In this document: piece by piece, positions 1 to 43,608 of the stretch
Position numbering within the stretch: position 1 is the stretch's first letter
Layout: each line of letters begins with the position of its first letter
Source of the DNA: a virus
IMG/VR virus record: IMGVR_UViG_3300028610_000639
Coordinates: 1-43,608 of that record
Strand: one strand, 5' to 3'
DNA length: 43,608 nucleotides
Notes under the pieces: generated by a model
Database searches by the model: none
Seen by the model: only the letters and a program-made list of their open reading frames with translations
Told to the model about the DNA's origin: nothing
Position numbers and translations under genes: made by a program

Positions 1-144
1 ATCATGAAAACAGAAACTCGATACTTACTATGCATACTTTTATTTTTACTTGTATTAAGTGGATTATTAATTTGGGCTGCCTCATGACAACTGAAAAAGA
101 TAAAGATCATCCTAATTTAAGAAAACTAATTTAAAATATGGAAA
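1..144. repeat. Direct terminal repeat, left copy (144 bp)
   Basis: These 144 bases are identical to the last 144 bases of the window. Either this is the overlap left by assembling a circular or circularly permuted genome, or it is a true short terminal repeat of a linear virion chromosome. In both cases the window is one full genome with a unit length of 43,464 bp. The repeat cuts through an early gene cluster, which runs continuously across the junction. This favours an assembly overlap over a packaging terminus. Confidence 0.97.
4..87 (+). CDS. 27-aa single-span membrane peptide
   Basis: A tiny reading frame starting MKTETRYLLCILLF. It consists of a short polar head and one hydrophobic helix of about 18 residues (ILLFLLVLSGLLIWA) ending almost at the C-terminus. 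Its TGA overlaps the ATG of a possible 16-codon frame (84-134, starting MTTEKDKDHP, charged), which runs almost to the next gene. The function is unknown. Similar tiny membrane peptides recur in this early region at 823, 2921, 7705 and 8040, so it is probably real. Because of the terminal repeat it appears again at the right end of the window. Confidence 0.55.
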   Translation: MKTETRYLLCILLFLLVLSGLLIWAAS

Positions 145-812
145 ATAATTTAAAATCTATTGCATTAAAAATAGCCCATAAAAAGTTTAAATCTAATCCT
201 GATATTGAATTTTCAGTACATTTAAAACAAAGCTGGGATATAGTAAATAAAATTGAAATCATTAAAAGAAAATATAAAATATTAGCATTAGTAAAATTTA
301 ATGATGGAGTTGCGCTGGTATTAGATAAAAAACCAGAATTAATCTATAAGCTAATAGGTGGAATTATTTTCGGAACAGATGGTTTATTTTACGATTGTTA
401 TGAATATGGTAGTTGTGATAAAAATTGGAAAGCATTTGGAGGAAGAAAATTTGATATTAAATTAGAAAATGGTGAAATTATCAATTGTTATGGTCAATGG
501 TGGCATGGAGGATTTAATAAAGTTGAAAAACTAATAGGTAGAAAAATTGGACATGCAACAGCTAAAACAATTAATGGATTAAAAGAGTGTTATGTTTTTT
601 CAGGTTATGAGGTTGACTTTTTGTTATTTAATGAATTCATTAAAACTTATAGTGGAATCGTATATCCTTATAGAGAATATGAAAAAATAATAAAATTCGA
701 TGATATGCGACGCAAATTATCGAATGAAATTTATAAGCTAGAACAAGCAAAAAAATCATTAATCAAAGAAGTGAAGGAAAAATCATTAATTATAAAAAAT
801 GAACTAATTTAA
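138..812 (+). CDS. Hypothetical early protein, 224 aa
   Basis: Not recognised. The first 35 residues include FSVHLKQSWDI, resembling the short helical 'LKxAW' segment found at the N-terminus of many phage accessory proteins. The middle is rich in aromatic residues and glycine (CYGQWWHGGF near residue 117-126). The last 35 residues are a lysine/glutamate-rich helix, probably coiled coil. The ATG follows an A-rich leader with no Shine-Dalgarno. It sits among small early genes, which suggests a host-takeover or DNA-metabolism accessory role. That is inference only. Confidence 0.8.
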   Translation: MENNLKSIALKIAHKKFKSNPDIEFSVHLKQSWDIVNKIEIIKRKYKILALVKFNDGVALVLDKKPELIYKLIGGIIFGTDGLFYDCYEYGSCDKNWKAFGGRKFDIKLENGEIINCYGQWWHGGFNKVEKLIGRKIGHATAKTINGLKECYVFSGYEVDFLLFNEFIKTYSGIVYPYREYEKIIKFDDMRRKLSNEIYKLEQAKKSLIKEVKEKSLIIKNELI

Positions 813-822
813 ATTATATATT

Positions 823-915
823 ATGAAAACACTACTAATACTATTCACAATTTCCTGCTTAATTTACCTTTTATTTATGGCATGGAAAAGTAAAATGATA
901 ATAACTAAAACTTAG
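823..915 (+). CDS. 30-aa single-span membrane peptide
   Basis: A short frame beginning MKTLLILFTISCLIYLLFMA and ending in a basic tail (KSKMIITKT). One transmembrane helix covers about residues 4-20. The CL-x(n)-MAW pattern is shared with the 22-aa peptide encoded at 8040, at the DNA level too (ctgcttaat ... atggcatgg), so the two may be diverged duplicates. It fits tightly between its neighbours. Function unknown. Confidence 0.5.
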   Translation: MKTLLILFTISCLIYLLFMAWKSKMIITKT

Positions 916-918
916 ATT

Positions 919-1245
919 ATGGAAGCAACTGGATTAAGAATTGGAAACAAAGTTGATTTATATGGCAGTATAGCAACTGTACAGAGATTTGATTTTAATG
1001 ATAGACCACCTAACGGGCTTGCTATTAATAAAGGCAAACCAATATTATTAACAGAAAGTTGGCTTTTAAAATTTGGTTTTGAGAAAAAGAGTGATAACGT
1101 GTTTATTTTAAATGCTGCATCATTTACCTTTGAATGGATATGTAATGATGGAATGTATCTTGAAAGTATGGGAGTTGAAATTAATTATGTTCACCAATTA
1201 CAGAATCTATTTTTTTTATTAACAGGGAGTGAACTTACTGAATAG
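919..1245 (+). CDS. Conserved phage protein, 108 aa
   Basis: A small soluble protein whose pattern I recognise from many Bacteroidota phages and prophages. It has an N-terminal LRIGNKV, a central LTESWLLKFGFEK, and a C-terminal YVHQLQNLFFLLTGSEL. No function is established for that family. The ATG is preceded by AACTAAAAC eight bases upstream, a leader element repeated before many small genes here. Four bases separate its coding end from the next ATG. Confidence 0.85.
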   Translation: MEATGLRIGNKVDLYGSIATVQRFDFNDRPPNGLAINKGKPILLTESWLLKFGFEKKSDNVFILNAASFTFEWICNDGMYLESMGVEINYVHQLQNLFFLLTGSELTE

Positions 1246-1247
1246 CC

Positions 1248-1517
1248 ATGAAAACACTAATAGCACTACTATTAATTTCAAACATAGTACTAAGCCAAAA
1301 TCTACACCTTGAATATAAACTATATCAAGAGAGCACGAAACAGGCTTATATAGGAATGGTATTAACTACTACGATGTATTTTGCTAAGTATTTGGGTAAA
1401 ACCAGGCAGCAATCTAATATCATATTATGCGCTGGAATTACTTTGAACATTGCAAATATTACTTATTTTGGAATAAAGAAAAGGAAGATCCGGAATAGAA
1501 TAAAATTAAAAAAATGA
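1248..1517 (+). CDS. Small secreted or membrane protein, 89 aa
   Basis: Begins MKTLIALLLISNIVLSQNL, a Sec signal peptide or N-terminal anchor with a possible cleavage after Ser16 or Gln17. A second hydrophobic stretch lies at about residues 57-73, followed by a strongly basic tail (KKRKIRNRIKLKK). Its 3' end overlaps the next start by four bases. It may be a membrane protein with two spans. Function unknown. Confidence 0.75.
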   Translation: MKTLIALLLISNIVLSQNLHLEYKLYQESTKQAYIGMVLTTTMYFAKYLGKTRQQSNIILCAGITLNIANITYFGIKKRKIRNRIKLKK

Positions 1518-1696
1518 AGTGGAAAGATAAACGAAGCAAGCCAAAAAGCGGTAGGTATATTGTAGATTCGGGGGAATGGAGTGGAATTTGCGAAGCGTGG
1601 TATTATTATGGTAAATGGTACGACAAAAACATGCGTAATATTGATAAAGTTGATATAACCAATTTTGTTACTAAGTTTATTCCTTTTCCGGATTAA
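1514..1696 (+). CDS. DUF551-like small protein, 60 aa
   Basis: A short tryptophan-rich protein (MKWKDKRSKPKSGRYIV ... ITNFVTKFIPFPD). The layout resembles DUF551 proteins of phages: an opening 'W...P..G.Y.V', a central WYYYGKWYD and a closing 'VT.F.P.P'. The family has no known biochemical role. The start overlaps the previous stop by four bases, indicating coupled translation. Confidence 0.7.
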   Translation: MKWKDKRSKPKSGRYIVDSGEWSGICEAWYYYGKWYDKNMRNIDKVDITNFVTKFIPFPD

Positions 1697-1706
1697 AGCT
1701 ATTTAT

Positions 1707-1955
1707 ATGAAACGTTGCTGCGAAAAATCAGGTATAAACTGGAATGATAAAATATGTCCTTTATGTAATCAGATTATGGTATTTCATAAAGTTAAAAATA
1801 AACGCAAAAGATATATCCCAGGAACCGGACGTGTATTTCTTAGATCACTCGATGAAAAGTATATATGCCAGTGTGGTTATTCTCAGCTTAAAGAAACTTA
1901 TCGGGATCTGCAGATTAGAAACGGATTTTTAGATAAAAAGCTGGGTATAATTTAA
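1707..1955 (+). CDS. Zinc-ribbon-like small protein, 82 aa
   Basis: The chosen start (MKRCCEKSG) gives 82 residues. Cysteines occur as CC near the start, CPLC at about residues 17-20 and CQCG at about 59-62. This arrangement suggests one or two bound zinc ions. A basic segment (KNKRKR) lies between the Cys pairs. The frame is open further upstream, but that extension lies over the previous gene. It may bind nucleic acid or protein. Function unknown. Confidence 0.7.
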   Translation: MKRCCEKSGINWNDKICPLCNQIMVFHKVKNKRKRYIPGTGRVFLRSLDEKYICQCGYSQLKETYRDLQIRNGFLDKKLGII

Positions 1956-1991
1956 TTTCATTCTTAATAGATTAATTAGTAATTTTAGAAT

Positions 1992-2702
1992 ATGTTTAGT
2001 TACTACGGAAGTAAATCAAAAATAGTTAATTATTATCCACCACCGAAGCATAAAAAGATTATAGAACCTTTTGCCGGGAGTGCAAGGTATAGTTTAAAAT
2101 ATTTTGACAGAGATATTCTTTTAATTGATAAATATGGAGCAGTAATAAAATGTTGGAAGTGGCTGCAATCTTGTAGTAAAAATGATATTTTAAATTTGCC
2201 TGATTTATATAAATTAGGTAAAGGTTTTGATTTGAAAACGCTAAATTTATCTGAAGGTGAATTATTATTTCTAGGATTTAATGCCGCTGTTTCATCAACA
2301 ACTCCGAGATTTAAAATATCAATTTTTGCCGCAGAACAAGGCGGTATGCAAACATATTTTAAAAGAGTTGCTGATAATATTTGGAAAATAAAACACTGGG
2401 ATATACAATTGGGAAATTATGAAAATATACCAAACGAAGAAGCGACTTGGTTTATTGACCCGCCTTATCAATTCGGAGGACATGCTTATGTTGAAAATAA
2501 AATAAATTACACAGAACTAAAAGAATGGTGTAAGGGCAGAAATGGTCAAACAATTGTTTGTGAAAATACAAAAGCTGATTGGCTACCTTTTAAACCCATG
2601 ACAGAATTAGAGGGTTCAATGTTTAGAACAACAGAAGCTATTTGGAGCAACCATATTACTAATTACGATGACATACAATCAACTATTAACTTTTACGATT
2701 AA
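1992..2702 (+). CDS. D12-class (Dam-like) N6-adenine DNA methyltransferase
   Basis: Would transfer a methyl group from S-adenosylmethionine to adenine N6 in DNA. Visible motifs are an N-terminal YYGSKSK, motif I IIEPFAGSA (about residues 22-30) for AdoMet binding, and the catalytic motif IV FIDPPYQF (DPPY, about 154-161). At 236 aa it is slightly shorter than bacterial Dam. No cognate restriction enzyme gene is nearby, so protection of phage DNA from host restriction, or regulation, is the likely role. Target sequence not determinable here. Confidence 0.9.
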   Translation: MFSYYGSKSKIVNYYPPPKHKKIIEPFAGSARYSLKYFDRDILLIDKYGAVIKCWKWLQSCSKNDILNLPDLYKLGKGFDLKTLNLSEGELLFLGFNAAVSSTTPRFKISIFAAEQGGMQTYFKRVADNIWKIKHWDIQLGNYENIPNEEATWFIDPPYQFGGHAYVENKINYTELKEWCKGRNGQTIVCENTKADWLPFKPMTELEGSMFRTTEAIWSNHITNYDDIQSTINFYD

Positions 2703-2717
2703 CCAAACTTACATAAA

Positions 2718-2933
2718 ATGGAACTAAATAAACTAGAAAAATATTACAACGAATTTAAAAAGGCTTTCGATATAAGTGATTATGATTCTGAGCAGACACA
2801 TCAAGATATCGATGAATTAAATGTGATGTTTGTAGAATTCTGTGAAGATAATCTTGATGTGTGGAAAGTAAGAGAATATGCAATTTGGTTAAATGCTATA
2901 AATAAAATTAAGTTTACAAAATGGTATCTTTAA
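2718..2933 (+). CDS. Hypothetical acidic protein, 71 aa
   Basis: Not recognised. Strongly acidic and mostly helical in appearance (DISDYDSEQTHQDIDELN; FCEDNLDVWKVREYAIWL). Its C-terminal codons overlap the start of a membrane peptide in another frame. Small acidic phage early proteins are sometimes inhibitors of host enzymes, but nothing here shows that directly. Confidence 0.7.
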   Translation: MELNKLEKYYNEFKKAFDISDYDSEQTHQDIDELNVMFVEFCEDNLDVWKVREYAIWLNAINKIKFTKWYL

Positions 2934-3016
2934 TCTACAAAATCCCACTACTAATAATAGTTTTAATAATCGGAACTTTGTGGGTATTAATCGAGTATTT
3001 AATAAATAGATTATGA
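2921..3016 (+). CDS. 31-aa single-span membrane peptide
   Basis: Begins inside the last codons of the previous gene, in a different frame. The sequence MVSLIYKIPLLIIVLIIGTL continues with WVLIEYLINRL, giving one long transmembrane helix. The stop (TGA) overlaps the ATG of the next short frame. Tight overlaps on both sides support translation. Function unknown. It is one of several tiny membrane peptides in the early region. Confidence 0.5.
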   Translation: MVSLIYKIPLLIIVLIIGTLWVLIEYLINRL

Positions 3017-3108
3017 AAACAAAACTATCTAAAAACGAAAGAAGGGTAAGAGAATATTACATATCTGACAGTAATCTAAAAACTGTTTCGAATTCAATTA
3101 AGCCTTAA
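3013..3108 (+). CDS. 31-aa basic peptide
   Basis: Begins at an ATGA overlap with the preceding membrane peptide. The sequence MKTKLSKNERRVREYYIS continues through SDSNLKTVSNSIKP. It is basic and helical in its first half. It is followed four bases later by the next gene. Function unknown. The tight packing is the main evidence that it is real. Confidence 0.45.
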   Translation: MKTKLSKNERRVREYYISDSNLKTVSNSIKP

Positions 3109-3112
3109 TATT

Positions 3113-3538
3113 ATGAAAGTAAAAATTAGAGTAGAAAAAGAAGTAAACTTTATTAGTTTAAAAGTAAAATGTGGTGTAAGGTATTGGGAAGATGGAACAG
3201 TAAACGGTGTCGAAGATACTAAAGGTGATTTAATCCCATTACGAGAAGGTGATTATTGGTGTCCGATAATTGATATTGAAACAGGAATTATAAAAGACTG
3301 GCCAATAGGAATAACTGCTGATGTGCATTATAAATGTTGTGATGATGGAGATTATTGGTTAGTTTCAGATGGTGGTTTTGAATTAAAAAGGCCAGGTTAT
3401 TACGTTCCAGTAATTCTTGATTTAACAGGAGAAAGTTTTGGAGACTATGTGATTTTAACCATTGGTAAAAATGGTCAAATAGTTAACTGGCCAAAAGAAC
3501 ACAATATTGATGAATTTTTAGAAGATGAAATGGATTAA
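3113..3538 (+). CDS. Conserved phage protein, 141 aa, beta-rich
   Basis: A soluble protein with the recognisable pattern GVRYWEDGTVNGVED ... LIPLREGDYWCPIIDI and ... GDYVILTIGKNGQIVNW, which I associate with hypothetical proteins of many phages. It is rich in glycine, tryptophan and acidic residues and looks like a beta-sandwich. No catalytic motif is evident. It is the last gene before a strong composite terminator, so it closes an early transcription unit. Confidence 0.8.
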   Translation: MKVKIRVEKEVNFISLKVKCGVRYWEDGTVNGVEDTKGDLIPLREGDYWCPIIDIETGIIKDWPIGITADVHYKCCDDGDYWLVSDGGFELKRPGYYVPVILDLTGESFGDYVILTIGKNGQIVNWPKEHNIDEFLEDEMD

Positions 3539-3541
3539 TTA

Positions 3542-3584
3542 GCATAAGTCAATTATTATGCGTATATTGCGGACTGTTACGCAA
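3542..3584 (+). promoter_or_regulatory. Paired hairpins in the leader or terminator region
   Basis: Two hairpins follow the previous gene. The first is GCATAA (3542-3547) with TTATGC (3556-3561). The second is TTGCG (3567-3571) with CGCAA (3580-3584). Neither has a T-run, so they are not classical terminators. They may protect the 3' end of the message or be part of the larger fold ending in the composite terminator. The nonamer TTGCGGACT here recurs in the GC-rich intergenic hairpin region near 40,656. Confidence 0.4.
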
Positions 3585-3631
3585 AACATTAATAAGATGG
3601 TTCATTACAATTACATTTTAACTTTAAATAG

Positions 3632-3700
3632 AGCCTTAACGGGATTAACACCGGTTGTTTTGCGACATCTTGCCGGTGTTTTTTCTTTTAGGGCTTTTTT
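3632..3700 (+). terminator. Composite rho-independent terminator
   Basis: The inner hairpin is AACACCGG (3647-3654) with CCGGTGTT (3673-3680), followed by four T. An outer helix AGCCTTAA (3632-3639) with TTAGGGCT (3688-3695) encloses it and is followed by five T. A further segment AAGATG (3594-3599) can pair with CATCTT (3669-3674) in the inner loop, which would disturb the inner stem. This is a possible antitermination alternative. It separates the early cluster from the replication module. Confidence 0.85.
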
Positions 3701-3703
3701 ATT

Positions 3704-3708
3704 GGAGG
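3704..3708 (+). promoter_or_regulatory. Rare Shine-Dalgarno (GGAGG) for the HNH gene
   Basis: GGAGG lies four bases before the ATG at 3713. Most genes in this window have A-rich leaders with no Shine-Dalgarno, as is usual in Bacteroidota. This site, and AGGAGGT before the gene at 31,359, are exceptions. It may mark a gene acquired from elsewhere. Confidence 0.6.
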
Positions 3709-3712
3709 TAAT

Positions 3713-4012
3713 ATGAATTATAAAGAGCAAATTAACGATCCTAAGTGGCAAAAGAAAAGATTATTTATATTTGAAAGGGATAATTTTACATGCAGAACTT
3801 GCAATAATAAAGAAAAACAATTACATGTACACCATTTATATTATCTTCCAAAGTTATTAATTTGGGAATATGAAGATGAAAGTTTAGTAACTGTTTGTAA
3901 AGATTGCCATGAGATTTTAACAAAAGAATTAGGTAAACTATCCGGATTAATTGCGTTTCAAATATTACAAAGTAAATATGATTTTATTAATAATTGTAAT
4001 ATATTTATGTGA
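3713..4012 (+). CDS. HNH endonuclease
   Basis: A 99-aa HNH-family nuclease. The fold shows CRTC (about residues 27-30) and CKDC (about 63-66) as the structural zinc cysteines, VHHLYY (about 43-48) with the catalytic histidine, and a final H in CKDCHE. The length matches small free-standing phage HNH proteins. It lies just after a terminator, has its own Shine-Dalgarno, and is followed within two bases by the replication gene. It may be a homing-type nuclease or assist packaging, but terminase-linked HNH genes normally lie beside terL, which this one does not. Confidence 0.85.
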   Translation: MNYKEQINDPKWQKKRLFIFERDNFTCRTCNNKEKQLHVHHLYYLPKLLIWEYEDESLVTVCKDCHEILTKELGKLSGLIAFQILQSKYDFINNCNIFM

Positions 4013-4013
4013 T

Positions 4014-4667
4014 ATGGCTAAAAGATTTACAGATACAAATAAATATAAAAAACCATTTATAAGGGGCTTACAAGGGGCTTACAAGCTCCTTTGGGACTAT
4101 CTTTATCATGATTGTGATCATGCAGGTATATGGATTGTTGATTTTGAAATAGCACAAATATATATCGGAAGTGATATGCCAATAAATAAAGAAGATGCTT
4201 TAAGATATTTTAATAAAGATAAATCACGAATTGTGCTATTTGATAATAATAAAAAATGGTTTATACCATCTTTTGTTAATTTTCAATATGGAATACTTAA
4301 TGAAGAAAATAGAGCGCATAAATCAGTAATATTAATATTAAAGAAAAATAAGGGGCTTATAAGCTCCTTGAAAGGGTATAAGGATAAAGATAAGGATAAA
4401 GATAAGGATAAAGAACAAATGATTGATTTTATAATTTTTTGGGATTTATATAATCATAAAGTGGGAGATAAAGGAGGGTGTGAAAAAAAATGGAATAACC
4501 TTAAAGAGCTAGAAAGACAAATAATAATTAATAATTTACCTAATTGGATTAAGCAATTTCCTGATAAACAATTTCAACCATATCCATCTACTTATTTAAA
4601 TCAAAAGAGATGGAATGATGAAATTGAAAGTAAATCAGATAAAAACAATACTCTAAGGATGCCATGA
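4014..4667 (+). CDS. Replication initiator / helicase-loader-like protein
   Basis: The chosen ATG follows the HNH stop by one base and gives 217 aa (MAKRFTDTNKYKKPFIRGLQ...). The N-terminal part looks like a winged-helix DNA-binding region as in phage replication proteins of the O / DnaD-like type (YKLLWDYLYHDCDHAGIW). A KD repeat (YKDKDKDKDKDKDKE) forms a linker. The C-terminal domain ends PYPSTYLNQKRWNDEI, typical of helicase-loader-like proteins. The DNA of the gene carries palindromic repeats and a tandem 12-mer, as expected if the origin lies inside the initiator gene as in lambda O. It overlaps the primase-helicase start by four bases. Confidence 0.75.
   Translation: MAKRFTDTNKYKKPFIRGLQGAYKLLWDYLYHDCDHAGIWIVDFEIAQIYIGSDMPINKEDALRYFNKDKSRIVLFDNNKKWFIPSFVNFQYGILNEENRAHKSVILILKKNKGLISSLKGYKDKDKDKDKDKEQMIDFIIFWDLYNHKVGDKGGCEKKWNNLKELERQIIINNLPNWIKQFPDKQFQPYPSTYLNQKRWNDEIESKSDKNNTLRMP
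4061..4413. other. Candidate replication origin inside the initiator gene
   Basis: A 20-bp near-palindrome AAGGGGCTTAYAAGCTCCTT occurs twice, at 4072-4091 and 4350-4369, with a single base difference. The two copies lie in different reading frames (QGAYKLL versus KGLISSL), so the DNA rather than the protein is conserved. An 11-bp partial copy (4061-4071) is in tandem with the first. Immediately after the second copy the 12-mer ATAAGGATAAAG is repeated three times (4378-4413), which could be a DNA-unwinding stretch. Lambda-type origins are organised similarly inside the initiator gene. Confidence 0.6.
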
Positions 4668-6391
4668 AATACCAGTCTTCAATAACTAAATTGATATATA
4701 ATATTGACTTTAATAATAAAATGTCAATATGTCCTGAGTGTTCTATTAATCGGAAAAAGAAAACTGCAAAGGATTTACAATATTATTCTGATACAAATAC
4801 CGGATATTGTTTTCATTGCTCAACTACATTTTTTGAATATAAACCTTATGAGAATAAACAGTATGTTAAGATAGAATGGAAAAATAAAACTGGTTTAAGT
4901 GATAAGTTAGTAAAGTTCTTTGAAGGTAGATCTCTTATGCAAGAAACATTAATAGAAATGAAGGTTTATTCTGATAAGGAATTTATACCACAATTTAAAA
5001 AGGATATTGAGGTTATTTGTTTTCCTTATTTTTTAGATAGCGAATTAAAGAACATAAAATTTAGAGGTGCAAAGAAATCATGGAAACTTGTTTCTGGAGC
5101 TGAATTAATATTTTATAATATAGATTGTTTGAAAGAATGTAATGAGGTTATAATTACTGAGGGTGAAATAGATTGTTTGAGTTTTATTCAGAATGGATTT
5201 AAGAATTGTCTGAGCGTTCCAAATGGAGCAAATAATAATATGGAATACTTAGATAATTATATTCATTTGTTTGATGATATTAATAAAATTTATTTGGCAT
5301 GTGATAATGATACAAAAGGAATTGAACTAAGAGATGAATTTATAAGAAGATTTGGAGCAGAAAAATGCAATATAGTATCATTCAAAGAGTGTAAAGATGC
5401 AAACGAATATTTAACTAAATATGGAGGTGTAGAATTTAAAGACTTAATAAAAAATAGTAGAGAAGCACCGGTAAAAGGAACTATTTTTGCAAAGAGTTTT
5501 CAAGCTGATTTATTAGACTATTTTAAAAATGGTACAAGCGAAGGTTTTAAAATTAAAAGTAATATGGATGAATTTATAACCTGGGAATGTGGAAGGCTTG
5601 TAATTGTTACCGGCGAACCCGGTTCCGGTAAATCTGATATAGTGGATTATATTGTAGTTAAGCTTAATTTATTACACGGTTTAAAAGCTGCTTATTTTAC
5701 ACCTGAAAATTATCCTTTAAAATATCATTATTCAAAACTATTTGAAAAGTATATTGGTAAACAATTTAGTATTAAAAATTCTAATGATGTTGAATATGAT
5801 TGTGCTTATGAATATATAAACGATAATATTTTTTGGATATTGGATGAAGAGGATATGACAATTGAAAAAATATTATCTAATGCTAAATATTTTGTAAAAA
5901 CTAAAGGCATTAAGATACTTGTTATTGATCCTTATAATGTAATAGAACATAAATATTCAACTGGAGAAAATGAGGCTAAATATGTTTCGAGATTTTTGGA
6001 AATGTTACGCAGTTTTGCTAAATTTAATAATGTATTAGTTTTTTTAGTTGCTCATCCAAGAACTAATTATGATGGAAAAATACCTACATTATACAGTATT
6101 TCAGGCGGTGCAAATTTTTACAACAAAGCTGATTATGGTATTATTGTAGATAGGAGAAAAAACGATGAAAATATTATGACTAATGATGTTGATATTTATA
6201 TTAAGAAAGTAAAGTTTAAAAATTTAGGTTCTCAGGGAATAGCAGAATTTAGATATAATTACAATAATGGAAGATTAGAAGATAAAAATAATGATGTTGA
6301 TCATTGGGATAATTCTAATTGGCTTATAAATGATATTAAAACAATTGAAAATAAAGATTTTGAATTACCATATGAACCATTACCATTTTAA
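4664..6391 (+). CDS. Primase-helicase, T7 gp4 / Twinkle-like
   Basis: A 575-aa bifunctional replication enzyme. An N-terminal zinc-binding domain has CPEC (residues 23-26) and CFHC (49-52). A TOPRIM domain follows, with TEGEID (about 165-170) and ACDND (212-216). The RecA-like DnaB-family helicase domain has Walker A GEPGSGKS (317-324) and Walker B ILVIDPYN (418-425). It would unwind the fork 5'->3' and lay primers. The start overlaps the initiator stop, so the two are co-translated. No phage DNA polymerase was recognised, so host polymerase is presumably recruited. Confidence 0.92.
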   Translation: MKYQSSITKLIYNIDFNNKMSICPECSINRKKKTAKDLQYYSDTNTGYCFHCSTTFFEYKPYENKQYVKIEWKNKTGLSDKLVKFFEGRSLMQETLIEMKVYSDKEFIPQFKKDIEVICFPYFLDSELKNIKFRGAKKSWKLVSGAELIFYNIDCLKECNEVIITEGEIDCLSFIQNGFKNCLSVPNGANNNMEYLDNYIHLFDDINKIYLACDNDTKGIELRDEFIRRFGAEKCNIVSFKECKDANEYLTKYGGVEFKDLIKNSREAPVKGTIFAKSFQADLLDYFKNGTSEGFKIKSNMDEFITWECGRLVIVTGEPGSGKSDIVDYIVVKLNLLHGLKAAYFTPENYPLKYHYSKLFEKYIGKQFSIKNSNDVEYDCAYEYINDNIFWILDEEDMTIEKILSNAKYFVKTKGIKILVIDPYNVIEHKYSTGENEAKYVSRFLEMLRSFAKFNNVLVFLVAHPRTNYDGKIPTLYSISGGANFYNKADYGIIVDRRKNDENIMTNDVDIYIKKVKFKNLGSQGIAEFRYNYNNGRLEDKNNDVDHWDNSNWLINDIKTIENKDFELPYEPLPF

Positions 6392-6393
6392 CC

Positions 6394-6603
6394 ATGATTA
6401 AACAAATAATAAAAGACATATGCCAGGATAAGCGGGACAAAAAGATAGATCCTGTTTTGGCGACTGAATCTGAGATAATTTTAAAAGTAAAAGAGTACTT
6501 AACTGAGTACTTAATAAACGAATTAAAAAGCGGGACTACTATGAAAGAGTTGTATTTTACGGATGAAAAGATTGATCCAGATTATACAGAAACATTAACC
6601 TAA
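6394..6603 (+). CDS. Hypothetical protein, 69 aa
   Basis: Not recognised. Highly charged and probably helical (ICQDKRDKKIDPVLATE; ILKVKEYLTEYLINELKSG) with an acidic C-terminus. It starts two bases after the primase-helicase stop, so it is translated from the same message and may be a replication accessory factor. That role is inferred from position only. Confidence 0.75.
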   Translation: MIKQIIKDICQDKRDKKIDPVLATESEIILKVKEYLTEYLINELKSGTTMKELYFTDEKIDPDYTETLT

Positions 6604-6619
6604 TCGAATTAACAGGCTA

Positions 6620-6976
6620 ATGAAAAGGAAAGATTATAAAATACTATTTAATAAGTATAAATCTCTATATCCTGATTTAGCAGCATTTGGTGGGCCGGTT
6701 AAGCTTATTAGCGTTATTCCTAATTATGATTTAATAGGTTCTACAAAGTCAATGAGGGTATATTTCGGCCAATTTGTATTGGAATTAAAGCGGAAAAGAG
6801 AATTAGAAATATTAGAAGATGTAAGAAAAGATATTGAAAACGATATTTTATTAAATGAATACAGATTTAAGAATATAGATAGCATTAATAAGCATTCTGA
6901 ATTTGTTGTATTGTCATTAGTGTTGTCAAAATTATATTCTAATTATATGCGAAATTATGCAGAGCCAGGTAGTTGA
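6620..6976 (+). CDS. Hypothetical helical protein, 118 aa
   Basis: Not recognised. It contains a short FGGPVKLISVIP segment and a long charged helix (FVLELKRKRELEILEDVRKD). No cysteine clusters or membrane spans are present. It sits between the primase-helicase unit and the cytosine methyltransferase. Confidence 0.75.
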   Translation: MKRKDYKILFNKYKSLYPDLAAFGGPVKLISVIPNYDLIGSTKSMRVYFGQFVLELKRKRELEILEDVRKDIENDILLNEYRFKNIDSINKHSEFVVLSLVLSKLYSNYMRNYAEPGS

Positions 6977-7000
6977 AAAGTTAATTTTAAAAGCCAAAAC

Positions 7001-7705
7001 GTGAAAAAATACAGAATTCTCAATCTTTATGCCGGGATCGGCGGAAATCGCAAACTTTGGGATGAACCTTTAAAAGAAATGTTCGGTAATAATTATGAAA
7101 TAGTTGCTATTGAATATAACCAGGAGATAGTAGATATTTACAAAGACTTTTTCCCTAATGATACTGTAATTGTTACCGATGCACATCAATATTTATTAGA
7201 ACATTTCAAATCGTTTGACTTTATATGGAGTTCGCCGCCTTGTCAAACACATTCTAGAATAAATAAAAACTTTGGAATAGTAAGATATGCTGACATGAAC
7301 TTATATCAAGAAATCATTTTATTAGATGTTTGGTTTAATGGTAAATATTGTGTAGAAAATGTTATTCCATATTATACTCCACTAATACTACCACAACAAC
7401 ATAACAGGCATTTATTTTGGTGTAATTTTAAAATAGAAACAACAAGCAAGAAAAACCCACCTAAACAAATGATGAATATACAACCTAAAAATTCAAAAAG
7501 AAAAAAGCTTAGCGGAGGGTATTATAAGGCCGGTAAAATAAAGAGCCAACCAGATTTAGGTTTTGATTTATCAAATATTAAAAACGAAACACTTAAAAAA
7601 AAGGTATTAAAGAATTGCGTAAATCCCGAAACCAGCCTAATGATACTACAAAGAGCTTTAGAAATTAAAACACAATCAGATATTAACGAACCAAAACTAT
7701 TCTAA
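7001..7705 (+). CDS. C5-cytosine DNA methyltransferase
   Basis: Would methylate cytosine C5 using AdoMet. Motif I is LNLYAGIGGNRKLW (about residues 7-20), motif IV SSPPCQTHS (about 80-88) has the catalytic cysteine of PCQ, and motif VI is VENVIPYY (about 118-125). At 234 aa it is much shorter than restriction-modification enzymes (over 300 aa), and the target-recognition region is minimal, as in compact phage enzymes. The start is GTG, with no closer ATG. No restriction partner is nearby, so self-protection is likely. Confidence 0.9.
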   Translation: MKKYRILNLYAGIGGNRKLWDEPLKEMFGNNYEIVAIEYNQEIVDIYKDFFPNDTVIVTDAHQYLLEHFKSFDFIWSSPPCQTHSRINKNFGIVRYADMNLYQEIILLDVWFNGKYCVENVIPYYTPLILPQQHNRHLFWCNFKIETTSKKNPPKQMMNIQPKNSKRKKLSGGYYKAGKIKSQPDLGFDLSNIKNETLKKKVLKNCVNPETSLMILQRALEIKTQSDINEPKLF

Positions 7706-7830
7706 TGAAAAAGCTACTAAAATACTTTAATAAGCACGCAGATAGAATATTTTGGATATTTATGTTAGGATTAATCTACGTCGGAGTAATTGACTTCATG
7801 CGCTGGATTGCTTATTTGAATTCATTCTAA
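7705..7830 (+). CDS. 41-aa single-span membrane peptide
   Basis: The start overlaps the methyltransferase stop by one base (TAATG). A basic amphipathic head (MKKLLKYFNKHADR) precedes one transmembrane helix (IFWIFMLGLIYVGVIDF) and a short tail RWIAYLNSF. Function unknown. It is a member of the tiny membrane peptide set of this phage. Confidence 0.6.
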   Translation: MKKLLKYFNKHADRIFWIFMLGLIYVGVIDFMRWIAYLNSF

Positions 7831-7854
7831 ACTAAAATTATTGTAAATTGCGCT

Positions 7855-8028
7855 ATGGAAAAACAAATATTTTGCAAAGCTATTAATGAAAACGCTAAAA
7901 AATTAAAGGAAAATTCAGAATTAAAAAACAATCTTAATTTTCCTGGTTTTGATTTATTAATATTTAAACAAATTGGGAATGGGATTTATGAATTTGTAAT
8001 TAAAGCTAAAAACGATAAAACGAGTTAA
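7855..8028 (+). CDS. Hypothetical protein, 57 aa
   Basis: A short soluble protein, MEKQIFCKAINENAKKLKEN followed by a hydrophobic core segment (FPGFDLLIFKQIG) and a basic C-terminus. It is preceded by GTAAATTGCGCTATG, close to the TAAATTTG-N4-ATG arrangement seen before the genes at 13,970 and 40,457. Function unknown. Confidence 0.65.
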   Translation: MEKQIFCKAINENAKKLKENSELKNNLNFPGFDLLIFKQIGNGIYEFVIKAKNDKTS

Positions 8029-8039
8029 AATTATATTAG

Positions 8040-8108
8040 ATGAAAGCAATAATAATCGCAGTAATCCTCTTTAACCTCTGCTTAATGGCATGGTTTACTT
8101 ACAAGTAG
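8040..8108 (+). CDS. 22-aa membrane peptide
   Basis: MKAIIIAVILFNLCLMAWFT followed by YK: a single hydrophobic helix. It shares the CL..MAW pattern and some DNA identity with the 30-aa peptide at 823. It is so short that it may not be translated, but its context among similar peptides supports it. Confidence 0.4.
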   Translation: MKAIIIAVILFNLCLMAWFTYK

Positions 8109-8139
8109 TGGCTGTATAACAAACTAAAATAAAAAAACA

Positions 8140-8427
8140 ATGAAAATACTACTAATAAAAACATCGGTAAAAGATGAGTTGCCAGATAAAAAGCAACTAC
8201 AGGATAGTAACTATGAAATTTTAACAGATAAGGGATTTTTATATTACAACCTGGACCATAAAAGATTTGAACAATATAATGGAAATAGAATTGTAAAGCC
8301 TAATTATTGGTACAAAGAAATCTCAGAAGAAGATTATCTAAACAGTTTCATCGATTTATACGAAAAGCGAATAGCAGATATGCCAGAAAGATTTGATTTA
8401 ATTGAACATTTTTTAAAAGACAATTAA
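8140..8427 (+). CDS. Hypothetical protein, 95 aa (DUF551-like opening)
   Basis: Starts MKILLIKTSVKDELPDKKQ, reminiscent of the 'W.SVKD.LP' opening of DUF551 proteins, followed by a tyrosine-rich stretch (FLYYNLDHKRFEQYNG) and an acidic helical end. Function unknown. The leader contains AAACTAAAA, the recurrent element of this region. Confidence 0.7.
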   Translation: MKILLIKTSVKDELPDKKQLQDSNYEILTDKGFLYYNLDHKRFEQYNGNRIVKPNYWYKEISEEDYLNSFIDLYEKRIADMPERFDLIEHFLKDN

Positions 8428-8454
8428 CCACTATTTAAACTAAAAAATAGAGAT

Positions 8455-8637
8455 ATGGAAAGAGAAATATGTCAACATTGTGATTATGGGTTTCAACCCG
8501 ACAGCGATAATTATATAATACATGTAAATGTTAAAGGGGATGTAGAAATTACGTTAAGATGTGAAAATGAAGGATGTTCAGAAGATATTGAATTTAAGGT
8601 TATACCTAAAGATTCTTTTGTGCGTGTTGGAGAATAA
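8455..8637 (+). CDS. Small zinc-binding protein, 60 aa
   Basis: Cysteines are arranged as CQHC (residues 6-9) and C-x4-C (RCENEGCSED), likely a single zinc site in an otherwise beta-rich acidic protein. AAACTAAAA lies upstream of the ATG. Function unknown. Confidence 0.7.
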   Translation: MEREICQHCDYGFQPDSDNYIIHVNVKGDVEITLRCENEGCSEDIEFKVIPKDSFVRVGE

Positions 8638-8662
8638 TTTTATTAAAACTAAAACTTAGAGT

Positions 8663-9169
8663 ATGAAAACATATCAAGCAACAATAACTTGCAATAATTC
8701 AGCTTATATTGAAACAGTTTTAGTTATTGCTGAAGACAAAAATCAAGCTAATATGATTTTATGTTTATATGCTAATAGAAAAGTTGAATATAAAAGACCT
8801 TTGAAGGAAATAAAGATCCACATGGAAAGTCCTCACGTAATACCAAATGTAGGGTTTGGACAAGAAAAACCAAAACAGAATAGTGAAGCGTTGAAGGAAA
8901 ATGATATTAGGGACTATATAATTGATGAAGTGTCCACAAGTGTAGGAAATGATTATTTTTTTGCAAGAAAAAAGAGATTAGTTTTTGAAGACTGGATGCC
9001 TGAAATAGAAAAAGCATTTATAAAATATTCAAGAGAATGCGTAAAGGCAAGAATAGAAGAAGTGTTGCCGAGTGAGAATGATATAAAAAATGCAAATGAT
9101 AATAGTTATGAATTATTTATAGCTGGTGTAAATTGGACAATTAATCACATAAATAACAAACTAAAGTGA
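8663..9169 (+). CDS. Hypothetical protein, 168 aa
   Basis: Not recognised. The N-terminal 50 residues look like a small alpha-beta fold (MKTYQATITCNNSAYIETVL). The C-terminal half is helical (FEDWMPEIEKAFIKYSRECV). Its stop overlaps the GTG start of the next gene (GTGA), placing it in one translational unit with the DUF1367 and NinG genes. The leader AACTAAAACTTAGAGT is nearly identical to that of the gene at 919. Confidence 0.75.
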   Translation: MKTYQATITCNNSAYIETVLVIAEDKNQANMILCLYANRKVEYKRPLKEIKIHMESPHVIPNVGFGQEKPKQNSEALKENDIRDYIIDEVSTSVGNDYFFARKKRLVFEDWMPEIEKAFIKYSRECVKARIEEVLPSENDIKNANDNSYELFIAGVNWTINHINNKLK

Positions 9170-9579
9170 AGTGGCACTACTATAGAAATGAGTATTTCCA
9201 AATTGTACCGGCTTCAGAGGAAGACTTTGAGGTAATTAAAAAAATGACTATTGGGGAGGTTTACGAATCTAATATTAAGAAAACCAGGAACTATGAATTT
9301 CATAAAAAGTTCTTTAAATTAGTGCAAAAGGGATTTGAGAACACTAAAACTAAAATAAAAGATGTTGATTTTTATAGATATTATATAACAATGAAAGCAG
9401 GGTTTTTTGAAAGTGTGGAAACTGGCACCGGTAAAATGATATTGCCAAGGTCTATTAAATTTGATAAGATGGATAATATAGAATTTCAAGAGCTTTATAA
9501 CGCTGTTTTCAATCAGATTATTATTGACATTGAATGTGATGAGGTACTATTTAGAAACGAATTATCTTCATTCTTATGA
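9166..9579 (+). CDS. DUF1367-like phage protein
   Basis: 137 aa from a GTG start. The pattern IGEVYESNIKKTRNYEFHKK followed by FFKLVQKGFENT matches the core of DUF1367, a family common in lambdoid 'nin'-like regions. The biochemical role is unknown, but members usually neighbour the NinG/Rap recombination protein, which is exactly the gene that follows here with a four-base overlap. Confidence 0.75.
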   Translation: MKWHYYRNEYFQIVPASEEDFEVIKKMTIGEVYESNIKKTRNYEFHKKFFKLVQKGFENTKTKIKDVDFYRYYITMKAGFFESVETGTGKMILPRSIKFDKMDNIEFQELYNAVFNQIIIDIECDEVLFRNELSSFL

Positions 9580-9983
9580 GCCTTAAAAGCAAAATAAAAT
9601 TACTAGATAATGTTTTTTCGCAATTCATTAGATTCAGAGATACGGATGAAAATGGCTATGGTAAATGTGTCTCATGTGATGCTATCAAGCATTATTTTGA
9701 TTTAGACGCTGGCCATTATATAAACAGGAAGTACATGAGTTTGAGATATTCAGAAATTAATGTAAACGCCCAGTGCTATCATTGTAACCGATTTGATGAA
9801 GGTAATAGCTCAGGATATGCTTTAGGAATTATAAAAAAATATGATGAACGCATGATTGGAGCCTTAGAAATAGCAAAACATCAAACTTATAAGCGCACAG
9901 AATTTGAGCTAAAAGTAATGATAGATCACTACCGAGAATTAAACAAGCAATTTAATAAGAACTTTAAAGTGAAATTGATATAA
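9576..9983 (+). CDS. ninG: NinG/Rap-like recombination nuclease
   Basis: 135 aa. The family hallmarks are FIRFRDTDENGYGKCVSC (residues about 17-34), DLDAGHYINR with the conserved histidine, and NAQCYHCNRFDEG. The paired Cys motifs CVSC and CYHC bind zinc in an HNH-like fold. Lambda Rap is a Holliday-junction and branched-DNA endonuclease. The neighbouring DUF1367 gene and the four-base overlap support the identification. It would resolve recombination intermediates during concatemer formation. Confidence 0.88.
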   Translation: MSLKSKIKLLDNVFSQFIRFRDTDENGYGKCVSCDAIKHYFDLDAGHYINRKYMSLRYSEINVNAQCYHCNRFDEGNSSGYALGIIKKYDERMIGALEIAKHQTYKRTEFELKVMIDHYRELNKQFNKNFKVKLI

Positions 9984-10005
9984 ACTAAAAAATTCACTAT
10001 ATTTG
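9975..10005 (+). promoter_or_regulatory. Bacteroidota-type promoter
   Basis: TTG (9975-9977), 20-base spacer, TATATTTG (9998-10005). With a start six bases after the box, transcription begins at 10,011, exactly the first base of the hairpin stem of the small RNA described next. Confidence 0.85.
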
Positions 10006-10010
10006 CATAG

Positions 10011-10082
10011 AAAGCGGGCAAATTAGATTTGTAGTTTTTTCATAATATGGTTTTGATTGGTTAATAAATGCCCGCTTTTTAA
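10011..10082 (+). ncRNA. Candidate 70-nt small RNA or attenuator
   Basis: A predicted transcript whose two ends pair perfectly: AAAGCGGGCA (10,011-10,020) with TGCCCGCTTT (10,069-10,078), followed by T. The 48-nt loop is U-rich (ATTTGTAGTTTTTTCATAAT...). The 3' end works as an intrinsic terminator four bases before the next ATG. Either this is a stand-alone small RNA with its own promoter and terminator, or an attenuator controlling the gene at 10,086. No protein frame fits. Confidence 0.7.
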
Positions 10083-10085
10083 AAA

Positions 10086-10292
10086 ATGAGTAAAAAAGAA
10101 GATAAAATAAAACAAGGCATACAATTTTATATTGAAGGTGAGAATCTTCCTATTGTGAGAGATTTGATTAACCAAGTGTATTGTGAACATAAATGGAAAA
10201 GTCATGGTTATGGATATATGTGTAATAAATGCGGATATTATTCAGGATTAGACAGAAATCTAAATGAAAGAATTAATAAATTAATTAAGTGA
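10086..10292 (+). CDS. Zinc-ribbon protein, 68 aa
   Basis: Starts immediately after the hairpin terminator. CEHKW (about residue 33) and CNKCGYY (about 45) give a C-x(n)-C-x2-C arrangement with a possible histidine ligand. The flanking helices are basic. Expression probably depends on read-through of the hairpin. Possible nucleic-acid-binding regulator; function unknown. Confidence 0.72.
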   Translation: MSKKEDKIKQGIQFYIEGENLPIVRDLINQVYCEHKWKSHGYGYMCNKCGYYSGLDRNLNERINKLIK

Positions 10293-10301
10293 TATTTGAA
10301 A

Positions 10302-10511
10302 ATGAAAACAAGTGATATAAAACTAATTTGCATCAAATGTAAACAAAGCGGTACATATACTGTTTACCCTGCAAATATTACGGGATTGATTGTAGAAGTT
10401 GATAATTTAAAAGATGCCCCAAAAGAGCTGGCCAAATTATTTGAAGTTATGATGGAATATGGATTTGACAAAGGTATTCATGAAATACACGAATTAGATA
10501 TTAATGAATAA
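10302..10511 (+). CDS. Hypothetical protein with CxxC, 69 aa
   Basis: The ATG at 10,302 is preferred over an in-frame TTG six bases upstream. CIKC (residues about 10-13) may be half of a zinc site. The rest is MKTSDIKLICIK... followed by a helical segment DAPKELAKLFEVMMEYGF. The stop overlaps the next ATG by one base. Function unknown. Confidence 0.65.
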   Translation: MKTSDIKLICIKCKQSGTYTVYPANITGLIVEVDNLKDAPKELAKLFEVMMEYGFDKGIHEIHELDINE

Positions 10512-10711
10512 TGATATTTGAAAACGAACATACAACCAGGGGAACGGAAAGGATAAATCCCCACTATTGCGAAAATGGTAAAGCTGCAAAAAGTGAGGCT
10601 TATAAAGACATGCGAGAATGTGGATTTAATATAGGATATACTCAGGTATTCAACATAGAAGCACAGTTAAAAGCAATTAACCAATACAAAAACATAATAT
10701 ATCTACACTAA
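10511..10711 (+). CDS. Hypothetical protein, 66 aa
   Basis: Starts at a one-base stop/start overlap (TAATG). Mixed composition (MIFENEHTTRGTERINPHYC ... NIGYTQVFNIEAQLKAINQY). Not recognised. Its own stop overlaps the next short gene in the same way, so this run of genes is translationally coupled. Confidence 0.65.
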   Translation: MIFENEHTTRGTERINPHYCENGKAAKSEAYKDMRECGFNIGYTQVFNIEAQLKAINQYKNIIYLH

Positions 10712-10857
10712 TGAAAACAACAGCATTCTATATAGTACCAAATATAGAAATATTATACGTAATAGGTCTAAATTCTGGAATAAAAATAAATCTTACTATG
10801 ACAGAGTGTGGGATATTAACTAATTATATTACTTTTGAAACTTATTCTTTGAACTAA
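10711..10857 (+). CDS. Hypothetical protein, 48 aa
   Basis: A short frame, MKTTAFYIVPNIEILYVIGL followed by NSGIKINLTMTECG..., linked by one-base TAATG overlaps at both ends. Moderately hydrophobic but without a clear membrane span. Function unknown. Confidence 0.55.
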   Translation: MKTTAFYIVPNIEILYVIGLNSGIKINLTMTECGILTNYITFETYSLN

Positions 10858-11039
10858 TGGCACAATGCGATTTTTATTTTTATGAAGAATATTTATTTCT
10901 TCCATGTTTTTATTCAGGAGAGCCATTGTCGGATACAACTTTCACATATACGGTTAGTTGTTTTGATTACTCTGATTTAACAGTATTAGAACAAATAGAA
11001 AAAGCAGCAAACGACATAGCTAAACAAATATTTAGATAA
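10857..11039 (+). CDS. Hypothetical protein, 60 aa
   Basis: Rich in Phe/Tyr in its first half (MAQCDFYFYEEYLFLPCFYS) with a helical acidic/basic end (LEQIEKAANDIAKQIFR). Start and stop overlap the neighbours by one base. Not recognised. Confidence 0.65.
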   Translation: MAQCDFYFYEEYLFLPCFYSGEPLSDTTFTYTVSCFDYSDLTVLEQIEKAANDIAKQIFR

Positions 11040-11341
11040 TGAATATAGGCAAATTAGTTGTAAAATATGGAATTAGAAAAAGCATTGCAATACAAGGGGC
11101 TATATCAATGTTAAGACCTTTATTGTCTAATGAAGATTGGAATAAAAATAAAGAAGAAATTTTTAATCTTAATCCAAAATGTATTGAGGTGTTGAGAATT
11201 TTTATTTTATGTGGAATAAGTTTAAAAACAAGTATAAACATATTTCCTCACTTAGAGAGTTATCTTTTTTATTCAAAACCTATAGATGTTGCCGAGGCCG
11301 CTAAATCAATGGCAGTAGTTTTAAATGTATTAAACAAATAA
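11039..11341 (+). CDS. Hypothetical helical protein, 100 aa
   Basis: Not recognised. Helical with several hydrophobic patches but no convincing membrane span. AEAAKSMAVVLNVLNK closes the protein. It lies just upstream of the packaging module. Confidence 0.7.
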   Translation: MNIGKLVVKYGIRKSIAIQGAISMLRPLLSNEDWNKNKEEIFNLNPKCIEVLRIFILCGISLKTSINIFPHLESYLFYSKPIDVAEAAKSMAVVLNVLNK

Positions 11342-11345
11342 TATA

Positions 11346-11714
11346 ATGGCTGAAAAGACAAAACATAAGTTTGGAAAATATATCGCAAGTACCGGTAAGA
11401 TAATAAACTTTATAAGAATAGGACCAAGTGGAGGAAAAGGAGGTTTTAAAAATGCAGTATTTTCTATTCCAAAGGAAGGCAATAAAGAATATCGTTTGTA
11501 TTTAGATATATTTATAGAAGGGCTTGAAAAGAATTATAAATATAAAGAACGACAAATCAAACAAAATAAAATACTAAGAATAATAGCTAGCAGTGGTTTT
11601 ACTATTGAAGATATAAAAAAGGCAACTGTCTCATATTGTAAAATATTAAAAAACGCAAGGATAACGGCTAGTACAGCATCGCAAAGATTAAGAAACGCTT
11701 TAATAAAAAAATAA
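11346..11714 (+). CDS. Hypothetical basic protein upstream of terminase, 122 aa
   Basis: Basic protein with a glycine-rich N-terminal part (FIRIGPSGGKGGFKNAVFSI) and a helical C-terminal half (ILRIIASSGFTIEDIKKATV ... STASQRLRNALIKK) that could be helix-turn-helix-like. Its stop overlaps the terminase small subunit start by one base (TAATG), so it belongs to the packaging operon. Possible DNA-binding partner of terminase; inference from context. Confidence 0.72.
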   Translation: MAEKTKHKFGKYIASTGKIINFIRIGPSGGKGGFKNAVFSIPKEGNKEYRLYLDIFIEGLEKNYKYKERQIKQNKILRIIASSGFTIEDIKKATVSYCKILKNARITASTASQRLRNALIKK

Positions 11715-12277
11715 TGGCTAAAGACAAGACTACAAAGCTAACCGATAAACAAATGATATTCTGCAGAGAGTATATATTTGACTGGAATGCTACAAGGTCT
11801 TATAAAGAAGCATATCCTGATTGCAAAACTGATGATAGTGCAAGAGCAGCATCTTCACTACTATTAACAAATATTAACATTACCGATTATTTAAAAGAAA
11901 TACAAAAGGACTTAGAAAAACAAGCCGGTATAAGTCGCCAAATGGTGTTAAATGAGCATATGAAGCTAGCCTTTAGTAGTATTGCCCATTTGCACAATAC
12001 ATGGATAGAACGCAAGGAATTTGATGAATTAACCGATGTACAGAAAAGTTGTATTTCTGAAATATCAACCCAAATAAAAACTACTAGAGATGTTAATGGT
12101 AATTTATCAGAAAATGAATATATAAAAGTAAAACTCTACGATAAGCAAAAATCTTTAGACTCTATTAGTAAAATGCTTGGATATAATGAAGCCGAAAAAC
12201 ATCAACATTCAGGTGAAATAAAAGGCTCTCCAATAGTCATCCAATATAAAGGCAAAGAAATAAATCTTTCAGAATGA
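11714..12277 (+). CDS. terS: Terminase small subunit
   Basis: 187 aa. LTDKQMIFCREYIFDWNATR followed by SYKEAYPDC is the classic Terminase_2 N-terminal helix-turn-helix pattern ('LT.KQ..F..EYl.d.NAt.AY..AYP'). Central helices (DYLKEIQKDLEKQAGISRQM) mediate oligomerisation, and the C-terminal tail (HQHSGEIKGSPIVIQYKG) would contact the large subunit. It recognises the packaging site on concatemeric DNA. The four-base ATGA overlap with the next gene fits the usual terS-terL pair. Confidence 0.92.
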   Translation: MAKDKTTKLTDKQMIFCREYIFDWNATRSYKEAYPDCKTDDSARAASSLLLTNINITDYLKEIQKDLEKQAGISRQMVLNEHMKLAFSSIAHLHNTWIERKEFDELTDVQKSCISEISTQIKTTRDVNGNLSENEYIKVKLYDKQKSLDSISKMLGYNEAEKHQHSGEIKGSPIVIQYKGKEINLSE

Positions 12278-13545
12278 CATTTGACCCGGGATATGTTTTT
12301 TTTGAAATGGTTAGGATATATAAAGAAAACTATTCCGTTAATAATAAGGTTGTAATTTGTAATGAAGGCACTACCCGAAGTATGAAAACCTGGGATTTCT
12401 TCCATTTTCTGTATATATATTATGATCATAATCGAAATAAAAACTTAGACTGTTATTGTCTACGCGAAACATTAAGTGATTGTAGGGATTTTACATTTAA
12501 GGAATTTAGAGACTGTTTTACTGAAATGGGTGTTTGGGATGATAATAAATGTACCACTTCACCAAAACCTAATTATAAACTTTTTGGTAATAATATATAC
12601 TTCAGGGGATTAGTTGATTCAAGCGAAGGTTACCCGTCGGATATATTATTTATAAATGAAGCTTTAGAAAATCAGAACAAAAGCAAAGTAGATGGTTTGC
12701 GAATGCGATGCCGTAAGCTTATTGTTTTTGATTGGAATCCAAAATATACTCAACATTGGTGTTTTGATATGGAAGGGCAGCCAAATACTTTCTTTACACA
12801 TTCAACGTATAAAAATAACCAGCACTTACAAAAATCAATAGTAAAGGAAATAGAAGGCTATTGCCCGTGGGATTTTAGAGATTTACAATTACCTAAAAAA
12901 GAAGATAGACGGCCCAATATAGAAAACTTAAAAAACAACACGGCTGATGAATATAGATGGCTGGTATATGGCGAAGGAGTAAGAGCAGCCCCAATTGGAT
13001 TAATTCATAAAAACGTTACGTATATCGAAAAGTTCCCTGATCTTGATTATTGGTATGGTATGGACTTTGGTTTTACAAACGATCCATCAACAATTGTTAA
13101 AACTACAATTGAAGGTAAAAAGATTTATTTTGAATTACATTGTTACGAACCAACTGAAACGCCCGATGTATTAGATGGATATATGAAAAAAAGAGGAATA
13201 GAAAAACACAAACAAATTACAGCGGATAGTTCTGATAAATATTCAAACGAACATGGTACTGTAGAAATGGTAAAGGATTTGCGCAATAAAGGGTGGAAAA
13301 TATCAAAAGTTAGTAAAACTAAAAATAATTTTTATTGGTTAACAAAACTAAACGAATATCATATTTATATTATTATTAATGATTTATCACATTTTGCCAA
13401 AAAAGAGCAACAAAATTATACTTGGCGTGAAATAAACGGCATTTCAATAAACCAGCCTATTGATAAGTGGGACCATTTTTGGAACGCTGCAAAATATGCG
13501 TTAATGGCATCATTACAAGATTACTCATTTAACTATCAGCAATGA
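12274..13545 (+). CDS. terL: Terminase large subunit
   Basis: 423 aa, the ATP-driven packaging motor and nuclease. The Walker A equivalent is EGTTRSMKT (residues 31-39), in which the usual glycine before the lysine is methionine. Walker B is ILFINE (124-129). The RNase H-like nuclease domain begins at YGMDFGFTNDPS with its first acidic residue, and ITADSSD supplies the second. Length and order fit the family. The start overlaps terS and the stop overlaps the ParB-like gene. Confidence 0.93.
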   Translation: MTFDPGYVFFEMVRIYKENYSVNNKVVICNEGTTRSMKTWDFFHFLYIYYDHNRNKNLDCYCLRETLSDCRDFTFKEFRDCFTEMGVWDDNKCTTSPKPNYKLFGNNIYFRGLVDSSEGYPSDILFINEALENQNKSKVDGLRMRCRKLIVFDWNPKYTQHWCFDMEGQPNTFFTHSTYKNNQHLQKSIVKEIEGYCPWDFRDLQLPKKEDRRPNIENLKNNTADEYRWLVYGEGVRAAPIGLIHKNVTYIEKFPDLDYWYGMDFGFTNDPSTIVKTTIEGKKIYFELHCYEPTETPDVLDGYMKKRGIEKHKQITADSSDKYSNEHGTVEMVKDLRNKGWKISKVSKTKNNFYWLTKLNEYHIYIIINDLSHFAKKEQQNYTWREINGISINQPIDKWDHFWNAAKYALMASLQDYSFNYQQ

Positions 13546-13928
13546 AAAAAATAGATGAATTAGAAAAACACGAATTGAAACAAATTGACAAAATGGTTAA
13601 TAAAGAATTAGGCATAATGTTAAGAAGTATTGAGGAAAAAACAGGATACTATGTATCTGGAGAGTTTTCTTTGTTTGCAGATGAACCTAAAAAATGTATA
13701 GATATTGATTTAAAAATATGTTTACTGGAATCTCCTCACCTACCGGAAACGTTCAAGGTAAAATATTACAAAAAAGTAAACCCAGACAATGTAATAAACA
13801 AGCCCATACTTGCCCATAAGCATAATAGTTGGTATATGGTTTATAATGGATGTCATAGATTAGAAGTTGCTAAACAATTAGGTAAAAAAACCATTAAAGC
13901 TAATATAATAGTACCTATTGGCGACTAA
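13542..13928 (+). CDS. ParB/sulfiredoxin-fold protein
   Basis: 128 aa. The C-terminal half carries NGCHRLEVAKQLGKKTIKAN, matching the ParB N-terminal box 'GxHRxxAxxxLG...I.a.v'. Such ParB-like proteins often sit next to phage terminases and may act as nucleases or CTP-dependent DNA-loading factors. The N-terminal half is charged and helical. The start overlaps terL by four bases. A direct role in packaging is inferred from position. Confidence 0.72.
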   Translation: MKKIDELEKHELKQIDKMVNKELGIMLRSIEEKTGYYVSGEFSLFADEPKKCIDIDLKICLLESPHLPETFKVKYYKKVNPDNVINKPILAHKHNSWYMVYNGCHRLEVAKQLGKKTIKANIIVPIGD

Positions 13929-13934
13929 TATATA

Positions 13935-13965
13935 TTGATTCTTAATAGTAAATAGCTTAAATTTG
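13935..13965 (+). promoter_or_regulatory. Bacteroidota-type promoter, possibly leaderless
   Basis: TTG (13,935-13,937), 20-base spacer, TAAATTTG (13,958-13,965). A start six bases after the box would fall on the ATG at 13,970 itself, implying a leaderless message for the next gene. Confidence 0.72.
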
Positions 13966-13969
13966 TGTT

Positions 13970-14182
13970 ATGGGCCTAAGAGAAGCAATGCCATTTATAA
14001 ACTTTAGTGAATTATATAAGGGCAGTAAGGAAACTAAAGAAGTAATAAGAATGTATGATGTCTATTGTAAAAACATAGACAAAGAAAATGAATGCTATAA
14101 AAAGACAGCACATAGAAATCAAAAATGGATAGGTGTATTTGGTTCTTATGTTTGTTTAGATTGTGGAGCTGATTATGTATAA
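13970..14182 (+). CDS. Small Cys-containing protein, 70 aa
   Basis: C-terminal CLDCGADYV and an upstream CYKKTAHRNQKW suggest a zinc ribbon. The N-terminus is MGLREAMPFINFSELYKGSK. The predicted promoter puts the 5' end of the message at or very near the ATG. Function unknown. Confidence 0.68.
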   Translation: MGLREAMPFINFSELYKGSKETKEVIRMYDVYCKNIDKENECYKKTAHRNQKWIGVFGSYVCLDCGADYV

Positions 14183-14201
14183 ATAAACTAAATAATTAAT
14201 T

Positions 14202-14354
14202 ATGCCAACTTATTGGGACAGCTTTATTAAAAAGTATCAAAAAGAAATATTAAGAGTAAATACCGGACAATTACTAATGGCTTTCTGGTATTATTGCAAT
14301 TCGTACCCTGAAAAAGAAAATATGAAAAAGTGTGAAGATATTATGTGTAAATAG
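14202..14354 (+). CDS. Hypothetical protein, 50 aa
   Basis: A short frame, MPTYWDSFIKKYQKEILRVN continuing to CEDIMCK, tryptophan- and tyrosine-rich. The upstream sequence AAACTAAATAATTAATT resembles the leader element common in this genome. It is followed by 121 bases of AT-rich sequence in which I see no further gene. Function unknown. Confidence 0.55.
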   Translation: MPTYWDSFIKKYQKEILRVNTGQLLMAFWYYCNSYPEKENMKKCEDIMCK

Positions 14355-14475
14355 CTTTTGTTTTCGTACTGTAACAAGTAGCCGAAATGTTGATTATATA
14401 AATATTTCATAAAAGATGTACTAAAAGAATACTTAAAAATAATAAAATTAAGAAACAAATATAAACGTTAAAGAT

Positions 14476-14652
14476 ATGGAACAAATAGACCAAGTTAAAA
14501 TGTATAATAAATTATCAAAAAAAGAACTTATACGATTGTTGATTATGTCTAATGAATATATAGAGCTTATTAAATACCCTGTTAAATGGAGTTATGTTGA
14601 AATGCATGATGATTGTAATAATGGTGTTATAAAATCTAAACAAACGATATGA
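14476..14652 (+). CDS. Hypothetical protein, 58 aa
   Basis: MEQIDQVKMYNKLSKKELIR suggests a short DNA- or protein-binding helical segment (a 'LSKKELI..L' HeH/SAP-like pattern). The stop overlaps the next ATG by four bases. Function unknown. Confidence 0.58.
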   Translation: MEQIDQVKMYNKLSKKELIRLLIMSNEYIELIKYPVKWSYVEMHDDCNNGVIKSKQTI

Positions 14653-14924
14653 AACAAAAATTTAGAAAGCTAACATTCGTAATGGTTACAAGCAAGGTGT
14701 CGGAATCAATGAGTCATTTCGATAATGGTTTTAAAGCAATTATTAATGCCTCTTATAGTCAACTTTATGGAGGTGATGATATTAAATCATATTCACTTTA
14801 TAAAGTTGTTGATAATGAAATAGTAAATTCAATAGCTTGGTATTATGAAAACCAATTAACAGAATTACCAGAGCAGGATAGGTACAAAGCTGAAGAAATG
14901 ATTGAATCATATAATTTAAAGTAA
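14649..14924 (+). CDS. Conserved phage protein, 91 aa
   Basis: I recognise the pattern MSHFDNGFKAIINASYSQLY followed by GGDDIKSYSLY...V and ...QDRYKAEEMIESYNL from hypothetical proteins of Bacteroidota phages. No function is established. It is soluble, acidic and alpha-beta in appearance. Confidence 0.78.
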   Translation: MKQKFRKLTFVMVTSKVSESMSHFDNGFKAIINASYSQLYGGDDIKSYSLYKVVDNEIVNSIAWYYENQLTELPEQDRYKAEEMIESYNLK

Positions 14925-14927
14925 ATT

Positions 14928-15689
14928 ATGAAAAATAAAGAGATTAAGAAATGTGTTGATAAACTTACTCATGAAATTATTGAGCTAGATGATTCTTTAA
15001 GTTTGATTAGAGATGAATTAACTCGATTAAATGTAAATAATATGAGCGAATTTATAAAGGCCAAAAAAACAGTAGAAAAAATATTTAAAGAAAAAGTTTC
15101 TGAATGGATTAGGGATAAAATATTAAATTCAGATAAATTAACAACATCATACCTACAAGAACAACATCCAGAATTAACAGATAACCAATTAATAAGTTTA
15201 TTAGATTTTTGCAAAACCAATACAATAACTCATATTGAGTGTTACGGTGATGGTGAAATAATGTTTAAAAAATGGTTTGATTATTACGTAAAAGGAATGG
15301 GTTTTCAATACATTTTAGCAAAATGTAGTACTCCTGTTCTAGGAATTTGTTTTCAAATAGAATTATGCGACCCGAAAGCAAATAAAGATGATTGTTGTAG
15401 AAAATTTTTTGTAGAAAATTTAAAATGTGGTGGACGTAATTTTAATTCTAAATATGAATGTAAAACAGCGGCATTAAAAAAGATCAACATCATAAGAAGT
15501 GAGCCTAAATTATGTGCTAATTGTCATAAAAGATTAAAAACAGTAACTAAATTTCATTGTGATAATTGTTGTGAAATTACAACAGATAAGGATTTATTAC
15601 CAGAAGAAGCTAAGATGGCATTAATGAAAGCCAAATGTGAAGTTGAAAGATTATATAATTTAAAAGTAACAATAACTATAGAAGGTTGA
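14928..15689 (+). CDS. Cysteine-rich hypothetical protein, 253 aa
   Basis: The N-terminal 70 residues are coiled-coil-like (LTHEIIELDDSLSLIRDELT). The middle has a hydrophobic alpha-beta region with several cysteines (KDDCCRKFF; NLKCGGRNF). The C-terminal CANCHKRLKTVTKFHCDNCC is a four-cysteine zinc ribbon, followed by a charged helix. Possibly nucleic-acid-binding. It is the last gene before the virion module and ends about 40 bases before that module's promoter. Function unknown. Confidence 0.72.
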   Translation: MKNKEIKKCVDKLTHEIIELDDSLSLIRDELTRLNVNNMSEFIKAKKTVEKIFKEKVSEWIRDKILNSDKLTTSYLQEQHPELTDNQLISLLDFCKTNTITHIECYGDGEIMFKKWFDYYVKGMGFQYILAKCSTPVLGICFQIELCDPKANKDDCCRKFFVENLKCGGRNFNSKYECKTAALKKINIIRSEPKLCANCHKRLKTVTKFHCDNCCEITTDKDLLPEEAKMALMKAKCEVERLYNLKVTITIEG

Positions 15690-15728
15690 AATAAAATAAC
15701 CTTATTTGTATTCTTTCTAAATATTATT

Positions 15729-15757
15729 TTGAATCTTTATAAATAACGCTATCTTTG
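15729..15757 (+). promoter_or_regulatory. Bacteroidota-type promoter
   Basis: TTG (15,729-15,731), 18-base spacer, TATCTTTG (15,750-15,757). The predicted start is about six bases before the ATG at 15,769, giving a very short leader. It is the first promoter of the late structural region. Confidence 0.82.
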
Positions 15758-15768
15758 TATAAAAAACA

Positions 15769-16932
15769 ATGAAAAAGATAGTATTTATTTTTCTCTGTTT
15801 AGCATTTAATGCACAATCACAAAAAGTCCTTCTTAAAGGTGAATACCAATATAGACATAAAGGGCAACCAGGAGACACTATATCTAACAACGATACTTTA
15901 TGGAGTCATTCAGTATATCCAAACAAAAGTTATTTTACATCATGTAATATTAGGGTTGCTATAGATAGCGTTTCTGGCAATCCTTCAATGGATATAATTT
16001 TACAAGCTAAAATATATAAAAATAATTCGTATGTTAATATAAATTCTGTAACATGGTATGGAACTAGCTCTGATACTGTGATAGAATTTAATAAAACAGA
16101 ATTTATAAATAAATATAGATATTTTAATATATTGGTTGATGCAAATACTACAATACAGAAATCAATAATTAATAATATATATTTTCTGTTTTGGGAAAGA
16201 GCTGAGTCTTTTGATGTTTGGATACAAGATCAGACAACGCCTCCGTTTCAATTTTATTTAATGCATGAAGCAAAAATTGATATAACATTAACTGAAAATA
16301 CTCAAATAGATAGTTCTTTCGTTTTAGTTTCTTCTAGTCATGGCTTTACCGGAACCGGTGAGTATATTTCTATGATGCAAAATAATGCTTATAATCAGAT
16401 TGAAGTAACAAGCTCTTCAAATGATACGGTTTACTTAGCTCAGGAAATAACAAGCGTTTATACAACAGATGCTTTCGTTATGCGTGGTACAATTGACATG
16501 AACGTTGACGGCTCAATAACAGATAGTATTTTTCAATTTAATTTACGGGATGCTACCCTCCCTATTGATATACAAACTATTAAGGTTACAATGCGACATG
16601 GAACATCAGGAGATGATTCTAAGTTTGGTGATTTGTCAGCATTAACAAACGGATTAAGAGTACGAAAAGAAAATTCAAACATACAAGGGCTAGGAAATTA
16701 TAAACGAAATCAGGATTTTAAAGAATTTGGAGGCGTTATCAATTATGAAGATAAAGCTGGCGGCGGCGATCATTCAACAACAATTATATATGATTTAAAA
16801 GAAATATATGGTGTAGTAATAAGAATAGATCCGAGAATACCTGATATAATAAGAGCACCTGTACGCGATGATGTAAGTAATTTAGTTAGATTGCGAATTT
16901 CATTAATGGGACAGTATACATTAGGAGAATAA
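15769..16932 (+). CDS. Secreted-type beta-rich protein, 387 aa
   Basis: Begins MKKIVFIFLCLAFNAQSQKV, a Sec signal peptide with probable cleavage around AQS/Q. The remainder is beta-rich, with many Thr/Ser/Asn residues and repeated 'DT' motifs, and lacks membrane spans. It lies between the packaging and portal genes, a position where virion proteins are expected. Export of a virion protein would be unusual. It may instead be a surface or periplasmic protein made late. Function unknown. Confidence 0.75.
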   Translation: MKKIVFIFLCLAFNAQSQKVLLKGEYQYRHKGQPGDTISNNDTLWSHSVYPNKSYFTSCNIRVAIDSVSGNPSMDIILQAKIYKNNSYVNINSVTWYGTSSDTVIEFNKTEFINKYRYFNILVDANTTIQKSIINNIYFLFWERAESFDVWIQDQTTPPFQFYLMHEAKIDITLTENTQIDSSFVLVSSSHGFTGTGEYISMMQNNAYNQIEVTSSSNDTVYLAQEITSVYTTDAFVMRGTIDMNVDGSITDSIFQFNLRDATLPIDIQTIKVTMRHGTSGDDSKFGDLSALTNGLRVRKENSNIQGLGNYKRNQDFKEFGGVINYEDKAGGGDHSTTIIYDLKEIYGVVIRIDPRIPDIIRAPVRDDVSNLVRLRISLMGQYTLGE

Positions 16933-16939
16933 TTATTAT

Positions 16940-16970
16940 TTGCTATTTATAATAATTCTATATAACTTTG
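16940..16970 (+). promoter_or_regulatory. Bacteroidota-type promoter for the head operon
   Basis: TTG (16,940-16,942), 20-base spacer, TAACTTTG (16,963-16,970). The predicted start near 16,976 leaves about 46 bases of leader, including a weak GCAG...CTGC hairpin, before the portal ATG. Confidence 0.8.
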
Positions 16971-17021
16971 TCAACATTGATGCGAAAGCAGTTTTACCCT
17001 TTTATCTGCAATTTGCTATGA

Positions 17022-18608
17022 ATGTTAGAAAAATATAAAAACGATTTTGTTGAGGTTGCCCAGGAAGTTGACAGGGTGCTTTACGAAATATCCAGGCGAA
17101 GCGAAAGCCTAGAAACGACATCTTTAGAAGAAGTTGAGACAAAAGAACAAAAGGCACTTAAAGCCAAACTATCTTACAATTCTACTTATTCAATATTCGA
17201 CCTGGTAAAAGGTTATCTTACCAAATTTCAATCAAACAAAGTACTTCGTGAATTTGATATTAAAAGCACAAACGACAAAAATGCTTTTATACAACATTTA
17301 ATTGATATTGACTATTTAAAGTCAGTAGATATTATTATAGAAAAAGCCTTTAACGCTCCGAATGATTTTATATTGATTGAAAAAGATACCGAAAAAGAAG
17401 GTAAACCAGTAATTATATTTATTCCTATCATTTCAGTACTTTATTATGATGATATTACCCTTGTTTACGAATTAGACATATCAACTGATGAAGAAAAAGT
17501 ATATCGTTTAATCCAATGGACAAATTACCAAAGCAAATTAGGCTGGTGGGATTTCGTTATTAGAAAGAAACTAGAAGGAAAAGCGAAAATTTCACAAAAG
17601 GCAGAAGAAAAACCACAAATATACGGTTTTAATGAAAAGGTAATATTACAAGAAAAGCCATTCAGGCAGGTAGGAGACTTGGTTTTTAAAGATCAGATAA
17701 AAGATTCTTTACTTTTTACTACTATTGAAAAGTTCAAAATATATAAAAGGGATTCAGATATATTCGAAGAAAGTAAAGTATTACATGCTTTTCCTGAAAA
17801 GATAACACTTGCTTTTAAATGTTTGAAATGCGATGGAACCGGAACGATAAACGACGGGCCTAATGGAAGTTATAAATGTGATGCTTGTAATGGTACCGGT
17901 GAGTATTGGGTAAAAAACCCAGCGGAAGTATTAAAAGTACCGCAAACAATCCCTAGTGATATGAAGCCTTACATGCCTGAGATAGTCAAGTATGTTGAAA
18001 AGGACATTAAGACACTAGAGTTTCAGAGAGAAAATTTAAAACAACTAGAGCAGGAAATAGAATACCATGCAACCGGATTGAAAAATATAGCTATAAACTC
18101 CTTAAAAACAGCAACCGAAGTCAACGAAAATCAAATCCCTTTAAATACACGAATAAATAAAATCATAACCTATATAGAAAATGTTGAGGTTTGGGCTTTA
18201 ACAGTTCTCGGGAAACTTTTCACGGATAAGTTCAAAGCAGTTATAGTTAAATATCAAAGGTTTCATACCGGTAGAATGGAAGAGGATATTTTAGCAGAGC
18301 TAAAAAGAGGCAAAGAAATAGGTTTACCATTAATATTATTGCGATCATTATATTTAGATTGGTTAAAGGCGTACTACCGTAACGAACCTCAAAAACTAGA
18401 AGAGCAATTAAAGTTAGCAGATGTTGAACCGTATCCCTTTTTCACACTCAAAGAACTCAAAGAACATGAAATATTTTTGGACCCTGAACAAAGGAAAATA
18501 AAATTAGAATTACAAAATTACGTATGGCAGTTGGATTTGTCAAAAGAACCAAGCGAAATAAAAGCAGAATTATTAATTAAAATAAAAGAAAATGAAAGTA
18601 CTGATTGA
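17022..18608 (+). CDS. Portal protein with embedded zinc module
   Basis: 528 aa, in the expected position between terminase and capsid. The dodecameric portal forms the DNA channel at one capsid vertex. The N-terminal half has alternating strands and helices typical of portals (IIFIPIISVLYYDDITLVYE). The C-terminal part carries long helices. At about residues 267-292 there is a DnaJ-like cysteine module with two CxxCxGxG repeats (CLKCDGTG and CDACNGTG) that should bind zinc. A long acidic/basic helix follows. The assignment rests on size, position and fold pattern. Confidence 0.82.
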   Translation: MLEKYKNDFVEVAQEVDRVLYEISRRSESLETTSLEEVETKEQKALKAKLSYNSTYSIFDLVKGYLTKFQSNKVLREFDIKSTNDKNAFIQHLIDIDYLKSVDIIIEKAFNAPNDFILIEKDTEKEGKPVIIFIPIISVLYYDDITLVYELDISTDEEKVYRLIQWTNYQSKLGWWDFVIRKKLEGKAKISQKAEEKPQIYGFNEKVILQEKPFRQVGDLVFKDQIKDSLLFTTIEKFKIYKRDSDIFEESKVLHAFPEKITLAFKCLKCDGTGTINDGPNGSYKCDACNGTGEYWVKNPAEVLKVPQTIPSDMKPYMPEIVKYVEKDIKTLEFQRENLKQLEQEIEYHATGLKNIAINSLKTATEVNENQIPLNTRINKIITYIENVEVWALTVLGKLFTDKFKAVIVKYQRFHTGRMEEDILAELKRGKEIGLPLILLRSLYLDWLKAYYRNEPQKLEEQLKLADVEPYPFFTLKELKEHEIFLDPEQRKIKLELQNYVWQLDLSKEPSEIKAELLIKIKENESTD

Positions 18609-19038
18609 AAGGAAGGAAAAAACTTCTTTTGTGAATAAAGAAGGACAAACAAAAGAAAAGCTCGAAACTGTAAGAAAAATAGTTACAACTGAGCAGTTAA
18701 GAAGTGTAAAAGCTTTGGATATAAATGTAAAACCTGAATTTAAGTGGGCCGTTATTCATGAATTTAAGGAAGGTGAAGAATTAACCAAAAATCTTGAAGA
18801 GATCGAAAGCAATAAAAAAGCCCAAAAAGAAAAGGAAAAATTAAAAGCTGAAACAATTGAACGCGAACGGTTAGAAAAGATTGAATCTGATAAAATAGCT
18901 TTAGAATTAAAAAATGCTAGAGCTGAATATTTAAATATATTTAACAAAGCACCTAATAAATTATTAAAAACGGAAACAATCTTAGAAAAATTAGAAGAAG
19001 AATATCAAAGAGTTAAAAAAATAAATGAAGATAAATAA
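18592..19038 (+). CDS. Charged coiled-coil protein, 148 aa
   Basis: The ATG overlaps the portal end by 17 bases. The N-terminal third is beta-like (MKVLIERKEKTSFVNKEGQT). The rest is a long, highly charged helix rich in K and E (KKAQKEKEKLKAETIERERL). It lies between portal and the scaffold candidate, so it could be a head-assembly cofactor. Not recognised by family. Confidence 0.72.
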   Translation: MKVLIERKEKTSFVNKEGQTKEKLETVRKIVTTEQLRSVKALDINVKPEFKWAVIHEFKEGEELTKNLEEIESNKKAQKEKEKLKAETIERERLEKIESDKIALELKNARAEYLNIFNKAPNKLLKTETILEKLEEEYQRVKKINEDK

Positions 19039-19063
19039 ACTTGAAGTTTAAAAAACTGTAAAA

Positions 19064-19966
19064 ATGGAAGGAAAACACATTGATTTATTAGTATCTATAA
19101 CCGGATTAGAAAAAGAGTTTGTAACTAATTCTATTAAAACAGAAGAAGGACCAACTGTTATTCTAAATCAGTTCAAAGAGAAAAATAAAGTATTTAAAAA
19201 AGAAGATTTTGAATTACGTGAAAAGAATTCTAAAGACGATCATAATTCAACTTATCTAACAGAATTGATTGAGATGGCTAAGAATCAAAAATTACCATCT
19301 TTGTTGTACAATGCTGCTGCAAATAATATCATTTCAGCTCAAAATAAGAAATTAGCAACTGAATTTGATATAGAAATGGATGACTTTTCAAATACAGAAA
19401 ATGTATTTAAGTCAGTAAAAGATAAACTTTCAACCGTCGATAATGAACAGTTAAAATCTGATTTTGATGAATTGCAAGTAACTGTAAAAGGGTTTAAAGA
19501 AAAATTCGAAACACAGGAAACAACTCATAAGCAGGAAATGAAACAAAATAAAATTGATATCATTTCTAATGCTGGGCTGAGTAAGTTTTCTCAAAACATA
19601 GACTTTGAAACTGATGAAGAACTAACAAAAAGAATATCAGTAGCAGAAAGTATGTTTAATAGTTTATACGATATTGATATAGTTGAAGAAAAAACATTAA
19701 TAAAAGACAAAAAAGGCAATGTATTGAAACACGATGAAACTAAAGAGCCTTTAACAATTGATGTAATTTATGATACGGAAATATCTCAATATGTACCTAT
19801 GAAAAAAGAGAGAGCTACAACAGGAAGAGAAAAAGGCAAAGCAAAGAAAAATGACGGTAATGAAGTCACTAGAGAATCAATTGACAAACAAATTGAATCA
19901 GGTGATTTAAAAGGGCATTCGACAGAACACATTGTTCTTGAAAAAAAATTGAAAGATCAAACATGA
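19064..19966 (+). CDS. Putative scaffolding protein, 300 aa
   Basis: Located directly upstream of the major capsid gene. Largely helical and charged (NEQLKSDFDELQVTVKGFKE followed by KFETQETTHKQEMK), ending with a basic, disordered tail (TTGREKGKAKKNDGNE). This composition and position are typical of internal scaffolds that direct procapsid assembly. No protease motif was seen, so the scaffold may leave intact or be cleaved by another protein. Confidence 0.68.
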   Translation: MEGKHIDLLVSITGLEKEFVTNSIKTEEGPTVILNQFKEKNKVFKKEDFELREKNSKDDHNSTYLTELIEMAKNQKLPSLLYNAAANNIISAQNKKLATEFDIEMDDFSNTENVFKSVKDKLSTVDNEQLKSDFDELQVTVKGFKEKFETQETTHKQEMKQNKIDIISNAGLSKFSQNIDFETDEELTKRISVAESMFNSLYDIDIVEEKTLIKDKKGNVLKHDETKEPLTIDVIYDTEISQYVPMKKERATTGREKGKAKKNDGNEVTRESIDKQIESGDLKGHSTEHIVLEKKLKDQT

Positions 19967-20001
19967 TCTGTAAAAAACAATACATTTTAATACAATAAAA
20001 A

Positions 20002-21012
20002 ATGGCTTATACAGATAGTATATTTACCGCTGCACAAGTGCGGATGTCTGAATTATTCAGCGAACCTGAATTAAGGGCAGCACTTAGACCGGTAAATACA
20101 ATACTTTTAAAAAATGCTCCTGCACTATTTATTAATTTGCAGGACATAGTTGATAGTGAGGGCGTTCAAACGGATGCTTTTTACTTCAAAAGAACAACCG
20201 CCGCCGTGACTAATGCGAGAACATCAGATCATGCCGGAGGTGTTGGTACTTCTGCTCATGATGCAATTTCTTTTACACCTTATGTAAGGAATTTTTCTCA
20301 TAGCACGAAAGATTCAATGCATAATGTTTTAGGTGCTGATTTTTTGGCAAATGAAATATACAATGCATTTCAGGATATAATGATTGATATAGAAACTGAT
20401 TCTTTAGCATTTCTGGAAACTAACAAGTCCGGTGTAAATGATTATGGTGGTCAGTTCGGTACATTCGATGCAGCCGATGATATACTCGATATACCTTATG
20501 TTTATAAGGATAAGTTTTTCAATATTACTAAACAAGTAATGAGGTCAAACGATTATCGTAAACCATTGGATATAATTTATTCAACTGATGGAAATATAAT
20601 TTTCCAAGAACAGGCAGCACAAGGGCCAGGGAATGAGAAAAATCTAGTTTACCAAATGGCTGGTATTAATTTTGAAGGTGTTTCTGACTTATTTTCAATC
20701 GACAATGATGAATTGTTACAAATGTATGCTTGGGAACGTGGAGCAGCCGCAATGGTTAGTAGAATTCCAAAGCTAAATGCAATGGGAAAAGCTACACCTG
20801 TAGCTGATTATTTCAATTTACCTAACTTATTAGGATCGGGAATGACATTTGCTGTTCACGCTTATTGGGTAAAAGCCGACGGCGGGAATAAAACGCAGGA
20901 TGTAGTTAGACGTTATCAACTTTCCGTTGATATTGCAAGAAGTGTAGCTCCTCTTTCTAATTCAGGTGAGAAAGTTATTCAGAAGTTTTCATTATTAACT
21001 GAAAATATTTAA
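20002..21012 (+). CDS. Major capsid protein
   Basis: 336 aa, the usual size for a capsid subunit without a protease fusion. It follows the scaffold candidate, is moderately GC-richer than its neighbours, and has the mixed alpha-beta composition of HK97-fold proteins (PVNTILLKNAPALFINLQDI; a long helix ADFLANEIYNAFQDIMIDIE; a late HAYWVKADGG loop). It would be the most abundant virion protein. The leader is A-rich with no Shine-Dalgarno. The identification is by position, length and composition. Confidence 0.85.
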   Translation: MAYTDSIFTAAQVRMSELFSEPELRAALRPVNTILLKNAPALFINLQDIVDSEGVQTDAFYFKRTTAAVTNARTSDHAGGVGTSAHDAISFTPYVRNFSHSTKDSMHNVLGADFLANEIYNAFQDIMIDIETDSLAFLETNKSGVNDYGGQFGTFDAADDILDIPYVYKDKFFNITKQVMRSNDYRKPLDIIYSTDGNIIFQEQAAQGPGNEKNLVYQMAGINFEGVSDLFSIDNDELLQMYAWERGAAAMVSRIPKLNAMGKATPVADYFNLPNLLGSGMTFAVHAYWVKADGGNKTQDVVRRYQLSVDIARSVAPLSNSGEKVIQKFSLLTENI

Positions 21013-21016
21013 GATT

Positions 21017-21739
21017 ATGAGAAAGTTAATCGTTTTATTGATGGTTGTTTTGCTAGGCATGACAACTTTCGCACAAGAAAGAACAGTTAATTTGAATGGA
21101 GGGCGAGCTTGGAATTTGTCAACAAGAGGTGTTAGATTTGTTTATACCGGTACTGCTGATGATACCTTAAAAGCTACTAATCAGGATAGCATATTATTTG
21201 TTCTGCAAGTAGGTGACAAAAATAGGTTAAACAGACCTTTACATTTTCAATTAAATATTAGTTCAAAGGGACTAGTTGGGACTGATACTACATTTGTAGT
21301 TCATTCAGATTATAGGATTTCAACCACAAATACCACTTATTCAGAATTGGTTCCAAATATCACAAGTTCTGTTAATACTGTTGCTGGAATAAACACTACT
21401 GTAACAAGTTACGGTATAATTGCAGATTATACAACTACTGAAAGTGTTGGTACTTATAACATAACTGAAGCGGCTTATGATGGAGTTCTGGTAATGGATA
21501 CAACGGCGACATGGCCTAATCCTGAAAGTACTTCTACTATTGATAGTGTACTTTATACCGGAACAACTACGAATGCTAGTCATTTATTAGCAGTCGGAGC
21601 GCAAACAATTACAACCTCGAGCGTTCAAAACCCGCAATTACATGCTAGATACATGACATTTCTACTTATAATCGAAGGTGATGATAGTGTAGGTGAGGGT
21701 ATTGAAATTGAAGAGCTTGAAATAATTTTCGATTTATAA
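21017..21739 (+). CDS. Signal-peptide protein after the capsid gene, 240 aa
   Basis: Begins MRKLIVLLMVVLLGMTTFAQ, a clear Sec signal with probable cleavage after AQ. The mature part is beta-rich and threonine-rich (TTNTTYSELVPNITSSVNTV). Its position directly after the major capsid gene is where decoration proteins usually lie, yet it seems to be exported. It is one of several late genes with signal peptides. A strong terminator follows. Confidence 0.75.
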   Translation: MRKLIVLLMVVLLGMTTFAQERTVNLNGGRAWNLSTRGVRFVYTGTADDTLKATNQDSILFVLQVGDKNRLNRPLHFQLNISSKGLVGTDTTFVVHSDYRISTTNTTYSELVPNITSSVNTVAGINTTVTSYGIIADYTTTESVGTYNITEAAYDGVLVMDTTATWPNPESTSTIDSVLYTGTTTNASHLLAVGAQTITTSSVQNPQLHARYMTFLLIIEGDDSVGEGIEIEELEIIFDL

Positions 21740-21741
21740 CA

Positions 21742-21770
21742 AAAGGGGGCTTTTGTCCCCTTTAATTTTC
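21742..21770 (+). terminator. Rho-independent terminator after the head genes
   Basis: AAAGGGG (21,742-21,748) pairs with CCCCTTT (21,757-21,763) across an 8-base loop. A T-rich stretch AATTTTCTTT follows. It ends the head operon only a few bases before the next start, so downstream genes need read-through or their own promoter. Confidence 0.82.
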
Positions 21771-21775
21771 TTTAT

Positions 21776-22309
21776 ATGAGCTTAACGCAAAAGTCAGATT
21801 TCAAAGGTGATATTAATATTACTCAACTAAGCAGCACTAATGCAGATTTTGTTGATTTAACAGCGCAAGTGGAAAAAAAGTATCTAAGGCTTTTACTTGG
21901 TGATGATTTGGATTTATTACTTATAGCTGATTTAGATTTGAGTACACCTCAATCGCCTCAAACTTCGCCTTATGTTGAATTAGTAGACGGCGAAGTTTGG
22001 GTAAATGGTTCTTTGGCATTCGTTTATGAGGGGCTTTTAAAGATGTTGCGTTATTTCATTTATGCTGAATGGAAAATTATAAGACTTTCTGAAGATGCTG
22101 AGATAGGCACCTTACAACAGAAAAAAGATAAATCAGATCAATTGGTAAGATATGAAGTTGAAAAGATTAGTAATGAAGCATTTAATAAAGGAGTTGATTT
22201 GTATTATGATGCATGTACTTACATTTCGTTTCATAATGAGGATTTTCCTACTTGGTTTTTTACCAGGATTCAAAAACGTAGTCATTTTGGCGTAAATTCA
22301 GTATCATGA
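21776..22309 (+). CDS. Head-tail connector (adaptor) candidate, 177 aa
   Basis: First gene after the capsid unit. Helical with patterns seen in head-completion adaptor proteins of Bacteroidota phages (VEKKYLRLLLGDDLDLLLIA; LLKMLRYFIYAEWKIIRLSE). It would bind the portal ring and extend the neck. Its stop overlaps the next start by four bases. Assigned from position and fold class. Confidence 0.65.
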   Translation: MSLTQKSDFKGDINITQLSSTNADFVDLTAQVEKKYLRLLLGDDLDLLLIADLDLSTPQSPQTSPYVELVDGEVWVNGSLAFVYEGLLKMLRYFIYAEWKIIRLSEDAEIGTLQQKKDKSDQLVRYEVEKISNEAFNKGVDLYYDACTYISFHNEDFPTWFFTRIQKRSHFGVNSVS

Positions 22310-22758
22310 TAGGGAGTATAATTTCAGGTATAGTATCACAGTTGGAATACGATGTTAATCCAAATAATATTACACCTGCTTTTTATCAAGGTGCAAGGGA
22401 TGAATTAAATAAAGCAATTACAGAAGAAAATAACGCATTTGTATTTTTGATAAGACCTGAAAAGTGGACATCTGAAATAAAAAACAGTAAAAATGTTGAT
22501 ACAAAGTATAATATTTTAATTGGATTCTTTAAAGATACCAGCTTTGCAGAAAATAGAATTACTGATATTGACACTGTTTTGAATTTATTAACTACTCTTT
22601 TCCAGGATTTTTTAAAAGAAACATACAACCAGGATTATGATATTGAGAATTTAACCGCTGAAGTTGTTTATAATGATGAAAGCTTTGATAATAATGTAAG
22701 TGGAATATTAACGACATTGACTTTTGTAGTTGAAAATGAATATAACGTATGCAATTAA
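22306..22758 (+). CDS. Tail terminator / neck protein candidate, 150 aa
   Basis: MIGSIISGIVSQLEYDVNPN followed by an alpha-beta core (FVFLIRPEKW; YNILIGFFKDTSFAENRITD) and terminal strands (ILTTLTFVVENEYNVCN). This order of elements is typical of tail-terminator or neck proteins. It overlaps both neighbours. No specific family is asserted. Confidence 0.6.
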   Translation: MIGSIISGIVSQLEYDVNPNNITPAFYQGARDELNKAITEENNAFVFLIRPEKWTSEIKNSKNVDTKYNILIGFFKDTSFAENRITDIDTVLNLLTTLFQDFLKETYNQDYDIENLTAEVVYNDESFDNNVSGILTTLTFVVENEYNVCN

Positions 22759-23336
22759 AACATAATAATAAAAAATACACTATTCCAACTAAAGCTAGTG
22801 AATTATCTTATAAAGATTTTTTAAAAGTCAAAGATTGGGACGGGATTCATGAAGCTGAATTTATTGAGAAACTTTTAGGAGTTGATTATGCCACAGCTTT
22901 AGAGATTACAGACGGATATTTGAAAGAAGATTGTTTTGAATATTTCAGGAATATAGATTATTCAAAGCCTGAAAAGATTGAAATATTTGGTAAGAAATAC
23001 AAGGTTAATGAAGATTTGTTTAAAGAAAGCACTACCGGACAGATAGCAATATTCAAATCTCTTCTTGCTAGAATGGATGAAAAAACGTATCATTCTATAA
23101 TTTACAAATTATTACCTCAGATATTAGCTATTTATTTTTATCCAATGGTAAGAAATACAATTTTTAATTCAAAAAAGTATAGTCAAATAACTTATTTAAT
23201 TGAAGATTGTAGTTATAAGGATGTGCTGGGTGTGGGTTTTTTTTTGTTGATGAAATTAACAGAATATCAAAGATTGAAAAACAAAAACTCAGTAATAAAG
23301 ATGCAAGACAAGCAAAAGCAGGAATTAATGAACTAA
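22749..23336 (+). CDS. Tail assembly chaperone candidate, short (G-like) product
   Basis: 195 aa in the zero frame. Helical, soluble protein ending in a lysine/glutamine-rich helix (IKMQDKQKQELMN). Codons around residues 163-166 form GGT TTT TTT TTG within a run of nine T. A -1 slip there opens an 84-codon extension. The arrangement matches the gpG/gpGT scheme of tailed phages, in which a minor frameshift product recruits the tape measure protein. It lies within the tail gene block, but several genes upstream of the tape measure gene, which is unusual. Confidence 0.68.
   Translation: MQLKHNNKKYTIPTKASELSYKDFLKVKDWDGIHEAEFIEKLLGVDYATALEITDGYLKEDCFEYFRNIDYSKPEKIEIFGKKYKVNEDLFKESTTGQIAIFKSLLARMDEKTYHSIIYKLLPQILAIYFYPMVRNTIFNSKKYSQITYLIEDCSYKDVLGVGFFLLMKLTEYQRLKNKNSVIKMQDKQKQELMN
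23237..23245 (+). promoter_or_regulatory. Slippery T9 site for -1 frameshifting
   Basis: Nine T in a row preceded by GGG. In the zero frame the codons are GGT TTT TTT TTG. Slipping back one base after the third of these gives TTT GTT GAT GAA and continues open for 84 codons. In the unshifted frame translation ends at 23,336. Confidence 0.65.
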
Positions 23337-23497
23337 GTGAATTAGGTATGTTGAATTCATTTGCTGATTTATGCAAAATATACGGAGCATACAAGCTTGA
23401 TGATATTTTTGAAATGAAATACAGTTTATATTTCATGTTAATGAGAAAATACACAATTGAAATTAGAGTAAGTAAAAAATTAAGTGAATCTAGTTGA
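23243..23497 (+). CDS. -1 frame extension of the tail chaperone (gpGT-like)
   Basis: An open frame of 84 codons without its own start, entered by a -1 slip at the T9 run. The fused product would be about 249 aa. The extension is acidic/helical (VDEINRISKIEKQKLSNKDA; GMLNSFADLCKIYGAYKLDD) and ends in TGA 14 bases inside the next gene. It cannot be explained as a separate gene because no start codon lies near its beginning. Confidence 0.62.
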   Translation, partial: FVDEINRISKIEKQKLSNKDARQAKAGINELSELGMLNSFADLCKIYGAYKLDDIFEMKYSLYFMLMRKYTIEIRVSKKLSESS

Positions 23498-23915
23498 TAA
23501 CGAAATATTAAAATTCTTAGGTGAAGTAAAAGACGGCATTTCAAGTAAGGTAAGCCCAAAAGTTTCTGCTAGTTTAGAGATTGTAAGCGAACCCGGGCTG
23601 CATAAATTACTTGGTTGGCAGTGGATTTTTAAAGCTTACGAAACCGGAAGAGGGCCAACTGTAAATAGCGCCGCTGGTAGTCCAACCTTACAAGAAAGTT
23701 TGGCTAAATGGTTTAAGGGGAAGGGATTAGCAGAAAAAGAAGCAATTGGAAAGAGTTGGGATTTATCGAAAAGGATTCATAAAGAAGGAACTTTGTTATT
23801 TAAAAATCCAAAAACAGGGTTTTTAACTGACTTTTTTAATGAAAGTAAACTTAATAGTTTATCAAATAGAATAGGAATAAGTTGGAAATCAGAAATATTA
23901 AATAAATTAAACTAA
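23484..23915 (+). CDS. Tail/neck protein (HK97 gp10-like candidate), 143 aa
   Basis: The GTG start at 23,484 is the only plausible one and overlaps the frameshift extension. The protein has a central GWQWIFKAYETGRGPT and a later RIHKEGTLLF, reminiscent of gp10-like neck/tail completion proteins ('ia..ih.eGt.l'). Role inferred from pattern and location. Confidence 0.6.
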   Translation: MNLVDNEILKFLGEVKDGISSKVSPKVSASLEIVSEPGLHKLLGWQWIFKAYETGRGPTVNSAAGSPTLQESLAKWFKGKGLAEKEAIGKSWDLSKRIHKEGTLLFKNPKTGFLTDFFNESKLNSLSNRIGISWKSEILNKLN

Positions 23916-25205
23916 ATGGCAATAACAGTAAATACAACTCCTCCAGACTGGGCTAGTGTTTTCAATGAAATTGCAGTTGAATTTCAAAGGGAAGATTTTC
24001 AGGTTGTTGGAATAACTAGCGGTACGGATGTAGAGTTAGTAAGCCCGGGATCATCGATTTTAGATGTTGGCGATTCTATTTACTTGTTTGGCGATGATGG
24101 AGGTGGTAATACTGACAGTGGGTTTTTTACAATTTTAGAAAGAACAAGCAACACATTGTTTGTATTGGCATCAAGCTTTTCCCTAGTTGCCACATCAGGT
24201 TATTTAAATTCTGATGATGTACGTACTAATTATTACCTGGCTTTAATCGCAGAAGATGAGGTTTATTTAAAAATAGTACCCGATGCAACTGGATTACTTT
24301 CCGCTGATATTAGTGAAAATTTAGTTTACCTGTTATCAAAAGAAAATATTTCAGATTATGCAACCAAATATATTCAAGACACTAATATAGGCAAATCTTA
24401 TGAATTGGAATATGTAGAGGTATGGGGTGAAACATCACAAACAGCGGTAAGCATTGGAACATTTAATGTTGTTTTTGCAGCATTAGATTATACTGATATG
24501 GTGCCTTACATTATCGAACCATCAGGAACGCCAAATACGTTTTTTGCTAAGTGGTTAACAGAATTTGAAGAGTTGGCATATTGGGAGGGCCAGGCCTTTG
24601 ATGTTGCAATAATAAACGCCTTTGGTAGTGCAACACTTTTTGTAAAAGAAGAGAAACATTTTACAGACGGAACGACTTCAACAGATAGCTATGCACTAAG
24701 TAATTGGTCAGATGTGATGTTGAGAATTCAACTAAACGGCGGTTATGCCTCCAATATTGATTATATAAATCTTTATCTTTTTGATACAACCAGAGATAGA
24801 TTAACAGAAAAACTAAGAATTAATATACATCAGGCTTGCGATGATTCTATGTCAATGGCATGGATTAATACATTAGGCGGCCTGGATTATTGGAATTTTA
24901 CATTAAGACAGGATTATTCATTACCAGTTAACACAAAGAAAACAATATTTTTAAAAAATAGTGAATTTGATTTATCAAAATCGGCTAATAATAATATAAA
25001 ATTATTTGCAGATGATATTGATGTAGTTTACCAAACAGGCTTGGAGGGATTATTATATTGTCTGCAAGCATATTTATACGAAACAAGTTCTTATATAAAC
25101 GTAAGGATAGATGACGGCGAATCGTTTTTATTTCGTACTGATTCAAGCAAATTTAAAATTGAAGTTAAAGCATTAAAAAAACAGTTAAATTTAGGACATT
25201 TATAA
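23916..25205 (+). CDS. Structural tail protein, 429 aa
   Basis: Starts immediately after the preceding gene's stop (TAA ATG). Beta-rich protein with WINTLGGLDYWNF near residue 315, a pattern I associate with virion proteins of Bacteroidota phages and prophages. Probably part of the tail tip or baseplate. Stop and start of the next gene overlap by one base. Confidence 0.65.
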   Translation: MAITVNTTPPDWASVFNEIAVEFQREDFQVVGITSGTDVELVSPGSSILDVGDSIYLFGDDGGGNTDSGFFTILERTSNTLFVLASSFSLVATSGYLNSDDVRTNYYLALIAEDEVYLKIVPDATGLLSADISENLVYLLSKENISDYATKYIQDTNIGKSYELEYVEVWGETSQTAVSIGTFNVVFAALDYTDMVPYIIEPSGTPNTFFAKWLTEFEELAYWEGQAFDVAIINAFGSATLFVKEEKHFTDGTTSTDSYALSNWSDVMLRIQLNGGYASNIDYINLYLFDTTRDRLTEKLRINIHQACDDSMSMAWINTLGGLDYWNFTLRQDYSLPVNTKKTIFLKNSEFDLSKSANNNIKLFADDIDVVYQTGLEGLLYCLQAYLYETSSYINVRIDDGESFLFRTDSSKFKIEVKALKKQLNLGHL

Positions 25206-27103
25206 TGACTGAATTATTTATTAATAACAATTGGATTGAAGTTGAGGGCGTAAAATTAAAACGTCAAATTTCTAGTTTTGGCGAACTTGAATCTAAAACT
25301 AATATTACTAATAAATTCAAAATTAACTGGACCAAAGAAAATGCACAAATATTTCAATGGTTTTTAACTATACAAAGTAATTCTTTATTACCATATATAG
25401 AAACGCCTGTTAAATTAAGAAGAAATAAAAATATACTTATTGAAAATGGTAAGGCCGTTGTAGGGCCATCTGATTATGATAGTTTTGATTTAATTGTAAG
25501 GGATGGGAATATTGATTTTTTCACAGAGATAAAGGGTAAAAGTTTAACAGATCTGGATCTTTCTGATTTAGATTTCACCTGGGATTTAGATTATGCAAAT
25601 GATAACCGAGCGGCAACTGATAAACCAGTATTTTTATTATTTTCTTTTGGATTAGGTAAACTTGATATTGCTCACATGTTACCATTTATTCCTTTGAATC
25701 TTTTGATTACAAAGATATTAACAGAAGCAGGATTTACAGGGTCAGGCGACTTGCTTTCTTTAACTGATTATACTGATATATGGATTTCTTTAGCAGATAG
25801 CATCCCTACTGATGCTCAGTTGGGTATTTTAGCAACAGCACAAGTAGCAATTGAAGAAACAAATCCAGGAATAGGGGCTTGGGGTATTAGATTTTCATCA
25901 TTTTCCAGTGATATATATTTAAGTACCGGCTCTTCAATAGAATTGGAAACTAATACGGATCCTACAATTTACACCGTATTATACGATGGGGATTATACTT
26001 TTGAGGTAAATATAGCTTATGAAGTAGGCGCGATAACTGGGATTTCGCAATTAAGGGTTTATTACGGTGCAAAAAAACCAGATACTCCCACTGTGGTAAG
26101 TATTCCGCTTGTAGAGGGAAATAATTCAATAAACCAGACGTTTACTGATATTTCTTTAGTTGCCGGAGATGTTATTTATTTAGCAATTTTCACAGGAGCA
26201 GCCGACCCAGTTATAATATTGCAACATCCTGCCAATGTAAGTTATTTAAAAATATTAGAAGCACCCACTCCACAAGTAGGTGTTTACGGTACACCTTTTA
26301 CAATTGCTAATAATTTACCAATAATGTCACAAAGCGACTTGATTGAAGATGTTTTAAAACTATTCAATGCCAGGTTAATAGTAACCGGTACTAATGTTAA
26401 GTTTATCACTTATGCAGAATTGGCAACAAAAATAAAAGAAGGAAACTTTACAGATTGGTCGGATAAGCACTTTACAAATGTAAAAGTGAAATACAAGTCA
26501 GATTATGCACAAAAAAACTATATAAAATACAATAATTCAGATATACAACAGGGATTTTTTCCAATAAGTGATCCGCAATTAAAAAAGGAAAAAACTATAT
26601 TAAAACTCCCCTTTGAATTTGCCGAAAACCTTGATATGTTCAAGTCTACCGAAGATAGTGAAAGCAATATAAGCTATGACTTTACTCACACTGGTAAAAC
26701 TACTATTAAAAAAAGATCGTTGGATTCTGGTAGTGAAACAATTTTTGCAGCCGGTAGTGAAGATACGCCAATTGAAATTACAACAAACATCCCTAATACT
26801 GAAGATATTAATTTACAGGAATACGTGGATACATATTACGGTTTTATGGAAAAAACCCTGAATATGTATCGTGAAATAAAAGCGGATGTATATTTGAATA
26901 TTAATGATTTCAATAAGATAGATTTTGAGAAACCTATATGGATAAAATATTGGGGCTGGTTTTTATTAGAGCCTTTAGTTTATCGCGAAGGATTAACAAC
27001 AGTTACGTTAATTCATATTAATAAGTCAAGTTTTGTACCTGATATTGCAGGTGAAGGCGATTATAATGGCTTAGATTACAACTTAAATAACGATTACTTT
27101 TAA
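25205..27103 (+). CDS. Large tail tip / baseplate protein, 632 aa
   Basis: Long beta-rich protein with a conserved-looking N-terminus (MTELFINNNWIEVEGVKLKR) and a C-terminal YWGWFLLEPLVYREGLTTVT. It lies between the 429-aa tail protein and the tape measure gene. The placement suggests a distal tail or tail-hub protein, although such genes usually come after the tape measure gene. No enzymatic motif seen. Confidence 0.62.
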   Translation: MTELFINNNWIEVEGVKLKRQISSFGELESKTNITNKFKINWTKENAQIFQWFLTIQSNSLLPYIETPVKLRRNKNILIENGKAVVGPSDYDSFDLIVRDGNIDFFTEIKGKSLTDLDLSDLDFTWDLDYANDNRAATDKPVFLLFSFGLGKLDIAHMLPFIPLNLLITKILTEAGFTGSGDLLSLTDYTDIWISLADSIPTDAQLGILATAQVAIEETNPGIGAWGIRFSSFSSDIYLSTGSSIELETNTDPTIYTVLYDGDYTFEVNIAYEVGAITGISQLRVYYGAKKPDTPTVVSIPLVEGNNSINQTFTDISLVAGDVIYLAIFTGAADPVIILQHPANVSYLKILEAPTPQVGVYGTPFTIANNLPIMSQSDLIEDVLKLFNARLIVTGTNVKFITYAELATKIKEGNFTDWSDKHFTNVKVKYKSDYAQKNYIKYNNSDIQQGFFPISDPQLKKEKTILKLPFEFAENLDMFKSTEDSESNISYDFTHTGKTTIKKRSLDSGSETIFAAGSEDTPIEITTNIPNTEDINLQEYVDTYYGFMEKTLNMYREIKADVYLNINDFNKIDFEKPIWIKYWGWFLLEPLVYREGLTTVTLIHINKSSFVPDIAGEGDYNGLDYNLNNDYF

Positions 27104-29905
27104 ATGGCAGACCAAACCATCATATTAGAAATAAAGACTAATCAGAAACAGATTGATGATACAAAATTGTCTATTCTTAATCTTAAGAAAGAAGTATCTG
27201 ATTTTAAGACAGAATCTAAAAAACAAGGCACTGCTCAGGGTGAAGTAAATAAGAAATTAGTAGGTTATCAAACTGAGATCAAAAAAACTAATGATAAATT
27301 ACGTGAATTAACAAAACAACAAAAATTATTAACTAATTGGCAAAATGCAAATAAAGGTAGTGTTGATAAATTAAGAGCTGCAAATGTACTTTTAACAAAA
27401 CGATTAAACGCCCTAAACCAAACAACTGAAAAAGGTCGCAAAAGAGCTGAAGCATACAAAAAAGTAATTGATAGAAACACAACTTCTATTAATAAAATGA
27501 CTGATGCAGCCACTAGACAAAGAGCAAATATAGGAAAATATAATACTGCATTAAAGGGAGTCGGGAGGTCATTAGCATCATTAGCAACTGGATTTATTGG
27601 AATTACTACCTTAATTTTAGCAGCTACTAGAGCGGTAAAAGAAGCAATTGAAGTAAATAGAGAGTTTGAAAAAACATTTGTTAGCATACTTGGTTTATTA
27701 AATGAATTTGATAAAAAGAAATACGGTGAAATATTAAAACAGGGCGCTATTGATGTAATGGCTAGATATGGGCTTGAAATTGCAGATGTTAATAATGCTT
27801 TATTTGATACTATTTCAAATGGTATTGCTGCCGGAAATGCAATTGAGTTTCTTGATAAAAGTGCAAGGTTGGCTATTGCCGGTAATTCAGATTTATCTTC
27901 AGTTGTAAAAGGTGCTACTAAAGTATATGCAGTTTATAAAGACGAAGTTGAAGATGTTGATGAAATATTAAATGCTTTTTTTGCCGCACAAGTAAAAGGA
28001 GCCACAACGGTAGAACGACTTGCTAATAATATTGGTAAAATAGCCTCTATTGCTAAATTTGCCGGAATACCTATTAACGAACTATTTGGAACATTTGCCG
28101 GATTAACAAAGTTCTTGGACGGAACAGAGGAATCGGCGACTGCATTAACGGCAACTATAACGGCGTTGCTAAAAGTAAAACCAGGGACGGAACAAGCAGA
28201 GGCATTTGAAAAGTTTGGAATAGAAGTAGGGGCGACCGCAATTCAGTCAAATGGTTTATTAAACACACTTGTAAAAGTTGCCATAGCAGCGGAAACTAAT
28301 GCAGATGAATTATCACTATTAATTCCAAACATTAGAGCTTTAAAGGGAATTGCAGGATTAACGGCTACTACAATTGCAGAATTAGAGCAAAATATAGTTG
28401 ATTTAAATAATGCTGAATTATCGGCGGGACTTGTAACAAAAGCATTCAATGAACAACTAACTATCAATACTAAAGAAATTCAACTTAGAGAGGGTGCATG
28501 GAAAAGGTATATTTTAGTAACAAATAAAAATGAGGGTGCAATAAAAAGTCTTTTCCGAACAATTAGAAGGGAAATTACAGAAACATTAACTGGCCAAACA
28601 CTAGAAAAGCTTTTTAAACAATTCGCATTAGACACGGGATCAGGAATAAGAGGGATAAAAGATTTGACTTTGTCTGAATTAGAATCATTTGTTATAGAAG
28701 GGGAGGCGTTACAAAAGGAATTAAGCGAATTTGGAGCTAAAAGTAGTGCAGAAGGAACAAAAAGGATAATTGATAATTTTAAAGAACGAATTGATGAATT
28801 GCAAAAAGAACCTGCATTTATTAAAAAGATTGAAGAAGAAAAATTAGCAGAACTAAAATCATCTGCAGAAACAGAGGCAAAAATACAGAAAATAAAAGAT
28901 GATTTAGCAGCCGCTGCATTTAAAGATAAATTAGATAAAGAAGCAAAAGTAAGTGATAAGTTTAATAAAAAAGTTGCAGAAGATTCAAGGAAAATAAGTT
29001 TTAAAATAGGTGAAGAAGATGCAGATTTCAAAGATGAAGAATTTGATAAAGATATTGAAAGAGCAATTAAATTATCAGGCGAATTATTAGAAATAGATAA
29101 AGATAGAACAGATGAGGAAATACAATTCGAAGAAGATAAAGCAGATGCAATTTCGGAATTAAGACAAAGAACAATAGATGAAGCAATTAACTTAGGTAAT
29201 AATTTATTTAATTTTTCACAATCATTGTCTGGCAGACAGTCAACACTTTTAGAAAGGCAGTTTGAAAAAGATATTAAAGCAGCCGGCGACAATGAAAAGA
29301 AACGCGAAGATATAGAACGTAAATTTGCAATTGAAAAAGCTAAGATAACACGAAAGCAAGCCGTATTAGACAAAGCGCAAGCATTGTTAAATATTGGAAT
29401 AAACACGGCTATGGCTGTTACAGCGGTAGCATCAACAGGAGGGGGTACAAGATACGCAGACTTTGGAATAAGCGCAGCTACATTATCAGCTTTAGTAGTG
29501 GCCTCTGGATTAGTTCAGGCAGGAATAGTACTAGCTAAACCATTACCGGAAATACCATCATTTTCAAAAGGAACTGTAATTAATAAAAAAGGTGAGGTAT
29601 TAAAAGGGCCTTCGCATTCAGGTGGTGGAATTAAATTATATGGTGAAGGTGAAGGAGGTGAGCCTATTTTAACAAAATCAGTTATGTCAAACCCTATGGA
29701 TGCTTCCGTAATTTCGGCAATAAACGTAAAACACGGCGGTATTCCTTTATATTCAGGCCATTCTAATTATTACCAGGATGGAGGAGTTACAACACAAGTT
29801 GAAGCACCTAAAATTGAAATAGTAAGAATACCTGTTTTAATATTAGAAGACGTACACGATTTAGAAGATACACAGCAGCAAATTAAAGTATTAGAAACAT
29901 TATAA
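27104..29905 (+). CDS. Tail tape measure protein
   Basis: 933 aa, the longest gene here. The N-terminal 150 residues are coiled coil. A hydrophobic segment (about residues 155-180) precedes the TP901-type tape measure domain with repeated small-residue helices (ANNIGKIASIAKFAGIPINE). Another hydrophobic stretch lies near 770-810. The glycine-rich end has KGPSHSGGGIKLYGEGEGGE, typical of tape measure C-termini. It sets tail length (about 140 nm by the 1.5 A per residue rule), and the hydrophobic regions would help DNA cross the host membrane. It indicates a long-tailed phage, siphovirus-like since no sheath protein is recognised. Confidence 0.9.
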   Translation: MADQTIILEIKTNQKQIDDTKLSILNLKKEVSDFKTESKKQGTAQGEVNKKLVGYQTEIKKTNDKLRELTKQQKLLTNWQNANKGSVDKLRAANVLLTKRLNALNQTTEKGRKRAEAYKKVIDRNTTSINKMTDAATRQRANIGKYNTALKGVGRSLASLATGFIGITTLILAATRAVKEAIEVNREFEKTFVSILGLLNEFDKKKYGEILKQGAIDVMARYGLEIADVNNALFDTISNGIAAGNAIEFLDKSARLAIAGNSDLSSVVKGATKVYAVYKDEVEDVDEILNAFFAAQVKGATTVERLANNIGKIASIAKFAGIPINELFGTFAGLTKFLDGTEESATALTATITALLKVKPGTEQAEAFEKFGIEVGATAIQSNGLLNTLVKVAIAAETNADELSLLIPNIRALKGIAGLTATTIAELEQNIVDLNNAELSAGLVTKAFNEQLTINTKEIQLREGAWKRYILVTNKNEGAIKSLFRTIRREITETLTGQTLEKLFKQFALDTGSGIRGIKDLTLSELESFVIEGEALQKELSEFGAKSSAEGTKRIIDNFKERIDELQKEPAFIKKIEEEKLAELKSSAETEAKIQKIKDDLAAAAFKDKLDKEAKVSDKFNKKVAEDSRKISFKIGEEDADFKDEEFDKDIERAIKLSGELLEIDKDRTDEEIQFEEDKADAISELRQRTIDEAINLGNNLFNFSQSLSGRQSTLLERQFEKDIKAAGDNEKKREDIERKFAIEKAKITRKQAVLDKAQALLNIGINTAMAVTAVASTGGGTRYADFGISAATLSALVVASGLVQAGIVLAKPLPEIPSFSKGTVINKKGEVLKGPSHSGGGIKLYGEGEGGEPILTKSVMSNPMDASVISAINVKHGGIPLYSGHSNYYQDGGVTTQVEAPKIEIVRIPVLILEDVHDLEDTQQQIKVLETL

Positions 29906-29920
29906 AAGAAAGGATAAATT

Positions 29921-30283
29921 ATGGCATTAGTAAACAACGGGGTAAAAGTAAGTATTTCTGATAATCAAGTACCATCAGGATATACTTTACCAACTCCAAC
30001 AGAATTTACAGATCAGGAATACATCAGCACGAAAGTATTAACAGTCGCTAAAGCAGATATTGACGAATCGAACGAGGTTACATCGTTCACAGCATTGGTA
30101 GCCGCAATTAATACGCAAGTAGCTGCATTAGTTACAGCCGATTATGATACGGCGGGGCTTACTGTAACTATATGGACTGATTGGACGTTATTGTCTCACG
30201 ACTTCACAGTCGGAGCAGGATATTACACTACAGATGCGATTAATTATACAGTAACTGTATTAATTTACGTAAAAACAGCATAA
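29921..30283 (+). CDS. Hypothetical virion protein, 120 aa
   Basis: Small Thr/Val/Ala-rich beta protein (MALVNNGVKVSISDNQVPSG; VTIWTDWTLLSHDFTVGAGY). It directly follows the tape measure gene. AAAGGA in the leader is a weak Shine-Dalgarno. Possibly a tail component. Not recognised. Confidence 0.65.
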   Translation: MALVNNGVKVSISDNQVPSGYTLPTPTEFTDQEYISTKVLTVAKADIDESNEVTSFTALVAAINTQVAALVTADYDTAGLTVTIWTDWTLLSHDFTVGAGYYTTDAINYTVTVLIYVKTA

Positions 30284-30329
30284 TGAATAAACAGCAGCAT
30301 TAAATTTATAAATTAAAAAAACAAAAATT

Positions 30330-30941
30330 ATGGCAGATCCGAATTGTGGAGATTTAGCGGCAGGAATACCGGTTGATTGTGATTTTTTACCAATTGGCGG
30401 CACAGAGCCAAATATTCTCCTTATTAAAAAAACAGAATGGGATTTAGCGGTTACAAACGCTACAATTACATTTGACGGGACTTCACCGAACCTAATTACA
30501 GCAACTGTATTAACGTCCGGTGATAAAGGTTATTTAATTGAAGGTTATGAAAATCAAACCAAACCAATTGTAACCGGAATTAAAAGAGCTTCTGGATACC
30601 GATACAAACAAACAATTGATTTCTTAGCAATAGGCGGAAAAGCAGCTATTGAAAAGATAGTTAAAGATATGGGTAACCAGCGTTTTGTAGTTATTTACAA
30701 AAACCTATTCAAAGATGAAGATGGTGAGGGTAAATATAAAGTATTTGGTGTCGAAGCCGGTTTAAAAAGACCAGAGGGCGGTGCTGAATTAGATAAATAC
30801 AATGATGTTGACGGCGTATGGATGTTAAAATTAGAAAGTGAAGAGTTCGCATTAGAAAGTACTCCTCAATATTCTTTTTATAACACAGATGAAGCAACAA
30901 CAGACGCTGAATTTGTAACTTTACAAAGTGCAGCAGCTTAA
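30330..30941 (+). CDS. Tail tube-like protein candidate, 203 aa
   Basis: 203 aa, beta-rich, with a mid-protein ENQTKPIVTGIKRASGYRYK and a late YNDVDGVWMLKLESEEFA. Size and composition are consistent with a major tail tube subunit, which would be one of the most abundant virion proteins. Its position after the tape measure gene rather than before it is atypical. An intrinsic terminator follows. Confidence 0.5.
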   Translation: MADPNCGDLAAGIPVDCDFLPIGGTEPNILLIKKTEWDLAVTNATITFDGTSPNLITATVLTSGDKGYLIEGYENQTKPIVTGIKRASGYRYKQTIDFLAIGGKAAIEKIVKDMGNQRFVVIYKNLFKDEDGEGKYKVFGVEAGLKRPEGGAELDKYNDVDGVWMLKLESEEFALESTPQYSFYNTDEATTDAEFVTLQSAAA

Positions 30942-30944
30942 TAT

Positions 30945-30967
30945 AAGGGAGTTAACAGCTCCCTTTT
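30945..30967 (+). terminator. Intrinsic terminator candidate
   Basis: AAGGGAG (30,945-30,951) pairs with CTCCCTT (30,959-30,965) with a 7-base loop, followed by TT and an A/T-rich stretch. The U-tract is short, so termination is probably partial. Confidence 0.65.
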
Positions 30968-30980
30968 AAAACTTTTTAAA

Positions 30981-31349
30981 ATGAAAAAAAATATATTTAT
31001 AAAAGAGATAGACGAATTTTTCAAAAAAAATGGTTTATATATTGAAAAATCAAACCAGTTTTTATCCAGAAAGAAGAAAACTGAAGTTGTTGATTTGAAA
31101 AAGCTAGGGATTATATATGCAACTTTTCATCCTGAACATGGTCATCATTCTTGTAGTTGTCAAAATAGGATTAATGATTTAATGGTATTACTGCAATTAT
31201 TTGTAAAAAAAGACAAAAAAGCTAAGGAATTGGTGAAGTTTCAAAAGATAAAAGAAATTGAAGAATTGCGAGAAATAGCAAAAAAAAGAGGCATAAAAAC
31301 TGATGAAACGTTTACAAAAAAAGAAATTATTGACGAATTACAAAAATAG
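30981..31349 (+). CDS. Protein with Cys/His cluster and HeH-like end, 122 aa
   Basis: The middle has HPEHGHHSCSCQNRI, a Cys/His-rich patch that could bind metal. The C-terminal 30 residues (ELREIAKKRGIKTDETFTKK) look like a HeH/LEM or SAP-like helix-extension-helix module, often involved in nucleic-acid contact. It is unusual within a tail cluster. Function unknown. Confidence 0.65.
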   Translation: MKKNIFIKEIDEFFKKNGLYIEKSNQFLSRKKKTEVVDLKKLGIIYATFHPEHGHHSCSCQNRINDLMVLLQLFVKKDKKAKELVKFQKIKEIEELREIAKKRGIKTDETFTKKEIIDELQK

Positions 31350-31354
31350 GAGGT
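31348..31354 (+). promoter_or_regulatory. Rare strong Shine-Dalgarno AGGAGGT
   Basis: A perfect AGGAGGT lies four bases before the ATG at 31,359 and overlaps the previous stop codon. It is one of only two strong Shine-Dalgarno sequences seen in this window. Confidence 0.65.
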
Positions 31355-31358
31355 CGTT

Positions 31359-31760
31359 ATGAGCTTAACTTATGCTGATACTAAGGCGGATATAGATGAG
31401 GCTTTACAAAATTCTCCACCCGTAAAAACAAGAGCAGGAGATACACATAATCCGTTATTAACAAAAGTTTTACAACATTCTAGGGATAGAATGGCAGATA
31501 TAACAGTTAATTTAAGTGGGCTGGTTAATGAATCATTGATATATTATGATAGCGGTACAAGCACATGGAAAGTTCGCAAAATACAATGGGTTACAGTGGC
31601 TAATTTAACGGAATTTGGAGCATTAGCTTTTGAAACTGATTATTTCCCAATGGATTATATTCAAATTACAAATAACGGTTTTGGACAAACTGAAATACAA
31701 AGATATATATCAGGATCATTAAGAATTATAAGTAAATTTACTTCAGTAACACTAGGATAA
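31359..31760 (+). CDS. Hypothetical virion protein, 133 aa
   Basis: Not recognised. Alternating polar and beta-prone segments (MSLTYADTKADIDEALQNSP; LTEFGALAFETDYFPMDYIQ). Its position immediately upstream of the fibre gene suggests a tail-fibre connector or chaperone. This rests on position only. Confidence 0.65.
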   Translation: MSLTYADTKADIDEALQNSPPVKTRAGDTHNPLLTKVLQHSRDRMADITVNLSGLVNESLIYYDSGTSTWKVRKIQWVTVANLTEFGALAFETDYFPMDYIQITNNGFGQTEIQRYISGSLRIISKFTSVTLG

Positions 31761-31761
31761 C

Positions 31762-34104
31762 ATGGAAAAGCTAATTACAATTTTATTAATATTCTTTGCA
31801 ATATTTTCTTATTCGCAAACAGATACAATTCCTGAAACATGGCCGGTTCCTCATACAGTAGGTGGTAGGCTTAATGATACTGTAACCGGAATAACTTTAG
31901 AGAATGAAGCAACAAATGGAATGACTGGGATAAGATATATAAGCGAAACGGATACAGCATGGGATATTTTTGATAATGATTCTTTGTTTATAGGATTAGG
32001 GGCAACTGCTGTTGAAATACCAAATTTGTCACTTCCTTTAATTCCTACCGTAACTGGCAACGACAACGAAGTTGGGATAATTTCAGGCGGTAATATTATA
32101 GGTGATAGTGATTTGTCTTATGTTAGCGATACATTAAAAGTTAAAGATTTAAAAGTTAGTGATACGCTATATGCTTCCCAATTTAGGCCTACAGGAGCGG
32201 GTACGTTTAAGTTTGTTTCAACTTCCGGAAATACATTTTTTAAAATTAGAAACCTACCAGGGCAAGATGGGTTTTTAATATTTGAAGATGATGGAGCTGA
32301 TGAATGGTTTTTTTTAAGGAATGATACAGATAATTCACTAAGAATTCAAGAGGCTGGCGTAGCAAATAGAATGGTTTTTTTAGAAGGCGGCAATGTAGGC
32401 ATAGGCACAACCACTCCAAGTTTTAAATTAGAAATAGATGGCGTTATGGCTTCAGCAAATGATGCAATTGATAATTTAGGGGGAAATGTGAATTATTTTG
32501 ATAGTGCTTATATTGATCACGGAATATTTAATACTGATGTTGGGATAGGGACTGATGATCCTCTAGTTAAGTTACACGTATTAACAGGGATTTCAACAGG
32601 TATAACGAACAATTCTAATGCTATAATGGTACTTGATTCAAAGGCGGGTAATATTATTCAATTTTTAAGTGATGCGAATGAATCATCGTCATCCGTGGGA
32701 ATTGGATGGGGAGATTCAAATACCGCTATGCAAGGACGTTTAGTATACAAACATAGTACTAATACCATGTCTTTATTTGCTAATAATTCCGAAAAAATAA
32801 CAATATTATCAAGCGGCAATGTAGGCATAGGCACAACCACTCCAGGCGAAGCCTTAGAAGTAAACGGCAACGTAGAAGGGGACACTGCTTTTTTTGATGT
32901 TTTTACAAATCATTCCGATATGGTATTAAGTGAAAGTAGTTTTGATGTAACTGTAAATGGCGACAGTTTGAAAGCAAACACTATAACTGCAACTGGGGGC
33001 ACTTCTACAGAATGGAACACAGCATATGATGATAAAATTAATTCGGCTTCATTTGTACCAGAAACGGGAGTAATAACATTAACCCAACAAGACGCCGGAA
33101 CGGTAACCGTTGATGCCAGTAATTTAAATCTAAATACAACCTCCCAAAGCATTTGGAGCAATACGACTAATACTTATGCTAATCAAGAAGATGGTGGACT
33201 AAGAAATATAGTTTTAGGACAAAATGCCGGTAATCTAATAAGTACTGGAGATGATAATATTTTTATGGGGGTAAATTCAGGGGCAGCAAATACAACTGAA
33301 CTTAATAATGTATTTATAGGGGCGGCATCTGGACAATTAACAACAGGAACTGAAAATGTATTTATAGGATCATCGGCTGGACGATATACTAAAACAACTT
33401 GTAATAATAATGTTGCAGTTGGCTTTCAGGCGGGGACAGGGGGTAATGGAAACCAACCAACTACAGGCGACAATAACACATCAATAGGCTATAAGGCAGG
33501 AGAATTAATGGAAGGTTCAGCAAGCGGAAATGTTTTCTTAGGATATTTAGCAGGATCACAACTTACAACAGCCTCAAATAAACTCTACATAGAAAACTCA
33601 AACAGTGCCACCCCTCTAATATACGGAGATTTCGCAGCGGATAGCGTAAGAATTCACGGTACTTTATCAACTGAAAACCCTAAATTTTACGGTGGGTGTT
33701 CAGATTCTGCAAGCGTAGTAGCTTTAACTCAAAACGTAGAGGCACAAATAACAAATGCAGGAGCTGATTTAATAACAAGTTTTAGAGCTGAACATGGAAT
33801 GGTTTATCAAAATGATAGCGTTCAAGTGCCTTTGGCTGGGTGGTACACTTTAAATTTTGGATGTAGTTATAGTGCTGGCAATAATGCTGTAATACACACA
33901 TTTTTTTATGTTGATAATGTTCATATAGACAATAGAGGCCATTCAGATAGAGGAATGACAACTGCAAAAGCTGGTGCTGTTCCGGGTTTTATGGATTATT
34001 ATTTTTCAGGTGGTGAGTGGGTAAAATTAGGAATTGAAAATACAGGCGACGGCACAGATGCCACAATTATAGATATAAACTGGTCAATTAAATACGATGA
34101 ATAA
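31762..34104 (+). CDS. Trimeric tail fibre with signal peptide, 780 aa
   Basis: Begins with a Sec signal (MEKLITILLIFFAIFSYSQT). The body contains two SGNVGIGTTTPG-type units, then a run of 'N.fiG..aG' repeats (NIFMGVNSGAAN; NVFIGAASGQLTTG; NVFIGSSAGRYTKT), a pattern of trimeric beta-roll stalks. The last 140 residues look like a C1q/TNF-type jelly roll (AGWYTLNFGCSYSAG ... INWSIKYDE), a good receptor-binding head. The function would be host-surface binding. A signal peptide on a fibre is odd, because virion fibres normally assemble in the cytoplasm. Confidence 0.78.
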   Translation: MEKLITILLIFFAIFSYSQTDTIPETWPVPHTVGGRLNDTVTGITLENEATNGMTGIRYISETDTAWDIFDNDSLFIGLGATAVEIPNLSLPLIPTVTGNDNEVGIISGGNIIGDSDLSYVSDTLKVKDLKVSDTLYASQFRPTGAGTFKFVSTSGNTFFKIRNLPGQDGFLIFEDDGADEWFFLRNDTDNSLRIQEAGVANRMVFLEGGNVGIGTTTPSFKLEIDGVMASANDAIDNLGGNVNYFDSAYIDHGIFNTDVGIGTDDPLVKLHVLTGISTGITNNSNAIMVLDSKAGNIIQFLSDANESSSSVGIGWGDSNTAMQGRLVYKHSTNTMSLFANNSEKITILSSGNVGIGTTTPGEALEVNGNVEGDTAFFDVFTNHSDMVLSESSFDVTVNGDSLKANTITATGGTSTEWNTAYDDKINSASFVPETGVITLTQQDAGTVTVDASNLNLNTTSQSIWSNTTNTYANQEDGGLRNIVLGQNAGNLISTGDDNIFMGVNSGAANTTELNNVFIGAASGQLTTGTENVFIGSSAGRYTKTTCNNNVAVGFQAGTGGNGNQPTTGDNNTSIGYKAGELMEGSASGNVFLGYLAGSQLTTASNKLYIENSNSATPLIYGDFAADSVRIHGTLSTENPKFYGGCSDSASVVALTQNVEAQITNAGADLITSFRAEHGMVYQNDSVQVPLAGWYTLNFGCSYSAGNNAVIHTFFYVDNVHIDNRGHSDRGMTTAKAGAVPGFMDYYFSGGEWVKLGIENTGDGTDATIIDINWSIKYDE
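32387..32418 (+). repeat. 32-bp direct repeat in the fibre gene, copy 1
   Basis: An exact 32-bp match (starting GCGGCAATGTAGGC and ending ACCACTCCA) recurs at 32,813. Both encode the GNVGIGTTTP fibre unit in the same frame. Exact DNA identity beyond what the protein requires suggests recent duplication or recombination that swaps fibre modules. Confidence 0.9.
32813..32844 (+). repeat. 32-bp direct repeat in the fibre gene, copy 2
   Basis: Second copy of the exact 32-bp element. Recombination between the two copies would delete or duplicate the 426 bp between their starts in frame (142 codons). Confidence 0.9.
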
Positions 34105-34422
34105 ATGAAAAAGATAATAATTTTAATCGCATTATTCGCACTAGCAGCTAGTGTAAATGCACAGGTAGACGGTACAATTACAAGTGAAGATGTACAAACA
34201 AAATATAATCCTAAAGGTCCGGCTGGTATTGTTCGATTAGAAATAGATACTTATAAGGATAGTGTAAAAGTTTATTATTGGATTTATAAATATATTGGTA
34301 ATATTAGGCTTTGGAAATTAAGAAAGCATGATTGTTTTATTCCATGGGCTGCAAGTCATAAATATTCATATACATATCAATTATTCAATGCATGGATAAG
34401 AGAAACTTATAATATAGAGTAA
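34105..34422 (+). CDS. Small secreted protein, 105 aa
   Basis: Starts MKKIIILIALFALAASVNAQ, a classic signal peptide with AQ cleavage. The mature protein is small, basic/aromatic (VYYWIYKYIGNIRLWKLRKH) and ends at a one-base overlap with the lipoprotein gene. The two might act together at the host envelope. Function unknown. Confidence 0.72.
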   Translation: MKKIIILIALFALAASVNAQVDGTITSEDVQTKYNPKGPAGIVRLEIDTYKDSVKVYYWIYKYIGNIRLWKLRKHDCFIPWAASHKYSYTYQLFNAWIRETYNIE

Positions 34423-34715
34423 TGAAAAAACTAATATACATACTTAGCTTTTTGTTCTTTGGCTGTTCTACGCTAAACGAGATACCTTATAATGAAAACT
34501 TTGAGCAGCAAGTACTTTTATATGGATCTTGGCGAAGGGCAAACAGAAGCTTTAATAAGATGCAAAAACATAACTATGTGCAAGGTCGGTATGTGCTAAG
34601 AAATGAATACTTTATAGTGATACCAATTGAGGACGGCGACTTATTAAACAATACTCAGTTAATACACTGGTATTCATACGATTTATTCACTAAAGAATAC
34701 AACCGGAAATTATGA
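34422..34715 (+). CDS. Lipoprotein, 97 aa
   Basis: MKKLIYILSFLFFGCSTLNE has a lipobox (LFFGC), so Cys15 would be acylated after signal peptidase II cleavage. The mature part is about 83 aa. Candidates are a superinfection-exclusion lipoprotein or an outer-membrane spanin partner in lysis. Neither is proven. It stands at the junction between tail and lysis genes, which supports the spanin idea slightly. Confidence 0.72.
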   Translation: MKKLIYILSFLFFGCSTLNEIPYNENFEQQVLLYGSWRRANRSFNKMQKHNYVQGRYVLRNEYFIVIPIEDGDLLNNTQLIHWYSYDLFTKEYNRKL

Positions 34716-34984
34716 CAAAACTAGAACGCGAACTAATAGAGGAAAAGTTCAGTGGTATGAATGCCAGAATTGAGGCTAATTTTGATGTAGTACATGATTC
34801 GTTAAAGCAAATTGTAACGCAGCAAAAGATTGCAAATAACAGAACTACTAAATTAGAAAGGCAAACAGAGGTAGTTAGATTTTTTACAAAATACCCTAAA
34901 CTATTCGTTATATTTTTAGTAGCTTTGTTCGGATCTATTTATCATAATGATATTTGGAACATAATTTTAAAAATAATATCATGA
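34712..34984 (+). CDS. Coiled-coil plus one membrane span (XhlA/holin-like), 90 aa
   Basis: The N-terminal 60 residues are an amphipathic coiled coil (IEANFDVVHDSLKQIVTQQK). A single transmembrane helix follows (KLFVIFLVALFGSIYH). This is the layout of XhlA/BhlA-like lysis accessory proteins that assist a holin. The lysis-gene neighbourhood agrees. ATGA overlaps link it to its neighbours. Confidence 0.62.
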   Translation: MTKLERELIEEKFSGMNARIEANFDVVHDSLKQIVTQQKIANNRTTKLERQTEVVRFFTKYPKLFVIFLVALFGSIYHNDIWNIILKIIS

Positions 34985-35163
34985 ATTTCATCCTTAAATT
35001 AATCAAAAAAGAAATTAAAAAAGCAGTCCCAAAGGAAGCTAAAAGTATTGCATTTGCTTTAAAAGATGACAAGCTAGGACGTATTTATTTCACTTATACA
35101 TTAAACGGAGAAGTAAAAAAAGCATTTATACAATATAAAGTAGAATTAGAAAAAGTAAATTAA
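34981..35163 (+). CDS. Small basic protein, 60 aa
   Basis: The start at the ATGA overlap (34,981) is preferred over a start inside the previous gene. MNFILKLIKKEIKKAVPKEA is amphipathic and basic, followed by a beta-like end. Possibly membrane-associated. Function unknown; its position is among the lysis genes. Confidence 0.6.
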   Translation: MNFILKLIKKEIKKAVPKEAKSIAFALKDDKLGRIYFTYTLNGEVKKAFIQYKVELEKVN

Positions 35164-35180
35164 TAACTTAAATTAAAATA

Positions 35181-35546
35181 ATGAAAAAATCAAAAAAGTA
35201 CGGTATTGAGAATTTAAAAAAGTTTTCATTAATTCTTATCAGGTTAGGAATGAAGCTTGAAAAGATTAAATGGGGATGGAAGGGTATTTTGTTTTCTTTG
35301 GTCCCATTTATAGCACGCAATTATAAGACAATGTTAGAGCTTTGGAAAAATAAAGATCAAATAATATTAGAATTTAAGGACATTGACGAAGGTGAAAAGC
35401 TAGAGTTAAGGGTTCATATAGCTGCAAAATTAAAGCTTCAGGATGATAAGATTGAAAATATAATTGAATTATGTCTTGAAGCACTTGAGATATTCAGCAA
35501 TAAAATTAAAAACATAATTAATCTTATTAGAAATGGGAAGCGATAG
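35181..35546 (+). CDS. Hypothetical lysis-region protein, 121 aa
   Basis: Basic N-terminus, a moderately hydrophobic segment (WKGILFSLVPFIARNY) and a long helical C-terminal part (IENIIELCLEALEIFSNKIK). It may associate with the membrane. The 3' end overlaps the holin candidate by 14 bases. Not recognised. Confidence 0.62.
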   Translation: MKKSKKYGIENLKKFSLILIRLGMKLEKIKWGWKGILFSLVPFIARNYKTMLELWKNKDQIILEFKDIDEGEKLELRVHIAAKLKLQDDKIENIIELCLEALEIFSNKIKNIINLIRNGKR

Positions 35547-35775
35547 AAAAAATAAATTTTGGGAAGATGACAAAGGAAATCAAAGTTCTACACGAATTAT
35601 AAGCTTTTTATTTGCATTATTCTTTTTTTGGTTTACGTGGAATCATTTAAGCACTCCTGGCAATTCAATTGATGTTAATTTTTTATCTTTAGAAGCTGAA
35701 TTATTGATAGCAATTTTTGCACCTAAATATATTAAGGACTTTTTATTTTTAAAATTTAAACAAAAAGATGAATGA
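35533..35775 (+). CDS. Putative holin, 80 aa
   Basis: Two hydrophobic segments (RIISFLFALFFFWFTWNHL, and LLIAIFAPKYIKDFLF) with charged ends, in a small protein directly upstream of the endolysin and overlapping it by four bases. This is the expected layout of a small holin that forms lesions in the inner membrane. Family membership is not asserted. Confidence 0.7.
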   Translation: MGSDRKNKFWEDDKGNQSSTRIISFLFALFFFWFTWNHLSTPGNSIDVNFLSLEAELLIAIFAPKYIKDFLFLKFKQKDE

Positions 35776-36173
35776 ACTATATTAATGAACAAAGCGCATT
35801 CGCTTTTGATATTTCAGAAACAATAAGATATGCTGTAATGTGTGGTTTTAAGGTTACATTTAGCCAAGCTGAAAGACCTGATGAATTACAATGGATTTAT
35901 TTTTATGGTAAAAAGGTTGTAGAAAAAAATGGGACAATAGTTTTAGAAGATTACAAACAACGTTCTAAAACAAAAACTAATGTTCATAAAAAGCGCAAAG
36001 CTATTGATTTAAATTTTATTAAAGATGATATTTATATTAATTCTTTACCCAAAGAGGAAGTAAAAAAAATATTACAACCAATTGCAGATTATTTTAAATC
36101 GTTAAGTCCTAAGAATGTTTGGGGGGGTGAATTTAAGAGTATTTGGGATCCTGACCATTTTCAAAGGAAATAA
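35772..36173 (+). CDS. Endolysin, M15-type peptidase
   Basis: 133 aa. A zinc-peptidase signature is visible: NVHKKRKAIDLNF (H and D of the HxxxxxxD motif) and later NVWGGEFKSIWDPDHFQ, with the terminal histidine ligand. This pattern fits M15 L-alanoyl-D-glutamate or D,D-carboxypeptidase endolysins that cleave peptidoglycan stem peptides. It has no signal peptide, so it depends on the holin. It overlaps the holin candidate by four bases. Confidence 0.82.
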   Translation: MNYINEQSAFAFDISETIRYAVMCGFKVTFSQAERPDELQWIYFYGKKVVEKNGTIVLEDYKQRSKTKTNVHKKRKAIDLNFIKDDIYINSLPKEEVKKILQPIADYFKSLSPKNVWGGEFKSIWDPDHFQRK

Positions 36174-36191
36174 TTAAAATAAAATCTTAAC

Positions 36192-36283
36192 TTAGTGATA
36201 GTTGCTCTTTGAGCGCGAACACATACGCATAAGGTCGGAAAGCTATAGGCATATATATGAATAACCCTTTTAGCTATCGCTAA
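36192..36283 (+). ncRNA. Structured RNA candidate after the endolysin
   Basis: A closing helix TTAGTGATAG (36,192-36,201) with CTATCGCTAA (36,274-36,283) contains one G-U pair and can extend three more pairs inward. Inside are small hairpins GCTC-TTT-GAGC (36,204-36,214) and GCG...CGC (36,215-36,228), and a third arm AAGGT...ACCCTT. No protein frame covers it. The multibranch fold of about 92 nt suggests a stand-alone RNA or an mRNA leader element. No promoter of the usual type lies directly upstream. Confidence 0.55.
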
Positions 36284-36345
36284 TTTTAAATAACCAGTAA
36301 GCAAGGTTCTGTAAATCTTGCAAAATTATATAAATACATACATAT

Positions 36346-36615
36346 ATGTTTGCTTTAAGAAGAATTACATCAGAAGGAAATGAAAACAATACCTGTATAG
36401 GTAAATCGTACAATTATGTGCTAAAAATTGAGAACAAAGATGAGTATGAAAAAACACTTAAATGTTGGCTTTTAGGCTTAAAAAGGGATGACAATGACAT
36501 TTACGGATTTATTATTTCAAATGGTGGTCAAGACATTACACCGCTTTACAAAAATTCAATTTATTTTGTAATGATGAGCAATGGCCAAACCTTTGCTAAT
36601 GTAACACAAAGATAA
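36346..36615 (+). CDS. Hypothetical protein, 89 aa
   Basis: MFALRRITSEGNENNTCIGK continues as an alpha-beta domain (YNYVLKIENKDEYEKTLKCW; YGFIISNGGQDITPLYKNSI). It has no membrane spans or zinc motifs. The pattern resembles small hypothetical proteins of Bacteroidota phages. It is isolated between structured RNAs, with no overlapping partner. The start codon lies inside a TATGTTTG box, so that box is unlikely to be its promoter. Confidence 0.7.
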   Translation: MFALRRITSEGNENNTCIGKSYNYVLKIENKDEYEKTLKCWLLGLKRDDNDIYGFIISNGGQDITPLYKNSIYFVMMSNGQTFANVTQR

Positions 36616-36701
36616 TTTAGGAGCGTTAAAATCTATTCTGCTAGTTGACGTATTGCATAGATGCATTAATCCAAGTAAGCTGAAACAGGATCTTGCTAAT
36701 T

Positions 36702-36736
36702 CCTAACCATGCAGAGACAGCGCGAAGTCGGTTAGG
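36702..36736 (+). ncRNA. Bulged hairpin RNA element upstream of the tmRNA
   Basis: CCTAACC (36,702-36,708) pairs perfectly with GGTTAGG (36,730-36,736). A further GAC/GTC helix stacks on it across a seven-base bulge (ATGCAGA) and closes an AGCGCGAA loop. Bulge and loop could form a pseudoknot. The stretch from 36,616 to 36,770 contains no gene and is locally richer in G and C than its flanks. It may be a separate small RNA or the 3' end of the preceding message. Confidence 0.5.
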
Positions 36737-36772
36737 TTTGCTTTATGTATAATTAATCTAAATTAAACTACT

Positions 36773-36805
36773 TTGTAAATAGTATTGTTTTATTGACTAT
36801 ATTTG
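36773..36805 (+). promoter_or_regulatory. Promoter of the permuted tmRNA
   Basis: TTG (36,773-36,775), 22-base spacer, TATATTTG (36,798-36,805). A start six bases after the box is 36,811, exactly the first base of the segment that pairs with the coding half of the tmRNA. Confidence 0.8.
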
Positions 36806-36810
36806 CTATT

Positions 36811-36871
36811 GAAAGTTCATTGAAGTATTTTGTAGTTCGTTTGGACGTCGGATCGTACCCGACTAGCTCCA
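36811..36871 (+). ncRNA. ssrA: tmRNA acceptor piece (3' half)
   Basis: Contains the strands of both P2 helices, the conserved GGAC just before the T arm (as in E. coli), a perfect T stem GTCGG/CCGAC (36,847-36,851 and 36,859-36,863) with a 7-base loop ATCGTAC, the 3' acceptor strand TAGCTCC and discriminator A (36,871). CCA is not encoded (CGA follows), so it would be added after processing. The loop departs from the normal TTCRANY at positions 54 and 58 (A and T instead of T and A). Confidence 0.85.
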
Positions 36872-37167
36872 CGATTAAGAATAAGGGAGAAAAAGCAACA
36901 TTGTTTTTTACGGAAACCTTTAAAAGACCTACATTACTATTAGTATACTCTAATAGTTTCTGTAGCTAGGCGAAAGTAAAATGAAGAGTTTAGATACCGT
37001 GTGACAAGGATGGCTCATTGGGTCTATTTATGGAACATGTGTTATTGCTATCCGAATAACATAGCCCTTATTCTTAAACTTATTAGTAAAAAATTACTTT
37101 TATAAAATGAGGTGTAAAATGTCCTGAGTAATAAATGCACATTAAAGACATACAAAACTACTCACAT
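36872..37167 (+). other. Intervening spacer of the permuted tmRNA with its own fold
   Basis: About 296 nt joining the 3' end of the acceptor piece to the 5' end of the coding piece. A perfect 13-bp stem TTAAGAATAAGGG (36,875-36,887) with CCCTTATTCTTAA (37,065-37,077) closes a domain. Inside are three arms: CTACA..ACTATTAG / CTAATAGT..TGTAG (36,929-36,965); TAGAT-x-CC with GGGTCTA (about 36,991-37,027); and a 9-bp hairpin 37,038-37,046 with 37,055-37,063. Known spacers of permuted tmRNAs are usually much shorter. No protein frame or intron core was found in it. Confidence 0.75.
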
Positions 37168-37230
37168 GGGGCTAACTTGGTTTTGACAACGAATAAGTAT
37201 GATTTACGGAGAACTTTTAAATAAATAAAC

Positions 37231-37257
37231 GGAAACGTTCAAAAATTAGCTGCGTAA
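37231..37257 (+). other. tmRNA tag reading frame (GNVQKLAA, then stop)
   Basis: Codons GGA AAC GTT CAA AAA TTA GCT GCG TAA encode GNVQKLAA. With the alanine carried by the tmRNA the full tag is A-GNVQKLAA. It ends in LAA, the ClpXP degradation signal common to bacterial tags. The resume codon for glycine agrees with what is known of Bacteroidota tags. A second stop (TAG) follows one base after the TAA, in another frame. Confidence 0.82.
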
Positions 37258-37267
37258 GTAGCGACCC

Positions 37268-37300
37268 AAAGGAGTGAAGTTTAGTAGCTCCTTTGTTTTT
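37268..37300 (+). terminator. Terminator of the tmRNA transcript
   Basis: AAAGGAG (37,268-37,274) pairs with CTCCTTT (37,288-37,294) across a 13-base loop, followed by GTTTTTA. It ends four bases before the next ATG, so the next gene is reached by read-through. Confidence 0.78.
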
Positions 37301-37303
37301 ATT

Positions 37304-37678
37304 ATGAATGAAACTCAAACTCAAAAATATAACAATATTTCTAGTAACAAAACCATCCAAGTACACAAAGATTCTATTTTCGGCCTGGTTCAAGATACTG
37401 AGATTTGCGAAACCACTAGAAAAATACTACATCAAAACCAAAAATTAGATAGTCAGATTATAATAGAGTATCACTACCTAGCAGATTCACTGCATTATTT
37501 ACTCGAATTTAAGACAACAGGCGTTAATAGGCTATCAAATAAGCTCGTTTTACCCAAATTAAATGCGAATATACAACCGCCCCAAATAAAGTCCGTTAAA
37601 CAGGCTATTTTAAAACCTGAGTTAAAAGCTGTTCCAAAGAAAAAACGACGATTAAGAAACCTTTTTAATCGGAAATAA
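37304..37678 (+). CDS. Hypothetical basic-tailed protein, 124 aa
   Basis: The start at 37,304 (MNETQTQKYNNISSNKTIQV) is chosen because the in-frame GTG upstream lies in the terminator stem. The C-terminal third is basic (KPELKAVPKKKRRLRNLFNR), possibly nucleic-acid binding. It lies immediately after the tmRNA terminator. A functional link with the tmRNA is tempting but unsupported. Confidence 0.65.
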   Translation: MNETQTQKYNNISSNKTIQVHKDSIFGLVQDTEICETTRKILHQNQKLDSQIIIEYHYLADSLHYLLEFKTTGVNRLSNKLVLPKLNANIQPPQIKSVKQAILKPELKAVPKKKRRLRNLFNRK

Positions 37679-37687
37679 TAATTTATA

Positions 37688-37718
37688 TTGTTTCTAAGTT
37701 AGTTATTACATATATTTG
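37688..37718 (+). promoter_or_regulatory. Bacteroidota-type promoter
   Basis: TTG (37,688-37,690), 20-base spacer, TATATTTG (37,711-37,718). The start is predicted near 37,724, 19 bases before the next ATG. Confidence 0.83.
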
Positions 37719-37742
37719 AATATGTTTAACTAAAAAAACGTT

Positions 37743-38390
37743 ATGAATTATAAATTAGATGCAATGGCTGGTGATAACTTTACCGATGTAGCTGAAAAAG
37801 CCAAAGAAATTGCTACTGAAAAAAAAGTAACTGTAGAATTTGATTTTAATACTATTACATGTTTAGTTGATAGTAAAACAAAACTTGAATGGTTGCTTCG
37901 TGATTATCATAATGCGCACAGAATGGAGTGGAAAACTATAGGTACTGATTGTGTTGCTAAATATGATGCCAGAACAAAAGCGGAATTACATAAGAGAAAT
38001 GTAGCTGCTGAAATAGATGAAAAAGAGCGTGCATTATTTGCCGAAAAAGTTAAAGGCATTAACATTGAGTTGACAGACGAAAAGGGATGGAATGAAACAG
38101 TTGAGAAAAATTCAGATCCATATGGAAAAGCGGCCGTTGATTATGCAGAAGGATGGGCAAAATTAATGCAAGTTGAAATAACGAATGGTAAAACATTAAT
38201 TGAATGTGCTGAAAAAACTTCTCATGAACTTGGATTTTTAGGAATTACAGGATTTATGTATGGTTGTGTTGTTGGTATATTGTCACAGTGTTGGAAACAT
38301 GGTGAAGAATTAAGAAAGTGGCACAATAAGGATTATGGGCACGAAGGAGATGGAGTTGTAAATCCTGCTATTCTAACCGTATTAAAATAA
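37743..38390 (+). CDS. Hypothetical soluble protein, 215 aa
   Basis: Not recognised. The N-terminal 65 residues look like an alpha-beta module (KKVTVEFDFNTITCLVDSKT). The middle is charged and helical (LHKRNVAAEIDEKERALFAE). Near the C-terminus a glycine/cysteine-containing helix (GFLGITGFMYGCVVGILSQC) may be a buried helix rather than a membrane span. It has its own strong promoter and the AACTAAAA leader element. Function unknown. Confidence 0.8.
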   Translation: MNYKLDAMAGDNFTDVAEKAKEIATEKKVTVEFDFNTITCLVDSKTKLEWLLRDYHNAHRMEWKTIGTDCVAKYDARTKAELHKRNVAAEIDEKERALFAEKVKGINIELTDEKGWNETVEKNSDPYGKAAVDYAEGWAKLMQVEITNGKTLIECAEKTSHELGFLGITGFMYGCVVGILSQCWKHGEELRKWHNKDYGHEGDGVVNPAILTVLK

Positions 38391-38412
38391 TTTAATAATA
38401 TTTATTGTAAAT

Positions 38413-38442
38413 TTGTTTTTACATTGAAAAGTTGTATATTTG
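38413..38442 (+). promoter_or_regulatory. Bacteroidota-type promoter of a structured RNA
   Basis: TTG (38,413-38,415), 19-base spacer, TATATTTG (38,435-38,442). No gene starts within 500 bases downstream. The predicted 5' end (about 38,445-38,448) coincides with the stem that closes the following RNA. Confidence 0.82.
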
Positions 38443-38444
38443 TA

Positions 38445-38577
38445 GTGCAAAACGGTTGTGGAGGCATCCACGTAAAAGATTTACCATACGCTTACTTTCC
38501 TTTTGCATTACATTTATTTAAGCGTGTGAACATAAATAAGAGCGTATGGATTTCAACTCACATCCAAGATTTTGCAC
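38445..38577 (+). ncRNA. Structured RNA candidate, possible bistable switch
   Basis: Closing stem GTGCAAAA (38,445-38,452) with TTTTGCAC (38,570-38,577). Inside are a GTGG/CCAC hairpin (38,458-38,471) and a long helix CCATACGCT (38,484-38,492) with AGCGTATGG (38,541-38,549), continued by TTATTTA/TAAATAA (38,514-38,520 and 38,533-38,539) across a 20-base bulge. The bulge contains TTTTGCAT (38,501-38,508), which can replace the 3' strand of the closing stem, so two folds compete. No protein frame. Likely a phage small RNA of 130-210 nt. Confidence 0.68.
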
Positions 38578-38669
38578 CTCAATAAAAAATGAGAATAATG
38601 TTCTTATGAGTATTAACAGTATTCATATAGTCCCTTATTGTTGTTTGGCAACTTTTCAGCATTTGGGCG

Positions 38670-38745
38670 CACACAATTTATATAAATGTGAATACGTTTT
38701 GTAAATCTAACATTGCGGAATAGTTAGAACCTTAAACAAGGTGTG
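38670..38745 (+). ncRNA. Second structured RNA candidate, three-way-like fold
   Basis: CACAC (38,670-38,674) pairs with GTGTG (38,741-38,745). The adjoining TTTGT (38,698-38,702) pairs with ACAAG (38,736-38,740) and stacks on it. TCTAAC/GTTAGA (38,706-38,711 and 38,723-38,728) forms a hairpin. A perfect 12-bp palindrome ATTTATATAAAT (38,676-38,687) supplies another arm or an operator. A weak hairpin with T4 (38,640-38,656) just upstream could terminate the preceding RNA. No gene here. Confidence 0.5.
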
Positions 38746-38757
38746 TAAAACAAAGTT

Positions 38758-38954
38758 AATTCTCTGATCTAAATTTATTAGATAATCTTTATAGATGTGT
38801 AAAGAAGAAAAGTTGCTGTCTTAAAAATTCCCTCCACTATTTATAATCAAATTAAATAACACAATTTTACAAAATAAATACTAATATATTTGCATTGTAT
38901 GTATATTTGTGCGTAATTAGCATAGAAATTAGTTATTAATTAAAATTTAAAACA
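38758..38954 (+). promoter_or_regulatory. Leader region with tandem promoter boxes for hsp20
   Basis: AT-rich leader with a hairpin ATCTAA/TTAGAT (38,767-38,783). Two TATATTTG boxes lie at 38,885-38,892 and 38,902-38,909, 17 bases apart. Neither has a good upstream TTG, so they may be weaker or activator-dependent. About 40 bases of leader precede the ATG at 38,955. Confidence 0.6.
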
Positions 38955-39251
38955 ATGGAATTACAAAAAGAATTAAAAGAATCAGTTGATAAATTACAGG
39001 TGTTTATTTTATGTCCTGGTTTATCAGGAAAAGAAGTAACGATCTCTTTTGACAAAAAAGAAGGTGTATTAGAAGTTATGGGAATGTCTCAGAATAAAAA
39101 TATATCTGAAATAATAGAATTAGATATTTCTGGCACGATTAACATTTCTCCGAAATACAGGTCAGATGATATTAAGTTAACGATTGAAAATGGAATTGCA
39201 ATAGTTGAATTTGGTTTATCGAAAGATGTTAAATTAATAAAAGCTGAATAA
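38955..39251 (+). CDS. Small heat-shock (Hsp20 / alpha-crystallin) protein
   Basis: 98 aa. CPGLSGKEVTISFDKKEGVL matches the 'lPG..kedi.v....g.L.i.g' part of the alpha-crystallin domain, and DDIKLTIENGIAIVEF matches 'd.i.a.l.nGvl.i..pk'. The C-terminal IxI motif of oligomeric sHSPs is missing, and N- and C-termini are short. It would hold unfolding proteins or aid virion protein folding. The stop overlaps the GHKL ATPase start by one base, so the two are made together. Confidence 0.72.
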   Translation: MELQKELKESVDKLQVFILCPGLSGKEVTISFDKKEGVLEVMGMSQNKNISEIIELDISGTINISPKYRSDDIKLTIENGIAIVEFGLSKDVKLIKAE

Positions 39252-40282
39252 TGGTAAAATTTGGAATATCTGAAAACTACGTCCCTAATTGGGGCGTAGT
39301 TCAAGCAATAAGAGAAATCTACCAGAATTTTATTGATTATGGAGAATTTTCAGTAGTTATTGATAAAATAACAGAAAAACATTCATCTGTAATAATAAGT
39401 AATGATTTTAATCCTGATAGTTGGGAATTTCTTAAAATAGGTTTTACAAAAAAGAAAGAAGGCTCAATAGGCCAACACGGAGAGGGATTAAAATTAGCTG
39501 GGCTTATTTTTAAACGTAATAATAAAATGTTTAGAATAAGTACACCAATTGGGCGGGCTGATGCTGCTTATTATGAAGATGATAAATTAGGCACATGTTA
39601 TGGGTTGGATATTAGTGAAATGACTAGCGATAAATTTGAAGTTTATTTTGAAGCCGATACAGAAGATATTGAAATATTTAAAGAAGGATATATTCAAGAT
39701 AAAGACATATTACACACTTCATATCATGGGAATATAGTCGATAAAAAAGCAGGGAATATTTATGTAGGCGGCTTATATGTATGTCGTTTGGAAGGATTAA
39801 AATATGCATTAGATTTTAAACCAGACTATGTTAACTTAGGTAGAGATAGGGATGTACCCTCTACGTGGGATATGGAATATTATACGAATCAAATTATAAA
39901 TTCGTGTAGTGATAAATTGGAATTTAAAGCCTCTGATATAAACAACCGTGAATTTAATACAGGTAGGATCCCTCATAAATTATCTGAAAAATTTAAACCT
40001 GTTTATTCTGATGAAGGCGAAATACAAATGAAATCAGGGAAAACAATTATAACTGATGATAACGTTATTAAGAAGATTTCAAAAAATCCAATAGTCGCAA
40101 AAAGAGTTGAGAAGTTAAAATATGTAGCAACGTTTAATACACGAAAAGTTCCGCGTACTATATTAGTAGAATTAAAAAATAGTCTTAATTTAGATCAAGA
40201 GGAAAAAGTCCGTTTTGATTCAATTATAAAATTATCAAAAGGATGGAAACTAAAAAAACAAACATGGAACCAAAAGACTTAA
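39251..40282 (+). CDS. GHKL-type (Hsp90-like) ATPase, 343 aa
   Basis: The N-terminal ATPase elements are an N-box REIYQNFIDYG (residues 21-31; Glu22, Asn26, Asp29) and a G-box IGQHGEGLK (73-81), equivalent to GxxGxGLK of Hsp90/MutL/gyrase/histidine kinases. The middle 'DxGxG' box is degenerate. The C-terminal 150 residues are unlike Hsp90 and may bind a partner. Function could be chaperone-like, or a defence/anti-defence ATPase. Its coupling to Hsp20 favours a chaperone module. Confidence 0.78.
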   Translation: MVKFGISENYVPNWGVVQAIREIYQNFIDYGEFSVVIDKITEKHSSVIISNDFNPDSWEFLKIGFTKKKEGSIGQHGEGLKLAGLIFKRNNKMFRISTPIGRADAAYYEDDKLGTCYGLDISEMTSDKFEVYFEADTEDIEIFKEGYIQDKDILHTSYHGNIVDKKAGNIYVGGLYVCRLEGLKYALDFKPDYVNLGRDRDVPSTWDMEYYTNQIINSCSDKLEFKASDINNREFNTGRIPHKLSEKFKPVYSDEGEIQMKSGKTIITDDNVIKKISKNPIVAKRVEKLKYVATFNTRKVPRTILVELKNSLNLDQEEKVRFDSIIKLSKGWKLKKQTWNQKT

Positions 40283-40425
40283 TAAACTATTCAGGAGTTT
40301 CTAAACACTTAACAGGTAATAGGAGTTCTATTCGTTCTAATTATATTCCTAAGAAATATAAGCACTACGTTGAAGAATTAGAGCAATATATTAAAAGATG
40401 GATTGATAATTTAGACAAATTATAA
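40264..40425 (+). CDS. Small putative DNA-binding protein, 53 aa
   Basis: The ATG at 40,264 (MEPKDLINYSGVSKHLTGNR) is preferred over an in-frame ATG 21 bases upstream. It resembles short phage proteins with 'L..YSGvSk.LTGNR..IR...IPKK', a likely helix-turn-helix. It overlaps the GHKL ATPase 3' end. Possible regulator. Confidence 0.62.
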   Translation: MEPKDLINYSGVSKHLTGNRSSIRSNYIPKKYKHYVEELEQYIKRWIDNLDKL

Positions 40426-40444
40426 ACTAACAAATAATAGTAAA

Positions 40445-40452
40445 TAAATTTG
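40445..40452 (+). promoter_or_regulatory. TAAATTTG box four bases before an ATG
   Basis: TAAATTTG followed by CGCC and the ATG at 40,457. The arrangement is the same as before the gene at 13,970, but no good TTG lies 20 bases upstream. If it is a promoter box, the message would be nearly leaderless. Confidence 0.45.
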
Positions 40453-40456
40453 CGCC

Positions 40457-40642
40457 ATGAAAGACTTATCTCCATTGCAAATAAGAAAAAGAATTAATAA
40501 AGTAAGAAAAAATTTCAATACATCAACATTGGGTAGTTACCGAATTGAAAATATGGAAAATGTTTTAATAAAAAAACAAATTCAATACCATAAAGAAATG
40601 GAAGCTGTTGGATGTAAGGTTATAATTGACGATAAATTTTAA
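40457..40642 (+). CDS. Hypothetical basic protein, 61 aa
   Basis: Basic, helical (MKDLSPLQIRKRINKVRKNF) and likely nucleic-acid binding. An isolated small gene with a TAAATTTG box just upstream. Not recognised. Confidence 0.65.
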   Translation: MKDLSPLQIRKRINKVRKNFNTSTLGSYRIENMENVLIKKQIQYHKEMEAVGCKVIIDDKF

Positions 40643-40668
40643 CTATGATAATTCTTGCGGACTACATC

Positions 40669-40695
40669 GCCTCGCCTCGAAAGTTGCGGGGCTTT
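40669..40695 (+). terminator. GC-rich hairpin, terminator-like
   Basis: GCCTCGC (40,669-40,675) pairs with GCGGGGC (40,686-40,692) with one T-G pair and a CTCGAAAGTT loop. Only TTT follows, so termination would be weak. The local GC content is far above the surroundings. TTGCGGACT at 40,655-40,663 repeats a nonamer in the hairpin region near 3,567. Confidence 0.5.
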
Positions 40696-40726
40696 GGTGG
40701 TGAATAGTGTTAACTAAAAATATGTT

Positions 40727-40945
40727 ATGGAAAAGAAAGTAAAATGTAGAAAGGATTACAAATGCGATCACTGCGTCGCAATTATAAATTTATCTCAAAT
40801 GAGGCTTAAAAACAAATTAACAAATATTTTACAAAACGAATTGCCTTCAGATGAAGAGATAAAACAAAATGCCATAGAAATGGATGAAAAAGATTTTATG
40901 CAATTTATGTTTGATTATGTTTGGGTAAAATTTAACAAGTTGTAA
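40727..40945 (+). CDS. Small zinc-binding protein, 72 aa
   Basis: KCRKDYKCDHCVAII carries a C-x(n)-C-x2-C arrangement at the N-terminus, similar to single zinc fingers opening phage proteins. The acidic helical C-terminus (LPSDEEIKQNAIEMDEKDFM) may bind a partner. The leader contains AACTAAAA. Confidence 0.68.
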   Translation: MEKKVKCRKDYKCDHCVAIINLSQMRLKNKLTNILQNELPSDEEIKQNAIEMDEKDFMQFMFDYVWVKFNKL

Positions 40946-40976
40946 TATGAAAACTAACAATATAAAATAAATCAAC

Positions 40977-41327
40977 ATGATAAGAAATAAGATCAACCAA
41001 ACGTTAAAAGAGCGAAGCAAAACACAAACTTGGTTGCATGAACAAACCGGAATACGCAAAGCTTCGCTATCTGATTTTTTAAGCGGTAAAACCGGAATAG
41101 AATTTAAAAGCTTAGAACTTATATTATCTACTTTGGATATACCTTTAGTAACCATTTCAGATAAGGTAACTATTAGAACTATCTTAAGAAAGTTGTTTGA
41201 TAATAGAAATACAAACAAGCGAGAATGTAAAAGCATTATTAATATGTATGAAACATTTGCTTTAGGCGAATATTTTATAATTGAGATTAAAAACGATTAC
41301 CAAGATGTATTTAAAGAAGAGTATTAA
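40977..41327 (+). CDS. XRE-family transcription regulator, 116 aa
   Basis: Residues 10-55 form a Cro/C1-type helix-turn-helix: TQTWLHEQTGIRKASLSDFL followed by SGKTGIEFKSLELIL. The rest (about 60 aa) is a short C-terminal domain, not a full CI-like dimerisation/protease domain. It is a candidate early regulator. No lysogeny genes are nearby, so it more likely times early transcription than maintains lysogeny. Confidence 0.8.
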   Translation: MIRNKINQTLKERSKTQTWLHEQTGIRKASLSDFLSGKTGIEFKSLELILSTLDIPLVTISDKVTIRTILRKLFDNRNTNKRECKSIINMYETFALGEYFIIEIKNDYQDVFKEEY

Positions 41328-41346
41328 TATTTAAACTAAAGATATT

Positions 41347-41529
41347 ATGACACATAAAATATTAATTTGGAGTAAAGACAAAGAAACAGGTAAAAAAATT
41401 TGAATCGAAACGCGCATTAAAGTTACACAAGAACAGGTTGAGGAATGGGCAAAAAACGAGTATTTAAATAACTACACATCTGACGAAAGTAGAGAATATT
41501 GGGCAGATATAGACGAAACAACGCATTAG
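41347..41529 (+). pseudogene. Small gene split by an in-frame TGA
   Basis: ATG at 41,347 reads MTHKILIWSKDKETGKKI, then TGA (41,401-41,403). The same frame stays open for 41 more codons (IETRIKVTQEQVEEWAKNEY ... DETTH) up to TAG. One change TGG to TGA would explain it (a Trp codon lost). Other genes here end in TGA, so TGA is a normal stop. This is a nonsense mutation, a sequencing error, or programmed read-through. The AAACTAAAG leader is present, suggesting the gene was functional. Confidence 0.6.
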
Positions 41530-41552
41530 TATTTAACATTTAAACTATAATC

Positions 41553-41942
41553 ATGATTGACCCTTTACTAACTAAAGCAGACAACAAAATAACTTCTAAG
41601 CCAGAAATAGAAAATATTGAGCGTGAAAAACAAGAATATAAACTTATAGGTCAATATTTAAGGACTAGAGGATTGAGAATGTATTCCTACAATAGCTTAA
41701 GAAATCTATTAATTGAAGTAAAAATCGATAGTGTTAATACAATTAATTTAACACCCGACGAAGATGGAAATTTAAAAGCCCATGATTTTGCGTTTGAAAA
41801 AATAACTGTTGATAGTAGGAATATACATTTTGAGGCATTAAATATGAAAAATGCTAAAAAACGATTATTAAAATTTAAGCAAAGCAAAATAAAAGAATTA
41901 TGTAATTTAAGAGAACCTGGAGAAGGTATAAATCACTGGTAG
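41553..41942 (+). CDS. Conserved phage protein, 129 aa
   Basis: Pattern YKLIGQYLRTRGLRMYSYNS followed by LRNLLIEVKI, then NIHFEALNMKNAKKRLLKFK and IKELCNLREPGEG. I recognise it from hypothetical proteins of gut and aquatic Bacteroidota phages. Soluble, alpha-beta. Function unknown. Confidence 0.75.
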   Translation: MIDPLLTKADNKITSKPEIENIEREKQEYKLIGQYLRTRGLRMYSYNSLRNLLIEVKIDSVNTINLTPDEDGNLKAHDFAFEKITVDSRNIHFEALNMKNAKKRLLKFKQSKIKELCNLREPGEGINHW

Positions 41943-41959
41943 CATTAAAACTATATAAG

Positions 41960-42322
41960 ATGAAAAACTATTTATCAAGTTGCTGTGGTGCATTAATTAT
42001 ATTTAGAGATAGATGTTCACTTTGTGGTGAAAAATGTATTGCACTACCAACTTGCGAAAAGATAAACGAGCTAATAAGTAAAAATATTAGTTCAATGAAA
42101 TACAGCGTAAAGGACTATTTTTTCGGGACTATTTCAATTGATATTAAAGACCAGTTTTTATTTGAATCAGATGTTGAGTTATCGATTGAAAAGAGTTTGG
42201 TTCATGATATTGATTTTAAAAATGTTACATTCATATTTGGTGATTGGGAGGAAAATTTAATTACAAGCTTCACTGATGAATTAAAGAATGATATTATTGA
42301 ACAATTAAACTATTTAAGATAA
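41960..42322 (+). CDS. Zinc-knuckle-type protein, 120 aa
   Basis: Opens with CCGALIIFRDRCSLCGEKC, a four-cysteine zinc ribbon. The rest is mixed alpha-beta with an acidic helical end. Similar 'CCGA...C..C' N-termini occur in many phage proteins. Function unknown. Confidence 0.7.
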   Translation: MKNYLSSCCGALIIFRDRCSLCGEKCIALPTCEKINELISKNISSMKYSVKDYFFGTISIDIKDQFLFESDVELSIEKSLVHDIDFKNVTFIFGDWEENLITSFTDELKNDIIEQLNYLR

Positions 42323-42339
42323 ACTAAAACTATAAAATT

Positions 42340-42690
42340 ATGAAACTTACAGAAGTAAAAAAACAACTAAACTTATTAAATGAATATTTTGTTAATAAGC
42401 TAATTAAAGGCCAATTTAAAGTGGTCGAGATTAAAGAGCACACAATGAGTATTAGTATTGACGGATCATTTGTTTTTAATTTTTGGGTAGCCAATAAAGC
42501 TTATTCATTAGAGCTTTATTCTATGTCTTTTATAGAAGCAGCAAATTCAATAAATCTTTCTTTGAATGAAAAAGAAAAAAATCAAATTTGGAGTAAGCTA
42601 AATTACTATATAAAAAAATACAAAGTTGATGTTGTTTTAAAACAAAAACAAGAACAATTCGAACAGTTAAAAAAGGAATTGAATTACTAA
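42340..42690 (+). CDS. Hypothetical protein, 116 aa
   Basis: Not recognised. MKLTEVKKQLNLLNEYFVNK followed by a beta-rich core (MSISIDGSFVFNFWVANKAY) and a long coiled-coil end (VVLKQKQEQFEQLKKELNY). The AAACTAAAAC leader is present. Confidence 0.72.
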   Translation: MKLTEVKKQLNLLNEYFVNKLIKGQFKVVEIKEHTMSISIDGSFVFNFWVANKAYSLELYSMSFIEAANSINLSLNEKEKNQIWSKLNYYIKKYKVDVVLKQKQEQFEQLKKELNY

Positions 42691-42740
42691 TCAATATTCA
42701 ATCTAAGCAATATATTAACTAACTTTAGTAAAAAAAGATT

Positions 42741-43202
42741 ATGAATAAAAAGGAATTTTTAAATAAATTGTTTACAGACAATAAGCTTACAAAGGAAGAT
42801 ATTTTCACTTCTAAAAATTACATAATAATCACAAGGTCTGGCATTGAAAAGATACAGTACAAAAATCAGATAATTGTAGATTTTGAAGTAATTAAGGTAG
42901 AGCCTGAATTTTCTGTAGTGAAAGCAATAAGTTCAAAGAACAAACAGGAAATACAAACCTTCGGAAGTGCTAAATGGTCGGCATATACAGACGTTAAAAA
43001 GAAACCAAAAGCGGGTGAAGAATACGTTACTAGACAGTTATTACACGGCAATACTAATTCATGGTATGTAACGGAGTTAGCAGAAAAAAGAGCTTTATCC
43101 AGAATTGTATTGAAAATAATGGGGCTGTACGAACTGGGAGTTTTTGGTGAAGATGAGGGGGTGCATTTAGATGAAAAGGAACAAAAATTATCTGATTTAT
43201 GA
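42741..43202 (+). CDS. Conserved phage protein, possible DNA-repair factor, 153 aa
   Basis: Contains WYVTELAEKRALSRIVLKIM followed by GLYELGVFGEDEG, similar to the C-terminal 'aE..a.sRa....g' helix seen in single-strand annealing proteins (Rad52/Erf-like). The resemblance is limited, so an annealing role is only a suggestion. Overlaps the next gene by four bases. Confidence 0.5.
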   Translation: MNKKEFLNKLFTDNKLTKEDIFTSKNYIIITRSGIEKIQYKNQIIVDFEVIKVEPEFSVVKAISSKNKQEIQTFGSAKWSAYTDVKKKPKAGEEYVTRQLLHGNTNSWYVTELAEKRALSRIVLKIMGLYELGVFGEDEGVHLDEKEQKLSDL

Positions 43203-43465
43203 TAGATGATATATTTCAAATAAAAGAAATAGATTACAGCCACATTGATTTATTAATACATATGTGTAATTTATGTAAATTTCCAGATAGAGAACACGAA
43301 CACATGTTGTCTAAAATAAACGAGATAGAGGTCGATTCTATTAATTCATTTGAAGATTTTATATCACTTTATTATATTTTAAAAGATTCATTACCAGAAC
43401 CAATACAGGCAGGTAGTAATTATTCAATGAAAGATATACACAACTTATTAAATAAACATTGCTAA
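43199..43465 (+). CDS. Hypothetical protein, 88 aa
   Basis: Starts at an ATGA overlap. Helical and acidic (HIDLLIHMCNLCKFPDREHE; INSFEDFISLYYILKDSLPE). It contains a CNLC pair, perhaps metal-binding. It runs to the left end of the terminal repeat. Function unknown. Confidence 0.7.
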   Translation: MIDDIFQIKEIDYSHIDLLIHMCNLCKFPDREHEHMLSKINEIEVDSINSFEDFISLYYILKDSLPEPIQAGSNYSMKDIHNLLNKHC

Positions 43466-43608
43466 TCATGAAAACAGAAACTCGATACTTACTATGCATA
43501 CTTTTATTTTTACTTGTATTAAGTGGATTATTAATTTGGGCTGCCTCATGACAACTGAAAAAGATAAAGATCATCCTAATTTAAGAAAACTAATTTAAAA
43601 TATGGAAA
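43465..43608. repeat. Direct terminal repeat, right copy (144 bp)
   Basis: Identical to bases 1-144. The start of the 224-aa gene reappears at its edge, cut off by the window end. It shows that the gene cluster runs on from 43,465 to base 138 in the circular genome. Confidence 0.97.
43468..43551 (+). CDS. 27-aa membrane peptide (duplicate of the left-end copy)
   Basis: Same gene as at the left end, appearing twice only because of the terminal repeat. It directly follows the 88-aa gene. Confidence 0.5.
   Translation: MKTETRYLLCILLFLLVLSGLLIWAAS

Follow-up and report, generated by a model that had tools for sequence, protein, structure and literature searches.

A predicted circularly permuted tmRNA gene in a probable Bacteroidota phage, with relatives in crAss-like phages

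Permuted tmRNA genes have been described for three bacterial clades and for mitochondria. The Rfam 15 family tmRNA_permuted (RF04321) covers the permuted tmRNAs of alphaproteobacteria, betaproteobacteria and cyanobacteria (PMC11915505); Bacteroidota and their phages are not among its three source clades. Permuted ssrA genes are also carried by phages, as in the OM43 phage Melnitz and a number of marine phages, and ARAGORN reports 53 two-piece tmRNAs in phage genomes, the marine or aquatic ones numbering 50 (PMC9004378). The statement in an initial annotation of the present DNA, that phage tmRNAs are known in one-piece form, is therefore incorrect. The tmRNAs of Melnitz and the marine phages are, however, of the alphaproteobacterial type, and the host clades concerned (alpha, cyano) use permuted genes themselves.

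The window analysed here is the whole of the IMG/VR virus record IMGVR_UViG_3300028610_000639, 43,608 nt in length. It contains a locus, detailed in Table 1, which is, judged by comparison with relatives, a genuine permuted tmRNA gene, in a lineage that merits describing but a member of the known kind. With RF04321 it shares the 3' half placed first, an intervening segment, a tagged 5' half, the acceptor stem, the T-arm and P2. It differs in scoring below the gathering threshold, in having no room for the PK1 pseudoknot, in its ATCGTAC T-loop and in a structured intervening segment of 296 nt. Compared to the one-piece ssrA of Bacteroidales (locus L033, with the tag ENNYALAA*, and contig C1 of genome G017), it has a similar tRNA-like domain, starting GGGGCTGAyyTGGTTTTGACAGC in the one-piece genes, but these keep the usual order and contain an extended middle part which is absent in this phage.

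Table 1. Parts of the predicted permuted tmRNA locus, numbered from the first nucleotide of the window.
Feature	Position	Strand	Remarks
Permuted tmRNA locus	36,806-37,303	+	order: 3' tRNA-like half, then 5' half
Bacteroidota-type promoter	36772-36805	+	-33 TTTG at 36772-36775, 22-nt spacer, -7 TATATTTG at 36798-36805; read from the sequence
Acceptor piece (3' half)	36806-36871	+	P2 3' strands, T-arm, 3' acceptor strand, discriminator A 36871; RF04321 alignment, top R1 match
Distal P2 helix, 3' strand GAAAGTTC	36811-36818	+	pairs with GAACTTTT at 37211-37218
P2a helix, 3' strand GTTCGTT	36835-36841	+	pairs with 37188-37194; covaries among relatives
T-arm	36847-36863	+	perfect stem GTCGG/CCGAC; loop ATCGTAC (A54/U58, not U54/A58)
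Acceptor stem, 3' strand TAGCTCC	36864-36870	+	U70 opposite G3
Intervening segment, 296 nt	36872-37167	+	between discriminator A and G1; removal expected
Folded domain within intervening segment	36875-37077	+	closing 13-bp repeat TTAAGAATAAGGG 36875-36887 / CCCTTATTCTTAA 37065-37077
Coding piece (5' half)	37168-37303	+	P2 5' strands, tag, H5 hairpin, terminator; RF04321, second-best R1 match
Acceptor stem, 5' strand GGGGCTA	37168-37174	+	inside coding piece
D-region TGGTTTTGAC	37178-37187	+	inside coding piece
P2a helix, 5' strand AACGAAT	37188-37194	+	fixed-register pairing test
Distal P2 helix, 5' strand GAACTTTT	37211-37218	+	
Tag reading frame	37231-37257	+	GGA-AAC-GTT-CAA-AAA-TTA-GCT-GCG-TAA = GNVQKLAA*; resume box TAAACGGAAA; ARAGORN at relaxed threshold
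H5-like hairpin GCTGC-GTAA-GTAGC	37249-37262	+	stop codon in loop; seen in fold
Intrinsic terminator CAAAGGAG...CTCCTTTG + T-run	37267-37303	+	stem seen in fold

The three helices claimed for the locus, correctly nested and without mismatch, were all found. The acceptor stem consists of 7 bp between the halves (GGGGCTA/TAGCTCC) with the alanine identity pair G3-U70, and the P2a helix pairs TTCGTT at 36836-36841 with AACGAA at 37188-37193, giving 7 bp when G36835-T37194 is counted. The tag frame follows the 5' half and ends in small hydrophobic residues before the stop. PK1, which is common in permuted tmRNAs without being strictly defining, is absent; its columns are deleted in the RF04321 alignment, and only about 10 nt lie between the distal P2 helix and the resume codon, which leaves it no room.

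A promoter and a terminator bracket the gene, as had also been proposed, the promoter being of the Bacteroidota type (TTTG-N22-TATATTTG) and not sigma-70. The exact 5' end of the acceptor piece is inferred; transcription would be expected to start near 36,806-36,810 and to end near 37,303. TAnnTTTG occurs 47 times on the + strand of this genome, 15 of them within the 5.8 kb that is intergenic, and a directly upstream promoter motif is present in three of the relatives described below, L035 (TATCTTTG), L021 (TATATTTG) and L030 (TAAATTTG). The same three have a similar stem and T-run after the coding piece. A terminator scanner did not call the CAAAGGAG/CTCCTTTG hairpin, the loop of which is too wide for it; the sigma-70 promoter at 36920 and the terminator at 37012 that scanners did call both fall within the intervening segment and were set aside. 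No Intron_gpI match (Rfam) was obtained in 36,600-37,400 at E values up to 10, and a group I intron was rejected as the cause of the split gene. For the intergenic stretches 36616-36775 and 36174-36345, folding was not clearly better than chance (z 0.67 and -1.63).

The first 144 bases of the record recur at its end (1-144 and 43465-43608), so it is probably a complete genome, although it is classed as linear. Its terminase and portal matches include phages of Cellulophaga, Flavobacterium, Polaribacter and Bacteroides, and a Shine-Dalgarno sequence precedes only 6 of the 64 ORFs. The closest terminase match is to a phage named for Rhodobacteraceae, and for this reason a Bacteroidota host is regarded as probable, not proven. 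Adjoining the tmRNA gene, at 37743-38387, is a gene for a protein with the Pfam Tad4 (type I Thoeris inhibitor) domain (E 8.7e-34), preceded by its own TATATTTG motif at 37711.

Covariance models and pattern scans agree on the order of the halves, 3' before 5' on the same strand. RF04321 aligns with 36815-37257 over model positions 1-213, with 24.3 bits and an E value of 9.6e-5 for this genome, the next-best place scoring 12.6 bits. The Rfam comparison suggested in the initial annotation thus gave a full-length match and the best in the genome, but one well under the gathering score of 47 bits; the long intervening segment, the changed T-loop and the missing PK1 columns are a plausible cause of the low score. 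ARAGORN missed the locus at its default settings. At a relaxed threshold it called a permuted tmRNA, with the tag GNVQKLAA* right and the 5' domain wrong. An architecture scan required a T-arm of 5 bp whose loop contains TCG and, further downstream, a perfectly paired half with the form Gnnnnnn..TGGnTTnGAC. On the two strands of the whole genome this locus was the sole match, and 60 first-order random genomes, scanned on one strand, had none. Model R1, for which six relatives were used and the sequence of this phage was left out, ranked the 3' half first among all places on both strands (36808-36939, 26 bits, E 0.0079), followed by the 5' half (37114-37243, 19.9 bits, E 0.16), in the right order and on the right strand. 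These E values are weak for each half when R1 is taken alone. A one-piece ssrA was looked for and found nowhere in this genome.

These searches bear directly on the notion that the pairing between the halves arose by chance or convergence, the true product being the structured RNA of about 200 nt in the middle. That domain does have by far the strongest fold, its minimum free energy being -56.3 against -37.6 for shuffled sequences (z -5.09; 0 of 200 shuffles as good). The random genomes contain no such locus, both halves are recovered with a model made from other phages, and the promoter and terminator are placed beyond the halves instead of flanking the middle domain, all of which makes chance pairing extremely improbable.

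Relatives were found in viral contigs and in one host assembly. Scanning IMG/VR with a pattern for the 5' half gave one contig (L018/L021) bearing a permuted tmRNA which ARAGORN called at its default settings, and a pattern fitting permuted genes gave two viral contigs (L030 and L031) and a contig of a Bacteroidales MAG (L035), all ARAGORN-positive. Their RF04321 scores lie above the cut-off (L035 74.3, L031 71.7, L021 68.1 and L030 57.3 bits), as does that of the crAss-like phage cr10_1 (49.6 bits). The permuted tmRNAs of L021, L030, L031 and L035 lie in four contigs that are probably from Bacteroidota phages, the host phylum of L021, L030 and L031 being assigned from promoter motifs only; the terminase of L031 is similar to terminases of T4-like phages from other phyla. 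L031 also carries, at 12718-12780, a Pistol ribozyme (58 bits).

The Bacteroidales MAG of L035, the one host genome examined, has a one-piece ssrA on another contig (150.9 bits). R1 found only the L035 contig among 396 Bacteroidota genomes, under strict filters and with no positive control on that set, and on this ground the permuted form looks phage-borne and not a host trait. Three other pattern matches from genomes appear to be ordinary host genes in one piece: L033 and L037, which ARAGORN calls, and L032, which is cut at the locus end. The Poribacteria matches L034 and L036 are not tmRNAs by ARAGORN. The gene was absent in two relatives of the Tad4-like protein and in six of a 343-aa protein, so it is sporadic among protein-based relatives of this phage. 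Relatives of the L018 helicase were likewise without it, and scanning viral contigs for terminase gave no match.

BLAST with the L021 gene led to the crAss-like phages cr125_1 and cr10_1, whose annotated 'SsrA' is permuted by ARAGORN. Further searches and fetched regions added cr50_1, cr60_1, cr114_1, cr115_1, cr52_1 and MT835863, again permuted by ARAGORN, and several more with inserts; altogether about ten crAss-like phage records hold permuted tmRNAs. In public annotation, those of cr125_1, cr10_1, cr50_1, cr60_1, cr114_1, cr115_1 and cr52_1 appear only as 'transfer-messenger RNA, SsrA'. The initial annotation had judged a permuted gene in a Bacteroidota phage to be undescribed. Such genes already stand in the records under that name, but we found no paper in the open literature remarking on them. 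The gene of this phage resembles the crAss-like ones in order, G3-U70, the P2a helix, the resume box and its Bacteroidota phage group. In contrast, their tags are mostly GN...YT/YS..A, as against GNVQKLAA here, and blastn detects no DNA similarity between them and this phage. RAGATH-9, RAGATH-7-assoc and RAGATH-20 RNAs, above the Rfam cut-offs, lie just upstream of crAss-like permuted tmRNAs (L038 789-957; L058 520-699; L066 87-208; L063 363-463).

Covariation was examined by swapping the 5' and 3' halves between sequences and counting native against permuted pairings. In fixed register, P2a formed 47 native pairs against 28 expected, a number reached in 2 of 5040 permutations. With 14 sequences there were 75 pairs against 42 expected, and only 6 of 200,000 permutations reached the observed value, a figure which overstates the independence of the data because there are close relatives among the 14. 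The covariation sought for the pairing was thus found in P2a. The distal P2 helix alone, which is the same in L035 (AGTTC/GAACT), was not significant by the standard of P2a, with 110 of 5040 permutations as good; an unconstrained duplex test was marginal (175 of 5040), and in cr52 P2a is poor in fixed register, with 2 pairs. G3-U70 is kept in all 14 sequences, through the acceptor variants GGGGCTA/TAGCTCC, GGGGCTG/CAGCTCC, GGGGCAT/ATGCTCC, GGGGGTG/CACCTCC and GGGGTTG/CAACTCC. The resume box TAAnnGnnAA, with an in-frame tag, is also common to all 14. Of CCA, 13 of them, this phage included, encode just the first C, whereas L030 encodes CCA. Taken with the relatives and the R1 model, the covariation leaves a permuted tmRNA gene in a Bacteroidota phage as the best reading of the locus.

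The T-loop and the intervening segment are further unusual features of the gene. The T-loop departs from the canonical TTCRANN: ATCGTAC keeps TCG, with U54 and A58 swapped. It is ordinary in 11 of the 14 sequences and the other three have the ATCGTA core. A canonical loop is usual but not strictly defining, and ATCGTAC is a variant within the permuted group which gives no ground for exclusion. The intervening segment measures 42-57 nt in L021, L030, L031 and L035 and 77-601 nt in crAss-like phages; its length here is due to the folded domain of about 203 nt inside it. This domain has no significant Rfam match, no ORF and no similar sequence among the fetched loci. It was considered as a decayed homing endonuclease or tRNA and rejected, since it lacks an ORF, does not resemble the cr113_1 endonuclease and contains no tRNA.

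Some of the crAss-like genes hold a tRNA, an HNH endonuclease or a group I intron, whereas this phage holds none of these. An HNH-type endonuclease gene lies on the opposite strand within the intervening segment of cr113_1 (L063, 710-1291), cr56_1 (L065, 237-818) and MT835588 (L058, about 728-1306), and in all three it is accompanied by the T-loop TATCGTAT. The ATCGTA T-loop was found only in copies carrying a large insert. In cr114_1 (L055, 770-842) a tRNA-His called by ARAGORN lies inside the intervening segment. Group I introns were observed in the T-loop of the permuted tmRNAs of cr6_1 (L066, NC_055894.1, 246-505), cr1_1 (L067, MT774380.1, 287-531) and cr4_1 (L061, 1-181), with RF00028 scores of 96.7 and 63 bits and, for the partial cr4_1 copy, 34, below the cut-off. 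The intron insert of cr1_1 and cr6_1 has a reverse-oriented reading frame, annotated as an endonuclease in cr6_1. The forms tabulated in PMC11915505 do not include a permuted gene with an intron.

It could be argued from the low RF04321 score, the swapped T-loop and the 296-nt intervening segment that this is a permuted tmRNA gene in decay, in which an element has inserted into the intervening segment, the T-loop has changed and trans-translation has been lost. The helices are, however, free of mismatch, and the tag frame, the stop hairpin, the promoter and the terminator are intact. Furthermore, cr113_1 and MT835588 have the same ATCGTA core and acceptor stem (GGGGCTA/TAGCTCC) as this phage together with an intact tag frame, and in cr56_1 the T-arm and the TAGCTCC strand are the same as here. 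We consider decay quite unlikely.

One tentative account, which we regard as possible but somewhat doubtful, is that Bacteroidota phages, the crAss-like ones and this one, keep a phage-maintained permuted tmRNA lineage separate from the alphaproteobacterial, betaproteobacterial and cyanobacterial ones, while their hosts have one-piece genes. The intervening segment would be a landing site, for a homing endonuclease, a tRNA or a folded RNA domain; the ATCGTA T-loop could guard against the endonuclease; and the domain of about 200 nt might be a so far undescribed RNA, either mobile or self-processing. Protection by the T-loop change against an HNH-type endonuclease of this sort is speculation.

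The locus is very probably a circularly permuted phage ssrA, and its product most likely a two-piece tmRNA acting with host SmpB in the rescue of stalled ribosomes. A single transcript of about 495 nt would run from promoter to terminator, and the acceptor stem would fold with the intervening segment as its loop. From established tmRNA biology, host RNase P would be expected to cut before G1 (37168), and the 3' end, after discriminator A36871, would be finished by host 3' nucleases and the CCA-adding enzyme. Two pieces would result, joined through the acceptor and P2 helices: the acceptor piece, approximately 66 nt long before CCA is added, and the coding piece, about 135 nt long at most. G3-U70 would direct charging with alanine, and during infection the RNA, together with host SmpB, would rescue stalled ribosomes and add the sequence A-GNVQKLAA, which is probably a degradation tag. 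With respect to the tmRNA of the host, it would act as a supplement or a competitor.

No smpB gene was found in this phage genome, which also fits a regulatory decoy, an RNA resembling tmRNA that would sequester SmpB or AlaRS of the host and inhibit host trans-translation instead of carrying it out. Mycobacteriophage DS6A has a tag-less tRNA-like domain, of a form that inhibits tmRNA (PMC11915505, PMC4131195). Unlike DS6A, this phage and its 13 relatives have a complete tag frame, a conserved resume box and a stop codon, and a decoy is in our view unlikely.

If the gene is a functional two-piece tmRNA, the benefit to the phage may be, as a reasonable guess, rescue on mRNAs that break in the course of infection or through the defences of the host. 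The present case shows that divergent permuted tmRNAs escape current detectors. Since the chromosomes of this phylum appear to carry the one-piece gene, a set borne by its phages raises the question of where the permutation originated, and a second question is what a phage gains from a rescue RNA of its own when its host already has one. The relatives sit in abundant gut phages.
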